From Terriglobia bacterium (GTDB lineage Bacteria; Acidobacteriota; Terriglobia; Acidiferrales; UBA7541), in NCBI GenBank assembly GCA_023512135.1, contig JAIMAG010000001.1, forward strand, positions 62,001 through 126,000: 64,000 bases of DNA. Direction: 5' to 3'. The notes beneath the pieces are model-generated. The model had not been told where the DNA came from. It searched no databases and saw nothing but the letters and a program-made list of their open reading frames with translations. Positions 1 through 64,000 of the stretch are shown here, piece by piece. Every line of letters begins with the position of its first letter. Positions within the stretch are counted from its first letter, which is position 1. A program made the position numbers and the translations under genes.

Positions 1-613
1 TGGCCACGACCTCGGCGCCCAGCCTGCGAAACAGCTCCGGGCCGAGCGCACTGGCCGCACCGTTGGCGCAGTCGAGCACGATTTTCATCCCCGCGAGCTT
101 CGCTTCTGCCGGCACGCGCCCGGCCAGAAATTCCAGATACCTATTCCCGAGGCCCGGCTGCGGCTCCAGCCGCGCTTCCGGCCCCGCCGGCGGCGGCTGC
201 TGCTGTCGCGCCAGGATGTGCTGCTCGAGGGCTTCTTCGATGGCATCGGGAAACTTCATTCCCGTCCGCGCGATCAGCTTGACGCCGTTGTCCGTGTAGG
301 GATTGTGCGAAGCGGAAACCACCACGCCGGCAGAAAAGTTCAGCGCGCGCACCAGGTAGGCGACGCCGGGCGTGGTCAGCACGCCGGCATAGACGGGCTG
401 GGCCCCGGCAGCCGCCAACCCGCAGGCAATCCACCCGGCAATGTGCGGACCGGATTCGCGCGTATCCACGCCGAGCAGCACCGTGGGCGCCGGCTCGGCG
501 GCGCGCAGATATTCCCCCACGGAACGACCCATCCAATAGAGCGTGGCGTCGTCGAGTGGATAGTGGCCAGGCGTTCCCCGGACACCGTCGGTCCCGAAAA
601 GCTGTTTGGGCAT
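1..613 (-). CDS. glmM: Phosphoglucosamine mutase GlmM (N-terminal part; gene runs off the window)
   Basis: GlmM interconverts glucosamine-6-phosphate and glucosamine-1-phosphate on the way to UDP-GlcNAc for peptidoglycan. The visible 204 codons start MPKQLFGTDGVRG, the hallmark N-terminus of the family. Around residue 105 they contain SASHNPYTDNGVK, the phosphoserine loop of alpha-D-phosphohexomutases; the serine before the histidine carries the phosphate. The C-terminal half lies beyond base 1. The gene lies 68 bases downstream of cdaR on the same strand, reproducing the conserved cdaA-cdaR-glmM order that links c-di-AMP synthesis with cell-wall synthesis. The ATG at 613 is the only good start before the signature motif. 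Confidence 0.95.
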   Translation of the reverse strand, partial: MPKQLFGTDGVRGTPGHYPLDDATLYWMGRSVGEYLRAAEPAPTVLLGVDTRESGPHIAGWIACGLAAAGAQPVYAGVLTTPGVAYLVRALNFSAGVVVSASHNPYTDNGVKLIARTGMKFPDAIEEALEQHILARQQQPPPAGPEARLEPQPGLGNRYLEFLAGRVPAEAKLAGMKIVLDCANGAASALGPELFRRLGAEVVA

Positions 614-681
614 GGTGGTACGGAAGAACTGCGTCCCGATTCTATCACACGGTCGTTCGGTCGCTGCGGAGGCAGCGGGGC

Positions 682-1083
682 TCAGCGCGCGCTGGTGGTC
701 GAGCGGCGAACGAGTCGGACCCGAACCTCTGCCGGCGAGATGCGTGTCAGTTCGACTCCGGGCGGCAGCTCGAGGTGATCGGCGGCCAGGTGCACGAGCA
801 GCTCACCCGGGGCCGCGCCGCTCAAGTCAATCGCGATGGATAGCTCGGCCGGCGTGAGCCGATGGAGGATCGCCGGCCGTCCCCGGACGCGCACATGAAT
901 CTGGGTGGGCACGTCTTCGGCGAGCTCGAGACCCGGGGGCAAATTGCGGAACTCCAGCGGCACCAGATAGCCGACCTCGGCCATCGGCTCCGCCGTGTAG
1001 GCGGCCCAGAGCAGAAACGAAATCAACAACGAGAGCAGCTTCAGGTGCCAGTTGTGGAGCAGCAGTCGCCCGAGCCAGCGCAT
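682..1083 (-). CDS. cdaR: CdaR/YbbR-domain regulator of diadenylate cyclase
   Basis: A 133-residue protein with one N-terminal membrane segment (about residues 8-28) followed by a single YbbR domain of about 85 residues outside the membrane. In characterised systems CdaR binds CdaA and modulates c-di-AMP output. Firmicute CdaR usually has several YbbR repeats, so this is a short, one-repeat form. It starts 3 bases after the cdaA stop, so the two are probably translationally coupled, and it precedes glmM. The family is assigned from the membrane anchor plus the PLEFRNLPPGLE-like YbbR pattern and the operon context. Confidence 0.85.
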   Translation of the reverse strand: MRWLGRLLLHNWHLKLLSLLISFLLWAAYTAEPMAEVGYLVPLEFRNLPPGLELAEDVPTQIHVRVRGRPAILHRLTPAELSIAIDLSGAAPGELLVHLAADHLELPPGVELTRISPAEVRVRLVRRSTTSAR

Positions 1084-1086
1084 CGC

Positions 1087-1938
1087 TCAGTCCTTCTGTT
1101 CACGGGGAGGAAACCAGCCGGCCGCCTCGGTGCGCAGCGGCACCGCGGGCAGCGGAAGCTGCGAACGGAAGCGGGCAAAGAAATCGGCGAGCCGCTGGCG
1201 CAACTGTTCGGGTGCGAGATTCAGTTCCATCGCACCGCCAAAGGCCAGCCCGATCGCTCCGGTCTGCTCGGAGACGACCACGGCCACCGCATCGGATTCT
1301 TCGGTGACCCCGATCGCCGCACGATGCCGTGTGCCGAGCTGATTGGAAATCATCGGATTGAGCGAAAGCGGGAGAAAACAGGCCGCGGCGGCAATCCGGT
1401 TCCCGCGGAGAATCGCTGCGCCATCATGCAGCGGCGATTCGGGACGGAAGATGGTGATCAGCAAATCGTAGCTGACCACCGCGTCGAGCGGAACGCCACT
1501 TTCGATATAGGTCTTCAGGCTGACGTCCCGTTCGAGCACCAGCAGCGCCCCGATGCGCTGCTGGGAGAGATAGCTGACGGCCATGACCACATCGTCGTGC
1601 GCTTCGGCGGTCTGCTGCGAGGAAAACCGTCGCCAGGGCGCCGCGCGACCCAGGTGGGCCAGGGCACGCCGAATCTCCGGCTGGAACAGCACGATCAGTG
1701 CGATCACGACGTAAGGCATCAGGTTCGCCAGCAGCCATTCCAGCATCTCCAGCCGTGCCCAGCGCGCACCGTAGAAGATCAACGCGAGCAGGGCCAGGGC
1801 GATTGTGGTCTGCAGCGCACGGGTGCTGCCCAGAAGATTCAAAATGTAATAGAGCAGGATGGCAATGATCAGGATGTCGAGCGCGGCACGCAGGTCCAGA
1901 CGAGCCAAAGCGTCCCAGGGAAATGCCGCCAGTAGCAT
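1087..1938 (-). CDS. cdaA: Diadenylate cyclase CdaA (DisA_N/DAC domain)
   Basis: CdaA condenses two ATP into c-di-AMP at the membrane. The 283-residue protein has hydrophobic N-terminal segments (about residues 15-80) and then the DAC domain. Its two signature motifs are visible: LHDGAAI (metal/ATP site) and GTRHRAAIG. The frame is open 39 bases further upstream, but the ATG at 1938 (MLLAAFPWDAL) gives the usual length; the longer start would add an arginine-rich, unlikely N-terminus. First gene of cdaA-cdaR-glmM, divergent from the permease that begins at 2054. Confidence 0.93.
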   Translation of the reverse strand: MLLAAFPWDALARLDLRAALDILIIAILLYYILNLLGSTRALQTTIALALLALIFYGARWARLEMLEWLLANLMPYVVIALIVLFQPEIRRALAHLGRAAPWRRFSSQQTAEAHDDVVMAVSYLSQQRIGALLVLERDVSLKTYIESGVPLDAVVSYDLLITIFRPESPLHDGAAILRGNRIAAAACFLPLSLNPMISNQLGTRHRAAIGVTEESDAVAVVVSEQTGAIGLAFGGAMELNLAPEQLRQRLADFFARFRSQLPLPAVPLRTEAAGWFPPREQKD

Positions 1939-2053
1939 GGTGCGGCTACAGTAACGCAAGGGCGCACGCCAGAGCAAGCCGTCGCCGTGCCCCGGCTACT
2001 GCACGGTGCCGCGGATGTGGTAAGGTAGCGGCGAAGTATCCGGTTCCCCGGTG

Positions 2054-3106
2054 ATGAACCGCACGCCACTGACCAGTCATCCTGCCGGACGCGCCAGTGT
2101 GCGCATCATTGCCGCCGGCATCGTGGTCGGCTTCTGCTACTGGGCATCCAGCGTGGTGATCACGCTGCTGTTGTCGGTGCTGCTGGCCTACTTCCTGGAC
2201 CCGCTGGTGGAGGGACTGGAACGACTGCACGTGCACCGGATCCTGGGATCGTTGCTGGCGGTGCTGATCATGCTGGCGCTGATTGGTGGACTGGGTTGGG
2301 TCTTCTGGGACCGGCTGACCCATTTCGCCGAAGACTGGCCGAAATACCAGGGCGTGCTGCGCGATGCCGTCGCTGGGGTACGCGAGCGGATCGAAGCCTT
2401 CGAGCGGCGTGTCTCCGAGCTGGCCCCGCAACGCCCGAGCAGTCGTCCGATCGTGCAGCTCGAAGACCGGCCGGGTTCCCTGCTGCTCCGCGGGCTCGGC
2501 TCGCTCTACGTGTTCCTGCTGGCAGTGAGCTTCCTGCCGTTTCTGGTGTTCTTCATGCTGGTCTACAAGCACCGGCTCTGGCACGCCACGCTGCAGTTGT
2601 TCCCGGCGAGCGAGCGAACGCGGGTCAAGCACGCGCTGGACGACATCAACGCGATGCTGCGCAGCTTCGTGGTCGGCAACGTGTTGGTGGCGGTGATCCT
2701 GGGCCTGGTGACTTCACTGTTTTTCTGGCTGCTGGGGCTGGACTATCCGGTGCTGACCGGCATTGCCTCGGGGTTCCTGAATCTGGTGCCGTATCTGGGC
2801 GTGGTGCTCGCGTGGATCCCTCCATTGATCATCGGGCTGGCGCAACTGAAGAGCTGGTGGATGTTTTTCACCATGATCGGCGTGCTCAGCTTCTTCCACC
2901 TGATCGCCATCAACGTGCTGGTGCCGGCGCTGGTAGGACACAAAGTCCACCTGAACGCGTTGGCGGCCACGGTGGCGCTGTTGTTCTGGGGCTGGCTGTG
3001 GGGCGGCCTGGGACTGATTCTGGCCATTCCGATCACCGCGACCGTGAAAGTCATCTGCGACCACGTGGAGCCGTGGCGTCCTATCGGCCGCTGGCTCGGA
3101 GCCTGA
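2054..3106 (+). CDS. AI-2E (PerM/UPF0118) family transporter
   Basis: A 350-residue integral membrane protein with about eight hydrophobic segments. The central soluble stretch (about residues 95-150) is followed by a segment beginning LLAVSFLPFLVFFMLVYK. The C-terminal segments include the family-typical GFLNLVPYLGVVLAWIPP and the terminal LGLILAIPITATVKVICDH. Members include PerM-like exporters and some Na+/H+ antiporters, so the substrate cannot be inferred. A GTG directly precedes the chosen ATG. No gene partner is evident: the gene stands alone between the cda operon and a gene-poor stretch. Confidence 0.88.
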   Translation: MNRTPLTSHPAGRASVRIIAAGIVVGFCYWASSVVITLLLSVLLAYFLDPLVEGLERLHVHRILGSLLAVLIMLALIGGLGWVFWDRLTHFAEDWPKYQGVLRDAVAGVRERIEAFERRVSELAPQRPSSRPIVQLEDRPGSLLLRGLGSLYVFLLAVSFLPFLVFFMLVYKHRLWHATLQLFPASERTRVKHALDDINAMLRSFVVGNVLVAVILGLVTSLFFWLLGLDYPVLTGIASGFLNLVPYLGVVLAWIPPLIIGLAQLKSWWMFFTMIGVLSFFHLIAINVLVPALVGHKVHLNALAATVALLFWGWLWGGLGLILAIPITATVKVICDHVEPWRPIGRWLGA

Positions 3107-3498
3107 CGCGGGCCGGACGATGGCACGGGGCGCGAGGCTTTCCGTGTGTCGGTGCGGGCAGAAGCCTGCGGCCCGGTGCTGCTTCGCTGAACCCGCATTG
3201 CACCGCTGCCTTCAGCGGCTGTGCGGGTAGAAGCGTGCCGGACGCACCGGCGAAACTCACAGTTCGAACAGCGCGACCAGCGCAATGTTCCGCAACTGCT
3301 GGCGCACGGTGCCGTGGCGCAGGAACCGTCGTGCGGAGGATTGCTGCGCATGGCTCTCCTGCACTGCCGCAGGGCTTCGGGGAGAAATGGAGGGGCCCGC
3401 CAGATGCCACCCGGGCCGGGGGCAGCCCCCGCACCACCCCTCACCGAGCTATCCCTGCGGGCCCCAGACCGATGCACGTGCCGGAATTCCGGCAGCGC
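3107..3498. other. Intergenic region, no convincing gene
   Basis: About 390 bases between convergent genes. An 18-base direct repeat with two mismatches (3152-3169 and 3221-3238) is separated by 69 bases, and a small perfect hairpin lies at 3203-3218. A minus-strand frame ending at 3257 reads as a plausible protein tail (FLRHGTVRQQLRNIALVALF) but has no credible start, so it may be a decayed remnant. No terminator with a U-run was found. Confidence 0.4.
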
Positions 3499-3879
3499 TT
3501 ACATCATGGCGCCGAGTTTGACTTCTTCCCACCGGCCGTTTTTCCGAACCTCTACCTTCTTGGCCATGATGGAGCCGTTGTGTTCGGAGCCCTGCACGCG
3601 AATCGTCTGACCGACGAAGTCGGCCAGGGCCGTGGACGGCGCGATGATGGCGTGGAACTTCTTGTCCCTGGTCAGCAGCCCGGCGGGGGAGCCGCCCTTC
3701 AGACACATGGTTCCACAGTTCTTCATCGTGCCATGGTCGTTGTCGGCCTCGCCCACGCTCAGGTAGCACTTGCTGTCCACCAGCGTGCCTTCCAGCGTGA
3801 CGTCTTTCTGGGCCACGCTGACGCCGGCGCCGATGGCCAGGGCCAGGACGAGAATGGGAAATAACCGTGTCAGTTTCAT
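3499..3879 (-). CDS. Small secreted protein of unknown function
   Basis: A 126-residue protein with a clear Sec signal peptide (MKLTRLFPILVLALAIGAGVSVAQ) and a mature domain of about 100 residues. The mature domain has three cysteines in the pattern C...NCGTMC and a hydrophilic C-terminus (VEVRKNGRWEEVKL). It resembles the many small exported acidobacterial proteins with a TLEGTLVDSKCYL-type opening, but the function is not recognised. The start is the ATG preceding the signal peptide with an AGGAGG-like site just upstream; longer starts would mask the signal. It lies 89 bases after the anti-sigma gene and may belong to the same transcript. Confidence 0.75.
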   Translation of the reverse strand: MKLTRLFPILVLALAIGAGVSVAQKDVTLEGTLVDSKCYLSVGEADNDHGTMKNCGTMCLKGGSPAGLLTRDKKFHAIIAPSTALADFVGQTIRVQGSEHNGSIMAKKVEVRKNGRWEEVKLGAMM

Positions 3880-3968
3880 GGTTCGAGCCTCCTTAGTACG
3901 CATGTTGGTACAGCACTACGGGGGATCCCGGAACGGATGCGACGAGGCGAGCCCGCCGCACCGCGCTC

Positions 3969-4208
3969 TCACAGCAAACCTGCAAAAAAGTGGGCGAGCC
4001 GGTCGTAGAGTAGCGCGCTGGTCGCCAGCGGCACTTCGAACGGCTCGCAATCGGCAACAATGCGCAGCGTTTGCTTGGTGGTGTCCACCACGACAAAGCA
4101 TCGTGCGCAGCGCGCGATATGACGTTCCAGCTCGCGCCGCAGTTCTTCAGAGCCTTCGCCGTCCAGGTAACAAGACAAGTTGTCCAACACTTCCTGACAG
4201 GTCAGCAC
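3969..4208 (-). CDS. Zinc-binding anti-sigma factor (short, soluble)
   Basis: A 79-residue protein whose N-terminal half carries the zinc anti-sigma pattern: CQEV near the start and HIARCARC (H-x3-C-x2-C) at about residues 29-36. There is no membrane segment, unlike typical membrane-bound ECF anti-sigmas, so it is probably cytoplasmic and may sense redox or metal through the zinc site. The start is GTG at 4208, only 3 bases after the sigma-factor stop, which implies coupled translation. Its likely role is to bind and hold the ECF sigma factor encoded upstream. Confidence 0.8.
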   Translation of the reverse strand: MLTCQEVLDNLSCYLDGEGSEELRRELERHIARCARCFVVVDTTKQTLRIVADCEPFEVPLATSALLYDRLAHFFAGLL

Positions 4209-4211
4209 GGC

Positions 4212-4913
4212 CTACCTCCCGCCCAGCCGCCCCGCGGGCCGCTCGAATGCCATAGCCATCATGTTGCGCACCATGCTGGTGGCACGACGCAGACGCGAAC
4301 GCAGGGTAGGCGGTTTTTCGAAGTGTGCGGCCAGCGCTTCGCGAACCATCAGCCGGGCACGCAGCACGCGCGACTTCGTCGCCGGAATGGAAAGCCCCAG
4401 GGCCTCGGCGGTTTCTTCGGTGCTCAACTCTTCGACGTCCCGCAGCAGAAAGACCACGCGGTAGGCTGGCGGCAGCGCGCGAATGGCCTCTTCGACAATT
4501 CGCTTCAGCTCTGCCGTCGCATAGCGCCGCTCGGGATTGGCGTACCACTCCTCGACGCGGCTGGGCCGGAGGTCCTGCAGGGGAGCTTCCAGGTCGTCCA
4601 GCGAAGCTGCATCGCGGCGGCGACGGAGAATTTGCAGCGATTCGTTCACCGCGATGCGCGTCAGCCAGGTGGTGAACCGCGCATCCCGCCGGAAGGTGGG
4701 CAGGTTTTGGTACGCTTTCAGAAACGCTTCCTGCATGGCTTCTTCGGCATCGGCCAGCTCGCCCAGAATCGCAATCGCGGTGCGGAAGACGCGCTGTTCG
4801 TGTTTGCGCACGAGTTGCTCGTAGGCCTGCTGGTCTCCCCCCAGCGTGCGTTCTACCAGCGGAGCGTCTTCGTCCTCTTCGGGCCGAAAGTTCTGTCTCC
4901 GGTTCGCGGTCAA
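4212..4913 (-). CDS. ECF-type RNA polymerase sigma factor
   Basis: A 233-residue sigma-70 family protein. Region 2 is visible (YEQLVRKHEQRVFRTAI ... DAEEAMQEAFLKAYQNLPTFRRDARFTTWLTRIAVN), as is region 4 (LPPAYRVVFLLRDVEELSTEETAEALGLSIPATKSRVLRAR). The start appears to be TTG at 4913, because a stop lies immediately upstream in frame and no ATG precedes region 2. A C-terminal tail of about 35 residues with MVRNMMAMAF follows region 4. It is cotranscribed with the anti-sigma gene 3 bases downstream. The target regulon is unknown. Confidence 0.92.
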   Translation of the reverse strand: MTANRRQNFRPEEDEDAPLVERTLGGDQQAYEQLVRKHEQRVFRTAIAILGELADAEEAMQEAFLKAYQNLPTFRRDARFTTWLTRIAVNESLQILRRRRDAASLDDLEAPLQDLRPSRVEEWYANPERRYATAELKRIVEEAIRALPPAYRVVFLLRDVEELSTEETAEALGLSIPATKSRVLRARLMVREALAAHFEKPPTLRSRLRRATSMVRNMMAMAFERPAGRLGGR

Positions 4914-5261
4914 CGGCTACCCCCGAATGCGCCTTGCGGGTACTCCAGACACTTTTCCCGCCTCAACTATGCGATACATGACCGGGAAAAAAGATTCAGC
5001 ACCAGTCGTTCCTTAACCAGCGAAGGCAGGATTTTCGGGAAACGTTCGAGCCACACCCCCAACACGACGGCGATCGATGCGATGACCGCTTCAGTGTCCC
5101 TTCCGGCAGCCTCTGCGACTAGCCCTCGTTGCGCACACCATCCGGTCTTTCGCGGCATGACTCTGGGAATGCGACTCTCGTCCTCGATTCGAGGTGCAGC
5201 GTTCCGAAGTCGCCCGCTGATCCCCAAGGGTGCAGACGAAAACCTTCGAAGTAAATTTTGC
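4914..5261. other. Intergenic region between divergent regulators
   Basis: About 350 bases between the start of the sigma-factor gene and the CsoR promoter. No open frame with convincing start and codon bias was found. A minus-strand frame here ends in a membrane-like string (VVLGVWLERF) but has no start region of its own and overlaps the csoR antisense. The stretch probably holds the promoter of the ECF gene, but no consensus boxes could be picked with confidence. Confidence 0.35.
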
Positions 5262-5298
5262 TTGCAACCCCAAGCCTGTCCCCCATATCCTATGGGGG
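5262..5298 (+). promoter_or_regulatory. Promoter overlapped by CsoR-type operator palindrome
   Basis: TTGCAA (5262-5267) and TATCCT (5286-5291) form a promoter with an 18-base spacer. The -10 box lies inside a perfect 5-3-3-3-5 palindrome, ccccc-ata-tcc-tat-ggggg (5280-5298), 10 bases before the csoR start. G-tract/C-tract palindromes of this type (CCCC-ATA ... TAT-GGGG) are the known operators of CsoR-family copper repressors, so autorepression by the adjacent gene is the natural reading. Confidence 0.75.
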
Positions 5299-5308
5299 TG
5301 GAGGGGAT

Positions 5309-5620
5309 ATGGCCAGGGCCGCAACGATCTGTTTGCCGCACGTCTATCTCGACCCGGAGGTCGAAAAGGAGTTGCAGGATCGCCTGAGCCGCATCGAAGG
5401 GCACGTGCGCGGCGTGCGGCGCATGCTCACCGAACAGGCTACCTGCGAGGACCTGCTGCTGCAGCTCGCCGCCATTCGTTCGGCACTCACGCAGGTGCAG
5501 GCGCGCCTGCTCGAAAATCACATCGAGACCTGCGTGGCCGATGCCGTGCGCCGCGGCCGCGGCCGCAAGGCGCTCGACCATCTCAAGAGCGCTCTTGCGC
5601 AGGTGATGAAGATGCAGTGA
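5309..5620 (+). CDS. csoR: CsoR/RcnR-family metal-sensing repressor
   Basis: A 103-residue all-helical repressor. Cys46, His71 and Cys75 keep the spacing (25 and 4) of the Cys-His-Cys Cu(I) site of CsoR, and RIEGHVRGVRRML is the family's opening helix pattern. Frames that could add residues upstream would cover the operator palindrome, so the ATG at 5309 is preferred. It heads a plus-strand operon containing a MerT-MerP protein, a CopZ-like chaperone and a glutaredoxin. The inducing metal could be copper or mercury; the C-H-C site fits Cu(I), while the downstream MerTP fits Hg(II). Confidence 0.88.
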   Translation: MARAATICLPHVYLDPEVEKELQDRLSRIEGHVRGVRRMLTEQATCEDLLLQLAAIRSALTQVQARLLENHIETCVADAVRRGRGRKALDHLKSALAQVMKMQ

Positions 5621-5646
5621 AGGTTTCGCTTTCGGGAGGACGGCGC

Positions 5647-6393
5647 ATGAAAGAAAAACTGGGGATTGTCGGGGCGATTGCCGCAGCGGTGCTGGCTTCG
5701 GTCTGTTGCCTCGGACCGGTGGTGCTGGCCGGGCTGGGGCTTGGCGCGGTGGCCGCGGCGCAGAGCTTCGCTCCGTATCGGCCGTTGTTCCTGGCCCTGA
5801 CGGCCGTGTTTCTGGGCGTGGGTTTCTACTTTGCTTACCGGAAACCGGAACCGGCCACCTGCGAGGGTCAGGTGTGTGAGACGACGCGCGCTGCCGCGGA
5901 CGGCGAAGGCTGCTGCTCCGGCCGAGCTGCGCAACCAGTTCCCTGCGCTCCGGGCTCGTCCGCAGGACTCACTGCATTGCGCGGAGCGATCGCCATCGAA
6001 GAGTCTTCCACAGGAGGAGAAATCAAGAAAACTTCAACAGGAGGAGAAGTCATGAAGAGAAAACTGGTTTTCGCTGCGATGGTCGTGGCGCTGGTCACCT
6101 CGTTCGGCTGGGCGGCGCAGCAAGCGTCCGAGCCGACATCCACGAAGCTGCAAATCACACAATGTGCGCTGAAGGTAAGCGGGATGACCTGCGAAGGCTG
6201 TGCCGAGGCCGTCAAGGCACGCCTGCTGAAGCTGGAAGGCGTCAAGGCCGCTACCGTGAACCACAAAACGGGTGCAGTCACGGTGGAATACGACGCGAAG
6301 AAAACCTCGCCGGAGAAAATCGTCTCCGCGTTCAACGAGGGCAGCGGAGGCTTCAAAGCCGAGCTGGCCAAGCCAGCCCCGAAACGGGACTGA
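5647..6393 (+). CDS. MerT-MerP-like metal transport protein, read as a continuous frame
   Basis: A 248-codon frame. Residues 1-65 are MerT-like: a membrane segment with the metal-relay pair SVCCLGP and a second segment ending YFAYRK. A Cys-rich tail follows (CEGQVC, GCC). From about residue 136 the frame passes without a stop into MKRKLVFAAMVVALVTSFGW, a signal peptide, and then a heavy-metal-associated domain with GMTCEGC, as in MerP. MerT moves Hg(II) across the inner membrane and MerP delivers it. The product is either a MerTP fusion or, because an excellent ribosome site and ATG lie at 6037-6054, two overlapping products. No merA reductase is nearby. Confidence 0.72.
   Translation: MKEKLGIVGAIAAAVLASVCCLGPVVLAGLGLGAVAAAQSFAPYRPLFLALTAVFLGVGFYFAYRKPEPATCEGQVCETTRAAADGEGCCSGRAAQPVPCAPGSSAGLTALRGAIAIEESSTGGEIKKTSTGGEVMKRKLVFAAMVVALVTSFGWAAQQASEPTSTKLQITQCALKVSGMTCEGCAEAVKARLLKLEGVKAATVNHKTGAVTVEYDAKKTSPEKIVSAFNEGSGGFKAELAKPAPKRD
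6010..6054 (+). promoter_or_regulatory. Tandemly duplicated Shine-Dalgarno element and internal start of the MerP-like part
   Basis: The 12-mer acaggaggagaa occurs at 6010-6021 and again at 6037-6048, a 27-base in-frame direct duplication (translated STGGE...KKTSTGGE). The second copy sits 3 bases before the ATG at 6052, which opens a 113-residue signal-peptide/HMA protein. The duplication probably arose by slippage and may have removed the original merT stop codon. Internal initiation here would release a periplasmic MerP of normal size. Confidence 0.7.
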
Positions 6394-6455
6394 AACCTCG
6401 TCCTGCTTCCGAAGGCTCCGCACCCAGCCGCGGAACGGCGGCGAGGAGAAAGCTG

Positions 6456-6941
6456 ATGTCCAAGACTTGTTGCCCGAACCCTGCGGGTGCCGGCGTGCCG
6501 GCACCCACCTCCCTGCCCTGTCCGGAAAACGGCGCACGAGCGAAGCGGGTCGGCCTGCGGACCGTAAAGGCGTTGGTGCGGCATCTGCCGTTCCGCATGC
6601 CCTCGACGCAGTACTACTTCTGCGAAGCACCAGAGTGCGATATCGTCTATTTTGCGGCAGACCCTTCTGCCCCGATTTTCCGCCGCGCCGACCTGCTGGT
6701 GCGCGTCGAGCCAAAGGAGCCTGGTGAGGACGTGCCGGTCTGTTATTGTTTCGGCATCGCCCGCCGCGAGATTGCGGACGAGCTTGCGCGAACAGGACGC
6801 AGCAGCGCGGCCGAACGCATACGCTCCGAGGTGAAGGCCGGGAGATGCGCCTGCGAGGTGAAAAATCCCTCGGGCCGCTGCTGCCTGGGCCGGATTGCCC
6901 GGGCAGTGGAGCAGCTCCGTGAGGCTTCGTCGCGCGGCTGA
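6456..6941 (+). CDS. CopZ-like (Archaeoglobus-type N-terminal domain) metallochaperone, Cys-rich
   Basis: A 161-residue protein with 13 or so cysteines arranged as CC near the N-terminus, YYFCEAPECDIVYF (about residues 50-63), VCYCFG and a C-terminal CACEVKNPSGRCCLG. This pattern matches the iron-sulfur/zinc domain fused to some CopZ copper chaperones and found alone in mercury and copper operons. The ATG at 6456 has a gaggaga site upstream. Its position directly after MerTP suggests it accepts or buffers the imported or displaced metal ion in the cytoplasm. The family assignment rests on the cysteine pattern and context. Confidence 0.75.
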   Translation: MSKTCCPNPAGAGVPAPTSLPCPENGARAKRVGLRTVKALVRHLPFRMPSTQYYFCEAPECDIVYFAADPSAPIFRRADLLVRVEPKEPGEDVPVCYCFGIARREIADELARTGRSSAAERIRSEVKAGRCACEVKNPSGRCCLGRIARAVEQLREASSRG

Positions 6942-7012
6942 GCCGTGCTGCGCTTCGTGTTCCCTGCTCTGTGCAGATCATCTCGGTCCAGCCGAGCACA
7001 AACCACGAGAGG

Positions 7013-7156
7013 ATGAGCCATGGCCCATTCGCTCAACTGACCGGCCTGTGGAACGGCGTTCGTGATGTTGGCCAGCTCGAACCGATGGCCAAACCGCTGT
7101 CGCTGGTGGAAATGCTCCGCCACCACCAGCGAGCCGATATCTACCTGGTGTATTGA
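7013..7156 (+). CDS. Possible small protein between metallochaperone and glutaredoxin
   Basis: A 47-codon frame with start MSHGPFAQLTGLWNGV and end RADIYLVY that keeps the GC-rich third positions of neighbouring genes. It ends 12 bases before the glutaredoxin start. The best ribosome-site sequence (gagagga, 7006-7012) is too close to this ATG and better placed for a second ATG at 7020 in another frame, which hits TGA after six codons. No family is recognised. It could be a genuine small operon protein, a gene remnant or untranslated spacer. Confidence 0.3.
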   Translation: MSHGPFAQLTGLWNGVRDVGQLEPMAKPLSLVEMLRHHQRADIYLVY

Positions 7157-7168
7157 AGCGGAGGAAAA

Positions 7169-7405
7169 ATGCCGGAGAAAAAAATAGTCGTCTACAGCCA
7201 GCCCGGTTGAATCTTCTGCAGCCGGGTGAAAGAGTTTCTTTCCCAGCAGCAGATCGCATTCGAGGAGCGCAACGTGGCGAAGGACCCGGCGGCGCTCGAC
7301 GAGCTCGAAAAGCTCGGCTACGCGACCACGCCGGTTACGGTGATCGACGGCGAGGTCGTGGTCGGCTTCGACCAGCCGAAACTGAAAAAACTGCTCGGCC
7401 TGTAA
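7169..7405 (+). CDS. Selenocysteine-containing glutaredoxin-like protein (in-frame UGA at 7208-7210)
   Basis: Read through one TGA, the 78-residue product is a complete glutaredoxin-family protein. It begins MPEKKIVVYSQPG, then U14-I-F-C17 in place of the usual C-x-x-C, then RVKEFLSQQQIAFEERNV, the cis-proline loop TTPVTVIDGE, and ends FDQPKLKKLLGL. Every expected secondary-structure element continues in frame on both sides of the TGA, and TGA stands exactly where the catalytic cysteine belongs. A SECIS-like hairpin follows at the correct distance. The ribosome site gcggaggaaaa precedes the ATG. Last gene of the metal operon; likely a thiol-redox partner for the metal carriers. A sequencing error (TGC to TGA) or pseudogene is the alternative. 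Confidence 0.82.
7211..7252 (+). promoter_or_regulatory. Candidate bacterial SECIS element
   Basis: Directly after the UGA an RNA hairpin can form. The upper stem is GAAAG (7228-7232) with CUUUC (7238-7242), and the apical loop is AGUUU (7233-7237). A bulged U lies at 7227, then GG (7225-7226) pairs with CC (7243-7244), and an outer CUGC (7216-7219) pairs with GCAG (7246-7249). The loop begins 22 nucleotides after the UGA and has G in its first two positions. Both features, and the bulged U, fit the described bacterial SECIS rules (loop 16-37 nt after UGA, G at the loop start). Confidence 0.7.
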
Positions 7406-7434
7406 AGTTCGGTGGCGGTCGTGTGGCGCAGTCC

Positions 7435-8085
7435 TCAGCCGGTGGATGAAATGCTGCGCAGACGGCGGAGGAGTTCCTGCAGGTTCTCGCTTTGCTGAAA
7501 CAAGCGGATCGCAGCGATGCCGGCTGCGCCGGCACGCAGGCACGCGGCAGCATTTTCGGCCGTGATGCCGCCGATGGCAAGAACCGGCACGCGCACGCGC
7601 GCACAGACTTCGGCGAGTTTCTCCAGGCCCTGCGGTGGGCCATAGGCGGCTTTGGAGGGTGTGGCAAACACCGGTCCAAAAATTATGTAGTCGGCGCCCG
7701 CGCAGGCAGCGGCTTCCGCTTCCGCCAGCGCATGGCACGACGCACCCACCAGAAAACCCTCCGGCAGGCGGCTGCGCTTTTCGGCCACGGCGGCGACGGG
7801 AACGGACTGGCCCCCCAGATGCACACCGGCAGCGCCGGCGGCCAGGGCCACGTCGAGCCGGTCGTTGACCAGAATCTTCGCCGACGTGCGCTGCGCTGCG
7901 CGCATCGCTTCGGCTGCAAGCTGTGCGAGCTGCCGCGCGGTCAGGTCTTTCTCGCGCAATTGAATCCAGTCTACGCCGGCAGCGATGGTGCTGCCGATGC
8001 GCTCGGCGAGCGCGGCGAGTTGCGCCGCGGTGTCTCGCTGCGGCGCCAGCGCACGCCGGTCGGTCACATAGCAGAGGATCGGCAC
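7435..8085 (-). CDS. thiE: Thiamine-phosphate synthase ThiE
   Basis: ThiE joins HMP-pyrophosphate and thiazole phosphate to give thiamine monophosphate. The 216-residue TIM barrel has the family motifs: YVTDR near the N-terminus, DWIQLREKDL, ILVNDRLDVALAAGAAGVHLGG, YIIFGPVFATPSK and VLAIGGITAENAA. The terminal AAGIAAIRLF matches the phosphate-binding end. It is convergent with the selenoglutaredoxin gene (29 bases apart) and stands away from other thiamine genes. A TenI-type paralogue is possible, but the QLREKD and ATPSK motifs favour ThiE. Confidence 0.88.
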   Translation of the reverse strand: MPILCYVTDRRALAPQRDTAAQLAALAERIGSTIAAGVDWIQLREKDLTARQLAQLAAEAMRAAQRTSAKILVNDRLDVALAAGAAGVHLGGQSVPVAAVAEKRSRLPEGFLVGASCHALAEAEAAACAGADYIIFGPVFATPSKAAYGPPQGLEKLAEVCARVRVPVLAIGGITAENAAACLRAGAAGIAAIRLFQQSENLQELLRRLRSISSTG

Positions 8086-8124
8086 ACCGAGCTCCCAATT
8101 CGATGACGGCAGCCGCGGGGCTGC

Positions 8125-8388
8125 TCAGCTCGCGGCCGGCGCGGAGTTTTCTCCGGAGGGCGCGTCCAGGCGGCGGCGCAGTGCCGAGATAGCGATCAGC
8201 ACGTCCAGCACGCCGAGCCCGCTGACCGCACCGCGGAGATAGGGATTCAGCACGTAGGGCCGCAGTGCGGGGTAGCGTTCGAGCAGAGGATTGCGTTCCC
8301 AGAACCGGCCCGACCAGGGTACGAAGACCAGCACCACACCCAGCACGTAACAGAGCAGAATCAGCAGGATGCGGAACAGGCGGCCCAT
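8125..8388 (-). CDS. Small membrane protein of unknown function
   Basis: An 87-residue protein starting MGRLFRILLILLCYVLGVVLVFVPWSG, a single strong N-terminal membrane segment. A PALRPYVLNPYLRGAVSGLGVLDVLIAISAL region follows, suggesting a second amphipathic or membrane helix. It begins 7 bases after the TPR-protein stop (8396) on the same strand and is probably its operon partner. Longer upstream starts would overlap the TPR gene. No family is recognised with confidence. Confidence 0.7.
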   Translation of the reverse strand: MGRLFRILLILLCYVLGVVLVFVPWSGRFWERNPLLERYPALRPYVLNPYLRGAVSGLGVLDVLIAISALRRRLDAPSGENSAPAAS

Positions 8389-8395
8389 GGATGCT

Positions 8396-10915
8396 TCAGC
8401 GCCGTTTTTCGAGTGCAGCAATGCGTTCGGCGACGTCGCGGTAGTCGATGTTCATCGCGTAGACCTGCAGGAAGCAGTCCAGCGCCCCGCGGGCATCGCC
8501 GGCCTGCTCCAGCGCCACGCCGAGGTCGTAGCGCAGGGCAATTTCTGTTTCCTGGTCGAGCCCCGCGGTGTGCAACGCACGTTCATACCACAGGGCGGCC
8601 GCTCTGGGTTGATTTTTCTCCATGAAGCAGAGCGCGAGCAGAATGCAGCACTGCATGGCGTAGCGGAAAGGCCGGCCCGACTGCACGGCCTTGGCCACAC
8701 GCTGGAACTCGCCGATGGCTTCTTCGAGCAGACCCATCTCGCGGTAGGCGATGCCCAGATTGTAGTGGGTTTCGAGGTCTTCCTCTTCTTCCCCCAGGCC
8801 ACCGAGTTCGGCGCGGAATTCTTCGAACACTTCGGCGAGCTGCTGGCTCGGTTCCTTTGGAGTGGCCGCAGCGGGGGCGGCCGGCCCGGGTTCGAGGGAA
8901 GCGGCCGGTGCGCGGGCTTCGACCGCGGGGGGTGCTTCCGGCTCCGGTTCACCCAGTTCGGCGGCCAGTTCCGCCAAAAACGTTGCCGGGGTCATCGGCG
9001 GCGGGAGCGTGGAAGGCTCCAGCGCGTATTCCACCCCGTCCTCTTCAGCCGGTGCAGGCACCATCGCGACCGCCGGTGCCTGCACCGCGGGCGATTCGTC
9101 TGGCTCGCCGACTTCTACAGGGAATGCTTCGGTGACGGGCTCCAGTGGAGAAGGCTCCGCGGCGTGTGGCTCGACGGTCTCCACGGGAGCTGCCGGGACG
9201 ACCTCGTCCTCCACAACCAGCGCGGAGTCGGCAGCCGCCTCGGCCAGCGTGGACCACTCTTCGGAGAGGTCCAACTCGTACACGGCTGCTTCGACCGCAG
9301 GTGGAGACGGCTCCGGGGCCGGCGGAGGAACAGTCACAGGTTCTTCGGCTACGGTCAGCTCTTCGGCGGTGATGCCGGCGGCGCGCTGGAAGCGACGGCG
9401 CAGGTCAGCGAAACGCTCGGCACGGGCCTCGTCAGCGCGTTCCCGATAGAGGAGCTCCAACTGATGCGCCAGCTCTGCGGTGCGGCGGTCGTTGCCGGTA
9501 CCGAGGGAAAGATCCAGCAGCTTTTCCAGCGCGCCGGTGTGGTTGGGAACGCGCGCGAGCACCGCTTCGAGCAACTCGACGGCCTTGGGGACCTGTCCGT
9601 AGCTGGCGAACAGATCGGCGTCCACCAGCGCCTGGTTGACGAAGCGCTGGGTATCGGCATCCATCCATTCTTCGGGCACGGGGAGAACAGGGGGAGCCGG
9701 TGGCTCGGGCCCGGGCGGTTCTGCCGGCGCTGTTTCGTCCACTGGCGCCAGCCCGAGTTGCCTGCCGAGCTGGTTCAGCCGCTGCCGGACGCGCTCATCG
9801 TCGCCGGTGCGCTCCAGCAGCTCCTGGAAGACCATCCGTGCGCGCTCACGTTCACCCACCGCCGCCAGGGCTTCCCCGAGCCGGAACAGGGCGTCGGGCA
9901 GGCGAAACGTATCGCCGGTGCGCCGGTAGATCTCCACCAGCCGGTCGAGCGGCTCGACCCGTCCGGGGAGGCGTTCGGCGACGGCGTCGAGCGCCCGTGC
10001 CAGCTTTTCGTATTCGCCCGCCACACCCATCGCGTCGCGGATTTCCTCCAGCAGCTCCCAGGCGGCTTCGGCGGCGCCGCCTTCCAGCAGCGCTTCCGCC
10101 ACTTCAAAAACCAGCGGGAATTGCTCGCGCTGCTCGGCAAATGCCCGGCGAGCGCACTCGGCTGCCCGGGCCGTGTTGCCCAGCTTCAGGTGCAGGGCGA
10201 CGAGCTCTCCCAACAGCTCGGGGCCGGGGGCCGGCAACGCTTCGAGCTGCGCGACGGCCTGCTCTGTGCGTCCGGCGGCGGCGGCAATCCGGGCGCGGAG
10301 CACGAGCGCGGGGCGGTGGTTCGGCTCCAGTTCCAGAGCGCGCCGCACCAGGTTCTCCGCTTCGTCGTGCTCGTGCTGCTGCAGCAAGCGTTCGGCCACG
10401 CGCAGGCAGGTGGCCACGGCTTCCGATTTCTGTCCGAGACTGTGGTAGAGGCCGACCAGGCGCATCTGCACGCGGACGTTGTCCGGCTCCAGCTCGGCCA
10501 GCCGACGCAGCACGGCCGCGGCGGCGTCTGCGCGCCCGGAACGAACATGCATTTCGGCCAACTGCAGAAACAGCGGCCGCGCTTCGCTCAGCACGCCCTG
10601 CAGAGTGTAGAGCTCCCCCAACCGCTCGAGCGGCTTTGGATCGTTCGGTGTGAGTTTGGCGATTTTTTTGTAGATGGCGATGGCCTTGCTCGTGAAGCCT
10701 TCCCGGTGGAACAGTTCGCCGAGTTGCTGAAAGACTTCCACGGCATGCGCGGTATCGCCGATGCGCACATAGAGGTCGCCCAGGGTCATCAGGGTGACCT
10801 GATCGTGCGGTTCATAGCGCAGAATCTCCTGGTACTGACCGATGGCCTGAGCCACCTTGCCCTGATTCAGGAACCTCTGCGCGGCATCGAGCAGCTTGGC
10901 TTTGTTGAACGGCAT
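8396..10915 (-). CDS. Large tetratricopeptide-repeat protein
   Basis: An 839-residue protein. Residues 1-400 are a series of TPR units (KVAQAIGQYQEILRYEPHDQVTLMTLGDLYVRIGD, FTSKAIAIYKKIAKLTPNDPKPLERLGELY and more). A proline/glutamate/alanine-rich low-complexity linker covers about residues 400-690. A final TPR block lies near the C-terminus (EDLETHYNLGIAYREMGLLEEAIGEFQRVAK). There is no signal peptide, so it is probably a cytoplasmic scaffold. The ATG at 10915 (MPFNKAKLLDAAQRFLNQGK) begins the first repeat; the longer frame adds an unlikely leader. A promoter lies about 120 bases upstream. The arrangement of acidic linker and C-terminal TPR is common in acidobacterial proteins of unknown role. 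Confidence 0.85.
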   Translation of the reverse strand: MPFNKAKLLDAAQRFLNQGKVAQAIGQYQEILRYEPHDQVTLMTLGDLYVRIGDTAHAVEVFQQLGELFHREGFTSKAIAIYKKIAKLTPNDPKPLERLGELYTLQGVLSEARPLFLQLAEMHVRSGRADAAAAVLRRLAELEPDNVRVQMRLVGLYHSLGQKSEAVATCLRVAERLLQQHEHDEAENLVRRALELEPNHRPALVLRARIAAAAGRTEQAVAQLEALPAPGPELLGELVALHLKLGNTARAAECARRAFAEQREQFPLVFEVAEALLEGGAAEAAWELLEEIRDAMGVAGEYEKLARALDAVAERLPGRVEPLDRLVEIYRRTGDTFRLPDALFRLGEALAAVGERERARMVFQELLERTGDDERVRQRLNQLGRQLGLAPVDETAPAEPPGPEPPAPPVLPVPEEWMDADTQRFVNQALVDADLFASYGQVPKAVELLEAVLARVPNHTGALEKLLDLSLGTGNDRRTAELAHQLELLYRERADEARAERFADLRRRFQRAAGITAEELTVAEEPVTVPPPAPEPSPPAVEAAVYELDLSEEWSTLAEAAADSALVVEDEVVPAAPVETVEPHAAEPSPLEPVTEAFPVEVGEPDESPAVQAPAVAMVPAPAEEDGVEYALEPSTLPPPMTPATFLAELAAELGEPEPEAPPAVEARAPAASLEPGPAAPAAATPKEPSQQLAEVFEEFRAELGGLGEEEEDLETHYNLGIAYREMGLLEEAIGEFQRVAKAVQSGRPFRYAMQCCILLALCFMEKNQPRAAALWYERALHTAGLDQETEIALRYDLGVALEQAGDARGALDCFLQVYAMNIDYRDVAERIAALEKRR

Positions 10916-11228
10916 TCCGTGCTGCTCCCCCGGCCCGCGGCGTTCGCTCGGCGAGCACCGCTCTGCCTGCCGCAGGCGAGAACGCACCCCTCCATCCACC
11001 GCGTTCCGCGCGGCGCAAACCGAATCATGCCCACGCTAGCACACGCCGGAAAACAGGGTCAACGAACCGCCGCGGCACCGTTGCGTGAAGGGAACTCAGT
11101 GACGCCGCTCGGGCGCAGACTTCCGCCTGCCCCCCATCGCACCGGCGAGCACACCGGATTTCTCCGCACACGCAGCAGACAGGTCCCTGCCCCGCAGGGG
11201 AAAAGCTGCTCTGCAGGACCAGCCTGCA
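10916..11228. other. Intergenic region upstream of the TPR gene
   Basis: About 310 bases. It contains the candidate TPR promoter (11033-11062) and GC-rich, imperfectly repeated sequence, but no gene was found on either strand. The part from about 11100 to 11228 lies just downstream of rnhB and may hold its terminator, though no hairpin with a clear U-run was found. Confidence 0.4.
11033..11062 (-). promoter_or_regulatory. Candidate promoter of the TPR gene
   Basis: On the minus strand TTGACC (11062-11057) and TAGCGT (11038-11033) are separated by 18 bases. The same TAGCGT -10 form occurs in the candidate promoter at 38262-38290, which suggests a shared housekeeping type. The distance to the TPR start is about 115 bases. 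Confidence 0.45.
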
Positions 11229-11969
11229 TCAGCCCGGCTCGTTTTCCTGAACAGGAAGCGGCAGCGGCGGCTGGCAAGCAGACGCCGACCAGCACTGTGC
11301 CGAGCGCACCGGAGCAAACGAGAAGCGATGCAGTGGCGTGGGGCCGTAGCGTTGCAGTGCAGCCAGGTGATCGGGGGTGGCGTATCCTTTGTTGCGCGCC
11401 AGACCGTACTGTGGGTAGCGCGCGTCCCATTCGACCATCAGAGCGTCGCGGGTGACTTTGGCCAGAATCGAAGCCGCAGCGATGGACACCGACCGGGCAT
11501 CGCCGTGAATCAGCGACCGCTGCTCGATGGGCAGCTCGAGCGTCACCGCGTCCACCAACAGATAATCCGGCGGCACGGCCAGGCTGCGGACCGCTTCGGC
11601 CATGGCCTGGCGGCTGGCCTGGTAGATGTTCCAGGCGTCGATGCGGTCGGCTTCGACCACCGCCACCGCCCACGCCAGCGCGCGCTGCTTGATGCGAACG
11701 GCCAGCACTTCCCGGCGGGCAACGGGCAGGCGTTTGGAATCGTCCAGACCCACAATGCGGCGGCGCGGATCCAGAATGACCGCGGCGGCCACCACGGGAC
11801 CGAACAGCGCACCGCGGCCGGCTTCGTCCACACCGGCAATGCGCAGCCACCCCTGCCGGCGCGCTTCGCGTTCATAGCGCGCACTGCACAGCCGCCGGCG
11901 CCCGCAGCGGTCTGGCAGCCCTTCATCCTGCGGGGAATGAACGGGACTCACCGCCGCGGATTCTAGCAC
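11229..11969 (-). CDS. rnhB: Ribonuclease HII
   Basis: RNase HII removes ribonucleotides from DNA. The catalytic opening AGVDEAGRGALFGPVVAAAVIL carries the first acidic residues, LDDSKRLPVARRE follows, and VDAVTLEL and SIAAASILAKVTRDALM complete the D-E-D-D set. The C-terminus (YATPDHLAALQRYGPTPLHRFSFAPV) matches the family. The N-terminal about 40 residues (GTG start at 11969) are not conserved-looking, so translation may begin further in. No partner genes are evident. Confidence 0.9.
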   Translation of the reverse strand: MLESAAVSPVHSPQDEGLPDRCGRRRLCSARYEREARRQGWLRIAGVDEAGRGALFGPVVAAAVILDPRRRIVGLDDSKRLPVARREVLAVRIKQRALAWAVAVVEADRIDAWNIYQASRQAMAEAVRSLAVPPDYLLVDAVTLELPIEQRSLIHGDARSVSIAAASILAKVTRDALMVEWDARYPQYGLARNKGYATPDHLAALQRYGPTPLHRFSFAPVRSAQCWSASACQPPLPLPVQENEPG

Positions 11970-12064
11970 AGGCGCAAAGCAGCAGAAGCCGGCGCGTAGC
12001 CGAACGGCACGGAGTCCGGGGAATACACCCGGCGGAGGACCGGGCGGAACAGGAAACAGGAAAG

Positions 12065-12490
12065 CTAGGAGTTGGCTTCGCCGGCTGGTGCTGCTGGGGC
12101 GAGCGCTTCGGGCTCGGGCGGCGTGCCAGGGGCTTCGACGCGGCCGGCGCGCTTCAGCCGCGCGGCCTTGCCCTTGCGCTGGCGCAGGTAGTGGAGCTTG
12201 GCCCGGCGTACGTGGCCGCGCTGGAGAATTTCGATGCCAGCAATCACCGGTGAGTGCAGGGGAAAAATGCGTTCGATCCCGACGCCAAAGCTGACGCGCC
12301 GCACGGTGAAGGTTTCCGAAGCCAGGCGTCCGCTGCGGCGAATCACCACACCTTCGAACGGCTGGATGCGTTCCTTTTCGCCTTCACCTTCCTTCAAGCG
12401 CACGTGCACGCGCACGGTATCGCCGGGACGAATTTCCGGCAGGTCTTTGCGCAACTGTTCCTGCTGCACTTTTTCGACCAAGCGGTTCAT
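12065..12490 (-). CDS. rplS: 50S ribosomal protein L19
   Basis: A 141-residue L19: [20 protein letters not shown]-type opening, [14 protein letters not shown], and the characteristic [37 protein letters not shown]. About 25 residues of Ala/Pro/Glu-rich C-terminal tail extend it beyond the usual 115. In most bacteria rplS directly follows trmD; here three extra genes separate them (see the 12636-14857 entries). The 145-base gap to the monooxygenase gene upstream could hold a separate promoter. Confidence 0.97.
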
Positions 12491-12635
12491 GGCTGCGTAC
12501 CCTTCTGCTTCGGCTGTTCAGGCGGCTTCCGGCCGCGGCGTTCCCCGGCCGGAATGGCGGGGCCTCTGGGCAGGCCAGCGCTACCGAAACAAACCCGAAT
12601 TATAGCGAAAACGCAGCCTTTTGCCTAGCCCGTGC

Positions 12636-13694
12636 TCAGCGGGCCGCAGCGGCTGAGGCACGGCGCACGGGCTGCAGCACCTGCTCGGCGAAGCGTTCCA
12701 TCTCCTCGAATTGCGGGCTGAACTGCAGCAGGAGCAGATCCACGCCAGCCGCCTCCAGCTCAGCGATGCGTGCGGCCACCTGCTCAGCAGTGCCCACCAG
12801 TCCGGTGCGCAGGCCGCGGTTGGAGACCGAGTAGTCTTCCAGCGAGACGCGTTGCTCGAGTTTCGTATTCGCCAGCCATTCCTGATAGTTCGCATAGCCG
12901 GCGGCGGACTGACGCACGTCGGTGATGCGGTCGAGCTCTTGGCGGGCTTCCGCTTCGGTGGAGCGCAGGATGACGAAGCCGGCCACGCCGAACTGCAGCG
13001 GCGCGAGCCCCCAGCGTTCGCGTCGGCGACGCATATCGTCGATTTTCACGCGGAGCCGCTCGGGGGGATCGCCGTGCATCAGGTAGGCGTCGCATTTCTG
13101 CGCAATCAACTGCTTGGCCGCTTCCGACTCTCCACCGGCGTAGAGCACCGGGCGGGGCCGACCGGGCCGGGGCAGCGGCTTCGGCTCCAGCACCGTGTTC
13201 TGCACGGCGTAGTAGCGGCCGGAATAGCTGAATACGGGCCGGGACCACACGCCGGTGACAATGTCCAGCCATTCCGAGGTGCGGGCATACCGGTCGTCGT
13301 GCTGGTCGAAGGGCGCACCGTATTGCCGTGCTTCTTCCGCCCACCAGGCCGAGACGACATTCAACGACAGGCGTCCGCCGCTGATGTGGTCGAGATTCGC
13401 GGCCTGCTTGGCGAGCAGCGCGGGCGGATGAAACGTCGGCCGCACGGCCACCATCAGCTCCAGGCGTGTGGTGACGGCAGCCAGTGCCGCCGCCGTTGTC
13501 CAGGCTTCAAGCGAAGGGGCATGGATGCCCTTGATGTCATTCAGATTCAGTTCGGCAATCAGGGTGAGATCGAAGCCCAGCTCTTCACTGCGCTGCGCCA
13601 GCCGTCGGACGTAGGCCCAACTGGCCTCCATCGCTTCGTCTTCGACGTTGCGCAGCCATCCGCCAAACACCGGCAGCCAGTACCCGAATCGCAT
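12636..13694 (-). CDS. Luciferase-like FMNH2-dependent monooxygenase (SsuD/SfnG group)
   Basis: A 352-residue LLM-class flavin monooxygenase. Diagnostic stretches are GFDLTLIAELNLNDIKG, VRPTFHPPALLAKQAANLDHISGGRLSLNVVSAWW, DQHDDRYART and RTGLVGTAEQVAARIAELEAAGVDLLLLQF. These match the alkanesulfonate/dimethyl-sulfone monooxygenases, which release sulfite for sulfur scavenging with reduced flavin from a partner reductase; no reductase gene is seen here. Its ATG overlaps the stop of the ATP-grasp gene by one base, so the two are translationally coupled. The substrate is unproven: a sulfonate/sulfone, or a peptide if the cassette makes a modified peptide. Confidence 0.85.
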   Translation of the reverse strand: MRFGYWLPVFGGWLRNVEDEAMEASWAYVRRLAQRSEELGFDLTLIAELNLNDIKGIHAPSLEAWTTAAALAAVTTRLELMVAVRPTFHPPALLAKQAANLDHISGGRLSLNVVSAWWAEEARQYGAPFDQHDDRYARTSEWLDIVTGVWSRPVFSYSGRYYAVQNTVLEPKPLPRPGRPRPVLYAGGESEAAKQLIAQKCDAYLMHGDPPERLRVKIDDMRRRRERWGLAPLQFGVAGFVILRSTEAEARQELDRITDVRQSAAGYANYQEWLANTKLEQRVSLEDYSVSNRGLRTGLVGTAEQVAARIAELEAAGVDLLLLQFSPQFEEMERFAEQVLQPVRRASAAAAR

Positions 13695-14653
13695 CAGCGC
13701 GCCTCCTGTTCGAGGTAATCCACCAGCCGGGCGTGCGGGTCGAAGCCGACCACACGAACGGCGTCGGCAACGAAATTCGATAGGGCGTTGATGTCGTAGA
13801 ACAGCCGGCGGCCATCGCGGTCGTCCACCAGATACTCCACGCCGCCGACTTCGATCCCGGCAGCGTGCAGGATGCGCTCGACCGCAGCGATCGTCTCCGG
13901 AGGCGGGGTGCAGGCTTCGACTCGCAGGCCGGTGCGCGGGGCATCGGCAGGACAGGCCGCACGTTCGAGCGGGCGGCCGTCGACAGTCTGGCAGATATCG
14001 GCGGGGCAGAGGTTGTAGCCTTCTCCGGAGAGATGGATGCGGATGGCGTAGAGGAATTTTCCTCCCAGGACCTCGACGCGCACGATGCAGCCGTCGCGGG
14101 CCGGGATGTACTCCTGCACCAGCGCGGTGTGGTCGGGACCGAGCTGGAGCTGGCCGGAGGCCGCCGCCCGCTCGATTTGCTCCGGGTGGTCGAAGCGAAC
14201 AATGCCGACGCCGCTGCCGCCGATGTTGGGCTTCACGATCACCGGGAAGCGCAGCCCGCGTGCGGCTTCGGCGGCCTGCGCGGGATGGTGGATGACGCGC
14301 GCGGCCGGGTAGGGCAGCCGGAGCGACTCGAGCAGGGAGAGCTGTCGCGCCTTGGAGATTTCCACGGCGAAGGCACGTGCGCCGTTCACCACGCGCACTC
14401 CCTGGGCTTCCAGGTGCGCCAGAAAGTGCAGCGTGTAGAAAATGGCGTGGCCGTGGCCGCGCGTCCAGGCCGAGGGACTCATGCGGTTGAACAGCAACGC
14501 GTAGCTGCCGTTGCGGGCGGCGATGCTGTAGCGATGCTGCGCCGCGTTGAGCTTCTGGTACGGCGTGCCGCGACGGTCCAGCTCGGCAAACAGCGGGCGG
14601 AACCAGTCGGGATGCTCGTAGAAGATGGCAATCGGTTTTGGCAGGCTCGGCAT
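13694..14653 (-). CDS. ATP-grasp ligase (RimK-like), substrate unknown
   Basis: A 319-residue ATP-grasp protein: N-terminal pre-ATP-grasp domain (IAIFYEHPDWFRPLFAELDRRG), nucleotide-binding core with FPVIVKPNIGGSGVGIVRF (glycine-rich lid), VQEYIPARDGCIVRVEVLGGKFLYAI, and a C-terminal metal site in FYDINALSNF. Enzymes of this fold ligate carboxylates to amines or thiols through acyl-phosphates, including RimK, lysine-biosynthesis and graspetide ligases. It has a GGAGGA ribosome site, follows a terminator hairpin and the Cys-rich peptide gene, and is coupled by a one-base overlap to the flavin monooxygenase. No close functional relative is recognised. Confidence 0.85.
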   Translation of the reverse strand: MPSLPKPIAIFYEHPDWFRPLFAELDRRGTPYQKLNAAQHRYSIAARNGSYALLFNRMSPSAWTRGHGHAIFYTLHFLAHLEAQGVRVVNGARAFAVEISKARQLSLLESLRLPYPAARVIHHPAQAAEAARGLRFPVIVKPNIGGSGVGIVRFDHPEQIERAAASGQLQLGPDHTALVQEYIPARDGCIVRVEVLGGKFLYAIRIHLSGEGYNLCPADICQTVDGRPLERAACPADAPRTGLRVEACTPPPETIAAVERILHAAGIEVGGVEYLVDDRDGRRLFYDINALSNFVADAVRVVGFDPHARLVDYLEQEAR

Positions 14654-14663
14654 GACGTCCTCC

Positions 14664-14701
14664 GGAAAAAGAAAAAGGCCGCTCGCGAACCGAGCGGCCT
14701 T
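14664..14701 (-). terminator. Terminator hairpin between the Cys-rich peptide gene and the ATP-grasp gene
   Basis: Perfect stem of at least 9 bp (14677-14685 with 14691-14699, extendable to 11 bp), loop cgaac, followed on the minus strand by TTTTTCTTTTTCC. It lies 25 bases after the peptide stop and 11 bases before the ATP-grasp start, inside a transcript that is otherwise a continuous operon. It can therefore act as an attenuator or as a step-down for the genes downstream. Confidence 0.85.
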
Positions 14702-14725
14702 GGCAATTCTCGTCTGGATTACAGC

Positions 14726-14857
14726 TTAGGTGCCTTCCGCATCAGGCCTGCCCGGCTCGCGCACAAGCGGCATGCGCATGGCCATACAACACGGGCAGGT
14801 ACACATCGCCGCGCCCGTAGCGGAGAGCTGACGCAACGATGTGTTCTGAACTTTCAT
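14726..14857 (-). CDS. 43-residue Cys-rich peptide (leader peptide or RiPP precursor candidate)
   Basis: The frame reads MKVQNTSLRQLSATGAAM, then the cluster CTCPCC (residues 19-24), then MAMRMPLVREPGRPDAEGT. Four cysteine codons within six residues sit in the middle of a soluble peptide without a membrane segment. The start lies 34 bases after the trmD stop; the ribosome site is weak. Two roles fit: a cysteine-sensing leader peptide, where ribosome stalling at the Cys codons would prevent the terminator immediately downstream, or a precursor peptide modified by the adjacent ATP-grasp ligase and flavin monooxygenase. Homologues were not checked. Confidence 0.65.
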   Translation of the reverse strand: MKVQNTSLRQLSATGAAMCTCPCCMAMRMPLVREPGRPDAEGT

Positions 14858-14891
14858 CGCGGAAGAAGCATAGCGACGCCCGGCGCCGGCG

Positions 14892-15725
14892 TCAAGAGGA
14901 TTGCGGGTGCGTCCGTGCCGCTTCGGCTTGCAGTTCTTCGAGCAGCGCATGATCTTCTGCACTGAGCGCGGCCGAGGCCAGCAGTTCGGGCCGATTGCGA
15001 AGCGTTTTCGACAGCGCCATCTTGCGGCGCCAGCGACGAATCTGTTCGTGGTTGCCGCTGATGAGCACTTCCGGCACGCTCCAGCCGCGAAATTCCTGCG
15101 GGCGGGTGTAGTGCGGACAGTCGAGAATGCCGCCGGCCGCCGGCGAAGTAGTCGCCTGCGCCGGCAACGTTGCAGGCGCGCTGGCGGGTGCGGAGAAGGA
15201 CTCGAACAGGCGCGAGGCTTCATTGCCCAGTGCCCCCGGCAGCAGGCGAGTAACTGCGTCCACAATCATGGCCGCGGGCAGCTCTCCGCCCGAGAGCACA
15301 AAATCGCCCACGGAGATTTCGTCGGTGGCCAGGTGCTCGGCTACGCGCTCGTCCACGCCTTCATAGCGGCCGCAAATCAGCACCACACGTTCGAGGGCAG
15401 CCAGTCGTTGCGCCTCGGACTGGCGAAACAGTCGGCCGGCCGCAGACAGCAAAATGACGGCCGTGTGGCGGGAATCGATCGCCGGCCGCGACGCCCCGCC
15501 GAGCAACTCTTCGACCGCATCGAAGATCGGCTCCGGCTTCAGCACCATGCCCTCCCCGCCGCCAAAGGGACGGTCGTCTACGGTGCGGTGGCGGTCGCGT
15601 GCCCAGCGCCGCAGGTCGTGGACTTCGACCTGCACGAGCCCGGCCTGGCGGGCGCGCCGGAGAATGCCGTACTCGAGCGGTCCGCGGAAAAACTCCGGGA
15701 AGATGGTAAGGATGTCAAACCGCAT
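14892..15725 (-). CDS. trmD: tRNA (guanine-N1)-methyltransferase
   Basis: TrmD methylates G37 of tRNAs reading CNN codons. The 277-residue protein has [42 protein letters not shown] (SAM/tRNA loop), [13 protein letters not shown] and the trefoil-knot [30 protein letters not shown], all classical TrmD. It is followed by the C-terminal [33 protein letters not shown]. It sits in rpsP-khpA-rimM-trmD order. Confidence 0.97.
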
Positions 15726-15822
15726 CCTGCGCTCATTCTAACGCACTGCGGCCGGGTCCTGGGATGGCGCGCAGGCGGAAGCTCGCCCCCGGCAGCCTGC
15801 AGCACAGGAATCTTCAATCCCG

Positions 15823-16428
15823 TCAGGAGTTCAATTCGCGGAGGCCTTCGGGTAAGTGGACCTCGATGCGGCGACCGGCGACATCGATGTTCCGGCAGAT
15901 TTCCTCGGCGAAGGGAATCAGCAGCTCGCCACGGGAAGTCTCGACCACAAGCAGCGGCGTGCCCGCAATGGCTTCGCCGAAGAATTGCACTTCGCGCACC
16001 ACACCGAGAAACGAGGTCGGGGAAGTAGAAGAGACATCCAGGATGGATGTTGCCGGCCCGCCTGCTTGTTTTTGTGCCTCCCACACTTCGCAGCCGATCA
16101 GGTCGCTCACGAAGTACCTTCCGGCGGGCAGGGTGACACGCTGTTCGATGGGCACCCGCACTTCGAGGCCACGGAGTCGTTCGGCATCGGCGATGGTGTT
16201 GCAGCCCTCGAAATGAAAGATAGCGCGGCCGCGGTGGAGCCAGCAGCGGCGCACGGCGACGCGGCGTGGGGGCAGTGCTTCGTCGTGCGGGTCGGCCAGC
16301 CAGACTTCGGTCAGGTGCGTGAGTCGCTCGGGGAAGTCGGTGAGGATTTCGGCAGCCACTTCCCCGCGGCGCCCGCGTGCGCCCAGCACGCGAGCCAGAG
16401 TGACACCGGACCGAACGTGCGAGGACAC
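15823..16428 (-). CDS. rimM: 16S rRNA processing protein RimM
   Basis: RimM binds S19 and assists 30S maturation. The 201-residue frame from GTG 16428 has VTLARVLGARGRRGEVAAEILTDFPERL (N-terminal RimM domain), a middle FHFEGCNTIADAERLRGLEVRV and the PRC-barrel-like C-terminal part with VSDLIGCEVWE and LLIPFAEEICRNIDVAGRRIEVHLPEGL. GTG overlaps the khpA stop codon by one base (TAGTG), which fixes the start. The middle of the C-domain carries an extra Ala/Gly/Ser-rich loop. Confidence 0.93.
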   Translation of the reverse strand: MSSHVRSGVTLARVLGARGRRGEVAAEILTDFPERLTHLTEVWLADPHDEALPPRRVAVRRCWLHRGRAIFHFEGCNTIADAERLRGLEVRVPIEQRVTLPAGRYFVSDLIGCEVWEAQKQAGGPATSILDVSSTSPTSFLGVVREVQFFGEAIAGTPLLVVETSRGELLIPFAEEICRNIDVAGRRIEVHLPEGLRELNS

Positions 16429-16658
16429 TATTCGAGGATTTCCAGCGTGAAGCGTTTCTTCAGCTTCATGCCGGCGGCACCCAGAATCGTGCGGATGGCT
16501 TTGGCGGTGCGGCCCTGGCGGCCGATCACCTTGCCGAGGTCCTCCGGGTGGACGCGCAGTTCCAGTACGGTGACCTGTTCGCCGTCCACCGAACGCACCT
16601 GAACCTGATCCGGATGGTCCACCAGTGCTTTCGCGATCTCTTCCACCAGTTCTTTCAT
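16428..16658 (-). CDS. khpA: KH-domain RNA-binding protein (KhpA/YlqC family)
   Basis: A 76-residue single KH domain with the defining [18 protein letters not shown] loop and the start [19 protein letters not shown]. KhpA binds RNA, often with KhpB, and its gene normally lies between rpsP and rimM, exactly as here. The stop codon overlaps the rimM start. Confidence 0.95.
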
Positions 16659-16773
16659 GGCTCACCTCCAGCCCCTCCGCATGTGGCCGGTGGCGAGGGA
16701 CTGGTTGTCACCGGCGGCAGTGGCCGCGATCGTTCCGAAACCGTTCCGGAGGAATCCCGGGGTGGCGGGGATC

Positions 16774-17013
16774 CTAGGCAATTTTTTGTGCACGCAGCAG
16801 GCTGCGGACGGTGTCGCTGGGCTGTGCCCCGCACCCGAGCCAGTACTTGACGCGCTCAGCGTCGAGGCGAACTTCCGCGGGCTGCTTGAGCGGGTCATAG
16901 GTGCCCACAATCTCGACAAATCGCCCGTCGCGAGGGCGACGCCTGTCGGTCACCACGACGCGGTAAAACGGCTTCTTCTTTTTTCCGAACCTGGACAGCC
17001 GAATCACGAGCAC
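16774..17013 (-). CDS. rpsP: 30S ribosomal protein S16
   Basis: A 79-residue S16: [41 protein letters not shown], then [20 protein letters not shown]. The GTG start at 17013 is preceded by a strong gaggaggt ribosome site. First gene of the ribosome-maturation operon; 115 bases separate it from khpA. Confidence 0.97.
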
Positions 17014-17039
17014 GCGCTTCCACCTCCTCGTTCTGATTC

Positions 17040-17045
17040 ATTATA
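17040..17045 (-). promoter_or_regulatory. -10 box for rpsP
   Basis: TATAAT on the minus strand, 27 bases upstream of the rpsP start and partly within the 3' end of the radical SAM gene. A matching -35 is not evident (AGCCGG at the 17-base position), so the call rests on the perfect -10 hexamer and on location. Confidence 0.4.
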
Positions 17046-18030
17046 GACGATTCCCGGCGGGCCGGCTATCGCCACGATCTTCGGCCCCGGCGATGTGGCC
17101 GGCCGAGCGCAGATCGAGCCGGCGCAGGCCGGCGGCGCGGGCCTGGGCCAGCGCCTGTTCAAACTCGTGCACAGTAATCAACCGGTTGATCTCCACATAA
17201 TCGGTGCCGCCCACCCGGCCCGCGGGCCAGTACTGCGGCATGACGTTGACGTAGGTATCCGGCCCCAGCTCGCGCGCGACCCACTGCATGATTTCGCGCG
17301 TGCCGGCGATGTCGCCGGGCATGACCAGGTGACGCAGAATCAACCCGCGCAGGGCCAGCCCGTTTTCGTCCACAATCAGATCGCCCACCTGACGGTGCAT
17401 GGCACGAATGGCGCGGCGGGCGGCCTCGGGATAGTCGGGCGCCTTCAGGTACCGGCGTGCCATCTCTGCATCCCAGAACTTGAAATCGGGCATGTAGATA
17501 TCCACGACCCCGTCCATCAGCTCGATGGAGTCGAGCGAGTCGTAGGCGCTGGTGTTGTAGACCAGCGGCAGGCGCAGGCCGCGTTCGATGGCCAGCGGCA
17601 GCGCTTCCAGGATTTGCGGCACGACGTGTTCGGGGGTGACGAAATTGATGTTGTGGCAGCCGCGCGCCTGCAGTTCGAGCATCAGGGCCGCCAACTGCTC
17701 CGGTCGCACCGGCTGACCGGCGCCTTCCCAGCTCAGGTCGTAGTTCTGGCAGAAGACACAGCGCAGATTGCACCAGGCAAAGAAAATCGTTCCCGAGCCG
17801 CGCCAGCCGCGCAGGCAGTCTTCTTCCCCATGGTGCGCGAAGGCACTGCCGACGACGGCGTAGCGGCCGGTCTTGCAGACGGCGAAGCGGTCTTCGAGCC
17901 GGTTCACATGGCAGTCGCGGGGACACAGTGTGCAGTCGCGAAGCAGCTCGAGCGCACGAGCCACTTTTTCCTTCAGCGCACCGGACTCCCACGTGCGCAG
18001 ATAGGCGGGCACGAAATCGCGCCGGCGCAT
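17041..18030 (-). CDS. Radical SAM protein (PflX-like, pyruvate formate-lyase-activating family)
   Basis: A 329-residue protein with an N-terminal cysteine pair block (CTLCPRDCHVNRL ... CKTGRYAVV) and the radical SAM cluster motif in FAWCNLRCVFCQNYDLSWEG (C-x3-C-x2-C). The remainder follows the COG1313 pattern (HNINFVTPEHVVPQI, DIYMPDFKFWD, RHLVMPGD, MPQYWPAG). Homologues are called putative activases but have no proven substrate. The ATG at 18030 (MRRRDFVPAYLRTWESG) is preferred; ATG 18054 would add eight residues. No glycyl-radical enzyme is nearby. Confidence 0.88.
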   Translation of the reverse strand: MRRRDFVPAYLRTWESGALKEKVARALELLRDCTLCPRDCHVNRLEDRFAVCKTGRYAVVGSAFAHHGEEDCLRGWRGSGTIFFAWCNLRCVFCQNYDLSWEGAGQPVRPEQLAALMLELQARGCHNINFVTPEHVVPQILEALPLAIERGLRLPLVYNTSAYDSLDSIELMDGVVDIYMPDFKFWDAEMARRYLKAPDYPEAARRAIRAMHRQVGDLIVDENGLALRGLILRHLVMPGDIAGTREIMQWVARELGPDTYVNVMPQYWPAGRVGGTDYVEINRLITVHEFEQALAQARAAGLRRLDLRSAGHIAGAEDRGDSRPAGNRL

Positions 18031-18208
18031 CACAAATCGGCTTTCCTGCAGCATGGCCCGAGCCGCGACCCAGCGGCCGCGCCTCTCTAGCCTAGGCCGT
18101 TCTGCACGGCGCGTCAATCACCCGACCCTGCCGACAACCGTTGCGGCTCTGGCAATCGCGCGACGCAGCGGGATGGAAGTGGCAACGGCCCGCCCGTAGA
18201 ATTCGGGT

Positions 18209-19501
18209 ATGCGCCCGCAGAAGTCCCCTTCCGGCGCCCTGCAGCACGCCGGACTGGCTGTAGCGACCGCCGGCCTGCTGCTCGCGCTCCACGTTCCGGC
18301 GCAGCCGGGCACCGGCACCCTGGCCGGAGTCGTGCTCGGGCCGGGCGATGCGCCGGTGGCCGGTGCGCGCGTGATTGTGCAGCAATCGGACGGGGCGAGT
18401 CCTCGTGCGGTTCGCGCCGACCGTTCCGGCCGGTTTCGGTTACGCGGGCTGCGTGCCGGTCTCTACGACCTGCGCGCACAGCACAGCGGGATGTGGTCGG
18501 AATGGCGCCACAACGTGCTGGTGCGCGCCGGCCGGGAAACCTCGGTGGTGCTGCGGCTGCTGCCCGGTGTGCCGGCCACCGAGCCTGTGCCGCTGCGGCT
18601 GGCGGGAACCGTGCGCGAGTGGGAAATTCCGGTGGCCGATGCGCAGCCGCATGACCCCGCCACCGACCCGGCAGGCAACGTCTGGCTGACCCTGATGCGC
18701 GCCAATCAACTCGCGCGGCTGGACCCGGCCACGGGCCAGTGGAAACTGTTCACCGCACCCACGCCGAATTCGGCACCGCACGGGCTGGTCAGCGACAGTG
18801 CGGGCAACATCTGGTACACCGCCAACGGAGCGGGAAAAATCGGCCGGCTCGACCCCGCCAGCGGCCAGATTACCGAATACAGCCTGCCCCGGGACGCCGG
18901 AGACCCGCACACGCCGGTGTTTGGTCCCGACGGCGCGCTCTGGTTCACAGTGCAGCGGGCGAACCAGATTCTGCGGCTGGACCCCCGCAGTGGAGCCGTG
19001 CGCGCCTACCCGGTGCCCACACCGGATGCGCGTCCTTACGGGATCGTGCTCGGACCGGATCAGGCGCTGTGGTTCTGCGAATTCGGCAGCGGCAAACTGG
19101 GACGTCTGGATCCGAACACAGGCCAGTTCACCGAGTACCGGATCCCGTTCGAAGGCGCGCGGCCGCGCCGTCTGGTGGCGCGGGCCGCAGCCATCTATTA
19201 CACCGACTTTGCGCGGGGCAGCATCGGCCAGCTCGATCTGGTCAAGTTCAGTTTTCGGGAATGGCCGAGTCCATCCGGACGCAGCTCGCAACCCTACGCC
19301 ATCGCTGCCGATGCCGAAGGAGTGCTGTGGTACACCGAGTTCAATGCGAACCAGCTCGTCCGCTTTGACCCGGAGACGGAACAGTTCACCCGCTTCGCGC
19401 TGCCTTCTCCGAAGTCCGAAGTGCGACACATGGTGCGCGACGCCTCCGGACGGATCTGGATGGCGCTTTCGGGCGCTAACAAGGTTGCCATGATCGAGTA
19501 G
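18209..19501 (+). CDS. Secreted beta-propeller protein with carboxypeptidase-regulatory domain (streptogramin-lyase-like)
   Basis: A 430-residue exported protein. The N-terminus holds a signal segment (VATAGLLLALHVPAQ) followed by a carboxypeptidase-regulatory-like domain (GTLAGVVLGPGDAPVAGARVIVQ ... GRFRLRGLRAGLYDLRA). Residues about 135-430 are a seven-bladed Vgb-like propeller with repeated G-N-[IV]-W-[YF] and W-F motifs (AGNIWYTANGAGKIGRLDP, DGALWFTVQRANQILRLDP, EGVLWYTEFNANQLVRFDP). Known Vgb enzymes linearise streptogramins, but most propeller relatives are uncharacterised. Lytic residues were not verified, so no enzymatic role is claimed. Confidence 0.8.
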   Translation: MRPQKSPSGALQHAGLAVATAGLLLALHVPAQPGTGTLAGVVLGPGDAPVAGARVIVQQSDGASPRAVRADRSGRFRLRGLRAGLYDLRAQHSGMWSEWRHNVLVRAGRETSVVLRLLPGVPATEPVPLRLAGTVREWEIPVADAQPHDPATDPAGNVWLTLMRANQLARLDPATGQWKLFTAPTPNSAPHGLVSDSAGNIWYTANGAGKIGRLDPASGQITEYSLPRDAGDPHTPVFGPDGALWFTVQRANQILRLDPRSGAVRAYPVPTPDARPYGIVLGPDQALWFCEFGSGKLGRLDPNTGQFTEYRIPFEGARPRRLVARAAAIYYTDFARGSIGQLDLVKFSFREWPSPSGRSSQPYAIAADAEGVLWYTEFNANQLVRFDPETEQFTRFALPSPKSEVRHMVRDASGRIWMALSGANKVAMIE

Positions 19502-19597
19502 CAGACCCTGCGCTTCACCCCGTACTAAAACCCCGGTACCGAAGATTTCGTGCCTTGCGTCCCATTCCCCGGGGTGCGGCTGAGAACTAGCCTGTGG

Positions 19598-19717
19598 GGT
19601 GCGGGTGGGGGCCTTGCTGCGGGGACGATCCTGAAAAACGGGATCAGCAGGTTACCCGCCCGCACCAAGGTTCGCCCGTCCTGCTATTCCCACCCAAATC
19701 CTTGTACCGGGCGAACC
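19598..19717 (+). ncRNA. Structured intergenic element, candidate RNA
   Basis: Within the 374-base gap 19502-19875 two strong hairpins stand side by side. Hairpin 1: GGTGCGGG (19598-19605) with CCCGCACC (19659-19666), extended by four more pairs, then CC/GG, TGCTG/CAGCA and a GATCC/GGATC tip. Hairpin 2: a perfect 10-bp stem (19669-19678 with 19708-19717) around a 29-base loop. CCCACCC (19689-19695) in that loop is complementary to GGGTGGG (19603-19609) in the 5' arm of hairpin 1, so a pseudoknot or switch is possible. No known riboswitch or SRP/6S signature was recognised. The strand is uncertain; the plus strand leads into the M16 protease genes. Confidence 0.45.
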
Positions 19718-19875
19718 GGGACCGGATCGCGGCCGCGGCTCAAGGCCACCTGCTCGCCACGCCGTCTCCTCTCTCCGGGAAGTCTGCTCTGCACTGGCTT
19801 CGCTGGGTCGTGAGTGCTATGCTGAGTATCCGCAGGGTTTCTGCAGCCTACCGCCTCGTGGGGAGGGGATTCGGC

Positions 19876-21438
19876 ATGAAGGCACCGCGCCAACCCGTAG
19901 CGCGAATTCGCGGATGGAAATACAGCACCAGGAAAGCTCCAGCGGTCGGCAGGGGCACAGCCCCGTCGCGGAAGAAGCCGGGGCCTGCCGGCCGGGGAAG
20001 CGCCCGGACGGCGCTCGTGGCCCTGGTGCTGGGCGTGGCGCTAGCCGTCGTGGGTACGCCAGCGCTGCTGGCCCAAGCAAAAAGCGCTGCGCCGCAAAAG
20101 GTCTTTCCGTACCCGATTCACAAGCGCACGCTCGCCAACGGCCTGGACGTCATCGTCATCGAAACACCCGAATTCAAAAACGTGCTCAGCTTCAACACGC
20201 TGGTGTTGGCCGGGGCGCGGAACGAAACCGAACCGGGCAAAAGCGGTCTGGCCCATCTGTTTGAACACATCCTGTTCCGGCACCGCTGGAAGGGACAGGA
20301 GAACGGCTACGAGGAAGCCATTTCGCGGCTGGGGGCACACAACAACGCCTGGACCTGGTTTGATGTGACGTTCTACCACCCGCTCACCTTCACCGCGAAT
20401 CTGGAAGGTCGCAGCGCAGACCTGCCCGGCCTGCTCGCGCTGGAGGCCGACCGGTTCAGCCGGCTCGATTTCACCGAGAAAATTTTTCGTACGGAAGCCG
20501 GTGCGGTGCTGGGCGAATACCGGCGAAACGCCTCGTTTCCGTCGCTGAAGCTGGAAGAGCGACTGATGGCGCTGCTTTTCCCGCACCATCCCTACGGGCA
20601 CACCACCCTCGGCTACTACGAAGACGTGCTCGACATGCCCAACGAATACGCGGCGGCAGTGGCCTTCTACGAGACCTACTACCGGCCGAACAACTGCGTG
20701 CTGGTGATTGCGGGCGACGTGCGCGCCGAGGAAGTGTTCGCCAAAGTCGAGCCCTACTACCGCGACTGGCAGCCGAAGCCGGTGCCGCCCATTCTCGCCA
20801 CCGGTGCGCCTCCCCAGCGGGAGCAGCGCGAGCACGTCACCTGGGATGCCGATGTGGCACCGCTGGTCTGGGTGGCCTACCGGATGCCGGCGTATAAAAC
20901 CGGCAGCGTGGAAACTGCGGTGGGGCAACTGTTGCCGGAATTGCTCATCTCGCCGGCGGCACCGCTGTACCGCAAGCTGCGCTTTGAAAAGCAGACCGCC
21001 AGCGCGCTGGACTTTGAGGAAGGCACCCAGGGCTACGAGAGCTTCGACCCGCGCGTTCTGATCCTGAGTGCGCAGCTCTACAAGGAGAAATATGCCGAGC
21101 GCGGACAGGCGTACTTCGACGAGGTCGTTGCCGATATCCTCGCCGGTGTGGAAGAGCTGAAACAGTTCTCGCGCCGGAAAGATGCTCGCGCCCTGCTGGA
21201 AACACTGAAGTCGAAATACCGCTACGACTTCCTGGCGGCGATGTCGTCGCCGGCCAACATCGCGCAGACGTTTGCCTGGTACTACCGTTTCGAGCGCGAC
21301 CCCGAAGTGTTCGAGAAGCTGCTGGCGTCGGTCGAGCGGCTGACCCCGCGGGACATCGACCAGTTCGCCCGACGACAGTTTGTGCCGGAGCACCGCGCCG
21401 TGCTGACGCTGGCCCACGACGCCAGTGCCCGGCCGTGA
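19876..21438 (+). CDS. M16 family zinc metallopeptidase (catalytic subunit)
   Basis: A 520-residue exported peptidase. After a basic leader and a signal segment (TALVALVLGVALAVVGTPALLAQ) comes the M16 fold. HLFEH at about residues 127-131 is the inverted HxxEH zinc motif, and EAGAVLGEYRRN about 80 residues on supplies the third ligand. The second M16 domain covers residues about 280-510. A good ribosome site (ggagggg) precedes the ATG at 19876. It is followed after 31 bases by a second M16-like gene, the usual arrangement of paired periplasmic M16 subunits. Confidence 0.9.
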   Translation: MKAPRQPVARIRGWKYSTRKAPAVGRGTAPSRKKPGPAGRGSARTALVALVLGVALAVVGTPALLAQAKSAAPQKVFPYPIHKRTLANGLDVIVIETPEFKNVLSFNTLVLAGARNETEPGKSGLAHLFEHILFRHRWKGQENGYEEAISRLGAHNNAWTWFDVTFYHPLTFTANLEGRSADLPGLLALEADRFSRLDFTEKIFRTEAGAVLGEYRRNASFPSLKLEERLMALLFPHHPYGHTTLGYYEDVLDMPNEYAAAVAFYETYYRPNNCVLVIAGDVRAEEVFAKVEPYYRDWQPKPVPPILATGAPPQREQREHVTWDADVAPLVWVAYRMPAYKTGSVETAVGQLLPELLISPAAPLYRKLRFEKQTASALDFEEGTQGYESFDPRVLILSAQLYKEKYAERGQAYFDEVVADILAGVEELKQFSRRKDARALLETLKSKYRYDFLAAMSSPANIAQTFAWYYRFERDPEVFEKLLASVERLTPRDIDQFARRQFVPEHRAVLTLAHDASARP

Positions 21439-21469
21439 GCCGCGCCCGGTGCACGGAACGAGGACGCCC

Positions 21470-23086
21470 ATGTGCAAAATTCATCCAATCGCAGTCGTTC
21501 GATGGCTTTTTGTGCTGAGCGTGACGCTCGCTCTCGGCACCCCGCCGGCCCCCGCGCAGTCGGTGCGTGTGGTCACGCTTGATTCGCCAGCACCGCTGGT
21601 GGTGGTGAAGGTCATGGTGCGGGCCGGCTCGGCACACGACTCGGCGGGCCTGGAAGGATTGGCTTACCTGACAGCACGCATGCTCATCGAAGGCAGCTTC
21701 GGTGACCCAAAGAATCCGGTCACCAAGGAGCGCCTGGCGGAAATCACCCGCCCGTGGGGCCAGGGCGCGACGCCGACGGTGCAGGTGGGGAAAGAAACGA
21801 CCACATTTTCGATGACGGTGCCGCGCGAGGTGCTGCCGCGATACATCGCGCAGATCTTCCGACCGATGTTCACGCAGCCGCTGTTCGATGCCCGCGAGCT
21901 GGACCGGCTGCGCGCGGAAACGCTGACCACACTGCGTTCGAACCTGCGGCTCGAGCAGATCGAGCTGGTCGGACTGGTCACGCTGGACAACGTCCTCCAC
22001 GCGGGCACGGGCTATGCGCATCCGGTGGCCACCGAGCGGGGCGCGGAAGCGATCTCCCGGGAAGCGCTCCTGCAGTTCTATGCCACCTACTACCGGCCGG
22101 AGCATCTGGTGCTCGGCGTAAGCACCCGTGAGGAGGCCCTCGTGGCCTCGCTGCGGGACGCGCTGGCCGGTGCTGGGGCAAGCACCGCGCCGCCGCTCGA
22201 ACGCCGCCCGGTGGAGCCACCGCCGGCCGTGCAGGGACGCGAGGTGGTCATCGTGGCGCTGCCGAATGCCATCTCCACCGGACTGCACGCGGGGTTTCCG
22301 CTCTCGATCAATCGCAGCCATCCCGACTACTGGCCGCTCTACGTCGCGAACGTCTGGTTCGGAACTCACCGCGACAGCTTCAGCTACCTCTACGACCAGA
22401 TTCGCGCGCTGCGCGGATACAATTACGGCGACTATTCCTACATCGAGCATTTCGAAAACCGTCCGTTTGCGCTGTTCCCGCCCACGGGCTACCCGCGCCG
22501 CTATCAGTACTTCAGCATCTGGATTCGCCCGGTGCAGCACGACTACGCCGTGCACCTGCTGAAGGCGCTCACCTGGGAGCTGGAACATTTCGTGCGCACC
22601 GGCCTCAGCGAAGAGCAGTGCGCACTGGCGAAGAACAAGGCGCGGGTGCTCTACCTTTCGCTGGCCGAAACCACAGAGCGACTGCTCGGCTATCGGCTGG
22701 AAGATGAATTCTACGGCCTGCATCCCGGCTACCTGGAAAGCTATCTTGACAGAATCGACGCGGTCAGCTGCGCGCAGGTCAACGCCGCCATCAAGAAGCA
22801 CCTGCAGGCAGCGAACCTGAAGTACGTCGTCGTGACCGACGACGAAGTGGCCCCCCGCATCGCGGACGCCATCGCTGCGAACCAGCCCGCCTGGGGCAAA
22901 GAGCCGGTCGAATATCAGATCGAAGTTCGCGAGGAAAACGGTCAGAAACTCTATCTGGTTCCGGAAACCAAACGGGCGTTACTCGAACGCGACGCGGTCT
23001 GGGCTCACTACTGGTTGGATATCCCGCGCAACCGCATCCGTATCGTACCGGCGGAGCGTCTGTTCGTCACCGCCGCCCTGCCGTAG
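21470..23086 (+). CDS. M16-like peptidase, non-catalytic partner subunit
   Basis: A 538-residue protein with a signal peptide (MCKIHPIAVVRWLFVLSVTLALGTPPAPAQ) and two M16 domains. At the position of the zinc motif it reads GLEGLAYLTARMLIEG, without HxxEH. The domain typical of the second half is present (YYRPEHLVLGVS, ISTGLHAGFPLS, YLYDQIRALRGYNYGDYSYIEHF). Such pairs form heterodimers in which one subunit has lost the metal and shapes the substrate cavity. It is cotranscribed with the catalytic gene. The substrate is unknown. Confidence 0.87.
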   Translation: MCKIHPIAVVRWLFVLSVTLALGTPPAPAQSVRVVTLDSPAPLVVVKVMVRAGSAHDSAGLEGLAYLTARMLIEGSFGDPKNPVTKERLAEITRPWGQGATPTVQVGKETTTFSMTVPREVLPRYIAQIFRPMFTQPLFDARELDRLRAETLTTLRSNLRLEQIELVGLVTLDNVLHAGTGYAHPVATERGAEAISREALLQFYATYYRPEHLVLGVSTREEALVASLRDALAGAGASTAPPLERRPVEPPPAVQGREVVIVALPNAISTGLHAGFPLSINRSHPDYWPLYVANVWFGTHRDSFSYLYDQIRALRGYNYGDYSYIEHFENRPFALFPPTGYPRRYQYFSIWIRPVQHDYAVHLLKALTWELEHFVRTGLSEEQCALAKNKARVLYLSLAETTERLLGYRLEDEFYGLHPGYLESYLDRIDAVSCAQVNAAIKKHLQAANLKYVVVTDDEVAPRIADAIAANQPAWGKEPVEYQIEVREENGQKLYLVPETKRALLERDAVWAHYWLDIPRNRIRIVPAERLFVTAALP

Positions 23087-23127
23087 TCGTGCCAATGTTT
23101 CATGGAAACCGGCCGGGGTGCCCAGGA

Positions 23128-24084
23128 ATGATCGCACGAGAAGGTGTTTGCAACCTCCGCGCCCTCGTGGCAGTCACGCTGGTGCTCGCCGCGCCCCTGG
23201 CCGGCGCCGCAGTGCCCGTCGAGCTGAAGCGGGAAACCGTACTGGCGTACAACACCTACGTGCGGCTCACGGAAGCCCGGATCGAACGCGAGCTGGCGGA
23301 TGCGAAGAATTTTCTCTGGCCGGATACTCTGCCGGCCGCGCAGCGCCGTCAGGCCTACGCAGCGCTTCGCGCCGGCCAGGTGCTCATCGAAGAGCGGCAA
23401 ACGCGCGATGCCCGCGGCCAGGAAATCGAAATCCCGGACGGGATGGTGCACCACTGGCTGGGCGTGGTGTTCCTGCCCGGCGTGCGGCTGGAGCAAGCAC
23501 TGGCGCTGGCGCAGGATTTCGAGCACGCCGAGCAATACTTCGGCCCGGACGTGCAGGAATCGAAGCTGCTGGCGCGCGAAGGCGACCGCTTCCGCGTCTG
23601 GATGCGGCTGCGGCGGAAGAAAATCGTCACCGTGGTGGTCCACGCGACCCAGGAAGCCTTCTTCCGCCGCCTCAGTCCGGTGCGGGCGAGCAGCCGGGGC
23701 GAGGCGCTGCGCATCGCCGAAGTCGAAAACCCGGACACCCCCGAGGAGAAAGAAAAACCGGTGGGCAACGACCGTGGATTCCTCTGGCGCATGAACACCT
23801 ACTGGCGTTACGAGGAAAAAGACGGCGGAACCTACGTGCAGCTGGAGGCGATTGCGTTGAGCCGGGAGATTCCGCCGGTGTTGCGCTGGTTCGTTGCTCC
23901 GCTGGTGAAAAGCGCGGCACGCGAATATCTGACGCACATCCTGGAGGGCTTCCGGCGCGCACTGGTGGGGAAAGCGGGCGAACGCGCGCGGGGCGGGCTC
24001 CCGCCGCTGCGAGAGACTACACCGACGGGCAGCGATGTGCTAAGTTGCTCGCCGCCATGGCAAAGCGCATCGGAATTCTGCTGA
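23128..24084 (+). CDS. Exported protein of unknown function
   Basis: A 318-residue protein with an N-terminal signal-like segment (LRALVAVTLVLAAPLAGAA). The mature protein of about 290 residues is rich in Arg/Glu and has no recognised domain. A stretch such as DGMVHHWLGVVFLPG ... WMRLRRKKIVTVVVHATQEAFFRRLSPVRASSRGEALRIAEVENP suggests an alpha/beta fold of a kind often seen in acidobacterial genomes. The ATG at 23128 is chosen because it starts the signal peptide; GTG 23089 is also open. Its 3' end overlaps the purN start by 28 bases. Confidence 0.7.
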   Translation: MIAREGVCNLRALVAVTLVLAAPLAGAAVPVELKRETVLAYNTYVRLTEARIERELADAKNFLWPDTLPAAQRRQAYAALRAGQVLIEERQTRDARGQEIEIPDGMVHHWLGVVFLPGVRLEQALALAQDFEHAEQYFGPDVQESKLLAREGDRFRVWMRLRRKKIVTVVVHATQEAFFRRLSPVRASSRGEALRIAEVENPDTPEEKEKPVGNDRGFLWRMNTYWRYEEKDGGTYVQLEAIALSREIPPVLRWFVAPLVKSAAREYLTHILEGFRRALVGKAGERARGGLPPLRETTPTGSDVLSCSPPWQSASEFC

Positions 24085-24671
24085 GCGGGCGGGGATCGAA
24101 CTTCGAGGCCCTTGCGGATGCCGTGGCGAGCGGCCGCATCCCCAACGCGGAAATTGCGGTGGTCATCAGCAACCGCGAAGGGGCACCCGGGATCGAAAAG
24201 GCGCGGGCGCGTGGCATCGAAGCGCTGGTCATCCCGTCGAAGGGCAAAGAGCGCGAAGCGTACGACCGCGAGGTGGTGGCCGCGCTTCGCGAGCGGGGTG
24301 TGGAGCTGGTTTGTCTGGCAGGCTTCATGCGCCTGCTCTCGCCGTATTTCGTCCAGGAATACCGGAACCGGATTCTGAACATTCACCCTTCGCTGCTGCC
24401 TGCGTTTCCGGGACTGGAAGCGCAGCGGCAGGCTCTGGAGTACGGGGTGAAGTATTCCGGCTGTACCGTTCACTTCGTGGACGAACAGCTCGATGCGGGA
24501 CCGATCATCTGCCAGGCCGTGGTCGAAGTACGCGACGACGACACGCCCGAAACCCTGGCCGCGCGCATCCTGCGCGAAGAGCACCGCATCTATGCCGAAG
24601 CGGTGCGCATCGTGCTGGAGGGACGCTACCGAATCGAAGGCCGCCGCGTTTTTGTGACCCGGGAGGACTGA
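24057..24671 (+). CDS. purN: Phosphoribosylglycinamide formyltransferase
   Basis: PurN adds the formyl group to GAR in purine synthesis. The 204-residue protein starts MAKRIGILLSGRGSNFEALADA. It has VVISNREGAPG, the substrate/formyl loop VCLAGFMRLLSPYFV, and the catalytic NIHPSLLPAFPGLEAQRQALEYGVKYSGCTVHFVDEQLDAGPIICQ with Asn-His-Asp. The ATG at 24057 lies inside the end of the preceding gene. Confidence 0.96.
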   Translation: MAKRIGILLSGRGSNFEALADAVASGRIPNAEIAVVISNREGAPGIEKARARGIEALVIPSKGKEREAYDREVVAALRERGVELVCLAGFMRLLSPYFVQEYRNRILNIHPSLLPAFPGLEAQRQALEYGVKYSGCTVHFVDEQLDAGPIICQAVVEVRDDDTPETLAARILREEHRIYAEAVRIVLEGRYRIEGRRVFVTRED

Positions 24672-24835
24672 GGCGCCCACACCCGGCTCGGTGCCCCGTG
24701 CTGGCCGGTGCGGGAGTGAACTGCTGCCGCCCACAATGTTGAGCGGAACTGCATTCTGAAAATCCGACGGCGTCTGCGAAGCGCCCCGGGCTCTGAGAAA
24801 ACCAGAGGGATACGAAACCGGACAACTGAGTCAAT

Positions 24836-26110
24836 ATGAAGCTGCTCGAAGAATTTCACTGGCGCGGGATGGTCTATCAGGCGAGCGAAGGGCTCGAAAC
24901 CCTGCTCGAGCGCGAACGCGTGACCGGCTACATCGGCTTCGACCCTTCCGCGCCCAGCCTGCATGTGGGCTCGCTGCTGCCGCTGATGGCCCTGGCGCGG
25001 TTCCAGCGGCACGGCCACCGACCGATCGCCATCGTCGGCGGCGGCACCGGCCTGATTGGCGACCCGAGCGGCAAATCCGAGGAGCGGCCGCTGCTCAGCC
25101 GCGAGCAACTGGAAGCGAACCTGGCCGGATTGCGCCGCCAACTGGAACCGTTTCTGGATTTTTCCGCGCGCGACAATGCGGCCCTGTTGCTGAACAACGC
25201 GGACTGGCTCGAACCGCTCTCCGTGATGGAGTTTCTGCGCGAAATCGGGAAGTTTTTTACCGTGAACTACATGCTGAACAAAGAATCGGTCCGCCGGCGG
25301 CTGGAATCGGCCGAAGGAATTTCCTTCACTGAATTCAGTTACATGCTGCTGCAAGCCTACGACTATCTGGTGCTGTTCGACCGCTACGGCTGCCGGCTGC
25401 AGATGGGCGGGAGCGATCAGTGGGGCAACATCACCGCGGGCATGGATTTGATCGAACGGCTGCGGCGGGTGCAGGCGCACGGGCTGGTGTTTCCGCTGGT
25501 GACCACCGCGGCCGGACGCAAGTTCGGCAAGACGGAAGCCGGCACCGTCTGGCTCGACGGGAAGCTCACTTCACCGTACCGCTTCTACCAGTTCTGGCTG
25601 AACACGGACGACCGCGACGCCATTGCCTACCTGAAATTTTTCACCTGGCTCGAACGAGACGAAATCGAGGAGCTGGAGCAGGCGCTGCGCGCCGCGCCCG
25701 AGCAACGGGAGGCTCAGCTCCGTCTGGCGCGCGAGGTGACCCGCCTGGTGCACGGCCCGGACGCTCTGGCGCGCGCCGAGCGCGCTTCGCGGGCCCTGTT
25801 CGGCGAAGAGGTCCGCGCGCTGTCGCCGGAGGAATTGCTCGATGTGTTTCAGGAAGTGCCCTCGACGCGTGTGGAGGCATTCCGACTCGCCGGCAACGGG
25901 ATGAGCATCGTGGAGCTGGTCGTGCTGAGCGGCCTGGCTCCGTCCAAGGCGGAAGCGCGTCGGCTGATCGAAGGCGGCGGCATCTACCTGAACAATCGCC
26001 GGGTCGGCTCCGCCAACCACACTGTGTCCTGGAACGACGCGCTGCACGGGCAATTTCTGGTGCTGCGCCGCGGACAGAAGGAGTTCCGCCTGGTGCGGGT
26101 GACGGGTTGA
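24836..26110 (+). CDS. tyrS: Tyrosyl-tRNA synthetase
   Basis: A 424-residue class I synthetase. Motifs: [17 protein letters not shown] (HIGH-type HVGS), [14 protein letters not shown] (tyrosine pocket), [11 protein letters not shown] (KMSKS variant KFGKT) and a C-terminal S4 RNA-binding domain ([33 protein letters not shown]). The short 164-base upstream region shows no T-box. The KFGKT form is typical of the TyrRS type of many soil bacteria. Confidence 0.97.
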
Positions 26111-26128
26111 GCGTACCTTGCGCCCGAT

Positions 26129-26602
26129 TCAGCGGGCGGAGCCTCTGGTGGGCACGCGTTCGGCCAGGCGGCGCAGATTGCTGAGCCAGCGGCGGTCGCG
26201 GCTGCGGACACTCCACCGCACCAAGAGAAGGTCAGCTATCCAGCCAAGCCGTCCCGGCAGTGTGTAAACGTCTTCCATGTGCAACCGGGTCGTTTCTGCG
26301 GTGACCGGATACAGCATCCACCGCTGCCGTCCACGCACACCGTAGCGGTCGCTGAACCGCCACTCGAGCCGACGCAGCCGCTCATAACCGGTGACGACCG
26401 CCGTCAGCGAAACCTCGCGCCGGCCGAGCCGGCCCGAGATGCGCACCTTCTGGCCCACGGCGAACTCGCCAGCGCCGCCGCTGACTTCCAGGTGGATGTC
26501 CATTTCGGGGCCGTACCACAACGGCATCCGCTGCGGCAGGAAAAAGGCCCACACGCGGTCGGCGGAGGCGGCAATTTCGATCCCAAACTGCAACGCAGCC
26601 AT
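26129..26602 (-). CDS. SRPBCC-family (START-like) ligand-binding protein
   Basis: A 157-residue protein of the helix-grip fold: MAALQFGIEIAASADRVWAFFLPQRMPLWYGPEMDIHLEV opening, beta-strand series, and a closing helix (LLVRWSVRSRDRRWLSNLRRLAER). Members include polyketide cyclases and lipid carriers; no specific ligand can be deduced. It is convergent with tyrS (18 bases apart). Confidence 0.7.
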   Translation of the reverse strand: MAALQFGIEIAASADRVWAFFLPQRMPLWYGPEMDIHLEVSGGAGEFAVGQKVRISGRLGRREVSLTAVVTGYERLRRLEWRFSDRYGVRGRQRWMLYPVTAETTRLHMEDVYTLPGRLGWIADLLLVRWSVRSRDRRWLSNLRRLAERVPTRGSAR

Positions 26603-26644
26603 CGCAGCCGGACAGTGTACGCGTGCGCGGAGCGGAAAGGAAAA

Positions 26645-27931
26645 CTATCTTCGCGACGAAGATGGATGTGTTCGCAACTCGCTGAGCATCCTGGCGAGCG
26701 CGCGGCGGAAATCATTCGAACTCTGCAGAAAGAAGCGCTGCGGTCGAAATGGCTCGAGCAGGCGGGCCAGGTGGTCCCAGAGGTTGTCCCGGTGGACGCG
26801 GAATTGAAAATAGAAGACGCGGCAGGCACAGTCGACGACTTCGCGCTGCGTGAGCGGATCGAGATTGTTCCCGCCCGGGAAAAGAACACCGCTGCTGACC
26901 AGGATGAACACCGTTTGCGGGGGCTCGGCGGCGATTGCGTCGGCTGCGGTTTCCCCGGCAGATGCGCTGGCGTCGCGGGCACGGCGGATCCGTTCGCGCA
27001 CGAGCTCGCGGAAGAACGCAGCGAGCTGCTGGCGGTGCTCGAGTGCGTCGCGGCTGATCCGCAACGGATGGATTTCCTCCAGCGCAGCGTACAGCGCTTC
27101 CCAGTCCACGTCGTCCTGAATCTGCTGCTCGAACAGGATGCGACGATGCGTGAGATCGAACGCGGTCAGATGAAGCGAGCCGTTGGGCACATGCAACTGA
27201 GTGAGCACGTCCAGGGCGGCGAGCATGGTGCTGCGGTTCTGCCGGTGTACAGAAACGGAGCGATAGAACTGTTCGGAGGGAGAAAAGTTGACCAGCAATT
27301 CGATCCGCAGCGGCCGTTCCGCGGGCACCGGCAGCCAGAGACGCGCCGGCTCGGCGAGCTCGGCACCGGCGCCTTCCACGGGAGAAAAGCGTAGGAAACT
27401 GACGCGCGGCAGATTGCGGAAGGCGTCGGGGAGCGGGTCCTGGCGCGGTGCGGGGACGTGCAACCGCTCTCGCCGTATGCTTTGCAACCCGGTCTGGTGA
27501 TCCTGCAAAACCAGGAGCAACTGATAGTGGCCGGGCTTCACCTGCAGCGGAAGTCGGAACTGGAGATAACTGGACCGAGCAAAGCGTCCTTTGGCGCGGT
27601 GGGTCTCCACCCGGGCCGGGGTGAGCCACCGGCCGTCTCCGTCGGCCACGCGAGCCACCAGGGTGAACTCGTGCTGGCCCTCGTTGGTGCGCAAATAGCG
27701 GGCCGGCACGCGCACTTCCACCGGCACCATCAACCACTGCCGCAGAGAAAGCGTCGTCGGACCGATCCGAACCTGCCAGGGAATCTGCTGCACCTCTCCT
27801 GCGGCGAGCCACTGTTCAAAAGACTCGGAGTCCGCCGGCGGCAAAGGCGTTTCCTGAGCCGACAACAGAGCACCGCCGAGCAGAGCTGCAGCGGCGCAGT
27901 GGGCCAGCCGTCGTGGGCGCGGAATCTTCAT
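26645..27931 (-). CDS. Exported protein of unknown function
   Basis: A 428-residue protein starting MKIPRPRRLAHCAAAALLGGALLSAQ (signal peptide), probably periplasmic. The middle part has beta-rich repeats (VEVRVPARYLRTNEGQHEFTLVARV). The C-terminal part (DASASAGETAADAIAAEPPQTVFILVSSGVLFPGGNNLDPLTQREVVDCACRVFYFQFRV) is reminiscent of acidobacterial VWFA-related domain proteins, but no metal-site motif (DxSxS) is present. A second ATG nine bases upstream (MFPMK) could also serve. Confidence 0.65.
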   Translation of the reverse strand: MKIPRPRRLAHCAAAALLGGALLSAQETPLPPADSESFEQWLAAGEVQQIPWQVRIGPTTLSLRQWLMVPVEVRVPARYLRTNEGQHEFTLVARVADGDGRWLTPARVETHRAKGRFARSSYLQFRLPLQVKPGHYQLLLVLQDHQTGLQSIRRERLHVPAPRQDPLPDAFRNLPRVSFLRFSPVEGAGAELAEPARLWLPVPAERPLRIELLVNFSPSEQFYRSVSVHRQNRSTMLAALDVLTQLHVPNGSLHLTAFDLTHRRILFEQQIQDDVDWEALYAALEEIHPLRISRDALEHRQQLAAFFRELVRERIRRARDASASAGETAADAIAAEPPQTVFILVSSGVLFPGGNNLDPLTQREVVDCACRVFYFQFRVHRDNLWDHLARLLEPFRPQRFFLQSSNDFRRALARMLSELRTHPSSSRR

Positions 27932-28133
27932 GGGGAACATCCCACGCGCCCCTGCACGTTCCGGAGCGACGCCTTCCCATTTTACGCCAGCAGCGCAACG
28001 GCGGCTCTTCTCATCGATTTTGCTTTCTCCCATGAATGAAGCATTTTGCTTCGGGGAGTTGCCGAGTGGGCAAGCGGAGCGGCGAAGAGGTTGCAAGGGG
28101 GTCCGGAAGGCGCCTACCATGGAAAGGAAGGAG

Positions 28134-28169
28134 CATTCGGCTCGGCGCAGCCGTGCGCCGAGCCGAATG
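28134..28169. repeat. Perfect 16-bp inverted repeat in the leader of the following gene
   Basis: cattcggctcggcgca (28134-28149) and its exact complement (28154-28169) flank a gccg loop. It ends 13 bases before the ATG at 28183 and is not followed by a U-run, so it would hide or crowd the ribosome site rather than terminate transcription. A regulatory hairpin or a mobile palindromic repeat are both possible. Confidence 0.7.
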
Positions 28170-28182
28170 CGGGCAAGCGACG

Positions 28183-29052
28183 ATGAACCTCAGCAGCGCA
28201 CAGTTTCCGAAGGTGTGCAGATGGCTCGCGCTGGGGATGGCTTTGCTGGCCGCAGCGCCGACCTCCGCGTATGCGAGGCAGGAGCAGCCCAAAGAACAAA
28301 AGCCTTCCGTGGCGGAGGCGGCCCGGCGGGCGCGCGAGCAGAAAAAAGATGCGCCGCGGGCCCGGGTCATCTGGACAAACGACAACCTGCCCAGTGCCCC
28401 ACAGGCGGCGGTGAACGTAGTGGGCGCACCGCGCGCAGCCGAGCCGGCCGGGGCGGGCACGGGCCAGCCGCCTGCCGAAGCCTCAGCGGCGCGCGAGGCG
28501 GAACGCGCACGGGTCGAAGCGGAGCTGGAATCCGCGAAAGCCGAACTGGCTCAGGCCCAGCGCCGACTGGACCTGACCCGACGCGAGCTGCAATTGCAGC
28601 GGCAGCAATTCTTCAGCAACCCGCAGTATCAGACCGATGACGCCGGCCGCGCCCGCCTGCAGCAGCTCGAAGCGCAAGAACAGGAACAGGCTGCCGCGGT
28701 GGTTGCACTCGAGCAGCGCATTGCGGAGCTGGACGAGCGGCGGCGGGCGCTCGAAGCCGAGCTCGGCCCGAAAGCGCCGCCACCGACAACTCCCGAACAG
28801 CAGCGCGAAGCCTGGAGGAAGCGTCTGGAGCCGCTGCGCGCGGAGCTGGCGCGCGTGGAGTCAGAACTTCGTCGGCTGCGTGAAGAAGCGGCGGCGCGCG
28901 GATTCGAACTCGTTGGTCCCGGTGCCGGCGGCAGCATGACGGCTCAACTGCTGGCCGACCTTGAACAGCGGCGCAACCAGCTTCGGCAACAAATCGCGGA
29001 AATCGAAGAAGAAGCTCGCCGCGCCGGCGTCCCACCTGCCTGGATCCGCTGA
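28183..29052 (+). CDS. Exported coiled-coil protein
   Basis: A 289-residue protein. An N-terminal signal peptide (WLALGMALLAAAPTSAYA) is followed by an Ala/Pro/Gln-rich segment and two long heptad-rich coiled coils (AEASAAREAERARVEAELESAKAELAQAQRRLDL and EPLRAELARVESELRRLREEAAARG). The C-terminus ends EIEEEARRAGVPPAWIR. It probably forms a periplasmic dimer, as many acidobacterial proteins with this design do, but no function is known. The start is the ATG at 28183 directly after the inverted repeat. Confidence 0.75.
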   Translation: MNLSSAQFPKVCRWLALGMALLAAAPTSAYARQEQPKEQKPSVAEAARRAREQKKDAPRARVIWTNDNLPSAPQAAVNVVGAPRAAEPAGAGTGQPPAEASAAREAERARVEAELESAKAELAQAQRRLDLTRRELQLQRQQFFSNPQYQTDDAGRARLQQLEAQEQEQAAAVVALEQRIAELDERRRALEAELGPKAPPPTTPEQQREAWRKRLEPLRAELARVESELRRLREEAAARGFELVGPGAGGSMTAQLLADLEQRRNQLRQQIAEIEEEARRAGVPPAWIR

Positions 29053-29152
29053 CCCCACCAGCACCGAACAGAACTTCTCCGTGGGACACCGAACCACACG
29101 CAGCCCTTGCCCCACTCCGCCACGACCGGCGGAATGTGAAAGTCCGGAAAGA

Positions 29153-29362
29153 TCAACGGCGGGGGCGGCCCGGGGGACGATAGCCGACCAGAGGACGCGG
29201 CCGCAGCCGCAAACGCGGTGCCAGCGGCGGTGGGACGTTGCGCAGGGGCGCACCGCAGTTGGAACAGAACTCCGGGAAGGCTTCATCGGCACGCAGCCAG
29301 TGGCCGCGGGCGGCACAGTCCGGATTGACGCACTGAACCGTCCAGCCTGGCAGGTACTGCAT
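29153..29362 (-). CDS. Small zinc-ribbon protein
   Basis: A 69-residue protein MQYLPGWTVQCVNPDCAARG ... EFCSNCGAPLRN with a C-x4-C and C-x2-C zinc ribbon over residues 11-37 and a proline/arginine-rich tail. The tail suggests nucleic-acid contact. It is too short for family assignment. The 91-base gap after the coiled-coil gene, convergent with it, is unremarkable. Confidence 0.6.
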   Translation of the reverse strand: MQYLPGWTVQCVNPDCAARGHWLRADEAFPEFCSNCGAPLRNVPPPLAPRLRLRPRPLVGYRPPGRPRR

Positions 29363-29495
29363 AGCGATCCCGGCCTCTCTCAGAACGAGTCGCAGTCGGG
29401 CGGATTGTGCCGACCCGTGGCTCGGAGTGTCAAGAGCGAAGCCGGGCTGCCTTCGCGTGCCTGTTGAAAAAACGCTGCGCAGGCCCCGCGTGCAG

Positions 29496-29530
29496 AAAAG
29501 CAGAGGCCCCCGGTTCCGGGGGCCTCTGCC
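29496..29530 (-). terminator. Terminator of the TonB-dependent receptor gene
   Basis: A perfect 14-bp stem (29500-29513 with 29516-29529) around a tight loop, followed on the minus strand by TTTTCTG. It lies about 45 bases after the stop codon at 29574. Confidence 0.85.
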
Positions 29531-29573
29531 GCGCCCGTGAGCGGCCACGGGCGGAATCGAGCTGCAGGAGCGG

Positions 29574-32500
29574 TTAGAAGATATACCGCGCGCTGATCTG
29601 CATTCTGCGCGGGCCACCGAGCATGGCCGAGTAATCGCCGAACGTGCTCAGCCGGCCGATATCCGCCGACAGAGACACGGTGTCGAAGTAGACCGAGTTG
29701 GTGACGTTGAACACCTCCCAGCGCAGGGTGAAGCTGTGTCCTTCCTTGTAAGGCATCTGGAAGGTCTTCCCCAGGCCGAGATCGAGGTTGAAGTAGTGGT
29801 CGCCACGCAGAATGTTCCGTTCGCCGCGCTGACCCGGCAGGGTGAAGCGGAAGAAGGAAGCGGCCTGATCCGGGTCGCGGAACAGATTCGGCGTCGGACG
29901 TCCGCCGAACACCGAATGAACCGCATTCTTCACGTTCTGGGTGCCCGGGCAGGGTCCGCGCAGCGCACCGAGGTCGCTGCCGGAAGGCGGTTTGCAGGTG
30001 GCGTTCCCCTGCAGGTTCCAGTTTGTTGGCCAGACGCGGTCGTTGATCACGTTGGCTGGCAGGCCACTGTTGATGCGGACGATGCCCGACAGGGACCAGC
30101 CGCCGATGATGTGATTGAGCCAGGAGGGGACTTCGGCTCCGAGCCAGCGACCGCGGCCGAAGGGCAGCTCCACGATAAAGTTCGCGTTGATCTGGTGGCG
30201 CATATCGAAATCGCTGAACGAGTACTCCAGGTCCGGCTGCCAGGCATTGATGGTCGAGCCGGTGTAGCCGCCGGTAAAGAACCCAAAGGCGATCGGGGCC
30301 CGCTCCGGCGTGGAGGCGTGGTCGAGCGACTTCGACAGCGTGTAGTTGAAGTCGAACTGGATGCCGTGGCTCAAGCGCTTGCGCAGCATAACCTGAAGGG
30401 CGTGATATTCGGAACGCGCAATCGAGCTCCACGCCGTCAGGGTGGCGAACTGGTCGTCAAAGAAGGCAAACGGAGCATCGGGCAGACCGTCGCCATCCAG
30501 GTCTGGCGCACCCGCCGGGCCCCGCATGTAGCCCGGAAAGCCAAAGCCCAAGGCGGCGCCATCCACCAGCCACGGGAACACGGTGGTGTCCGGGTGGACG
30601 CAGTTGATCAAGTCGTAGGCCACCTGGGTGGCGCTGAACCCGCCGTTAAATCCCGGGTCCACGCCAAAGATGTCGCAAACCAGGAAGCCACCGTTGATCC
30701 CGCTCGGGCCAAAGCTGGGGAAGAGATTCTCCCAGAAGGGAATCGGACGCAGCGTCAGGATGTCCTGACCCTGCTCCATCAGGCGGATCAACTCGCTGGC
30801 CGCTTCAAAGTAGCAGCTCCCCGAAGCCGGATCGCAGACATCGGCCGGCATGGCCAGGTCGCGGATCATGAGCAGGTTGCGTCCCGAACGCCCCACATAG
30901 GCAAATTCCAGGCTCATGTTGCCCGGCAGCTCGCGCCCGATCGAGACGTTGTAGGTGTGCGCATAGGGAGTCACGATGCCGCTGTCGAGCGCCGAGGTAA
31001 TGGCGAAGGCGCCTTCCTCGAGAACGCCGAAGGCATCGGCCCCGGGCGGTGTGGCCGGGAAGCCTCCCGGAGGAGGTGACGGCAGCAGAGTGGCTCGAGC
31101 AGCAGCGGTGTTGAACACACCGGCAAAGCGCGGGCAGACACCGAGCGGCGCGGTGCCCGCACCCTCGTCACAACCACCGAAGACACTCGTCAAGGTGGTG
31201 GACATGCCAAACGAGCCCCCTTCATCAAAGGAGGAGGCCAAAGCCGGCCCGATGCGGTCATAGACGAGCGCGTAGCCGGCGCGGAAGACCGTTTTGCCAT
31301 CGCCAAACAGAGTACCCAGTAGTCCCTCCCGGAAGCGCGGGTTCCAGGCAACCGCGACGCGCGGGGACCAGTTGTTGGTGTCCCAATCGTAGTAGTCGGG
31401 ACCATTGTTGGCCGGCCCGCCGAGCGAAAACTGAATCTGCGGCGCCTGGTTGGTCGGCAATCCGGCCAGCATCAACTGCCGGCGGGTCTCAAACCAGGTG
31501 CTCAGGTCCGGTGTGGGAATCACCTGATTGCCATTGGTCTCCCACGGCGGCGAAGCAATCACATAGCGCAAGCCATAGGTCAGGGTCAGCGTCTGGGACA
31601 TGCGCCACTGATCCTGAACGTAGAGCTCGTACTCGTTCACCGCGAAGCGCCGGCGCACGGCTTCGCCATCGGGGAGCAGCGCACCGGTGCGGTCGAAGTT
31701 GTAGTTGCCGTTGACCTGGGTAATGATGCCCAGCAGGTTGATCACCGAGTCGCGATACGCCGAACGGAATGCTCCGGCCACAGCCGGCACGGCAGAACAG
31801 CCGGGCTGCGCGCATTCAGCGGCACCCGGAGTCACATTGCGACCGACGTTGGGCAGCCAGGAGGGATTGAGGATGAAATCGTGGAAGGAGTTGGCGTTGG
31901 TAAATCTCTGGTTGCGCAGCAGTCGGATGTCGCCGCCGAACGTGATCGTGTGGTTGCCCCAGATATAGGTCGCATCGTCGCGGAACTGATGATTCGGGAC
32001 AATCCGGCCGAACGTATCGCTGCCGTAGTCTTCCAGGTTGCTGATAAACCGGAAGGTGACGAACTCGCGCTCCTGATTGCCCTCGGTTTGCTCGCCAATC
32101 CGGGTCAACCCATAACGGAATGTATTGACCAGATTCGCGCCCCAGTTCGAACGATAGCCGACCATGACCCCGCGATTGTTGCTGATGCGGAGCTGATTCG
32201 GGGGCAGGCCGGGGAACTGCGGGCCAGCAATGGTGATGCCATCGTCCTGCAGGATGCCGCGGCTCCAGAGGACATGGTTGCCCGCGCGGTCCAGGTTGTA
32301 GTCGAAGCGCAACAGGTAGGTGTTGATGTCGTTGTTGATCGGAGAGGCGAAGTTGAAGCCGACGATATTCAGCCGGTCAAATGAACCTTCGGTGTTTGGA
32401 ACCGGATACTGGCGGAAGTGGGTAATCGCCGCTGCATTTGGCCCGATGCCCAGCGGGTCAATCGCCGCCAATTCGGAAGGGGTCAACCCGTAGAAGCCCG

Positions 32501-33584
32501 GCGGCACCGTATGCGTGCCGGAAAATCCGCTGACTGTACCACCCGGGCAGGCCGCTACGCCGCCAGCACACTGATAGATCAGCACACCGTCACGGAAGGA
32601 ATTCGACGGGACACTTCGCACGATCGGCGTCGTCAGGGCTTCCTCGAGCCGTTCGTAGTTCCCCCAGACGAAGAGCCGGTCAGGCCAGATGGGACCGCCT
32701 GCGGCCGCTCCGTAGATGTGCCGGCGGAACTTCGGCCGTTCCACCCCATCGCGATTGAAAAAGAAGTCGTTCGCATTGAAGATTTCGTTGCGGTGAGTGT
32801 AATAGGCCTGGCCGTGAATTTCATTCGATCCGCTCCGGGTGACCAGTTGCACCTGAGCAGCGGAACTGCGGCCCTGGTCGGCATTGTAGTTTTGGGTGAC
32901 GACGCGGAATTCAGCCAGGGAGGCCTGGGGCACGCGGAGCACGCTGTTGAAGGCGAAACCGTTGACCGGGTCGTTCACGTCCACGCCGTCCAGGGTGATG
33001 TTGGTCTGGTCGCTACGGCTGCCGTTGACGCTGCCCGGACGACCATCAAATTCAGCAATACATGAATAACCAATTTGATTCTCCGAACATGGCACAAATG
33101 CCACGCCAGCCTGCAGGCTGAGCAGTCCGCTGGGGTCCAGGTTCAAAGAAGGCAACTGCAACACTTGCTCGCCGGAGAACGGGTTTCCGAGGGAAGCGTC
33201 GGTGGTATTCACGCGTGCCGTTTCTGCCTGCACCACGACGGTTTCCGCGACGGCACCGATTTCCAGTCGGATGTTGAAGGTTGTGGGCAAACCGACCGGC
33301 ACCACGACGTTGTCATGGACAGCGGTTTTGAATTGTTCCTTGCGCACTTCGATCCGGTATGTGCCCGGCGGAAGCTGCGGGAAAATGTAAGAGCCGTCAT
33401 TTCCCGTAGTGGCCGTGCGCGTGGCACCGGTGGCTTTGTTTCGGATCGTTACAGTCGCTCCCGGCACCGCGGCGCCATCCGGGTCGGTGACTGTTCCGGA
33501 CAGCGAGGATTCCTGCGCCCAAACAGGAGCACAGAAAACTACCAGCAGCGCTAGGAGTCCAAGGTTCCTGATCCACGATCTCAT
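29574..33584 (-). CDS. TonB-dependent receptor with carboxypeptidase-regulatory domain (Oar-like)
   Basis: A 1,336-residue outer-membrane protein: signal peptide MRSWIRNLGLLALLVVFCAPVWAQ; carboxypeptidase-regulatory-like domain at about residues 25-110 (SLSGTVTDPDGAAVPGATVTIRNKATGATRTATTGNDGSYIFPQL); plug with YNADQGRSSAAQVQLVTRSGSNEIHGQAYY; and a long barrel ending RRMQISARYIF, the aromatic C-terminus of outer-membrane barrels. Acidobacteria encode dozens of these for uptake of large ligands, possibly carbohydrate or peptide. A strong AGGAGG site precedes the ATG at 33584, and promoter and terminator are visible. The ligand is unknown. Confidence 0.92.
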   Translation of the reverse strand: MRSWIRNLGLLALLVVFCAPVWAQESSLSGTVTDPDGAAVPGATVTIRNKATGATRTATTGNDGSYIFPQLPPGTYRIEVRKEQFKTAVHDNVVVPVGLPTTFNIRLEIGAVAETVVVQAETARVNTTDASLGNPFSGEQVLQLPSLNLDPSGLLSLQAGVAFVPCSENQIGYSCIAEFDGRPGSVNGSRSDQTNITLDGVDVNDPVNGFAFNSVLRVPQASLAEFRVVTQNYNADQGRSSAAQVQLVTRSGSNEIHGQAYYTHRNEIFNANDFFFNRDGVERPKFRRHIYGAAAGGPIWPDRLFVWGNYERLEEALTTPIVRSVPSNSFRDGVLIYQCAGGVAACPGGTVSGFSGTHTVPPGFYGLTPSELAAIDPLGIGPNAAAITHFRQYPVPNTEGSFDRLNIVGFNFASPINNDINTYLLRFDYNLDRAGNHVLWSRGILQDDGITIAGPQFPGLPPNQLRISNNRGVMVGYRSNWGANLVNTFRYGLTRIGEQTEGNQEREFVTFRFISNLEDYGSDTFGRIVPNHQFRDDATYIWGNHTITFGGDIRLLRNQRFTNANSFHDFILNPSWLPNVGRNVTPGAAECAQPGCSAVPAVAGAFRSAYRDSVINLLGIITQVNGNYNFDRTGALLPDGEAVRRRFAVNEYELYVQDQWRMSQTLTLTYGLRYVIASPPWETNGNQVIPTPDLSTWFETRRQLMLAGLPTNQAPQIQFSLGGPANNGPDYYDWDTNNWSPRVAVAWNPRFREGLLGTLFGDGKTVFRAGYALVYDRIGPALASSFDEGGSFGMSTTLTSVFGGCDEGAGTAPLGVCPRFAGVFNTAAARATLLPSPPPGGFPATPPGADAFGVLEEGAFAITSALDSGIVTPYAHTYNVSIGRELPGNMSLEFAYVGRSGRNLLMIRDLAMPADVCDPASGSCYFEAASELIRLMEQGQDILTLRPIPFWENLFPSFGPSGINGGFLVCDIFGVDPGFNGGFSATQVAYDLINCVHPDTTVFPWLVDGAALGFGFPGYMRGPAGAPDLDGDGLPDAPFAFFDDQFATLTAWSSIARSEYHALQVMLRKRLSHGIQFDFNYTLSKSLDHASTPERAPIAFGFFTGGYTGSTINAWQPDLEYSFSDFDMRHQINANFIVELPFGRGRWLGAEVPSWLNHIIGGWSLSGIVRINSGLPANVINDRVWPTNWNLQGNATCKPPSGSDLGALRGPCPGTQNVKNAVHSVFGGRPTPNLFRDPDQAASFFRFTLPGQRGERNILRGDHYFNLDLGLGKTFQMPYKEGHSFTLRWEVFNVTNSVYFDTVSLSADIGRLSTFGDYSAMLGGPRRMQISARYIF

Positions 33585-33770
33585 GCCTGTCCTCCTGATG
33601 AGAGTAATCGGGAACTGCGCGTGCGTACGAACGCCGGCCCAGCAACAAACCCAGTGTTTTGGAAACACCAGCGAATCGCCCGCACCCCGTTTGGTTGCGT
33701 CCCGGTGGGAGAGCTCGTTTTCTCCTCCGGACGCTTCCGCTCCATCCGATTTCTCTAAAAGATGGTGTTT

Positions 33771-33799
33771 TCTTATCGCTCTAACTCCCGCACTGTCAA
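33771..33799 (-). promoter_or_regulatory. Promoter of the TonB-dependent receptor
   Basis: TTGACA (33799-33794) and ATAAGA (33776-33771) with a 17-base spacer on the minus strand. The -35 is perfect. Predicted transcript leader of about 180 nt before the ATG at 33584. Confidence 0.65.
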
Positions 33800-33861
33800 G
33801 GAATTTTTCCGCGACCGGGCGGTGCAGATGCAGACACCGGCACAGGGTTCCCGGGCAGCAA

Positions 33862-33896
33862 AAAATAAAGAAGCGGCCGGTGGGGGCGCCGGCCGC
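33862..33896 (-). terminator. Minus-strand terminator with no obvious gene upstream
   Basis: GC-rich 8-bp stem (33873-33880 with 33889-33896), loop of eight bases, followed on the minus strand by TTCTTTATTTTTT. It sits about 70 bases upstream of the receptor promoter and insulates it. No recognised minus-strand gene lies between it and the haem-binding gene on the other strand, so it may end a short RNA or a 50-residue frame at 33967-34119. Confidence 0.7.
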
Positions 33897-34152
33897 CTTG
33901 GGCATGGGGTGATGGAGGTGCAGATTCAATTGCGCCTGCGGGCGCAGGACGCAACGCGCTCGAAGCTCAGCCCAAACTGCCCGCTCTGAAACCGGCCAGC
34001 GGGTCGCTCGCTCCTTCCGGCGGCAGCAGCCCGGGCCGGATTCTGCTCTCGAAGCGAGGCCCGCAGCGGGCTTTGCGACACCGAACTCCAAGCACGACCC
34101 TACTCTGCCGCAGGAGCATGCGGGGGGCTATGGTGCGGCAGTTTCATTTCGG

Positions 34153-34170
34153 CCAGTACAAAAGTACTGG
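34153..34170. repeat. Perfect 7-bp inverted repeat upstream of the haem-binding gene
   Basis: ccagtac-aaaa-gtactgg, 17 bases before the -35 box at 34187. Location and symmetry suit an operator. Confidence 0.45.
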
Positions 34171-34186
34171 AGAAAAGGTTTTCGCA

Positions 34187-34215
34187 TTGTCGGCCAACAG
34201 GTTTGTCAGTAGAAT
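34187..34215 (+). promoter_or_regulatory. Promoter of the haem-binding domain gene
   Basis: TTGTCG (34187-34192) and TAGAAT (34210-34215) with a 17-base spacer; a transcript leader of about 50 nt would precede the ATG at 34271. Confidence 0.55.
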
Positions 34216-34270
34216 CCCGGCGCAATGCAGGGTTTGAACGCAGAGAACGGAGGCTATCCAGGAGTTGTCC

Positions 34271-34750
34271 ATGAAAAAACGGTGGCGCTTCGCGTTGTTG
34301 ACCGTTGCAGGAGTTTTGATCGTTGCCCAGTTTTTCGGGCCGGCGCGAACCAACCCGGCAGCCGATCCCCGGCTGGCCTTCCAGGCCCAGATGGAGGTGC
34401 CGGCTGCGGTGCAGGAGATCGTGAGCCGCTCCTGCCGCGACTGCCACACGAACGAGACCCGCTGGCCGTGGTACAGCTATGTGGCGCCGGTCTCCTGGCT
34501 GGTGATTCATGACGTCAATCACGGACGCAGCCACCTGAACTTCTCCGAATGGGGACGCCTGCGGCCAGACGACGCTGAGGATTTGCTGGAGGAGATCTGC
34601 GAGGTCGCCGAAAAAGGCGAGATGCCGCTGCGCTCCTATCTGCTGCTGCACCCGGACGCACGGCTCAGTTCCACCGACGTGCAGGCCCTGTGCACCTGGA
34701 GCGCGGCCGCCCGGGGGCAGCTCCGCGGTGCGCGCGACCACGAAAAGTAG
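34271..34750 (+). CDS. Haem-binding domain protein (single CxxCH)
   Basis: A 159-residue exported protein: N-terminal membrane/signal segment RFALLTVAGVLIVAQFF, then VSRSCRDCHTNETRWPWYSYVAPVSWLVIHDVNHGRSHLNFSEW, the signature of the haem-bd family with one c-type haem motif (CRDCH). A conserved Trp-rich region and a C-terminal ALCTW follow. It is probably a periplasmic, membrane-anchored electron carrier or redox sensor. AGGAG precedes the ATG at 34271. Confidence 0.85.
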   Translation: MKKRWRFALLTVAGVLIVAQFFGPARTNPAADPRLAFQAQMEVPAAVQEIVSRSCRDCHTNETRWPWYSYVAPVSWLVIHDVNHGRSHLNFSEWGRLRPDDAEDLLEEICEVAEKGEMPLRSYLLLHPDARLSSTDVQALCTWSAAARGQLRGARDHEK

Positions 34751-34766
34751 CCGCAGCGCCCGTCCC

Positions 34767-37700
34767 CTACGGCCGGTCGTTCCACCACCACAGCGGCGCG
34801 AGCGGCTTCTGCTGCGGCCAGATTTGATTCAGCGTGTCGCCTTCGAACAGCTCACCGTTTTTCATCACCCAGCGGACTGTGTTCGTGTTGCGGATGTCGT
34901 CGAGCGGATTGGCGTCCAGAATCACCAGGTCGGCGAGCTTGCCCGGCTCGATCGAGCCCAGGTCTTCGGCCAGGGCTAACGCCTCGGCACCGTGCAGAGT
35001 CGCAGCCCGCAGCACTTCCATGGGCGTCATGCCGCCGGCAGCCAGCGCCCACATCTCCCAGTGGTAGCCCAGGCCCTGCAACTGTCCGTGCGCGCCCACG
35101 CCCACGCGCCCGCCGGCGCGCACGATGGCGGCCGCGGCCGCCGCAATCTTCGGGAAGGCATATTCATCGTAGCGGAACCAGTCGCGCCGCCGAGATTTGC
35201 CCGCCAGAACGTGCTGGGGCATGAAGCGGTTCATCTTCGGGTCGCTGAGTGGATCGCTGGTCGTGTAATAGTAGTTCTCTGCCCACGGCCCGCCGTAGGT
35301 CACCAGCAGCGTGGGCGTGTAGAACATGCCCACGCGGGCGACCAGCTCGACCACATCCCGGTAGAGCGGCACAATCGGGAAATTGTGTTCATTTCCCTTG
35401 AAGCCATCGAGGGCGTGGGTCAGGTCCAGCTTGAGGTCCAGCGCGCCTTCCGTCGTGGGCATCATTTCCAGCTCTTTCGCTGCCTGGACCATCCACTGCC
35501 GCTGCTTGCGGTTGCCGACCAGATAGGATTTCAGGTGGCGGGTGCGGTAGTACTGCTTGTACTTGGCGACGACGTTCCTGGTTTCCTCCAGCGAGCCGAA
35601 CTCGTTGTTCGAAAAAATCCCCGGACCGGTCGAATAGGCACGCGGGCCCAGAATTTCCCCGATGTCCACCAGATCCTGGTAGGCAAACATGTCGTTCGTC
35701 GCCGTCTGCACGTCGAGTCCGGCAGTGACCCCGTAGGCCAAGTTGGCCAGGAAGGCCCAGTTCTGCAGGTCGAGGATGCCGCGGCGAATCTCGAACCAGT
35801 GCGCGTGAGTGTCAATGAAGCCGGGGACAATCGTTTTGCCGCGCACGTCGAAGATGCGCGCGCCGGCGGGAATCGGCACCTGTCCGCGGCGGCCCACGCC
35901 GGCAATGCGGTTGTCCACCACAACGACGTCTGCATTTTCCAGCACTTCGTCGCCGCGCATGGTGATAACGCGCGCACCGCGCAGCACTATCGCGCCGCGC
36001 GGGGTGTGCCGCGGCCGCTCGACAACAATGGCAAACTCTTCCACGGCGGGATCGCGCTTCGGCTGCCAGGGCGACTTGGCCTCGGCCTGCGGCGCCGTCG
36101 CGCCGCCGGCGGCGGATGTCTCTGACGGGTTCCGCTTCTCGGTTTCGTCTTTCTTTTCCGGTTCGAACGATATTGTTTCGAGCTTCCGTCGGAAAAATGC
36201 CGGGCCCACAGCCCAGGTGAGCGTTTCGCCACCATCTGCCCAGGCAAAGTAGTCCGCGCCGACGTCGGTGATCTGTTTCAGCGGCAGCGATGGGGATTTG
36301 ATGTTCACCCGGGGCGCTTCGCCCACCTGCGGCAGCGCAATCAGATAGAGCTGATTGGAGGCGTGCGCCAGCACCCACTTGCCGTCCGGGCTGATGCGAA
36401 TGTCGCTGGCCGGAACAGGTTCTTCGGCAGTGTAGATGCCCGGACCCACGACGCGAATGTGTGTGCGCCGGTCGGTACCGTCATAGCGCAGCGAAACCAG
36501 TCCTTCCCCACCGGAATACACGTAGACTCGATCCGGCTCGTCCCGCCGGAAATGCGGTGTGCCGCGGCCGCGCGCCGGCGCAATCAGACGCGCTTCGCCG
36601 CCTTCGGCGGGGATCCAGACGAGGTCGTCGCCGGGCACGCTGCCGAAATCCACCGGCGCGACGACTCGTGCATAGCGCGATGCGCGCAGGGCAACGATCC
36701 GGCGGCCGTCCGGGGACCAGGCCGGATCGCTGTAGAACGCTGCCGTGCGCGTCAGCTGCACCGGTGGTGCAGAACCATCCGCGCGCACTTTCCAGATATG
36801 GCCTCCTTCGACGGTCCAGGTGACATAGGCGAGCCACTGGCCGTCGGGCGACCAGGCAGGTTGGAATTCGCGGGCATCGCCGGCGGTGACCCGCCGGGGC
36901 GTGCCGCCGGGCAGATCCATCACGTAGAGATGAGTCAGGGCTGAAAAAGCCAGCCGGCGGCCGTCCGGGGACTGCACCGGCGACTGCACGATGCGCGCCC
37001 GCACCGGACCATCCTCGACGCGCTGCGGGAAATAGAGCCGCGGACCGACCTGCTGCTGGACACGGGCGGTGAACGGAATCACGCTGGCCCGGCCGCTGGC
37101 CAGCTCGAGCCGCTGGATCTTCCCATTGAACGAAAGGACCAGTGCACGCCCATCGGGAGTGAAGGCATAGCCGGGAAGCAGATCGCGGGTGAAACGTGAT
37201 TCCTGGTCGTCGCGCTGGACCGGGTAGTAGAGCCAGCGATCTTCTCCGGTTTCCAGGTTGCGCAGGCGCAGTGCGGTCTGGGTTTCGTGGCGGGTGCCGT
37301 AGACGAGCAGTTTGCCGTCGGGAGAGAGCACGGGACGAAACGCCCCGCCGGGAGCGGTGATGACGGTGTCTTCTTCCCCGGTGATGCGGTCGCGGCGCGC
37401 GATCTGCCAAGGGAAATTCTCCATGTTGTACTGGAACCCGCCGCGCTTGCGGGCGTAGTAGAAGTAGCGGCCGTCTGGCGAAGCCACCACGCCGAGGGCG
37501 TTGTGCCGCTGGTCGTTGGGGGTGTTGGGCTGCGGCTTGGCGTTGGTGACCTGCACACCGCTGCCGCCCTCCAGGTGATACATCCAGAGCTCGAAGGTGC
37601 GCAGCCCCCAGGTCGTGCGCGAGACAATCACATACTGCGAATCGGGCGTCCAGGCCGGCGAGGCGAATTCGGCTTTCGTCTCTTTCGAGAGCTTCTTCGG

Positions 37701-38147
37701 TGCGGTGCCGTCGGCGCGGGCCACCCAGAGGTTTTCGGCGCCGTCGCGGTCGCTGAGAAAGGCAATCCATTTTCCATCCGGGGAGAAACGCGGCTGGCTG
37801 TCGAAGGCCATCGTGTTGCCATCCTTGTGAGCCGCATCGCTCAGGGGCAGCCGTCGCGCTTCGCCGCCCGTGACCGGCACCGTGTACAGGTCGCCGAGCA
37901 GTTCGAAGACAATCGTCTGGCCGTCCGGAGACACATCGAGAGAAATCCACGTACCTTCGTCGGTCGTGAACTCCACGGTTCGCTCCGGTTCGAGCGGCAA
38001 CGGCTTGCTGGGTTCGTCTTTTTTCTCTCCCGGCTTCTGCGCCTGCTGCGGTATCCCCGCCGGCGGGAATGCGGCCGCGGGCAGAAGCAAAACGGGAAGA
38101 AGCACCATCACCAGCAACTGCACTCCGAGCGAAGCCCTGTGTTTCAT
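34767..38147 (-). CDS. Exported TolB-propeller/amidohydrolase fusion
   Basis: A 1,126-residue protein. Signal peptide, then residues about 50-690 of WD40-like/TolB repeats (SPDGKWIAFLSDRDGAENLW, SPDGRYFYYARKRGG, SPDGRRIVAL), a low-complexity linker, and a C-terminal amidohydrolase domain (about residues 750-1126) with GFIDTHAHW (metal HxH) and, near the end, GVGAHGQLQGLGYHWEMWALAAGGMTPMEVLRAAT, the expected imidazolonepropionase/prolidase-like pattern. Such fusions are frequent in Acidobacteria and Gemmatimonadetes and are thought to be periplasmic hydrolases or proline-rich peptide peptidases, but their substrates are not established. Confidence 0.85.
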   Translation of the reverse strand: MKHRASLGVQLLVMVLLPVLLLPAAAFPPAGIPQQAQKPGEKKDEPSKPLPLEPERTVEFTTDEGTWISLDVSPDGQTIVFELLGDLYTVPVTGGEARRLPLSDAAHKDGNTMAFDSQPRFSPDGKWIAFLSDRDGAENLWVARADGTAPKKLSKETKAEFASPAWTPDSQYVIVSRTTWGLRTFELWMYHLEGGSGVQVTNAKPQPNTPNDQRHNALGVVASPDGRYFYYARKRGGFQYNMENFPWQIARRDRITGEEDTVITAPGGAFRPVLSPDGKLLVYGTRHETQTALRLRNLETGEDRWLYYPVQRDDQESRFTRDLLPGYAFTPDGRALVLSFNGKIQRLELASGRASVIPFTARVQQQVGPRLYFPQRVEDGPVRARIVQSPVQSPDGRRLAFSALTHLYVMDLPGGTPRRVTAGDAREFQPAWSPDGQWLAYVTWTVEGGHIWKVRADGSAPPVQLTRTAAFYSDPAWSPDGRRIVALRASRYARVVAPVDFGSVPGDDLVWIPAEGGEARLIAPARGRGTPHFRRDEPDRVYVYSGGEGLVSLRYDGTDRRTHIRVVGPGIYTAEEPVPASDIRISPDGKWVLAHASNQLYLIALPQVGEAPRVNIKSPSLPLKQITDVGADYFAWADGGETLTWAVGPAFFRRKLETISFEPEKKDETEKRNPSETSAAGGATAPQAEAKSPWQPKRDPAVEEFAIVVERPRHTPRGAIVLRGARVITMRGDEVLENADVVVVDNRIAGVGRRGQVPIPAGARIFDVRGKTIVPGFIDTHAHWFEIRRGILDLQNWAFLANLAYGVTAGLDVQTATNDMFAYQDLVDIGEILGPRAYSTGPGIFSNNEFGSLEETRNVVAKYKQYYRTRHLKSYLVGNRKQRQWMVQAAKELEMMPTTEGALDLKLDLTHALDGFKGNEHNFPIVPLYRDVVELVARVGMFYTPTLLVTYGGPWAENYYYTTSDPLSDPKMNRFMPQHVLAGKSRRRDWFRYDEYAFPKIAAAAAAIVRAGGRVGVGAHGQLQGLGYHWEMWALAAGGMTPMEVLRAATLHGAEALALAEDLGSIEPGKLADLVILDANPLDDIRNTNTVRWVMKNGELFEGDTLNQIWPQQKPLAPLWWWNDRP

Positions 38148-38261
38148 GGCTGTCCTCCCCTGTTCGGCCCGGCACCCGGTCGGCGCAGCGGTTTCTGCGC
38201 TCCGGCTGCCGTGCGATGAAGCGCGCCATTATACGGGCGTCGGGGTGCGCACAAAAGAAGT

Positions 38262-38290
38262 TTGACTTTGCCCGGCCCGAAGACTAGCGT
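38262..38290 (+). promoter_or_regulatory. Promoter of the bactofilin-like gene
   Basis: TTGACT (38262-38267) and TAGCGT (38285-38290) with a 17-base spacer; the transcript leader of about 30 nt ends at the ATG 38329. Confidence 0.55.
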
Positions 38291-38328
38291 AGCGGCCCAC
38301 GAGAGCACCCCATACCGGGAGAGAAGCG

Positions 38329-39252
38329 ATGAAAACGATCCGCTGTCCGGTTCTGTCTTTCTGGCTGATCCTTTGCTTCGGCGCACTGCCTGCCGTCGCC
38401 GCACAAACCGAAGAGGCTGTTCGCTTGGGAGGCGAAATCACCGTGCCTGCCGGCGAGACAGCGTCGGATGTGGTGTGCATGCAGTGCTCGGTGCGCGTGC
38501 TGGGTCGCGTGGCCGGCGGCGTGGTGGTCCTGCGGGGCGACGTGGAAATCGAAGGCCAAGTGACCGGCGACGTGGTGGCGCTGCTCGGCAACCTGCGACT
38601 GGGCGGGGAATCGGAGGTCGGCGGGGACGTGGTCGCTATCTTCGGCCGGGTCGAGCGGGAAATCGGCGCGCGGACCGGAGGCGAGGTCGTCGCCTTCGGG
38701 CCGGCTCTGGCTGGCCTCGGCTTGCTCGGTGTCGTCGTTCTCGTACTGCTCGCCGGTCTGGTTGTTACGCTGCTGTTCTGCCTGCTCGGCTATGCGGTGC
38801 TGGGCGAACGGCGCACCAGCACGATGGCCGCTGCGCTGCGCGAACGTGCGGCGGTGGCCTGGCTTGTGGGCATCGGCGTGCTCGTTTCCGCCGTTGTGTT
38901 GTTCATCGTCTCCGGATTTCTCGGACCGGCCACACCGATTCTGGCCATCGCCACAGCCGTGCTGCTGTTCGCCACGGTCATTGCGGGCTATACCGGCGCT
39001 GGCTACTGGGTCGGTCGCGGGGTGGCCAAGACCACCGGCCCGCTGGCCACGCTTCTGCTCGGCGTGCTGGTGATCTACCTGTTGCAGGCGATACCGTTCG
39101 CCGGTTTCCTTGCGAGTCTGTTTTTCGGGCCGCTCGCGCTGGGCGTCGCGGCGCTGACCGGTTTCGGCAGCGCACCGGACTGGCTGCTGCGACAGTTCGC
39201 CGGTGGCCACCCAAGCTCAGGCCCGGTTCCCCCGCCACCGGCCAGCCCCTGA
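38329..39252 (+). CDS. Membrane protein with polymer-forming (bactofilin-like) domain
   Basis: A 307-residue exported protein: signal peptide, then a bactofilin-like right-handed beta-helix region (RVAGGVVVLRGDVEIEGQVTGDVVALLGNLRLGGESEVGGDVVAIFGRVE), followed by four membrane segments at about residues 135-290. A Pro-rich C-terminus ends the protein. The G-D-V-V repeats match polymer-forming cytoskeletal domains, here placed outside the cytoplasm. Its role in envelope organisation is inferred. Confidence 0.75.
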   Translation: MKTIRCPVLSFWLILCFGALPAVAAQTEEAVRLGGEITVPAGETASDVVCMQCSVRVLGRVAGGVVVLRGDVEIEGQVTGDVVALLGNLRLGGESEVGGDVVAIFGRVEREIGARTGGEVVAFGPALAGLGLLGVVVLVLLAGLVVTLLFCLLGYAVLGERRTSTMAAALRERAAVAWLVGIGVLVSAVVLFIVSGFLGPATPILAIATAVLLFATVIAGYTGAGYWVGRGVAKTTGPLATLLLGVLVIYLLQAIPFAGFLASLFFGPLALGVAALTGFGSAPDWLLRQFAGGHPSSGPVPPPPASP

Positions 39253-39284
39253 CGACACGCTTTCCGCACACTGTTTCGCTGCGC

Positions 39285-42200
39285 TCAGTTGGGCCGACCT
39301 CCGGTGGCGATGCGGATGTGCGGGATACCCGCTTCGTTCATCCGCCGGTTCAGCGCTGCCAGATCCTGCTCAACGAGCCGATCCACCTGCGCAGCGACTT
39401 CCGCGACCAGTTTTTCCAGCGCGGCGAGCTCTTCGAGCTGCGTAGGCGTTGGCGCGGCGGTGTAGCCTTCGAGTGCACCGTAGAGCCGGCCCATGCGCTG
39501 CGGGATGGTGGGCTCACGGCGCTCGAGCGGCGGCCCAGCCCAGCCGGGCGGCAGGGGCGGATTGACGAAGCGGCCGTGCACCTGATTGACCCGGTCGGAA
39601 AGCTCCCGGGCCGCATCGTGAATCGCCTGCGGAATCTGCCGGCCTGCGGGCCCGCGCCACTGATTCAGGGTGGCGTCGAGCGCGTTCTTCAGGCCGGTGA
39701 TTTTGCGCTGCGCTTCCCTGCTGCGGACGACCAGTTGCATGGCACGATCGAGCGCCTGCCGACGGGCAGCACGGTCAGCCGGGCTGATGCGGATGCGCGG
39801 GTCTTCTTCGACCGTCACGGTCTTGGACTGGGTGTTGTTGCCGAGAGTCACTTTAACGGTGTAGGTGCCCGGGTCCACCAGCGGCCCGCGCATCTGGCCG
39901 AAGAAGCCGGGCGTCTGGGGCTGCTCTTCGCTCGGCTCGATCGGGGGCTGGCTGCGAAGGTCCCAGTTCACACGATTGATGCCGGCTTCTTTGGTGCCTT
40001 CCAGCTCGCGCAATTTTTTGCCCTGGGCGTCTTCGATGGTGATGGTGACTCGTTCGCTGGCGCCCGGTGCCTGCCGCAGGTAGTAGTGAATCAGAGCCCC
40101 GTAGGGCGGATTCGGCGCCAGGAAGATTTTGTGTCCGGTGTTGGCCTTGTGCTGGTTGAGACGCCAAGCGATGGCGGCACGAATGTCGAACAGGTGCAGG
40201 TCGGAAGCCAGGACGCGCGCGTTCAACTGCTCGAGCGGGGTGATGTCGTCGAGCACCCAGATCGAGCGGCCGTGGGTGCCCAGGATGAGATCGTTTTCGC
40301 GCGGGTGAATGACGATATCGTCCACGGGCACCGTCGGAAGATTCAGCTTCAGCGGCGACCAGTTGGCGCCGCGGTCAAAGCTGATATAGGCCCCGTACTC
40401 GGTGCCCACAAACAGCAGGTCGGGGTTGCGGTGATGTTCCCGGATGACGTTGGCCACGCCGTTGTTCTGCGGGATGCCGCGGGAAATTTCCTTCCAGGTG
40501 TTGCCGAAATCTTCGGTGACGTAGACGTAGACCCGGAAGTCGTTCGAGCGGTGGCCATCGAAGGTGACGTAGGCGCGCCCTTCGGCGTGGCGCGAGGCGA
40601 CTACGCGGCTGACGTAGGTGCCCCGGGGCAGGCCGGGCACGCGGTCGGCAACGTTGCGCCAGCTGCGCCCGCCGTCACGGGTGACCTGCAGGTTGCCGTC
40701 GTCGGTGCCAACCCAGAGGACCTGCGGGTTGCGCGGCGATTCGCTGATCGTGGTGATGCACGGCCAGTTCTGCACGCCATCGTGCCGGGAGCGCGTGTGG
40801 CGATCCGGGACGCGGCCCAGGATCTCCAGCTTGTCGCGATCCTGGCCGGTGGTCAGGTCGGGACTGATCTTCTGCCAGCTGTCGCCGCGATTGGTGGATT
40901 TGAACAGGTACTGCGCACCGTAGTAGATCGTCGCCGGGTCGTGCGCACTGATCACGATCGGGGAGTTCCACTGGAAGCGGTACGGCGGTTCGCCTTCAGC
41001 TTCGCGGGGCCGAATGGAAACGGACTCGCTGGTGCGCAGATCGCGGCGGAAGAGGTTGCCGTCCTGCGATTCGGCGTAGAGGATGTTCGGGTCGGTGGGG
41101 TCAATCTGCACATAGAAACCGTCACCGCCGCCGACGCGAACCCATTCGTCGTTGCTGATGCCGCGGGTGTAGAGCGTACGCGAAGGGCCGCACCAGGAAC
41201 CGTTGTCCTGCAGCCCGCCGCAGATGTTGTAGGGCTGCTGCATGTCCACGCCAATTTCGTAGAACTGGCCGATGGCCAGCGTGTTGACGAAATCCCAGGT
41301 TCGGCCGGCGTCATAGCTCCAGTGGATGCCGCCATCGGAGCCGACGATCATGTGATTGGAATCGGCGGGATTGATCCACATGGCGTGGTAGTCGCCGTGG
41401 ATGCGGGTGACACGGTTGGTGACGAACGTTTTGCCGCCGTCTTCCGAGTAGTACATCGGCGCGCCCATCACCCAGATGCGCAGGTCGTTGTTCGGGTCGA
41501 TGACGATTTTGCTGTAGTACATCGGGCGGGGGTTCGTGTCGCTCATCTTGCGCCAGGTCACACCCCTGTCCTCGCTGCGGAACACTCCGCCGCGGGCGTG
41601 CTCGATGATCGCGTAGACAATGGCGGGATTCCGGCGGTAGATCGCCAGTCCGATGCGACCGGTCTGCTCGATGGTCTCCCGGGGCGCTTCGGACCGCGGC
41701 TGGCCCCCCTCGCTGAATTCGGGGTCATAGGGCATGCCTTTTACCACCCGCGTCCAGCTGACCCCGCCATCGGTGGACCGATAGAGCCCCGAGCCCGGCC
41801 CACTGCCCGCAAAACCGAATACGGTGCGGCGCCGCTGATATGCCGCCGCGTACAGGATGTTCGGGCTTTCGTGGTCCATGGCCAGGTCCACCACGCCGGT
41901 GTCTTCGTTGACAAACAGCACCTGCGTCCAGGTGCGGCCGCCGTCGGTGGTTTTGTAGACACCACGCTCGCGATTCGGCCCCCAGAGCCGGCCCAGCGCG
42001 GCCACGTAGACGATGTCGGGATTGTGTGGATGGATGATGATGCGGCCAATGTGGTGGGTCTGCTCGAGACCCATATGCTGCCAGGTCTTTCCGCCGTCTT
42101 CGGATTTGTAGACGCCGTTGCCCCAGGAAGAGCTCTGGCGGTTGTTCGGCTCGCCCGTGCCCACCCAGACGATGGAGGGGTTAGAAGGCGCAACGGCAAC

Positions 42201-42515
42201 GTCACCGATGGTGGAAACCGGCTGATCGTCGAAGATGGGCTCCCAGGTGATGCCGCCATTGGTCGTCTTCCACACGCCGCCGGAAGCCAACCCAACATAG
42301 ACAATGTTCGGGTTCGACTCCACGACGGCAAAATCATCCACCCGGCCCCCCATAATCGCCGGTCCGATTTCGCGGAAACGCAAATGCCGGATGGCGTCGG
42401 CCGGCGTGGTGGGGGTCTGCTGTGCCAGCAGCCCGGTCTGTGCCACCGCCGCCAGGCCCAACGCGGCCAGAAGCAAAAACAGTGACGTGGGTAGAAGTTT
42501 TCTTTGGCGGATCAT
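39285..42515 (-). CDS. Large exported Asp-box (BNR/sortilin-like) propeller protein
   Basis: A 1,076-residue protein with a signal peptide (LLPTSLFLLLAALGLAAVAQTGLLAQ) and a long series of Asp-box repeats: DEDGGKTW-type loops such as SEDGGKTWQHM, TTDGGRTWTQV, STDGGVSWTRV, DAGRTWDFV, RDGGRSWRNV. Two propellers cover about residues 30-800; the C-terminal 270 residues form a beta domain and helices. Similar proteins are annotated as exo-alpha-sialidase-like glycosyl hydrolases, but conserved catalytic residues could not be confirmed. It is probably surface or periplasmic. Confidence 0.82.
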   Translation of the reverse strand: MIRQRKLLPTSLFLLLAALGLAAVAQTGLLAQQTPTTPADAIRHLRFREIGPAIMGGRVDDFAVVESNPNIVYVGLASGGVWKTTNGGITWEPIFDDQPVSTIGDVAVAPSNPSIVWVGTGEPNNRQSSSWGNGVYKSEDGGKTWQHMGLEQTHHIGRIIIHPHNPDIVYVAALGRLWGPNRERGVYKTTDGGRTWTQVLFVNEDTGVVDLAMDHESPNILYAAAYQRRRTVFGFAGSGPGSGLYRSTDGGVSWTRVVKGMPYDPEFSEGGQPRSEAPRETIEQTGRIGLAIYRRNPAIVYAIIEHARGGVFRSEDRGVTWRKMSDTNPRPMYYSKIVIDPNNDLRIWVMGAPMYYSEDGGKTFVTNRVTRIHGDYHAMWINPADSNHMIVGSDGGIHWSYDAGRTWDFVNTLAIGQFYEIGVDMQQPYNICGGLQDNGSWCGPSRTLYTRGISNDEWVRVGGGDGFYVQIDPTDPNILYAESQDGNLFRRDLRTSESVSIRPREAEGEPPYRFQWNSPIVISAHDPATIYYGAQYLFKSTNRGDSWQKISPDLTTGQDRDKLEILGRVPDRHTRSRHDGVQNWPCITTISESPRNPQVLWVGTDDGNLQVTRDGGRSWRNVADRVPGLPRGTYVSRVVASRHAEGRAYVTFDGHRSNDFRVYVYVTEDFGNTWKEISRGIPQNNGVANVIREHHRNPDLLFVGTEYGAYISFDRGANWSPLKLNLPTVPVDDIVIHPRENDLILGTHGRSIWVLDDITPLEQLNARVLASDLHLFDIRAAIAWRLNQHKANTGHKIFLAPNPPYGALIHYYLRQAPGASERVTITIEDAQGKKLRELEGTKEAGINRVNWDLRSQPPIEPSEEQPQTPGFFGQMRGPLVDPGTYTVKVTLGNNTQSKTVTVEEDPRIRISPADRAARRQALDRAMQLVVRSREAQRKITGLKNALDATLNQWRGPAGRQIPQAIHDAARELSDRVNQVHGRFVNPPLPPGWAGPPLERREPTIPQRMGRLYGALEGYTAAPTPTQLEELAALEKLVAEVAAQVDRLVEQDLAALNRRMNEAGIPHIRIATGGRPN

Positions 42516-42694
42516 GGCTCCCTCACTGAGAAACTTTGCGGGTCACGGCATACCCTTGCAGGGCGCAAATGCTAGATTCGTGGACAGAAGAATGCAACCA
42601 AAATCGCAGGGGGCACCTCCCCTGTAACCGCGCATGCGAAAGACGTAGAATCGTGGTCCGGGGTTGCGGTTCCGTGCCGCCCGGCGCATCGCCC

Positions 42695-43084
42695 ATGAAC
42701 GAAGAACGGTTTGCAGCACTGGTCCAGGAGGCGCTGGACAGCCTGCCAGCGCAATTTCGCACGCGACTGCACAATGTCGCCGTGGTCGTGGCCGACCGTC
42801 CCTCGCCCGAAGCCGAGCGCAGCCGCGGCGGCACCGAGCGGGGCGACCTGCTACTGGGGCTGTTCGAAGGAGTGCCGCAAACCGAACGGAGTTTTTTCGA
42901 GCTGGAAACCGGCCCGGCGCGCATCGTGCTGTTCCGGAAAAATATCGAAACCTATGCACGGGAGGCGGCGCGCGAGCAGCATCGTCCGCTCGAGGACGTC
43001 ATTCGAGAGGAAGTGCGCCTGACCGTGCTGCACGAGCTCGGTCATTACTTCGGCATGAGCGAAGCGCAACTGGAGGACGTGTGA
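42695..43084 (+). CDS. Small metallopeptidase (zincin, HExxH)
   Basis: A 129-residue protein with the zinc motif in TVLHELGHYFGMSEAQLEDV at the C-terminus and an N-terminal part MNEERFAALVQEALDSLPAQFRTRLHNVAVVVADRP that matches the minimal metallopeptidase family (formerly DUF1025). Such proteins resemble minimal M-type zincins of unknown substrate. The ATG at 42695 gives the normal length; a longer frame starting further upstream is not credible. Confidence 0.85.
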   Translation: MNEERFAALVQEALDSLPAQFRTRLHNVAVVVADRPSPEAERSRGGTERGDLLLGLFEGVPQTERSFFELETGPARIVLFRKNIETYAREAAREQHRPLEDVIREEVRLTVLHELGHYFGMSEAQLEDV

Positions 43085-43099
43085 GGGGACGGGTCCGGA

Positions 43100-43387
43100 T
43101 CAGGCCGACTGCTGCAGCGCCCGGTCTACCAGGTTGATGCAGCGTTCGGCCCGGTCGCGCAGTTCGCCTTCGACCCGCTGCTGTCGCTCGCGCAGGGCAT
43201 TCAGCTCGTCGGCGATGGCCAGGGCCGCGAGCACTGCAATCCGTTGCGTATCGACCAGACCAGTCGCTTCGGCAACGGCACGCATCTTGGCATCCACCTG
43301 GCGGGCCAGCTCGGCAATATAGGCCTCGTCGAGTTCCCCACGAATCTGATAGGACTGACCGAAGATCTCCACTTTCGTGACGCTCAC
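43100..43387 (-). CDS. zapA: Cell-division protein ZapA
   Basis: A 95-residue ZapA: VEIFGQSYQIRGELDEAYIAELARQVDAKMRAVAEATGLVDTQRIAVLAALAIADELNALRE, the N-terminal globular part and the coiled-coil C-terminus that bundle FtsZ. The start is GTG at 43387. In several bacteria zapA lies next to the 6S RNA gene, which bears on the RNA candidate upstream (43631-43806). Confidence 0.93.
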   Translation of the reverse strand: MSVTKVEIFGQSYQIRGELDEAYIAELARQVDAKMRAVAEATGLVDTQRIAVLAALAIADELNALRERQQRVEGELRDRAERCINLVDRALQQSA

Positions 43388-43504
43388 GGGTGCCTCCCAG
43401 CTGGGATTGCTATTCTGCTCGCTCAGCCGCCAGCAGACAAGCAGAAACTCGGGCGTAACCTTCTCCGCTGTCGCTGCCTGCCTCGGCTCCTGTCGCCGAC
43501 GGCT

Positions 43505-43612
43505 TCACCGCTGAAGCTGGAAGTTGACCACGACGCGCGTTTCGATTTCCACCGGCTGACCGTTCAGCCGGGGCGGCCGGTAGCGCCAAGCCAGCCGCAC
43601 AGAGTCGCGCAT
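43505..43612 (-). pseudogene. TonB C-terminal domain fragment
   Basis: A 35-codon frame: MRDSVRLAWRYRPPRLNG, then QPVEIETRVVVNFQLQR and stop. The order W-R-Y-R-P, NGQPVEIETRVVVNFQLQ is the end of the TonB/energy-transducer C-terminal domain (PF03544). A stop lies just upstream in frame, so the rest of the protein is missing. A GAGGTG site before the ATG would allow translation, so expression as a small protein is not excluded, but it looks like a decayed remnant between an RNA candidate and zapA. Confidence 0.6.
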
Positions 43613-43630
43613 CACTCACCTCAATTCCTC

Positions 43631-43680
43631 AAAAAACAAACGGTGCCCGGGTCCAAAAGCCAGCCGAGACCCGAGCACCG
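43631..43680 (-). terminator. Strong minus-strand terminator
   Basis: 12 base pairs with one mismatch (43641-43646 with 43675-43680; 43648-43653 with 43668-43673), 14-base loop, then TTTGTTTTTTG on the minus strand. No gene precedes it within 150 bases on that strand, which points to a short transcript. Confidence 0.85.
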
Positions 43681-43806
43681 CCCCTCGCAGGGATGTGAGG
43701 TTCGCGCGCCCTCGGTTGTTTTGGACACCGCCGGCAGAGTCTGGTTCCCGTCTTGTTGGGGGATGCCGGGGAGTTGTGATTTGTACTTGCCCCTAACTAA
43801 CTGAAA
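43631..43806 (-). ncRNA. Candidate small RNA ending at the terminator upstream of zapA
   Basis: About 170 nt between an AT-rich stretch with promoter-like boxes (TTGAAA at 43841-43836, TATTTC at 43818-43813, 17-base spacer) and the strong terminator. CCGGCA and TGCCGG at about 43763 and 43735 can pair around an inner TCCC/GGGA hairpin. The length, terminator and neighbouring zapA are compatible with 6S RNA, but the full 6S consensus could not be folded by eye, so identity is open. Confidence 0.4.
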
Positions 43807-44062
43807 TGAAAAGAAATAAATTTTTCTCGACAGAATTTCAATTCTCTGCCAAGATATGCATCGCCGCAGGCGCTACCCGCATCCAAACTGATGAAGTTGG
43901 CTGCAGAAGCTGTTCCTACGGTTTAGCAGGGTGCTGAAAGGGCAGCAGAGCTGTCCCCGGGCGACCTCGCAGGAAAGTCGGGATGCAGGATTGATTTGAC
44001 CTCGCTGGCACTGCTCAGGACCCTGCTAGATTTCAGGAAACACAGATAAGGACTGATAGGCA
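43807..44062. other. AT-rich intergenic region
   Basis: About 250 bases without a recognisable gene. The first 60 bases are clearly AT-richer than the surroundings and provide the promoter of the RNA candidate; the rest is upstream sequence of the zinc-ribbon gene at 44063. Confidence 0.4.
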
Positions 44063-44377
44063 ATGGCACGACGTTCTACACCGACAGTAGGAGTGCGTTA
44101 CACCGGCTGGGCGGCACTGAACCGCGACCCGCAGGATGACCGCGTGGAGTTCATCTGCCCGCACTGCGGCACACCGGGCACGAAGCCGGCCCGGCGCGCG
44201 CGCGCGGAGTACCGTTTCACCGATGGCTTTCTGCAGGACCTGCAGGGCGAGATGAGCGCCTGCCGAGGATGTCGGCGGGTGCTGCGCATCGTGCCGGTCG
44301 TGCTCGTACACGACCAGGACGAGAAGCGGCGCTTCGAGGCGGTCTTCCTGTCTGCCCTGGAAGCTTCGCGCAACTGA
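44063..44377 (+). CDS. Small zinc-ribbon protein of unknown function
   Basis: A 104-residue protein with CPHCGTPGTKPARR (about residues 32-45) and CRGCRRVLRI (about residues 67-76), two CxxC pairs that form a zinc ribbon, flanked by polar sequence. The C-terminus ends EAVFLSALEASRN. No family is recognised. The neighbours are a TonB remnant/RNA candidate and a propeller protein. Confidence 0.7.
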   Translation: MARRSTPTVGVRYTGWAALNRDPQDDRVEFICPHCGTPGTKPARRARAEYRFTDGFLQDLQGEMSACRGCRRVLRIVPVVLVHDQDEKRRFEAVFLSALEASRN

Positions 44378-44542
44378 ACGAAGCACCGTCCATCCAACTG
44401 AAACCTGCATGGCCGGCCACGCCGGGCTCGAGCTGGCGTCGCCGGCTCTTTGTTTTCGCGCGGGCGATGCCTCGACGGTCTGCACGACCGGCTGTGTATA
44501 ATCAACAGGCAGAGATGTTCTAGCGCGCTCGCACAACGACCG

Positions 44543-45583
44543 ATGCGGACAGCACGAGTGATTCTGGCTGGCCTGCTCGGGCTGACGTTGCTCGCCGGCA
44601 GCCGGGCAGCAGGACAGGAGCCGGTGGAACGCATCCTGGACGCCAGTGCCCGAGTGTTCCCCGAGGTGAGCACCGGCGTCACTGCCCTGGCCACGCGTTC
44701 CGCGCCGGAGGCCAAGCAGTACTACGTGTTGCGGGGCCGGGACCGCGAAGTGCTGGTCTACGACGCTGCCGGTCAACTCCTCCGTCGGATCCCCCTGCGC
44801 TTGCCCGAAGGCAGCCCGGCCAGTGCCGGGCCCGCACTGGTCTACGGCGACGACCTGGCCGTTGGGGCCGACGGGCGGCTGTGGATTGCCGACCGCAACG
44901 GCAATGCCCTCCGCGTCTTCTCCGCGGATGGCGTGCTTGAACGCAGCCTGGCGGTGCCGCAGCCCACCTCGCTGGCGCTGCTGCCCGACGGGGAAGTGGC
45001 CTACACTTCGATGCGCTCGGAAAAGCTGATCACGGTGCTCGACCGTAACGGACAGCCCGTGCGAGAATTCGGCGAACTGGCCGACGTGGCCACCACCCGA
45101 GCGCTGAATCGCTTCCTGAACATCGGCCGGCTGGCCACCGATGCCACGCACAACCTGTACTTCTCCTTCTCCTACGTGCCGGAACCTACCGTGCGCAAGT
45201 ACGATCGCTTCGGCTTTCTCCAGACGGAAATCGAGCTGGCCACGCTGGACATTCAGCCCGCAGCGGCCGCGGCGCGGCGCGAAATCGCACGGCAGGATGG
45301 CCGTGCGGGCATTGCGTGGTCGCCCTCGCCCACCAACCCCATCAACAAGATCATCAGCGCGATCGGCGTCGATCCAGACACGCAGGAAGTGTGGCTGGCG
45401 CTGGGCGGCACCCTGATGCATTTCAACGCCGAAGGTTTGCGGCAGGGCATCTATCGCACCTACACGCCGGAGCGGGTGCGACTGGAAGCGGTGGCGATTC
45501 TGGTGGAAGCGGACCGGCTGCTGCTGGCCGGCGAGTCCGGCGGCGTGTTCGAATTTCCCCGGCCGGACAAACAGCGCCGCTGA
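44543..45583 (+). CDS. Exported NHL/six-bladed beta-propeller protein
   Basis: A 346-residue protein: signal peptide (RVILAGLLGLTLLAGSRAAG), then repeats ending in DxxGR/G-x-L-W (VGADGRLWIADRNGNALRVFSADGV, LLPDGEVAYTSMRSEKLITVLDRNG, ATDATHNLYFSFSYVPEPTVRKYDRFG). This fits an NHL-like propeller, likely periplasmic. No enzymatic motif was recognised. The ATG at 44543 starts the signal peptide. Confidence 0.72.
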   Translation: MRTARVILAGLLGLTLLAGSRAAGQEPVERILDASARVFPEVSTGVTALATRSAPEAKQYYVLRGRDREVLVYDAAGQLLRRIPLRLPEGSPASAGPALVYGDDLAVGADGRLWIADRNGNALRVFSADGVLERSLAVPQPTSLALLPDGEVAYTSMRSEKLITVLDRNGQPVREFGELADVATTRALNRFLNIGRLATDATHNLYFSFSYVPEPTVRKYDRFGFLQTEIELATLDIQPAAAAARREIARQDGRAGIAWSPSPTNPINKIISAIGVDPDTQEVWLALGGTLMHFNAEGLRQGIYRTYTPERVRLEAVAILVEADRLLLAGESGGVFEFPRPDKQRR

Positions 45584-45598
45584 GACCTCTCCCGGGCG

Positions 45599-48208
<2,610 letters not shown>

Positions 48209-48220
48209 GTCTGCTCCCTG

Positions 48221-48499
48221 TCAGGAGTTTCGGTGCTGCTGCCCTTCCGCACCGCGCCGGGCGACCCAGTCGAGCACGCAGCTCTTCACCGCTTCGAAGG
48301 CGGCGGCTGTGTTCGAGAACCGCTGCGCAGCAAATTGCTGTTCGAGCGCGCGCACGAGCGCATCGCGTTCGGCTTCGGAGGCGAGCTCGATGGCGACGCC
48401 GCGCTCCGGATCCGGCTGCGCGGTCGGCTCGGCGCGAAACTCGGAACAGCTCAGCCCCCGCAGCCCGGGCAGCGTCTTCCATTGCAGTTGGTAGTACAT
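48221..48499 (-). CDS. Small protein of unknown function between gyrB and gyrA
   Basis: A 92-residue protein (MYYQLQWKTLPGLRGLSCSEFRAEP ... AAFEAVKSCVLDWVARRGAEGQQHRNS), rich in Arg and Glu, with a likely helical C-terminal half. It lies 12 bases before the gyrA start and 19 bases after the gyrB stop and is certainly transcribed with them. No family is recognised; it may be a gyrase-associated or unrelated small protein. Confidence 0.7.
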   Translation of the reverse strand: MYYQLQWKTLPGLRGLSCSEFRAEPTAQPDPERGVAIELASEAERDALVRALEQQFAAQRFSNTAAAFEAVKSCVLDWVARRGAEGQQHRNS

Positions 48500-48518
48500 C
48501 CGACTGCGCGACCTGCGC

Positions 48519-51627
<3,109 letters not shown>

Positions 51628-52752
51628 TTAGATGCGCATGGGCATGACGATGTAGCGATATCGCAGGCGGTCTTCTTCCACCGGGCGCAGCTCAGCGGCT
51701 GATTGCTCGTCTTTCAGCTCGATCCGGATCGCTCCGGAAACTACACCCAGGAAATCCAGCAGGTAGTTCACGTTGAAGCCGATCGTCAGCGGGTCCCGCA
51801 CCTTGCTGGCCGGTTCTACGGGCAACACTTCACTGGCTTCTCCGTACTCCGGGCTGGAGGCGGAAATTTCCATTTCGTCGGCACGGAAGGCCAGCTTCAC
51901 GGCCTGCGAACGCAGGTCGGCCAGTTGCGCGACGCGGCGCAACGCGGCTGCAAACTCACCGCTGTCGATGACCGTTACGCGGTGATTTTCGCGCGGCAGC
52001 ACAGCTTCGTAGTTCGGGAACTGGCCGGTGAGCAGACGCGCAATCAGCTGGCGGTCGCCTGCGAACCGCAGAAAGATGTGATTGGTGTCGCGGGTGAATT
52101 CTACGCTGGCATCTTCGTCGGCCGGGACCAGGCGGCTGATTTCGAGCAGTGCTTTGCGAGGAATCAGCACGCGCACTTCTTCGCGCAGTGCCGGATCAGT
52201 GAATTTGTGCCCGGCTTCTGCCAGCGCGAGCCGGTGGCCGTCGGTGGCCACGGCGGTGATGCCTTCGGGGCGCAGAATCAGCAACGCACCGTTCAGCGTA
52301 TACCGTGTTTCTTCGCTGGCGATTGCAAAGACCGTTCGAACGACCAGGTCGGCAAGCAGGCGGGCCGGCACGCGGGCCAGCACCGGAGGCGGTTCGGGCA
52401 ACGCAGGAAAGTTTTCCTTGGCCAGGCCCACCAGCCGGTACGTTTTCCGCTCGCAGATCACCTGCACCCAGAAGTTTTCCTGGGCGCGGAAGCGGATTTC
52501 TTCATCGGGCAGCAGGCGAATCAGGTCGAGCAGTTTCTTCGCGGGTACGGTGGCCGATCCCTGCTTCTTCACCTGCGCAGCACACTGTGTGCGCAGGCTG
52601 AGCTCCAGGTCCGTCGTCGTGAGTGCGAGCCTCCCTTCGTCGGCCTCGAGTAGCACATGGGAGAGAATTGGGATCGTCGTTTTTCGCTCGACCACGCCCT
52701 GTGCCGCTGTCAGCTCTTCCAGCAGGTCGATCTTTTTTGTGCTGAATTCCAT
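51628..52752 (-). CDS. dnaN: DNA polymerase III beta sliding clamp
   Basis: A 374-residue DnaN: MEFSTKKIDLLEELTAAQGVVERKTTIPILSHVLLEADEGRLALTTTDLELSLRT, TYRLVGLAKENFPALPEPP, AVATDGHRLALAEA, GQFPNYEAVLPRENHRVTV, FNVNYLLDFLGVVSGAIRIELKDEQSAAELRPVEEDRLRYRYIVMPMR. The ATG at 52752 gives the standard start; the frame is open to 52800 but that extension is not conserved-looking. It is separated from dnaA by a 6.5-kb insertion. Confidence 0.97.
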   Translation of the reverse strand: MEFSTKKIDLLEELTAAQGVVERKTTIPILSHVLLEADEGRLALTTTDLELSLRTQCAAQVKKQGSATVPAKKLLDLIRLLPDEEIRFRAQENFWVQVICERKTYRLVGLAKENFPALPEPPPVLARVPARLLADLVVRTVFAIASEETRYTLNGALLILRPEGITAVATDGHRLALAEAGHKFTDPALREEVRVLIPRKALLEISRLVPADEDASVEFTRDTNHIFLRFAGDRQLIARLLTGQFPNYEAVLPRENHRVTVIDSGEFAAALRRVAQLADLRSQAVKLAFRADEMEISASSPEYGEASEVLPVEPASKVRDPLTIGFNVNYLLDFLGVVSGAIRIELKDEQSAAELRPVEEDRLRYRYIVMPMRI

Positions 52753-53334
52753 GGCTTCGCTTGACTGTGACTTTTTTGTTCCCGGGTCCACTGCACACAT
52801 CCTCCCGCCCCGTCGTGGATCGGGGCTCGCTCAAAGCGCCCGGCAAGAGCATCGATTTTCCTCTCGCCCCTCCGGGTGGATCGTACAGAGCGCCACAATG
52901 TACCCCTTTCTGCCGGAAGTATAAAGCCTGTTGTGATGATGAACGCTGTGGAAACGGTGGAAAGCTTACAGGGGAGCTATCCCGCCTGCATTTGGATTGA
53001 AGAACGGAAGAAGAAAAAGGCAAGCACTGCGGAAAACTCTTGCCGAGAGCGGAAAAAAGAATTCTGTTTTCCCTGCTGATGCACAGGAGCCTCACAGAAA
53101 CACCCACAGGAAACTCACAGTGACATCTCTACTGCCTGACCGGGTCCAGCTCCGGGGCAGACAAAACGCAGCAGATCCAAAAAAAATCAATGATGCCGCA
53201 CTATACCTATCCGCAAGGACGATAAATTCTCTTCTATCAACCTCGACGTCCTGTCCCCTTCAAGGAAAATCCACGATCGTGGCCGGGGGGAGAGAGGAGT
53301 GACAGTGAGAACCCAAGCTGGATGGAGTCCTCTG
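52753..53334. other. dnaN upstream region with phased CACAG repeats
   Basis: About 580 bases between dnaN and a methyltransferase gene. CACAG recurs at 53082, 53093, 53105 and 53116, spacing 11, 12 and 11 bases. An AT-rich tract follows (53160-53250). This phase, near one DNA helical turn, is unlikely by chance and suggests a multi-site protein-binding region, perhaps for DnaA. A single TGTGGAAAC at about 52947 resembles a DnaA box. No gene was found. Confidence 0.45.
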
Positions 53335-54051
53335 CTAGGAGCTAGGAACCTGCTTGCGCGCTACCGCAATGAGGCTTTGGCCGGCCGGGGGAGGCCAGAC
53401 CCGCTCCAACAGACAAGTCCAAGGAACGACGAGTCTGTCGTACAACCGAACCCAATGGGCTGTTAACGTCCTTCGCTTTAACAGCTTCCCGGCAACGAAC
53501 CAGCTTGCCACACCGGGCAGATTCCAGTAGCGGACACAGACCGGGCGAAACCCGGAGGCTTCTAGTTTTTCCGTCAGCGACGACTTTGTATAGCGACGAA
53601 CATGGCCGAACTCCTCATCTAGCGCCCCGTAAAGGCCGGGCAGAGCAGGCACGAAGAGGAGGATCTTTCCGTCGGGTGCAAGCAGTCTATGGATCTTTTG
53701 CAGCGTGAGCGTATCCTCCTCGATATGCTCAAGCACATTGACAAGGATGACCGAATCTGCCGCCTCCGAATCCTGAAGGTCTGCCGCCGAGCCGTGCACG
53801 AGCCTCACGCGGGGCACGCCCGCAAACTGCTGCTGGAGTAGCGGAAAAAGGTTGTCTGAAGGCTCCACCAGCACAAGGTCCGCATCGCTCGCATGGCTGA
53901 GCAAGTAGGAAGAAAACGTTCCCAACCCTGCCCCGATTTCAACAATTCGTTTTCCCAGGTGCGGCCGAAACCAGCACACGATGGCGCGATAATAGTTCCG
54001 GGCCTCTTGCATCGCGGCCAACTCTGTACTCGGATAAACCGTGTTCCTCAT
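53335..54051 (-). CDS. Class I SAM-dependent methyltransferase
   Basis: A 238-residue methyltransferase of the UbiE/BioC type: RIVEIGAGLGTFSSYLL (SAM motif I), DLVLVEPSDN, DSVILVNVLEHIEEDTLTLQKIHRLLAPDGKILLFVPALPGLYGALDEEFGHVRRYTKSSL. The C-terminus has a hydrophobic segment (PGVASWFVAGKLL) and ends LIAVARKQVPSS. Base composition is clearly less GC-rich than flanking genes, like the helicase upstream, which suggests joint acquisition. The substrate is not known; HxxEExxHVRRY-type proteins act on polyketide or sugar/lipid substrates. Confidence 0.85.
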   Translation of the reverse strand: MRNTVYPSTELAAMQEARNYYRAIVCWFRPHLGKRIVEIGAGLGTFSSYLLSHASDADLVLVEPSDNLFPLLQQQFAGVPRVRLVHGSAADLQDSEAADSVILVNVLEHIEEDTLTLQKIHRLLAPDGKILLFVPALPGLYGALDEEFGHVRRYTKSSLTEKLEASGFRPVCVRYWNLPGVASWFVAGKLLKRRTLTAHWVRLYDRLVVPWTCLLERVWPPPAGQSLIAVARKQVPSS

Positions 54052-54216
54052 GGAGTTGTCGGTTGCAGTTCTTTTCCTAGCTCTACTGGCGGATCCGCTT
54101 GCCGCGTAGAGCAACTCTACGTTCCGTTTTTTGCGTAAGACATTTTCTCGGACTCTCGAAGAGAAGCGGAGCGTAGCAAACAATCATCTCGTGATCAAAC
54201 ACGAGAGTGCGGTCCG

Positions 54217-54304
54217 TAGGGTTTGCCGGGAATCGCGGCTGGGATACACTCTGCGGTCCAGCGATGGCACATCCGCGCCGGCTAGGGATTGCCGGGAATC
54301 GCGG
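54217..54304. repeat. 22-base direct repeat at the 3' end of the helicase gene
   Basis: tagggtttgccgggaatcgc with two further bases (54217-54238) and the same sequence with one change (54283-54304) lie 66 bases apart. The second copy includes the helicase stop codon and last codons (IPGNP). The pattern suggests a partial duplication of the gene end or an insertion-boundary duplication. Confidence 0.6.
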
Positions 54305-57300
54305 TAATGCCGAGGCAGTCACATGCCTCCAAGACCCGGCGGATTGCAGCGTCTCGGTTATAGTAGAACTCTGACTCCCGGATGCGCACGAATTTCCATC
54401 CGGCTCGCTCAAGCTGAAGCTGCCGCGCCATATCGTAGCTGAATTGCTCCGGGCCGTGCCAAGCATCGCCATCACACTCTACAGCCAGGCGTTTGTCCAG
54501 CCCTTCGACGACCAAATCAATGCGAAAACTCGCTACTTCAACCTGCGGGCGGACACGGTACTTTCGCCTCAAGAGTTCCAACGCGACATCCACCTCAAAC
54601 CAACTTTCATAGGGGGCAGGCTGCTCACCGCGTTGGCGAGGCTTCCGCTTCGCCTCAAGCTCCAAGCGGTTGAGCTCTTCATAAATCTCATCAAGTGCTG
54701 TCTGTCCGGGACTGAGAAAGAATTGCAAAAGTCTGTATCTTAAGTCTTCCCGTCGGAGATGATCTAGCTGGATACTGTGGAAGAGCCACACCTGATCTCG
54801 TGCCCGGCTCATAGCCACGTTGAAACGGCGTTGGGCTTCGAGCTCCGTCAATGCCCTGAAGTGGTGATTCGGAGTGACGACAAGCGACAAGAAGATCACG
54901 TCTCTCTGGTCCCCTTGAAAGGTGGCCGGCACGCCACACCGCAGTTTTCTCTCCTCTCGAACACTCGGCTCCAGCACCTCAGCTAGTCTCTTTTCAATGA
55001 ACTCTGCCTGAGCGTGACCTTGGAGGACGACGACCCCCATGGTCTTGCCTTCGTAAGCCTTGTCTTCGAGGCATGTACAGATTCTCTCCACAATTGCTTC
55101 CGCCTCGGCACGGTTCTGGATCCTCTGGCCTTCACCTTCACAGCTCCCGTGTTCTACAAACTGGGCTCTGAGTGGCGGCAATCTATTGGGAGGAGCCTGA
55201 CGCAGCGGAATCAGGGGCGCAGCGGTGTAACACAGGTCATTGCTGAAGCGAATGATCTCGGGTACGCAGCGGAAGTGCTCACGCAGGGAAATCACGTTTC
55301 CGAAAGCTCGCTCGGCATGATCATAGAGGCTGGTGTCAGGCCGAAATTCGTCGCGAAACCGAAACTGCTGGAGGTGATCGCGGGCGAGACGTGCGATGTC
55401 ATCCTCGAGAACACCAACTGCCTCAGGGCTGTTCTGTTTATCGTCACCGACCACCACAATACGTTTTGCCAGAAGCAGCAGAGCTAGAGCCTCGATTCCA
55501 GCCTGAGATGCCTCATCGACGATGATGGTATCGAAAATCCCCGGCCTTGCGTCCGTCGTTTCCCACAGTTTGTGGAGGGGCATGATCCAGGCCGGAATTT
55601 TCGGAATGCAGCTCATGAGGTGCTGACGGGCCGTACGTCGATGCCGATAGGCGTACTTACCTGTTCCTTTTCCGATGCGTTCAACTGCTTTCGTCCAAGC
55701 GACGAGAGATTGCTGTGTCCCTTGGTCCATCCGTTCAAGAAACGCTCGCCATGCCTTTAGACTCGCCAGTTGTTCGAGGTTTTTCTCGATCTGGGCCTGT
55801 ATTCGATGCCGCTTCTCGAAGAGTCGCTCGTAATATTCCGGATCGGTCACCTTGCGCAGCCAGGCTCTCGCAGCGGCCCAATTCCACGCTTGCAGCAGCT
55901 GACGTATGCGCGGTGACCACTCGGAGTCGCCTTGTTTTGACCGAACCAAGGTCTCGATTTCAGGACATGCGGCCCGAACTCGGTCGAGCAATTTTTCATA
56001 CTGCGCGAGGCGCTCCTTCTCCTTTTTGAGACGTTCGCGCTTTTCCCAAGCACTACGCCACCGCGCCGGGTTACGGCCCTCGAGCGCGTTTGCAAGTTCC
56101 CTCATGCAGGGGTGAAGGTTTTCTGGAGTGACTCCACGGATCATCCGGAGCCACTCATCGAGCGGTTCTAGGGCGGCCCGTGCCCGGCGGCGAGCCAGTT
56201 CAGCTTCGATCAAACGGAGCCACACTTCCCGCTCATGAGATTCTGCCAACCCCAATCTTTTCTTGGCGGGAAAGCTCCCCAGAACTTCCTTAGGGCAATT
56301 CCTGAAGAACTCTAATAGCTGGCGTAACTGTTCGACCGCATCCAAAACAACATTGGCTGCCTGCCTTGGGTCGTCGGGTCGGAATGAAAGGGCAGCAGGC
56401 CATAGTGCGTAGAAACTTCGAAGATGATCCCGGAGGTCTATGTATCCGAGTAATGTTTCGAGAGATTGCTGCTCGCGAGGAGGCTCCCCATTAACGCGGC
56501 AGCATTTCTCGATATACCGGGTTTCGCGCATGACGCGTGGTGCCAAAAAACCCCAACCGCGCCAGCCACCGCTCTTTATATGTTCAAGTCGTCTCCGCAC
56601 ATCGTTTACCAGCTTCGAGTTCTCGATATCGAGGGGGATGGCGATCTTCGCAGTGCCTGAGCACTCGCGGGCCACCACAATTTTTTCGGTGAGCCTGACG
56701 ACTTCACGCTCAAGTCGATCCCAGCGGCTCGGCTGGCCAACCAACAGATCCTTTAGGATCTTTCTTGTCAGGTCGCCCAGCATGCAGCCGGCCCGCGTCG
56801 CCCGTTCCTCCAATTCATCCAGAAATGCTTTGCATGCATCTAAGGTTTCGTTCGAGAACTGCTGAAGGAGGCTAAGTTGCTCCTCGCTCACTCCAGCACA
56901 CGCGGCCATGGCTGCACTTTCTGCTTGGTTCAGCTTCTCGATGGCCTTCTCGAACTTACTGGGATCGGGTAGAGAGAAGCTGCCAATCTCCAACCGGAGT
57001 TCGCTCAGGTATTCTGGGGTTAGGGAGACATGGATATCAGCGAGAAAAGCAACCTCTTCGGACTGCAAGGGACAGCACTGCCGATCATTGGCTAATTCTG
57101 GAAACCAGCCATACTCGTGTCGTTTGGCTTCGACCTGCCTCGCGATCTGTGCAGCAGTTCCTGTGTATTTACCAGGGAGCGAATGAGGATGAGTCTCGAC
57201 TTCACGAGCCTCGCGAATCTGTCTGTCCAATTTTGCACACTCGTCTTCGTATTGACGAAGTTCCTTTTCCAGCCGGTCTATTTCGCCTTGTGCCCATTGC

Positions 57301-58862
57301 TGGCCCTTCCAGTTATTTTTCCGGGCAAGAATTTCGCGGACACTGTCTTCGAGGAGACGATGGTCTTCGCGGGAGGATCCAACGGCGGTCACACAGAGGG
57401 TCCGAATATCTTTTGGCAACAGACCGCGTAACACCGTCAGGGCTTTGGGGGCGTGAGCGGTGACAAGGACTCGTTCGCCTGTTGCGAGAAGGTGACAGAT
57501 CAGGTTTGCGATAGTGTGGCTTTTACCGGTGCCCGGCGGTCCCTTGACGAGCACACAAGATCGTTGCTCGAGATGCTCCGCGATTTGCCGCTGTTCGTCG
57601 TTTGTCGGTAGCGGGAAATAGAGGCGTGAGTTTTTTGGGACAGGACCCGGAGTCACCTTTGGATCATCCTTTGAACGATCCCCAGTTGGCTCGCCTTCGC
57701 TGACGAACTGGTTCCAAGGGTCTGTCGTCAAAGCACCGGAGTTGTTCTTGTAAACTTCCAGGAGACGATTGATCAGGTCTTCATAAGCTTTCGGGCGCCT
57801 CTCACGGAGAACAAGCGCGGGTGCATACAGGATGCACAAGGTATCATCGACGCGATCCAACGGTTTCCAGGCGTCTTCCATCACCTGCGCATCTGGGCGG
57901 ATGCTATTGGCGATGAGACGAAGGATCTCAGCAATCCCCTCCTTATCCCAGGCCCGAACGGCCAGCTCTTCTAGTCGGCCATCAAGTACCTCCTTATTTA
58001 ACCTAGGCTGATCCTGAAGTTCGAGCATGTCCAGCTCTATGCGGAACTTCTCAAAGGACGCAGCCGGGCCGACGGTAAGAACGCCCCGCGTACCGTCTAG
58101 GCTGACCTCGGCAGGAGCAGTGAGCAGGTGACGCTTCACGGTCACGTCTTTTGGGTCGCGCCATTGCAGAAACCCTACTGCAAGGAGCAGTTCAAAACGT
58201 TCTTCGGCTTCCTCGAGTCGCCGGCGCATGAAGTCTACAGTTTCATAGATTTCTTGAACCTGTTTCCACCGACGCATCTCATCTGCCCAATGCTTCCACT
58301 GGTTTTCGAGATACTCGAGCCAAGCATCTTGGACTTGGGGGTAGTGTTTCAGAAGTCTTACTTCAGGGACCTTTGCACGGAGTTCCCCTGAGGGTGCATC
58401 GGGATCTTGGACACGCTCTTCAACCAGAACAGTAATCTCCGCTTTAAGAAGATCTATAAGCTCCTCGAGTTCTTTGGATACGTATTTCTCCGGATTCTTC
58501 TGGAAATCTTGAGAGACCCAGTCTCGAAGTGTCTGGGGAAGCTCTTGGAGTATTGGCTTGCGCTTCTTGCGAACCTCGAGCCAGAGATCGGGGATATCGT
58601 CCGGCTTATCTGCGAAGAACGCTGACTTGCATGCATCTTTCCAGTTTGCGGGCAGATCCCGGGGAAGGTCTTGGAACCACAGAAGCTTGTCGCCGCTATT
58701 GTAAGCCGGAGTGCGCTTCCGGCGAAGGGTGGCCGTTTCCTTCAGAAACCGAAGAAGAGCTACTCCTTTACTTTCCACATTTGATGCGTTGACATTTTTC
58801 TTTGGCGGTCGAGCCTCAGAGCCGAGGTCGAGGCCTAGGACCCACTCATCGCTCGTAGTCAT
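54282..58862 (-). CDS. Superfamily 1 helicase with C-terminal Vsr/DUF559-type nuclease (probable defence protein)
   Basis: A 1,526-residue protein. Walker A GPPGTGKSHTIANLI lies near residue 440, followed by long coiled coils (about 500-1060); Walker B TIIVDEASQAGIEALALLLLAKRIVVVGDDKQ is near residue 1110; then EHFRCVPEIIRF and RRFNVAMSRARDQVWLF (SF1 motifs V-VI). The last 130 residues, with SWFEVDVALELLRRKYRVRPQVEVASFRIDLVVEG and AVECDGDAWHG, form a restriction-like Vsr/DUF559 nuclease domain. Single-protein helicase-nuclease systems of this layout are known in anti-phage defence (for example Hhe-type). Its base composition is lower in GC than the surrounding chromosome, and it sits between dnaN and dnaA, so it probably arrived by transfer. 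Confidence 0.85.
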   Translation of the reverse strand: MTTSDEWVLGLDLGSEARPPKKNVNASNVESKGVALLRFLKETATLRRKRTPAYNSGDKLLWFQDLPRDLPANWKDACKSAFFADKPDDIPDLWLEVRKKRKPILQELPQTLRDWVSQDFQKNPEKYVSKELEELIDLLKAEITVLVEERVQDPDAPSGELRAKVPEVRLLKHYPQVQDAWLEYLENQWKHWADEMRRWKQVQEIYETVDFMRRRLEEAEERFELLLAVGFLQWRDPKDVTVKRHLLTAPAEVSLDGTRGVLTVGPAASFEKFRIELDMLELQDQPRLNKEVLDGRLEELAVRAWDKEGIAEILRLIANSIRPDAQVMEDAWKPLDRVDDTLCILYAPALVLRERRPKAYEDLINRLLEVYKNNSGALTTDPWNQFVSEGEPTGDRSKDDPKVTPGPVPKNSRLYFPLPTNDEQRQIAEHLEQRSCVLVKGPPGTGKSHTIANLICHLLATGERVLVTAHAPKALTVLRGLLPKDIRTLCVTAVGSSREDHRLLEDSVREILARKNNWKGQQWAQGEIDRLEKELRQYEDECAKLDRQIREAREVETHPHSLPGKYTGTAAQIARQVEAKRHEYGWFPELANDRQCCPLQSEEVAFLADIHVSLTPEYLSELRLEIGSFSLPDPSKFEKAIEKLNQAESAAMAACAGVSEEQLSLLQQFSNETLDACKAFLDELEERATRAGCMLGDLTRKILKDLLVGQPSRWDRLEREVVRLTEKIVVARECSGTAKIAIPLDIENSKLVNDVRRRLEHIKSGGWRGWGFLAPRVMRETRYIEKCCRVNGEPPREQQSLETLLGYIDLRDHLRSFYALWPAALSFRPDDPRQAANVVLDAVEQLRQLLEFFRNCPKEVLGSFPAKKRLGLAESHEREVWLRLIEAELARRRARAALEPLDEWLRMIRGVTPENLHPCMRELANALEGRNPARWRSAWEKRERLKKEKERLAQYEKLLDRVRAACPEIETLVRSKQGDSEWSPRIRQLLQAWNWAAARAWLRKVTDPEYYERLFEKRHRIQAQIEKNLEQLASLKAWRAFLERMDQGTQQSLVAWTKAVERIGKGTGKYAYRHRRTARQHLMSCIPKIPAWIMPLHKLWETTDARPGIFDTIIVDEASQAGIEALALLLLAKRIVVVGDDKQNSPEAVGVLEDDIARLARDHLQQFRFRDEFRPDTSLYDHAERAFGNVISLREHFRCVPEIIRFSNDLCYTAAPLIPLRQAPPNRLPPLRAQFVEHGSCEGEGQRIQNRAEAEAIVERICTCLEDKAYEGKTMGVVVLQGHAQAEFIEKRLAEVLEPSVREERKLRCGVPATFQGDQRDVIFLSLVVTPNHHFRALTELEAQRRFNVAMSRARDQVWLFHSIQLDHLRREDLRYRLLQFFLSPGQTALDEIYEELNRLELEAKRKPRQRGEQPAPYESWFEVDVALELLRRKYRVRPQVEVASFRIDLVVEGLDKRLAVECDGDAWHGPEQFSYDMARQLQLERAGWKFVRIRESEFYYNRDAAIRRVLEACDCLGITAIPGNP

Positions 58863-58878
58863 TTTTCGACTACTCCTC

Positions 58879-58907
58879 TTGACAGGGTAACGGAGGAGGA
58901 TATTATA
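58879..58907. promoter_or_regulatory. Overlapping divergent promoters
   Basis: Plus strand: TTGACA (58879-58884), 16-base spacer, TATTAT (58901-58906). Minus strand: a perfect TATAAT (58907-58902) lies 40 bases before the helicase start with SD agaggag at 58879-58873. The helicase and the RNA candidate at 58913-59022 would share this region. Confidence 0.6.
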
Positions 58908-58912
58908 GAAAC

Positions 58913-59022
58913 AGTGTATCCCAGTCGCGGTTCCCGTTGCTTATTCTAGCAAGTGGGTTTCCGCGAAGGCCAAGCCCGAAAGGGCTAACCACGGCACCGT
59001 CCAGCACGGTGCCTTTTTCTTT
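58913..59022 (+). ncRNA. Candidate 110-nt small RNA
   Basis: A strong promoter is followed 110 bases later by a rho-independent terminator: GGCACCGT (58993-59000), loop CCAGC, ACGGTGCC (59006-59013), then TTTTTCTTT. In between are hairpins TTGCT/AGCAA around tattct and AGCCC-GAAA-GGGCT within a GGTT...AACC frame. No open reading frame of note is enclosed. It stands between the helicase gene and the 3' end of dnaA; the role is unknown, and it could be part of the defence locus or a chromosomal RNA. Confidence 0.6.
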
Positions 59023-59121
59023 GCGCAGATGGCAGAGGGAAGCTGCCCGGGCTTGTTCCCGCAGCGCAGGCGCGCCAGTGGCGGAAAAGTGCGGGTGGAC
59101 GCAGCTGGGGACGCGGTCGAG

Positions 59122-60423
59122 CTACTGGATGGAATCGAGCAGCTTGGTGATGGTGCGGTTCAGCTCCTTGTCGGTGCGGCGGAGCGTGTCGATTTTGTTG
59201 ATGGAATGGAGCACGGTGGTGTGGTGCTTGCCGCCGAACTGGCGTCCGATTTCCGGCAGCGAGGCGGAGGTGAGCTGCTTCACCAGGTACATGGCAATTT
59301 GGCGCGGGTAGGCGATGGCTTTCGCGTTCGAGCGCATCTTCAGGTCTTCGGGGCGGAGCTGGAAGTGCTCGCCGACGCGCTTCTGGATCAGTTCGATGGT
59401 GACGCGCTTATCCTGTGAATCGATGATGGACTTCAGTGCGGCGTGCGCGGTGGCCAGATTCAACGGCTGACCGGTCAGCGAGGCGAACGCCACCAGCCGC
59501 GTGAGCGCGCCTTCCAGTTCGCGCACGTTCGATTTGATGGAGCGGGCAATGAACTCGGCGACTTCGTCGGGCAGAAAGACGCGCTCGGTTTCAGCTTTCT
59601 TCTGCAGGATGGCGATTTTGGTTTCCAGGTCGGGCGGCTGGATATCGGCCACCAGGCCCCATTCGAACCGCGAGCGCAGTCGTTCTTCGAGCGAGCTGAT
59701 TTCTTTCGGCAGCGAATCCGAGCTGATCACAATCTGCTTCTGCTGGTCGTAGAGCGCATTGAAGGTGTGGAAGAATTCTTCCTGCGTACGTTCTTTGCCG
59801 GCGATGAACTGGATGTCGTCGATCAGCAGCACGTCCACGGTGTGGAAGCGGTTGCGGAAGCTGACCATGCGGTCGAAGCGGAGCGAGTTGATCACCTCCA
59901 TGGTGAACTTTTCCGCGCTGATGTAGGTGAGCCGGCAGGCGGGGTTGTGACGCTTGATGCGGTGGCCGATGGCCTGCATCAGGTGGGTTTTGCCCATGCC
60001 CACGCCGCCGTAGAGAAACAGCGGGTTGTACGCCTTCGAGGGCCGGTCGGCGACGGCCAGCGCTGCGGCGTGCGCGAACTGATTCGAGGCGCCGACGACA
60101 AAAGTTTCGAACGTGAAGCGCGGGTTCAACTGAGGGTCGACCGCGTCAAAGTCCAGCCTGGGCTGAGCGGTGGTGCTCGGCCGCTCCGGCTCCGTGGGGA
60201 CGAATTCTACCTGCGTGTCGGCCATGCCCACTTCGACCAGCACGGCACGGATCAGCTCCCCGTAGGTCTCCGACAGCCGCTTCCGGAAGGCCTTGGTAGG
60301 CACGCGCACGACCAGCCGGCCATTTTCCAGGCTCTGCTGCCGTGTCGGCTGGAACCAAGTGGAGAATGTGTGCGGATTCACGCGTCGTTCCAAGTGTTGC
60401 AAGATGCGTTCCCAAGCAGTCAT
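59122..60423 (-). CDS. dnaA: Replication initiator DnaA
   Basis: A 433-residue DnaA: domain I TAWERILQHLERRVNPHTFSTWFQPTRQQ, AAA+ domain with LFLYGGVGMGKTHLMQAIGH and VLLIDDIQFIAGKERTQEEFFHTFNAL, and the C-terminal DNA-binding signature GGKHHTTVLHSINKI. The ATG at 60423 is preferred; a GTG at 60465 would add 14 residues but would place a DnaA box (60443-60451) inside the coding region. dnaN and the gyr genes lie downstream beyond the insertion. Confidence 0.96.
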   Translation of the reverse strand: MTAWERILQHLERRVNPHTFSTWFQPTRQQSLENGRLVVRVPTKAFRKRLSETYGELIRAVLVEVGMADTQVEFVPTEPERPSTTAQPRLDFDAVDPQLNPRFTFETFVVGASNQFAHAAALAVADRPSKAYNPLFLYGGVGMGKTHLMQAIGHRIKRHNPACRLTYISAEKFTMEVINSLRFDRMVSFRNRFHTVDVLLIDDIQFIAGKERTQEEFFHTFNALYDQQKQIVISSDSLPKEISSLEERLRSRFEWGLVADIQPPDLETKIAILQKKAETERVFLPDEVAEFIARSIKSNVRELEGALTRLVAFASLTGQPLNLATAHAALKSIIDSQDKRVTIELIQKRVGEHFQLRPEDLKMRSNAKAIAYPRQIAMYLVKQLTSASLPEIGRQFGGKHHTTVLHSINKIDTLRRTDKELNRTITKLLDSIQ

Positions 60424-60893
60424 GCGCTGCTCCGTAGCCGGCTGTGGAAATTTGGGCAAATCCACCCCACCTTATTTCCACAGGCTGTTCAAAAACTGTG
60501 GACGACGTTAGCTCTCTGCCTGACGTTCTCGCTTTGAGCCTCAGGGCCGGGACGCACCCGCCGCGGTCTTCCTGCGACCGGTTTTCTCCGGCTTCCGTGG
60601 CGAGGGCGCATTCTCCACAACTGTGCGGGTTCGGGCAAGAGAAAGTTCAGCGAAGGCGCGCAACGGTTCTCACACGCGATTCACATGTTTTCCACAGGCG
60701 AGCACGCCACGGGCCAAACCTCGATCGGGACGTTCATCATTCCCCGGCAGGCTGGAGGTCGTTCCGTGATGCCGCGCGAAGCGTCCGTTTTCCTGCGGAT
60801 CTCGACGGGTGAGCGGGCTCGTCTCTACTGTGAGGACGAGTTTTGGCGGGGGTTCCTGGCCACGAGCCGACAGCGCGAGTCGGCGACCGTGGC
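60424..60893. promoter_or_regulatory. dnaA upstream region with DnaA boxes, probable oriC
   Basis: At least four box-like nonamers in 250 bases: ATTTCCACA (60451-60443 minus strand and 60474-60482 plus strand), TTCTCCACA (60611-60619) and TTTTCCACA (60688-60696, matching the TTWTNCACA consensus). The genes to the left (dnaA, dnaN, gyrB, gyrA) point away from it, as expected for a leftward replication fork. No gene was found in the region. An AT-rich unwinding element was not pinned down. Confidence 0.6.
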
Positions 60894-61901
60894 CTAGGCC
60901 GCGGGCAGTGCGGCGAAGCAAGCGTCCAGAATTTCTCGCCCGCAGCGCCGACCACGCACCGCCCAGTGCTCTTCGAGCGTGCGCACCAGCCGCCGCACCG
61001 CGCGCAGATAGGGGCGCGGCGAGGTGTAATGCTGCAGCCAGGTATGCTGCGCGAGCCGACTCTGTACGCGCACAAAGTTTTCCCGCAGTGCCGTCCGGTC
61101 CACGGGAGCAGGTTCCGCGGGGCGAAACACCATGAACAGATTGCCGCCGTCCGCGGACAGTTCTGCATGCTCGGCGCGCAGGCCTTCGCGCTGGCCCAGA
61201 GCCGCCAGGGTCGCGTGGGTGAAGTGGAACAGATGGGCGCGATGGAAACGATGGTTCGGCGCCTGGCAGGTTGCCTCCAGATTCGGCACTTCGACAGCGA
61301 GCGCGCCGGTCGGTTTCAGCCAGCGGCGCACTTGGGCCAGCACGAGGTCGGGCGAGAGGGTGTGTTCCAGTACGTGGTAGAGCGCAATCAGATCGAAGGA
61401 AGCCGCTTCCAGCTCGACCTGTTCAACGCCGCCGATGCGCACATCCAGGTTGTATTCACGGATGGCGAACTCCGCGAAACCGGCGTGCGGCTCGATGCCG
61501 GTGGCGCGGTAGCCCTGCCGCGCGAACAGGTAGAGCAGTTCGCCGCCACCGCAGCCGACGTCCAGCACCCGCGCCTGCGGGGACAGCCAGCGGCGGAGTT
61601 GGCGGAAACGGTCGATTGCGTTGCGCCCGTTGCGGTAGATGTGGACCCGTCGGGGACGCTGCGTGCCCTGGTATTCGCGCCGGTAGCGATCCCGGTAGTA
61701 GGAGGCCAGCGCGTCGGGTGCGGGCAGCGGATCGCTCCAGGCCAGGCCGCAGCCCCGGCAGAGCACCGTGCGCAGCGGGCGGCCGCGACGGTCTTTGCGA
61801 GAAAGCAGGGCGGCATCCCGGGCGCCACACAGGGTGCACGGGCTGCGGGCGGCGTTTTCCGATTCCGCCGGGGAGCGCACCGTTGCAAAGCGACTTCGCA
61901 C
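60894..61901 (-). CDS. Zinc-ribbon/class I methyltransferase
   Basis: A 335-residue protein. The N-terminus has a zinc ribbon (CTLCGARD ... CRGCGLAWSDPLP), then the SAM fold with RVLDVGCGGGELLYLFARQGYRATGIEP (motif I) and FDLIALYHVLEHTLSPDLVLAQVRRWLKPTGALAVEVPN. The C-terminus is helical and rich in Arg and His. The zinc-ribbon plus MTase layout occurs in 6-deoxysugar-type C-methyltransferases and related proteins, but the substrate is not clear here. Confidence 0.85.
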   Translation of the reverse strand: MRSRFATVRSPAESENAARSPCTLCGARDAALLSRKDRRGRPLRTVLCRGCGLAWSDPLPAPDALASYYRDRYRREYQGTQRPRRVHIYRNGRNAIDRFRQLRRWLSPQARVLDVGCGGGELLYLFARQGYRATGIEPHAGFAEFAIREYNLDVRIGGVEQVELEAASFDLIALYHVLEHTLSPDLVLAQVRRWLKPTGALAVEVPNLEATCQAPNHRFHRAHLFHFTHATLAALGQREGLRAEHAELSADGGNLFMVFRPAEPAPVDRTALRENFVRVQSRLAQHTWLQHYTSPRPYLRAVRRLVRTLEEHWAVRGRRCGREILDACFAALPAA

Positions 61902-61910
61902 CGCCGCCGG

Positions 61911-63254
61911 CTAGCCGCCGCGGTGTTCGATGGGGATGTAGCTGCGCTGGTCGTAGCCGAGATAGACCTGCCGCGGCCGGGCGATTTTCTGCTCCGGGTC
62001 GAGCAGCATCTCTTCCCACTGGGCGATCCAGCCCGACGTGCGCGGAATGGCGAACAGCACCGGGAACATGGTCGTGGGGAAGCCCATGGACTGGTAGATC
62101 AGCCCGGTGTAGAAGTCGACGTTCGGATAGAGCCTGCGGGTGACGAAGTATTCGTCTTCGAGCGCGATGCGCTCGACTTCCAGCGCGATGTCGAGCAGCG
62201 GATTGCGCCCCATCACGTCGAACACCTGATAGGCGATCTCTTTGATGATGCGCGCGCGGGGATCGTAGTTTTTGTAGATGCGGTGTCCGAACCCCATCAG
62301 TCGCTTCTCACCGCTTTTGACCCGCTTGATGTAGGCGGGCACGTTGTTCACCGAGCCGATGTCTTCCAGCATGCGCAGGACCGCTTCGTTCGCGCCGCCG
62401 TGCAACGGGCCGTAGAGCGCCGCGGTCGCAGCGGCGGTGGCGGAGTAGGGGTCCACGTGCGAGCTGCCGACGCTGCGCATGGCGTTGGCCGAACAGTTCT
62501 GCTCGTGATCGGCGTGCAGAATGAACAGCACATCGAGCGCGCGCTCCAGCACCGGGTTCGGCTTGTACTTCAGCTCGGTGGTCTTAAACAGCATGTTCAG
62601 GAAGTTGCCCGTGTAGCTGAGGTCGTTGTCCGGATAGACGTAAGGCATGCCGATGCTGTGCCGGTAGGAAAAGGCAGCCAGCGTGGGCATCTTGCCGATC
62701 AACCGGTAGGTCTGCTTCCGCCGGGATTCGGGATTGAAAATATCCTTGGCGTCCTCGTAGAAAGTCGAAAGGGCCGCCACGGTGGAGACGAGCATGCCCA
62801 TCGGATGCGCGTCGTAGTGGAACCCGTCGAGAAACTTTTTGATGGATTCGTGGATGAAGGTGTGGTGGGTGATGTGATAGGTCCAATCGTCCAGCTGGGC
62901 CTTGGTGGGCAGCTCGCCGTGGATGAGCAGATAGGCTGTCTCCAGATAAGTGCTGCGCTCGGCCAGCTCTTCGATCGGATAGCCCCGGTAGCGCAAAATG
63001 CCCTTTTCGCCGTCGATGTAGGTGATCCGGGATTTGCACGACGCGGTGTTCGTGAACGCCGGGTCGTAGCTCATCAGCCCGAAATCGGCTTCATCCACTT
63101 TGATCTGGCGCAGATCCATGGCGCGGATGGTGCCGTGCTGGATCGGAATCTCGTACCGTTTGCCGGTGCGGTTGTCCACGATGGTCAGCGAATCGCGCCG
63201 AGTCTGCGCGGCGTCCTCGGCTGCAACGGTGGGTGCAGGTTTGGTTGGATTCAT
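61911..63254 (-). CDS. gltA: Citrate synthase
   Basis: A 447-residue type II citrate synthase: DGEKGILRYRGYPIEELAERSTYLETAYLLIHGELPT, RQTYRLIGKMPTLAAFSYRHSIGMPYVYPDNDLSYTGNFLNMLF, LFILHADHEQNCSANAMRSVGSSHVDPYSATAAATAALYGPLHGGANEAVLRML, and VMGRNPLLDIALEVERIALEDEYFVTRRLYPNVDFYTGLIYQSMG. The catalytic His and Asp positions are in these motifs. The enzyme is standard; a promoter/SD region with gaaggga lies just upstream. Confidence 0.97.
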   Translation of the reverse strand: MNPTKPAPTVAAEDAAQTRRDSLTIVDNRTGKRYEIPIQHGTIRAMDLRQIKVDEADFGLMSYDPAFTNTASCKSRITYIDGEKGILRYRGYPIEELAERSTYLETAYLLIHGELPTKAQLDDWTYHITHHTFIHESIKKFLDGFHYDAHPMGMLVSTVAALSTFYEDAKDIFNPESRRKQTYRLIGKMPTLAAFSYRHSIGMPYVYPDNDLSYTGNFLNMLFKTTELKYKPNPVLERALDVLFILHADHEQNCSANAMRSVGSSHVDPYSATAAATAALYGPLHGGANEAVLRMLEDIGSVNNVPAYIKRVKSGEKRLMGFGHRIYKNYDPRARIIKEIAYQVFDVMGRNPLLDIALEVERIALEDEYFVTRRLYPNVDFYTGLIYQSMGFPTTMFPVLFAIPRTSGWIAQWEEMLLDPEQKIARPRQVYLGYDQRSYIPIEHRGG

Positions 63255-63493
63255 GGGAGTGGCATCCCTTCTTTCAGACTTCCCCCCAACATATCTTTAT
63301 ATACCAACCTGCAGTCAGCGGGAAACCGAATTCGCGGTGTCGTGGACTTTCTCGGCACTTCCGCGCTCCAGATTTCTCCGCCTGTCCGCCCCCTTCCCTC
63401 CGGGGCGAGTCGTGTCTTTGCCTTTGTCGCCCGGGCCAGCCGGGGTAGAATCGCGCTCCGCGCGGCCCGGAGGGGAGCCGCCCCGAGCGCTCC

Positions 63494-64000
63494 ATGCGCC
63501 ACTTTCTCCGCCGATACTTCGAGTTCGACCGGCACGGCACCACCTTCCGGCGGGAGGTGCTGGGTGGACTGACCACCTTCGCCACGATGAGCTACATCGT
63601 TGTGGTCAACCCGGCGATCTTGGCCTCGGCCGGGATACCCGCCGGGCCCGCGATGGTCGCCACGGTGCTGACCGCGCTGTTCGGCACGCTGCTGATGGCG
63701 TTGTACGCGAAGCGGCCGTTCGCGATTGCGCCGTTGATGGGCGAAAACGCCTTCCTGGCCGTAACCGTGGTGCAGATTCTGGGCATCCCCTGGCAGCAGG
63801 CCCTGGCCGCGGTGTTCACCGCCGGCGTGTTGTTCACGGTGCTGACGGTGGCGCGCGTCCGGCAGTGGCTGGTGGACGCGGTGCCGCCGGGACTGCGCTA
63901 CAGCTTTGCCACCGGCATCGGCTTGTTCCTCACCTTCATCGGACTGCACCAGAGCGGAATTGTGACAGCGGGCACGGCCGGTGCTCCGGTGCAGATGGGA
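63494..64000 (+). CDS. NCS2 family purine permease (N-terminal part; gene continues beyond the window)
   Basis: The visible 169 residues start MRHFLRRYFEFDRHGTTFRREVLGGLTTFATMSYIVVVNPAILASAGIPAGP, the AzgA/xanthine-uracil-type opening, and reach PLMGENAFLAVTVVQILGIPWQQALAAVF and ATGIGLFLTFIGLHQSGIV. This is the hypoxanthine/guanine/adenine permease branch of NCS2. The gene is divergent from gltA with about 240 bases between. Confidence 0.88.
   Translation, partial: MRHFLRRYFEFDRHGTTFRREVLGGLTTFATMSYIVVVNPAILASAGIPAGPAMVATVLTALFGTLLMALYAKRPFAIAPLMGENAFLAVTVVQILGIPWQQALAAVFTAGVLFTVLTVARVRQWLVDAVPPGLRYSFATGIGLFLTFIGLHQSGIVTAGTAGAPVQMG

Follow-up and report, generated by a model that had tools for sequence, protein, structure and literature searches.

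The window analysed here, a 64,000-nucleotide stretch of the genome of a Terriglobia bacterium (Acidobacteriota), contains a short forward-strand frame that is interrupted by a stop codon and lies next to genes with homology to metal-resistance proteins. This raises the question of whether the stop codon is read as an amino acid and, if so, what the resulting protein might do. The frame (7169-7405) reads MPEKKIVVYSQPG*IFCSRVKEFLSQQQ...LLGL*, with a single internal TGA at 7208-7210, and has a Shine-Dalgarno-like AGCGGAGG 5' of its ATG. Read through the TGA, it becomes a complete redoxin, MPEKKIVVYSQPG-U-IFCSRVKEFLSQQQIAFEERNVAKDPAALDELEKLGYATTPVTVIDGEVVVGFDQPKLKKLLGL, which matches the Pfam Glutaredoxin model (PF00462) from end to end when the TGA is taken as Sec or Cys (63.1 bits, cut-off 22.9) and possesses a UxxC motif, together with a cis-Pro signature (T54-P55) and a cysteine (C17) that are invariant in the homologue alignment. 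This bears out an earlier, sequence-only reading, in which the frame was taken to give a complete glutaredoxin only if the TGA, at the first U-x-x-C position, is read through. In the default list of open reading frames the redoxin appears only as a 59-aa fragment starting past the UGA, and ordinary gene callers miss or mis-annotate such UGA-containing genes. Our overall reading, to which we assign a probability of roughly 78%, is that the locus encodes a selenocysteine (Sec) redoxin that is decoded by SelB with the help of an RNA hairpin, is expressed from an operon derepressed by metal, and acts as a selenol-disulfide reductant under metal stress. The features on which the decoding argument turns are as follows.

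7169..7405, forward strand: predicted Sec-glutaredoxin (NrdH/YruB-type redoxin), 78 aa, active site U14-I-F-C17
7208..7210, forward strand: in-frame UGA at the first catalytic position, almost certainly decoded as selenocysteine (from the homologue alignment and the Sec machinery of the genome)
7225..7244, forward strand: bSECIS hairpin inside the frame, with its loop G at 7234, GG-U(bulge)-GAAAGA-[GUU]-UCUUUC-CC

The name glutaredoxin holds at the level of the PF00462 superfamily, but profile scores show the protein to be NrdH/YruB-like rather than a classical glutaredoxin. The nearest NCBIfam models are YruB, NrdH and UXX-star, and every one of them scores below its curated cut-off: YruB (TIGR02196), the closest named model, reaches 73.3 bits against 88.55, and the UXX-star model NF041212 is a near miss at 62.1 against 66. 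Classical glutaredoxin 3 (TIGR02181) scores lower than the YruB and NrdH models, at 39.8 bits against 90. The nearest solved structures are small glutaredoxins or thioredoxins and NrdH redoxins.

The hairpin downstream of the UGA falls within the limits published for bacterial SECIS (bSECIS) elements, namely a loop of 3-9 nt, a stem of 4-16 bp, a G in loop positions 1-2, a spacing of 16-37 nt and a minimum free energy of at most -7.5 kcal/mol (PMC13188914). Its upper stem is 6 bp long, its constrained energy is -9.4 kcal/mol, and G7234 is the first base of a GUU loop, 23 nt past the UGA; when the loop is drawn instead as AGUUU, G7234 is the second base and the distance is 22 nt. The hairpin had originally been proposed in this second form, with its G and a bulged U taken as bSECIS features. 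While these rules are followed, the bulge is not a feature of the family: the base equivalent to the bulged U7227 is paired (20:36) in most relatives. In the window, the serine codon is TCC, so that 20:36 becomes U-C and the canonical pair is lost; as a result the helix slips by one, U7227 bulges, and G7225-G7226 pair with C7243-C7244. By itself the window hairpin is mildly unusual, since 9.8% of synonymous recodings of the window reach -7.5 kcal/mol, 3.3% equal the real hairpin, and z-scores against shuffles are just -0.4 to -1.8. This is too weak as proof of Sec, and a comparison with relatives was therefore needed. The evidence that goes beyond chance is indeed comparative: many phyla have a TGA at this very codon, the hairpin is conserved and covaries, and SelA co-occurs.

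In a set of 80 homologues drawn from a species-wide collection of genomes, the catalytic codon is TGA in 36, Cys in 43 and Ser in one, so that the cysteine looked for at the TGA position was found, and the TGA itself recurs there across many phyla. The TGA forms come from Acidobacteriota, Chloroflexota, Myxococcota, Methylomirabilota, Rokuibacteriota and others, a range that runs counter to the suggestion that Sec glutaredoxins are confined to a few bacteria. When 297 genomes of the same phylum were searched, exactly one internal TGA was likewise found in many of the best matches.

Most of the Sec homologues share the pattern G-N-GAAAGA-GUU-UCUUUC-N-C at a constant distance from the UGA. On average, 7.1 of the 8 pairs form in 37 Sec sequences (the window included), compared to 3.3 in 43 Cys sequences; these counts include seven Sec sequences whose hairpins are slipped, out of place or damaged (L092, L126, L138, L142, L143, L144 and L148), three of which (L143, L144 and L148) were omitted from the accompanying shuffle test. 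All seven were omitted from the covariation alignment (A2), which holds 30 Sec sequences. Within this set of 30, 94.2% of the cells hold a pair, and double changes are seen at four of the pairs. The covariation score of 0.296 was reached in 0 of 500 shuffles; shuffled alignments gave 0.130 and slid-structure controls 0.03-0.10. RNAalifold recovers the same helix unprompted and, under the coded bSECIS rules, -7.5 kcal/mol is reached by 86% of Sec but 14% of Cys sequences. Covariation among TGA homologues, which had been put forward as a check on the hairpin, is thus borne out by compensatory changes, and the hairpin is much weaker in Cys homologues.

The most telling pair is 20:36, in which a variable codon (for Val, Ala, Glu or Thr) contributes its second base and a conserved serine codon its wobble base; the two covary, GUG occurring with UCA, GCG with UCG and GAG with UCU. 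Such covariation between a serine wobble base and a second codon base is a clean example of RNA structure constraining protein sequence. In L079 and L084, the closing pair changes from A-U to C-G along with a change of amino acids from EF to AW. Separately, three of the sequences left out of A2 (L143, L144 and L148; Acidobacteriota, UPPC type) carry another hairpin, with a GGA loop at +32 nt and within the bSECIS limits, which suggests an independent SECIS.

The genome to which the window belongs (2.83 Mb, 97% complete) also encodes the machinery for Sec insertion, the presence of which had been named as a check: a tRNA-Sec with a UCA anticodon (74 bits), SelA (572 bits), a full-length SelB (395 bits) and SelD (371 bits), with selD lying about 35 kb upstream of the redoxin gene on the contig that the two share. 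This SelD (L018, G000:C44:33623-34558) is probably a selenoprotein itself, as its gene has an in-frame TGA (AKAAG-U-AAK) followed by a stable hairpin. Across genomes, SelA was found above cut-off in 43 of 45 that carry the UGA form, whereas for genomes with a Cys or Ser form the figure is 16 of 31 (kinship ignored, Fisher P about 8e-6). One of the two UGA-form genomes lacking an above-cut-off SelA has a partial SelA at a contig edge; no SelA was found in the L079 genome, a MAG that is perhaps incomplete. Since relatives with the same codon share both a co-evolving RNA hairpin and the selenocysteine machinery, we consider the decoding of UGA 7208-7210 as selenocysteine to be well supported.

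In a phylogenetic tree, the window protein lies among U-x-F-C Sec sequences of Acidobacteriota, Chloroflexota, Myxococcota and Pseudomonadota, and this grouping across phyla suggests that the redoxin spread horizontally. The tree implies about seven Sec/Cys changes, at least three of which are forced by well-supported branches, in an alignment of few columns that leaves many forks unresolved. A plasmid search returned no relative of more than 60% identity, and matches on viral contigs were 32-38% identical. One glutaredoxin-like match, on a plasmid of Acetoanaerobium noterae (NZ_CP154629.1, 422746-422964), coincides with no annotated feature and is possibly another unannotated Sec-glutaredoxin. 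L092 is identical to L052 across the neighbouring genes, and the L088 and L024 proteins are the same. The Sec redoxin of the L092/L052 locus (G005; L092:5001-5219), which is about 65% identical to that of the window, has an extra in-frame TAG at a Gln codon and may be a decaying copy or a sequence error.

The Sec redoxin is the last gene of a run in the order csoR, merT-merP, copZ, 3' remnant and redoxin, all on the forward strand and separated by short gaps.

5280..5298, no strand assigned: candidate CsoR operator, CCCCCATA-TCC-TATGGGGG, a perfect 8-bp inverted repeat directly upstream of csoR (predicted from sequence)
5309..5620, forward strand: CsoR-family metal-sensing repressor (PF02583, 83.9 bits)
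5647..6393, forward strand: MerT-MerP fusion, a MerT transmembrane part with a C-terminal HMA domain (PF02411, 40.3 bits; PF00403, 61.8 bits)
6456..6941, forward strand: CopZ-family Cys-rich metal-binding protein (PF18423 zf_CopZ, 52.1 bits)
7013..7156, forward strand: remnant of the C-terminal part of a protein of 177 aa, to which it is 71% identical over 45 aa

The profile matches confirm the CsoR-MerTP-CopZ operon that had been read from the sequence, MerT and MerP being joined in one open reading frame; the CopZ-family frame has, in addition, a weak Fer2_BFD match that is below cut-off. The MerT, MerP and CopZ of the window are all Cys forms. CsoR regulators commonly sense copper, and a G-tract dyad likewise lies upstream of csoR in L070. 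When tested as a mer operon, the window proved to have the MerT/MerP transport genes, and no MerA was found above cut-off either in the operon or in the genome (best match 311.9 bits against 454.45); the candidates in the genome were rejected as lipoamide-dehydrogenase-like proteins. The 177-aa protein is intact directly upstream of the Sec redoxin in L052 and L092, while a search of the window genome returned the fragment alone and no intact copy. A Pfam search with the protein gave no match, leaving the name 'DsrE-like', given by eye, unsupported. A second selenoprotein upstream (ATG 7020 ... TGA 7038, MAHSLN-U-PACG) was considered and rejected, since the alternative frame (7013-7156) gives the C-terminal end of the protein that is intact in L052 and L092 and since 7030-7090 folds worse than its own shuffles.

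In several bacterial phyla, genes for Sec redoxins repeatedly adjoin genes for resistance to mercury, copper and arsenic, as in the following loci, in which the MerT assignments rest on BLAST and, like the YHS, ArsC-like, ArsR-like and CcdA-like names, given without a profile search, are less certain.

L119: MerT, CopZ, Sec redoxin, flavoreductase, YHS, ArsC-like (a Pfam search with the MerT gave no match)
L120: end of MerA, MerE, Sec redoxin
L080: MerT/P, MerB (PF03243, directly upstream of the redoxin), Sec redoxin, MerT
L074: ArsR-like, Sec redoxin, MerT
L131: MerP, Sec redoxin, MerT
L078: Sec redoxin, with MerA downstream (511.7 bits, above cut-off)
L100: Sec redoxin, with MerA downstream (494.1 bits, above cut-off)
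L072: heavy-metal/copper ATPase directly upstream of the Sec redoxin
L098: Acr3 arsenite pump shortly upstream of the Sec redoxin
L070: CsoR, and further on a CcdA-like gene followed by the Sec redoxin

With one set of BLAST queries (MerT/B/C/E/CopZ or MerA-like), mer-type matches were found at 12 of 36 Sec loci and none of 43 Cys loci, a post hoc count in which several queries were chosen from the Sec loci, the loci differ in length and the Cys loci come from other lineages than the Sec loci. Since the query set was partly drawn from the Sec loci, this is not a blind test, and we treat the recurrent association of Sec redoxins with metal resistance in several phyla as a strong lead.

Some of these loci hold further in-frame TGA codons. 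In L119, a MerA/glutathione-reductase-like flavoprotein downstream of the Sec redoxin (L119:1989-3383) has its second redox Cys replaced by a TGA at 2169 (GGTCPLRG-U-DPKK); a hairpin with a GGUA loop follows after 17 nt, and the protein is a candidate Sec flavoreductase. A MerA-like flavoprotein adjoining the Sec redoxin in L084 (L084:5455-6912) has a TGA at 5617 where the first redox Cys would stand (GGT-U-INVGC), and a hairpin with a GGU loop follows after about 32 nt. In L070, a thioredoxin-like, apparently exported protein, encoded upstream of the Sec redoxin between csoR and the CcdA-like gene, has an in-frame TGA at 3681 (LEPT-U-PMC) and is a second candidate selenoprotein of that locus.

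How might such a protein work? SelB, bound to the hairpin at 7225-7244, would bring Sec-tRNA to the UGA at 7208-7210. The csoR-merTP-copZ-redoxin operon is probably derepressed by metal through CsoR, as judged from the gene order and the CsoR-like operator. Fold and neighbours point to a redox role, and the likeliest job of the protein would be that of a fast cytosolic selenol-disulfide reductant under thiophilic metal stress, keeping reduced the metal-binding cysteines of the operon proteins (with MerT, MerP and CopZ as presumed partners) as well as proteins of the cell at large. Sec14 would attack a disulfide or metal-thiolate, Cys17 would resolve the resulting selenenylsulfide, and thioredoxin reductase or another thiol system would recycle the enzyme. 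The mercury relay envisaged in the sequence-only reading is plausible; the absence of MerA from the genome argues against the standard mercury-reduction pathway.

Two alternatives deny that the codon specifies Sec at all. A pseudogene, or a TGC or TGT misread as TGA, might be suspected in a draft genome where the upstream neighbour is a degraded remnant and one relative carries an extra TAG, yet the frame is otherwise intact and free of frameshifts, and the TGA recurs at the same codon in independent genomes of many phyla together with a covarying hairpin and SelA, making this explanation very improbable. We give almost no credence to near-cognate suppression, or to insertion of an amino acid other than Sec: this is a logical possibility for which we found no support, and it sits poorly with a complete Sec system in the genome, a catalytic Cys at this position in homologues and a hairpin specific to UGA forms.

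The remaining alternatives accept Sec and differ over function. The Sec14/Cys17 pair might serve chiefly to bind Hg(II), Cu(I) or an organometal through its soft Se and S ligands, passing metal between MerT/MerP and CopZ or a downstream enzyme instead of reducing disulfides. The recurrent pairing with MerT, MerP, CopZ, MerC/E, a CopA-type ATPase and MerA/MerB would fit such direct handling, as would a 2026 review in which a possible metal-ligand role is given to the Sec of UXX-star selenoproteins (PMC13188914), and, without a MerA above cut-off, imported Hg has no known reductase in this genome. Against this, the second motif Cys and the T-P cis-Pro signature are kept, consistent with ordinary redoxin chemistry, and in L070 the Sec redoxin adjoins a CcdA-like thiol electron-transfer protein; we regard direct metal handling as possible but on the whole unlikely. 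That the protein is a general selenium-dependent antioxidant or an NrdH-like redoxin for ribonucleotide reductase, merely adjoining metal genes, strikes us as distinctly doubtful. YruB and NrdH are its best named-family matches, and NrdH is among its solved relatives, but metal-resistance neighbourhoods recur in several phyla, against none in the Cys homologues examined, and the neighbours, as read by eye, showed no nrd gene.

One could also imagine, tentatively and with the odds against it, a horizontally spread, cross-phylum clade of selenoredoxins dedicated to metal resistance, in which Hg/Cu/As detoxification would rely on a selenol instead of a thiol as working ligand or reductant, joined in some lineages by Sec MerA-like flavoreductases. 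This would amount to a selenium-based mer-type branch, which in the window may stand in for the missing MerA. If the link to metals is true, the metal resistance of environmental bacteria would be influenced by their supply of selenium, and a specific selenol-versus-thiol chemistry of Hg and Cu would be tied to a defined operon.

Parts of this picture are known already. Sec-glutaredoxins are an established selenoprotein family (PMC1794560, PMC9312934, PMC13188914), and members such as the characterised clostridial enzyme and WP_010943784 (UxxC, PF00462) have the same fold, a U-x-x-C motif and an in-frame UGA with a downstream SECIS; the window protein differs in falling below the cut-off of each NCBIfam family that it hits, YruB and NrdH being nearest, and in its metal-resistance operon. 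The UXX-star families (NF041212, NF041211 and NF041114), for which a metal-ligand role has been proposed, likewise consist of small proteins resembling glutaredoxin, in which the equivalent position is occupied by Sec or Cys, and the window protein scores below their cut-offs (62.1 against 66, 54 against 100 and 30 against 72, respectively), as it does for YruB. Our search found no description of an association between a Sec redoxin and metal resistance (a mer operon) in the open-access literature, most subscription papers lying outside it. The window shares MerT and MerP/HMA with mer operons, and its relatives MerA, MerB and MerC/E, whereas the window has CsoR in place of MerR and no MerA in the operon or above cut-off in the genome. 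Metal-linked selenoproteins have been described, including a mercuric transport protein (Sec MerT), Sec forms of CopZ, the SAO system and the 'putative mercuric reductase' NF041115 (PMC13188914). As in the locus studied here, these place Sec in the handling of Hg, Cu, As or organometals, with selenoproteins clustered in one operon, whereas in the window it is the redoxin that would carry Sec, beside a MerT, MerP and CopZ that retain Cys.

Follow-up and report, generated by a model that had tools for sequence, protein, structure and literature searches.

Attenuators of the trp/his type in Proteobacteria combine a cluster of regulatory codons in a leader ORF with RNA helices in the order 1:2, 2:3 and 3:4. 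For cysteine, leaders without terminators were predicted in Actinobacteria, with Rho suggested to act instead (PMC1262725), and leaders of this phylum were observed by ribosome profiling (PMC4633059). The polycysteine leaderless short ORFs of mycobacteria are described as translation attenuation (Canestrari et al. 2020, as cited in PMC13236596). Outside Actinobacteria, uORFC-8-2 was predicted in Rhodobacterales as a Cys attenuator with an intrinsic terminator; it has two tandem Cys codons at positions 14-15 and is found only before cysS and in this one alphaproteobacterial order (PMC8632094). For Acidobacteria, a survey of premature terminators from 2010 contains almost none with an assigned function (PMC2965389), and our search for literature on Cys attenuation in Acidobacteriota or Gemmatimonadota, with subscription papers mostly outside its range, returned no paper.

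Here, we analyse a stretch of 64,000 nucleotides (the window) from a Terriglobia bacterium of the Acidobacteriota (GCA_023512135.1, contig JAIMAG010000001.1, positions 62,001 to 126,000), which carries the following features:

14867-14895, minus strand: sigma-70-like promoter TTGACG-17-TATGCT, predicted from the consensus
14726-14857, minus strand: leader ORF of 43 codons with a leaderless-like start (ATG at 14857); product MKVQNTSLRQLSATGAAMCTCPCCMAMRMPLVREPGRPDAEGT, then stop
14786-14803, minus strand: Cys codon cluster TGT ACC TGC CCG TGT TGT, the proposed ribosome stall site
14792-14799, minus strand: segment 1, CCTGCCCG, inside the Cys codons
14744-14754, minus strand: segment 2, CGGGCAGGCCT, pairing with segment 1 (protector) or segment 3 (antiterminator)
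14691-14700, minus strand: segment 3, AGGCCGCTCG, 5' arm of the terminator
14675-14685, minus strand: segment 4, CGAGCGGCCTT, 3' arm of the terminator
14675-14701, minus strand: intrinsic terminator stem-loop (3:4), AAGGCCGCTCGGTTCGCGAGCGGCCTT, with the 11-pair stem AAGGCCGCTCG-GTTCG-CGAGCGGCCTT
13694-14653, minus strand: RimK-like ATP-grasp protein, 319 aa, the first gene under the proposed control
12636-13694, minus strand: SfnG/SsuD-like luciferase-like (LLM) monooxygenase, 352 aa, the second gene, overlapping the ATP-grasp gene

With the trp/his-type attenuators, the locus shares the codon cluster in a leader ORF as well as the helix order, but it differs in its cysteine codons, its sulfur genes, the start codon at the predicted 5' end and its occurrence in Acidobacteriota, and its ORF runs 19 codons past the cluster and itself encodes segment 2. 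The mycobacterial polycysteine ORFs resemble it in their Cys clusters, their shortness and their position before cysteine/sulfur operons, and perhaps in their leaderless-like starts. However, in the mycobacterial leaders the Cys run lies near the stop codon and no intrinsic terminator is reported (PMC1262725), whereas in the window the ORF continues for 19 codons past the cluster and has a terminator after it. The original prediction for this locus drew the mycobacterial parallel, but the two are not simply the same device. It also presented the locus as a further case outside Actinobacteria; with uORFC-8-2, however, a predicted Cys-codon attenuator with intrinsic terminator had already been published from there (PMC8632094). 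Unlike uORFC-8-2, the leaders described here have longer clusters, precede genes of sulfur assimilation or scavenging (in the window an ATP-grasp gene) and belong to other phyla. As far as could be found, a trp-type cysteine attenuator would be new to Acidobacteriota and Gemmatimonadota. Rfam gave no credible match in the window leader or in the further leader loci, with SAM-I detected only in the Bacteroidota relatives examined, and an NCBIfam/Pfam scan of the leader returned no family.

Results

Organization of the leader and its operon

The promoter-like site matches the consensus at 9 of 12 positions, with 0.2 such sites expected in shuffles, and is the same in a sister species of the same genus (L008). 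Its -35 box overlaps the stop codon of trmD, which ends at 14892. Transcription is predicted to start at about 14860 and thus nearly coincides with the start of the leader ORF: the ATG at 14857 lies nine bases past the end of the promoter-like site, and the spacing between the -10 box and the ATG, 9 nt here, falls within 6-9 nt for eight leaders and is at least 13 nt for others. The position of four Cys codons within six at 14803-14786, as given in the original prediction, is exact (TGT 14803-14801, TGC 14797-14795, TGT 14791-14789 and TGT 14788-14786, corresponding to residues 19, 21, 23 and 24 of the peptide). The same applies to the terminator that it placed about 85 bases after the cluster: the stem-loop at 14701-14675 begins 85 nt past the last Cys codon, is directly followed by a T tract (14674-14665, TTTCTTTTTC) and is the sole terminator-like site within 1.8 kb.

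The second gene had been assigned to the SsuD/SfnG group of monooxygenases. With 250 bits against the SfnG model (cut-off 383) and 181 against SsuD (cut-off 518), the protein stays below both equivalog cut-offs and, judged by these scores, is SfnG/SsuD-like and no assigned member of either family. The monooxygenase gene follows the ATP-grasp gene within at most 200 nt in 96 of 115 loci. On the 3' side of the regulated pair, rplS has its own strong promoter-like site (TAGGCA-17-TATAAT, window 12627-12599), so that the supply of L19 need not suffer from an attenuator located between trmD and rplS.

Folding of the leader RNA

Folded without constraints, the whole leader (14860-14667) has a minimum-energy structure that consists exactly of 1:2 and 3:4 (-86.8 kcal/mol; z = -2.87 versus shuffles), with the protector helix formed by 14799-14792 and 14754-14747. 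The original prediction had reported no extended antiterminator pairing, which proved wrong, as 14754-14744 pairs with 14700-14691 in a helix of 10 pairs with one bulged A. It had also held against an attenuator that the peptide continues for 19 residues after the Cys cluster. The observation is true, but since these residues encode segment 2, the antiterminator strand, the objection falls. A pairing of GCGG (14740 region) with CCGC had been tried as the antiterminator of the window and was replaced by the 10-pair helix; this one is conserved between the window and the sister species, and its segment 2 serves the protector as well.

When folding was repeated with the last Cys codon covered by a ribosome, as the original prediction had proposed, the minimum switched from 1:2 plus 3:4 to 2:3 (-48.5 versus -47.0 with 3:4 forced). 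The terminator probability dropped from 0.96 to 0.11, and amounted to 0.97 with the ribosome at the stop codon. At equilibrium, this switch is narrow, with the probability dipping over the last Cys codon and a few codons beyond it. It also dips at three non-Cys codons well upstream, which counts against an attenuator, and, traced along the ORF, the terminator probability at equilibrium is an imperfect predictor. Folded at full length, more than half of the ATP-grasp leaders tested still prefer the terminator at equilibrium, and these leaders would therefore depend on the antiterminator forming first during transcription. Given the small energy gap and the dips at non-Cys codons, folding alone is unconvincing and it is conservation that convinces. 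Comparison with the sister species L008 shows no change in any of the four segments or in the Cys codons, but drift in the linker and in the N-terminal half of the peptide; the leader ORF is homologous there and differs by 10 non-synonymous and 2 synonymous codon changes, none of them in a Cys codon.

Recurrence before the ATP-grasp gene

Six frames of the window contain at least four Cys in six codons versus 1.7 expected, and a Cys cluster by itself therefore proves nothing. We collected ATP-grasp homologues from three sources, namely 61 related genomes, 396 genomes of the phylum and a scan of named genomes, and counted a leader if a short ORF with at least four Cys in eight codons and a downstream terminator lay within 400 nt upstream of the gene. 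Such a leader is present at 29 of 120 ATP-grasp loci versus 1 of 487 control genes from the same loci, with the limitation that related loci are not independent, and extends, by kinship labels, over at least 10 families of the phylum. Cys clusters are found in all 47 leaders compared, and apart from them most peptides are unalike (for example MNSDAITILIQSSFDRTRVPMCCCMCYRCTNERTGPDID in L031, MTHQSLAMSMCCCLTTCGRGLAS in L058 and MQSYCANPASASNMAMAMCMCCCMGRATGDA in L035, each followed by a terminator). The absence of the leader from about three quarters of the ATP-grasp relatives counts against an attenuator. A search of the phylum with the pattern GAGCGG..CCGCTC..GAGCGGC was unspecific, and only the known L031-type site was recognised as a leader.

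Besides, several Terriglobia copies at loci lacking a leader (L038-L046) have a conserved motif resembling TCATCTAAACTTGAGATATCAGATTCGAG in common, located about 130 nt upstream of the ATP-grasp start and perhaps the operator of another sulfur regulator. A MAG labelled Cyanobacteria (L077) and a genome of the window's phylum (L032) are identical in the leader and the sequence upstream of the ATP-grasp gene, which probably reflects a mislabelled or contaminated assembly.

Antiterminators match their own terminators

Most leaders contain, shortly past the Cys codons, a stretch that pairs with the terminator's 5' arm in the same leader (matched pairs GAGCGG/CCGCTC, AGCGGG/CCCGCT, TGTGGGTG/CGCCCACA and GCGGACGATC/GATCGGCCGC). 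As the total fold energy compared with shuffles is too blunt a measure in GC-rich RNA, we used a comparison of own and swapped arms instead. Over 47 leaders, the summed duplex energy of the antiterminators was -805 kcal/mol with the own arms versus -644 +/- 17 kcal/mol with swapped arms (z = -9.5; 0 of 20000), and 22 representatives gave z = -7.0. The control, for which 47 terminators at a time were sampled from 221 ordinary ones in the same loci, stayed at z = -0.11 +/- 0.93. The protector, i.e., the Cys-codon region paired with segment 2, likewise preferred its own partner (z = -4.5).

Codon choice points in the same direction: TGT makes up 163 of 232 Cys codons (70%) in the leaders versus 184 of 689 (27%) in the long ORFs of the same loci, and its share exceeds that of the own locus in 46 of the 47 leaders. 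The less common synonymous codon would be expected where stalling matters; alternatively, its use may avoid stable structure.

Leaders before other sulfur genes

Searches for cysK and PAPS/APS reductase, together with a scan of the fetched loci, revealed Cys-cluster ORFs with a terminator before cysK (L253, L258, L260), cysH (L284, L295, L296, L301 and L304, with Cys runs up to seven), cysD (L298, L305) and the gene of a uroporphyrinogen-III methyltransferase (siroheme synthase; L307). The gene names of L284, L295, L298 and L307 were confirmed by NCBIfam. These sulfur-gene leaders occur in Acidobacteriota and Gemmatimonadota. In five Gemmatimonadota MAGs (L074, L104, L113, L118, L124), the ATP-grasp/monooxygenase operon is headed by an SsuE-type FMN reductase with the leader in front of it, and likewise in one Eisenbacteria MAG (L088), with the reductase family checked for L124 and L088. 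In the SsuE/SsuD pair, the flavin reductase serves an FMNH2-dependent sulfur-releasing monooxygenase. By analogy, a flavin reductase at the operon head would fit such a role of the monooxygenase here.

In the scan of the fetched loci, few leaders with at least four Cys lack an obvious sulfur gene downstream (one in L114, two in L127 and one in L106). The leader in L106 (3993-4200) is followed by a terminator and a TlpA/ResA-like redoxin gene, which lies about 1.8 kb upstream of the co-directional ATP-grasp gene. A second Cys leader with terminator (MKTFTQIACRCCRMCCCMPVAARV) is located at the locus edge of L305, on the minus strand near 3464. In the window's own genome, PAPS reductase had no match, and none of the cysK-like and sulfhydrylase-like genes examined is preceded by a convincing Cys leader, which counts against an attenuator; among 14 parsed loci of sulfhydrylase-family genes in relatives, there was no Cys leader either.

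SAM-I riboswitches and poly-Cys ORFs in Bacteroidota

A SAM-I riboswitch (72-82 bits) is present in five copies of the operon from Pontibacter/Nafulsella, and shortly past its 3' end begins an ORF that closes with a run of 6-7 Cys codons. The combination independently argues for sulfur control of the operon. In a SAM-I survey of the class, a Cys-clustered ORF follows the aptamer at all six MetY loci (L176, L186, L326, L333, L337, L343), of which L176 and L186 are weak with two Cys each, and at one ATP-grasp gene (L350); L146 and L149 are further cases before the sulfide-fixing MetY (O-acetylhomoserine sulfhydrylase). The single occurrence among about 37 metH loci is probably due to chance. The Cys codons of these Bacteroidota ORFs are clustered or consecutive, up to seven, and often end the ORF. 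The poly-Cys leaders examined here have no clear intrinsic terminator and most of the gaps are C-rich; Rho or translational control is possible for them.

Discussion

Our data suggest, with a probability of about 0.9, that the element in the window is a transcription attenuator of the trp/his type, mediated by the ribosome and responsive to cysteine, and the ATP-grasp and monooxygenase genes are probably switched on when ribosomes run short of cysteine. A short ORF with clustered codons follows a predicted promoter, an intrinsic terminator lies between this ORF and the first gene, an alternative antiterminator uses the 5' arm of the terminator and has comparative support, and related genomes carry the leader before genes of the matching pathway (cysK, cysH, cysD). 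The attenuator reading of the original prediction is thus supported by the recurrence of unalike Cys-cluster ORFs before sulfur genes, by antiterminators fitted to each terminator and by the codon bias.

According to this model, RNA polymerase would start at the promoter 14895-14867 and a ribosome would start translating the leader ORF directly at the 5' end or close to it. With plentiful charged tRNA-Cys, the ribosome would clear the Cys codons and segment 1 would re-pair with segment 2 behind it; the 1:2 helix would leave segment 3 free for segment 4, and transcription would stop at the terminator. When charged tRNA-Cys runs low, a ribosome stalled on the Cys codons would cover segment 1, so that 2:3 could pair and block the terminator, and the ATP-grasp/monooxygenase genes would be transcribed, presumably for sulfur scavenging.

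RiPPs of the graspetide type are the subject of PMC8939145. The leader ORF could encode a functional Cys-rich peptide, either a RiPP precursor for the ATP-grasp ligase and the flavin monooxygenase or a small metal- or redox-binding protein. Some RiPP clusters indeed show a small Cys-rich ORF beside ATP-grasp and oxygenase genes. However, the peptides have no conserved core sequence tied to the enzyme and are mostly unalike outside the Cys clusters, and 10 of the 12 codons changed relative to L008 are non-synonymous, with the Cys codons spared. Moreover, the same type of leader precedes cysH, cysD and cysK without an adjoining ATP-grasp gene, a terminator with a matching antiterminator follows the ORF, and most relatives have the operon without the ORF, which together make a functional peptide very unlikely.

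The location directly after trmD, with a promoter overlapping the trmD stop codon, would also suit a constitutive terminator that insulates the operon from trmD readthrough and has a Cys-rich frame above it by chance, all the more as Cys clusters are common in the GC-rich sequence of the window. This is scarcely credible in view of the co-occurrence of ORF and terminator, which at homologous loci and before other sulfur genes far exceeds that in controls, the own-arm antiterminator pairing that ordinary terminators lack, and the Cys codon bias. It is similarly improbable that the leader mainly affects translation of the ATP-grasp gene or terminates transcription through Rho, the proposal made for Actinobacteria, and that the intrinsic terminator is secondary. 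For this speak the mycobacterial Cys leaders without terminator, for which Rho (PMC1262725) or translation attenuation (PMC13236596) has been put forward, and the Bacteroidota leaders with their mostly C-rich gaps. In the window, however, a strong intrinsic terminator and a matching antiterminator are present and both are conserved.

Beyond the single locus, we lean towards the view that attenuation by Cys leader peptides is widespread, though largely undescribed, for sulfur assimilation in Acidobacteriota, Gemmatimonadota and relatives, and that in Bacteroidota it stands in series with SAM-I as a two-input switch for SAM and cysteine. As far as sequence comparison can tell, the attenuator reading would give a function to an acidobacterial attenuator, with a mechanism open to single-mutation tests. 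It suggests that, in phyla abundant in soil, the cysteine supply is sensed via charged tRNA-Cys at cysH, cysD, cysK and loci of sulfur scavenging. For the operon of ATP-grasp and luciferase-like monooxygenase genes, found in Acidobacteriota, Gemmatimonadota, Planctomycetota and Bacteroidota, the link to sulfur limitation would make its substrate searchable. In addition, the signature of Cys cluster and terminator may serve as a marker for further sulfur genes in these mostly uncultured genomes.
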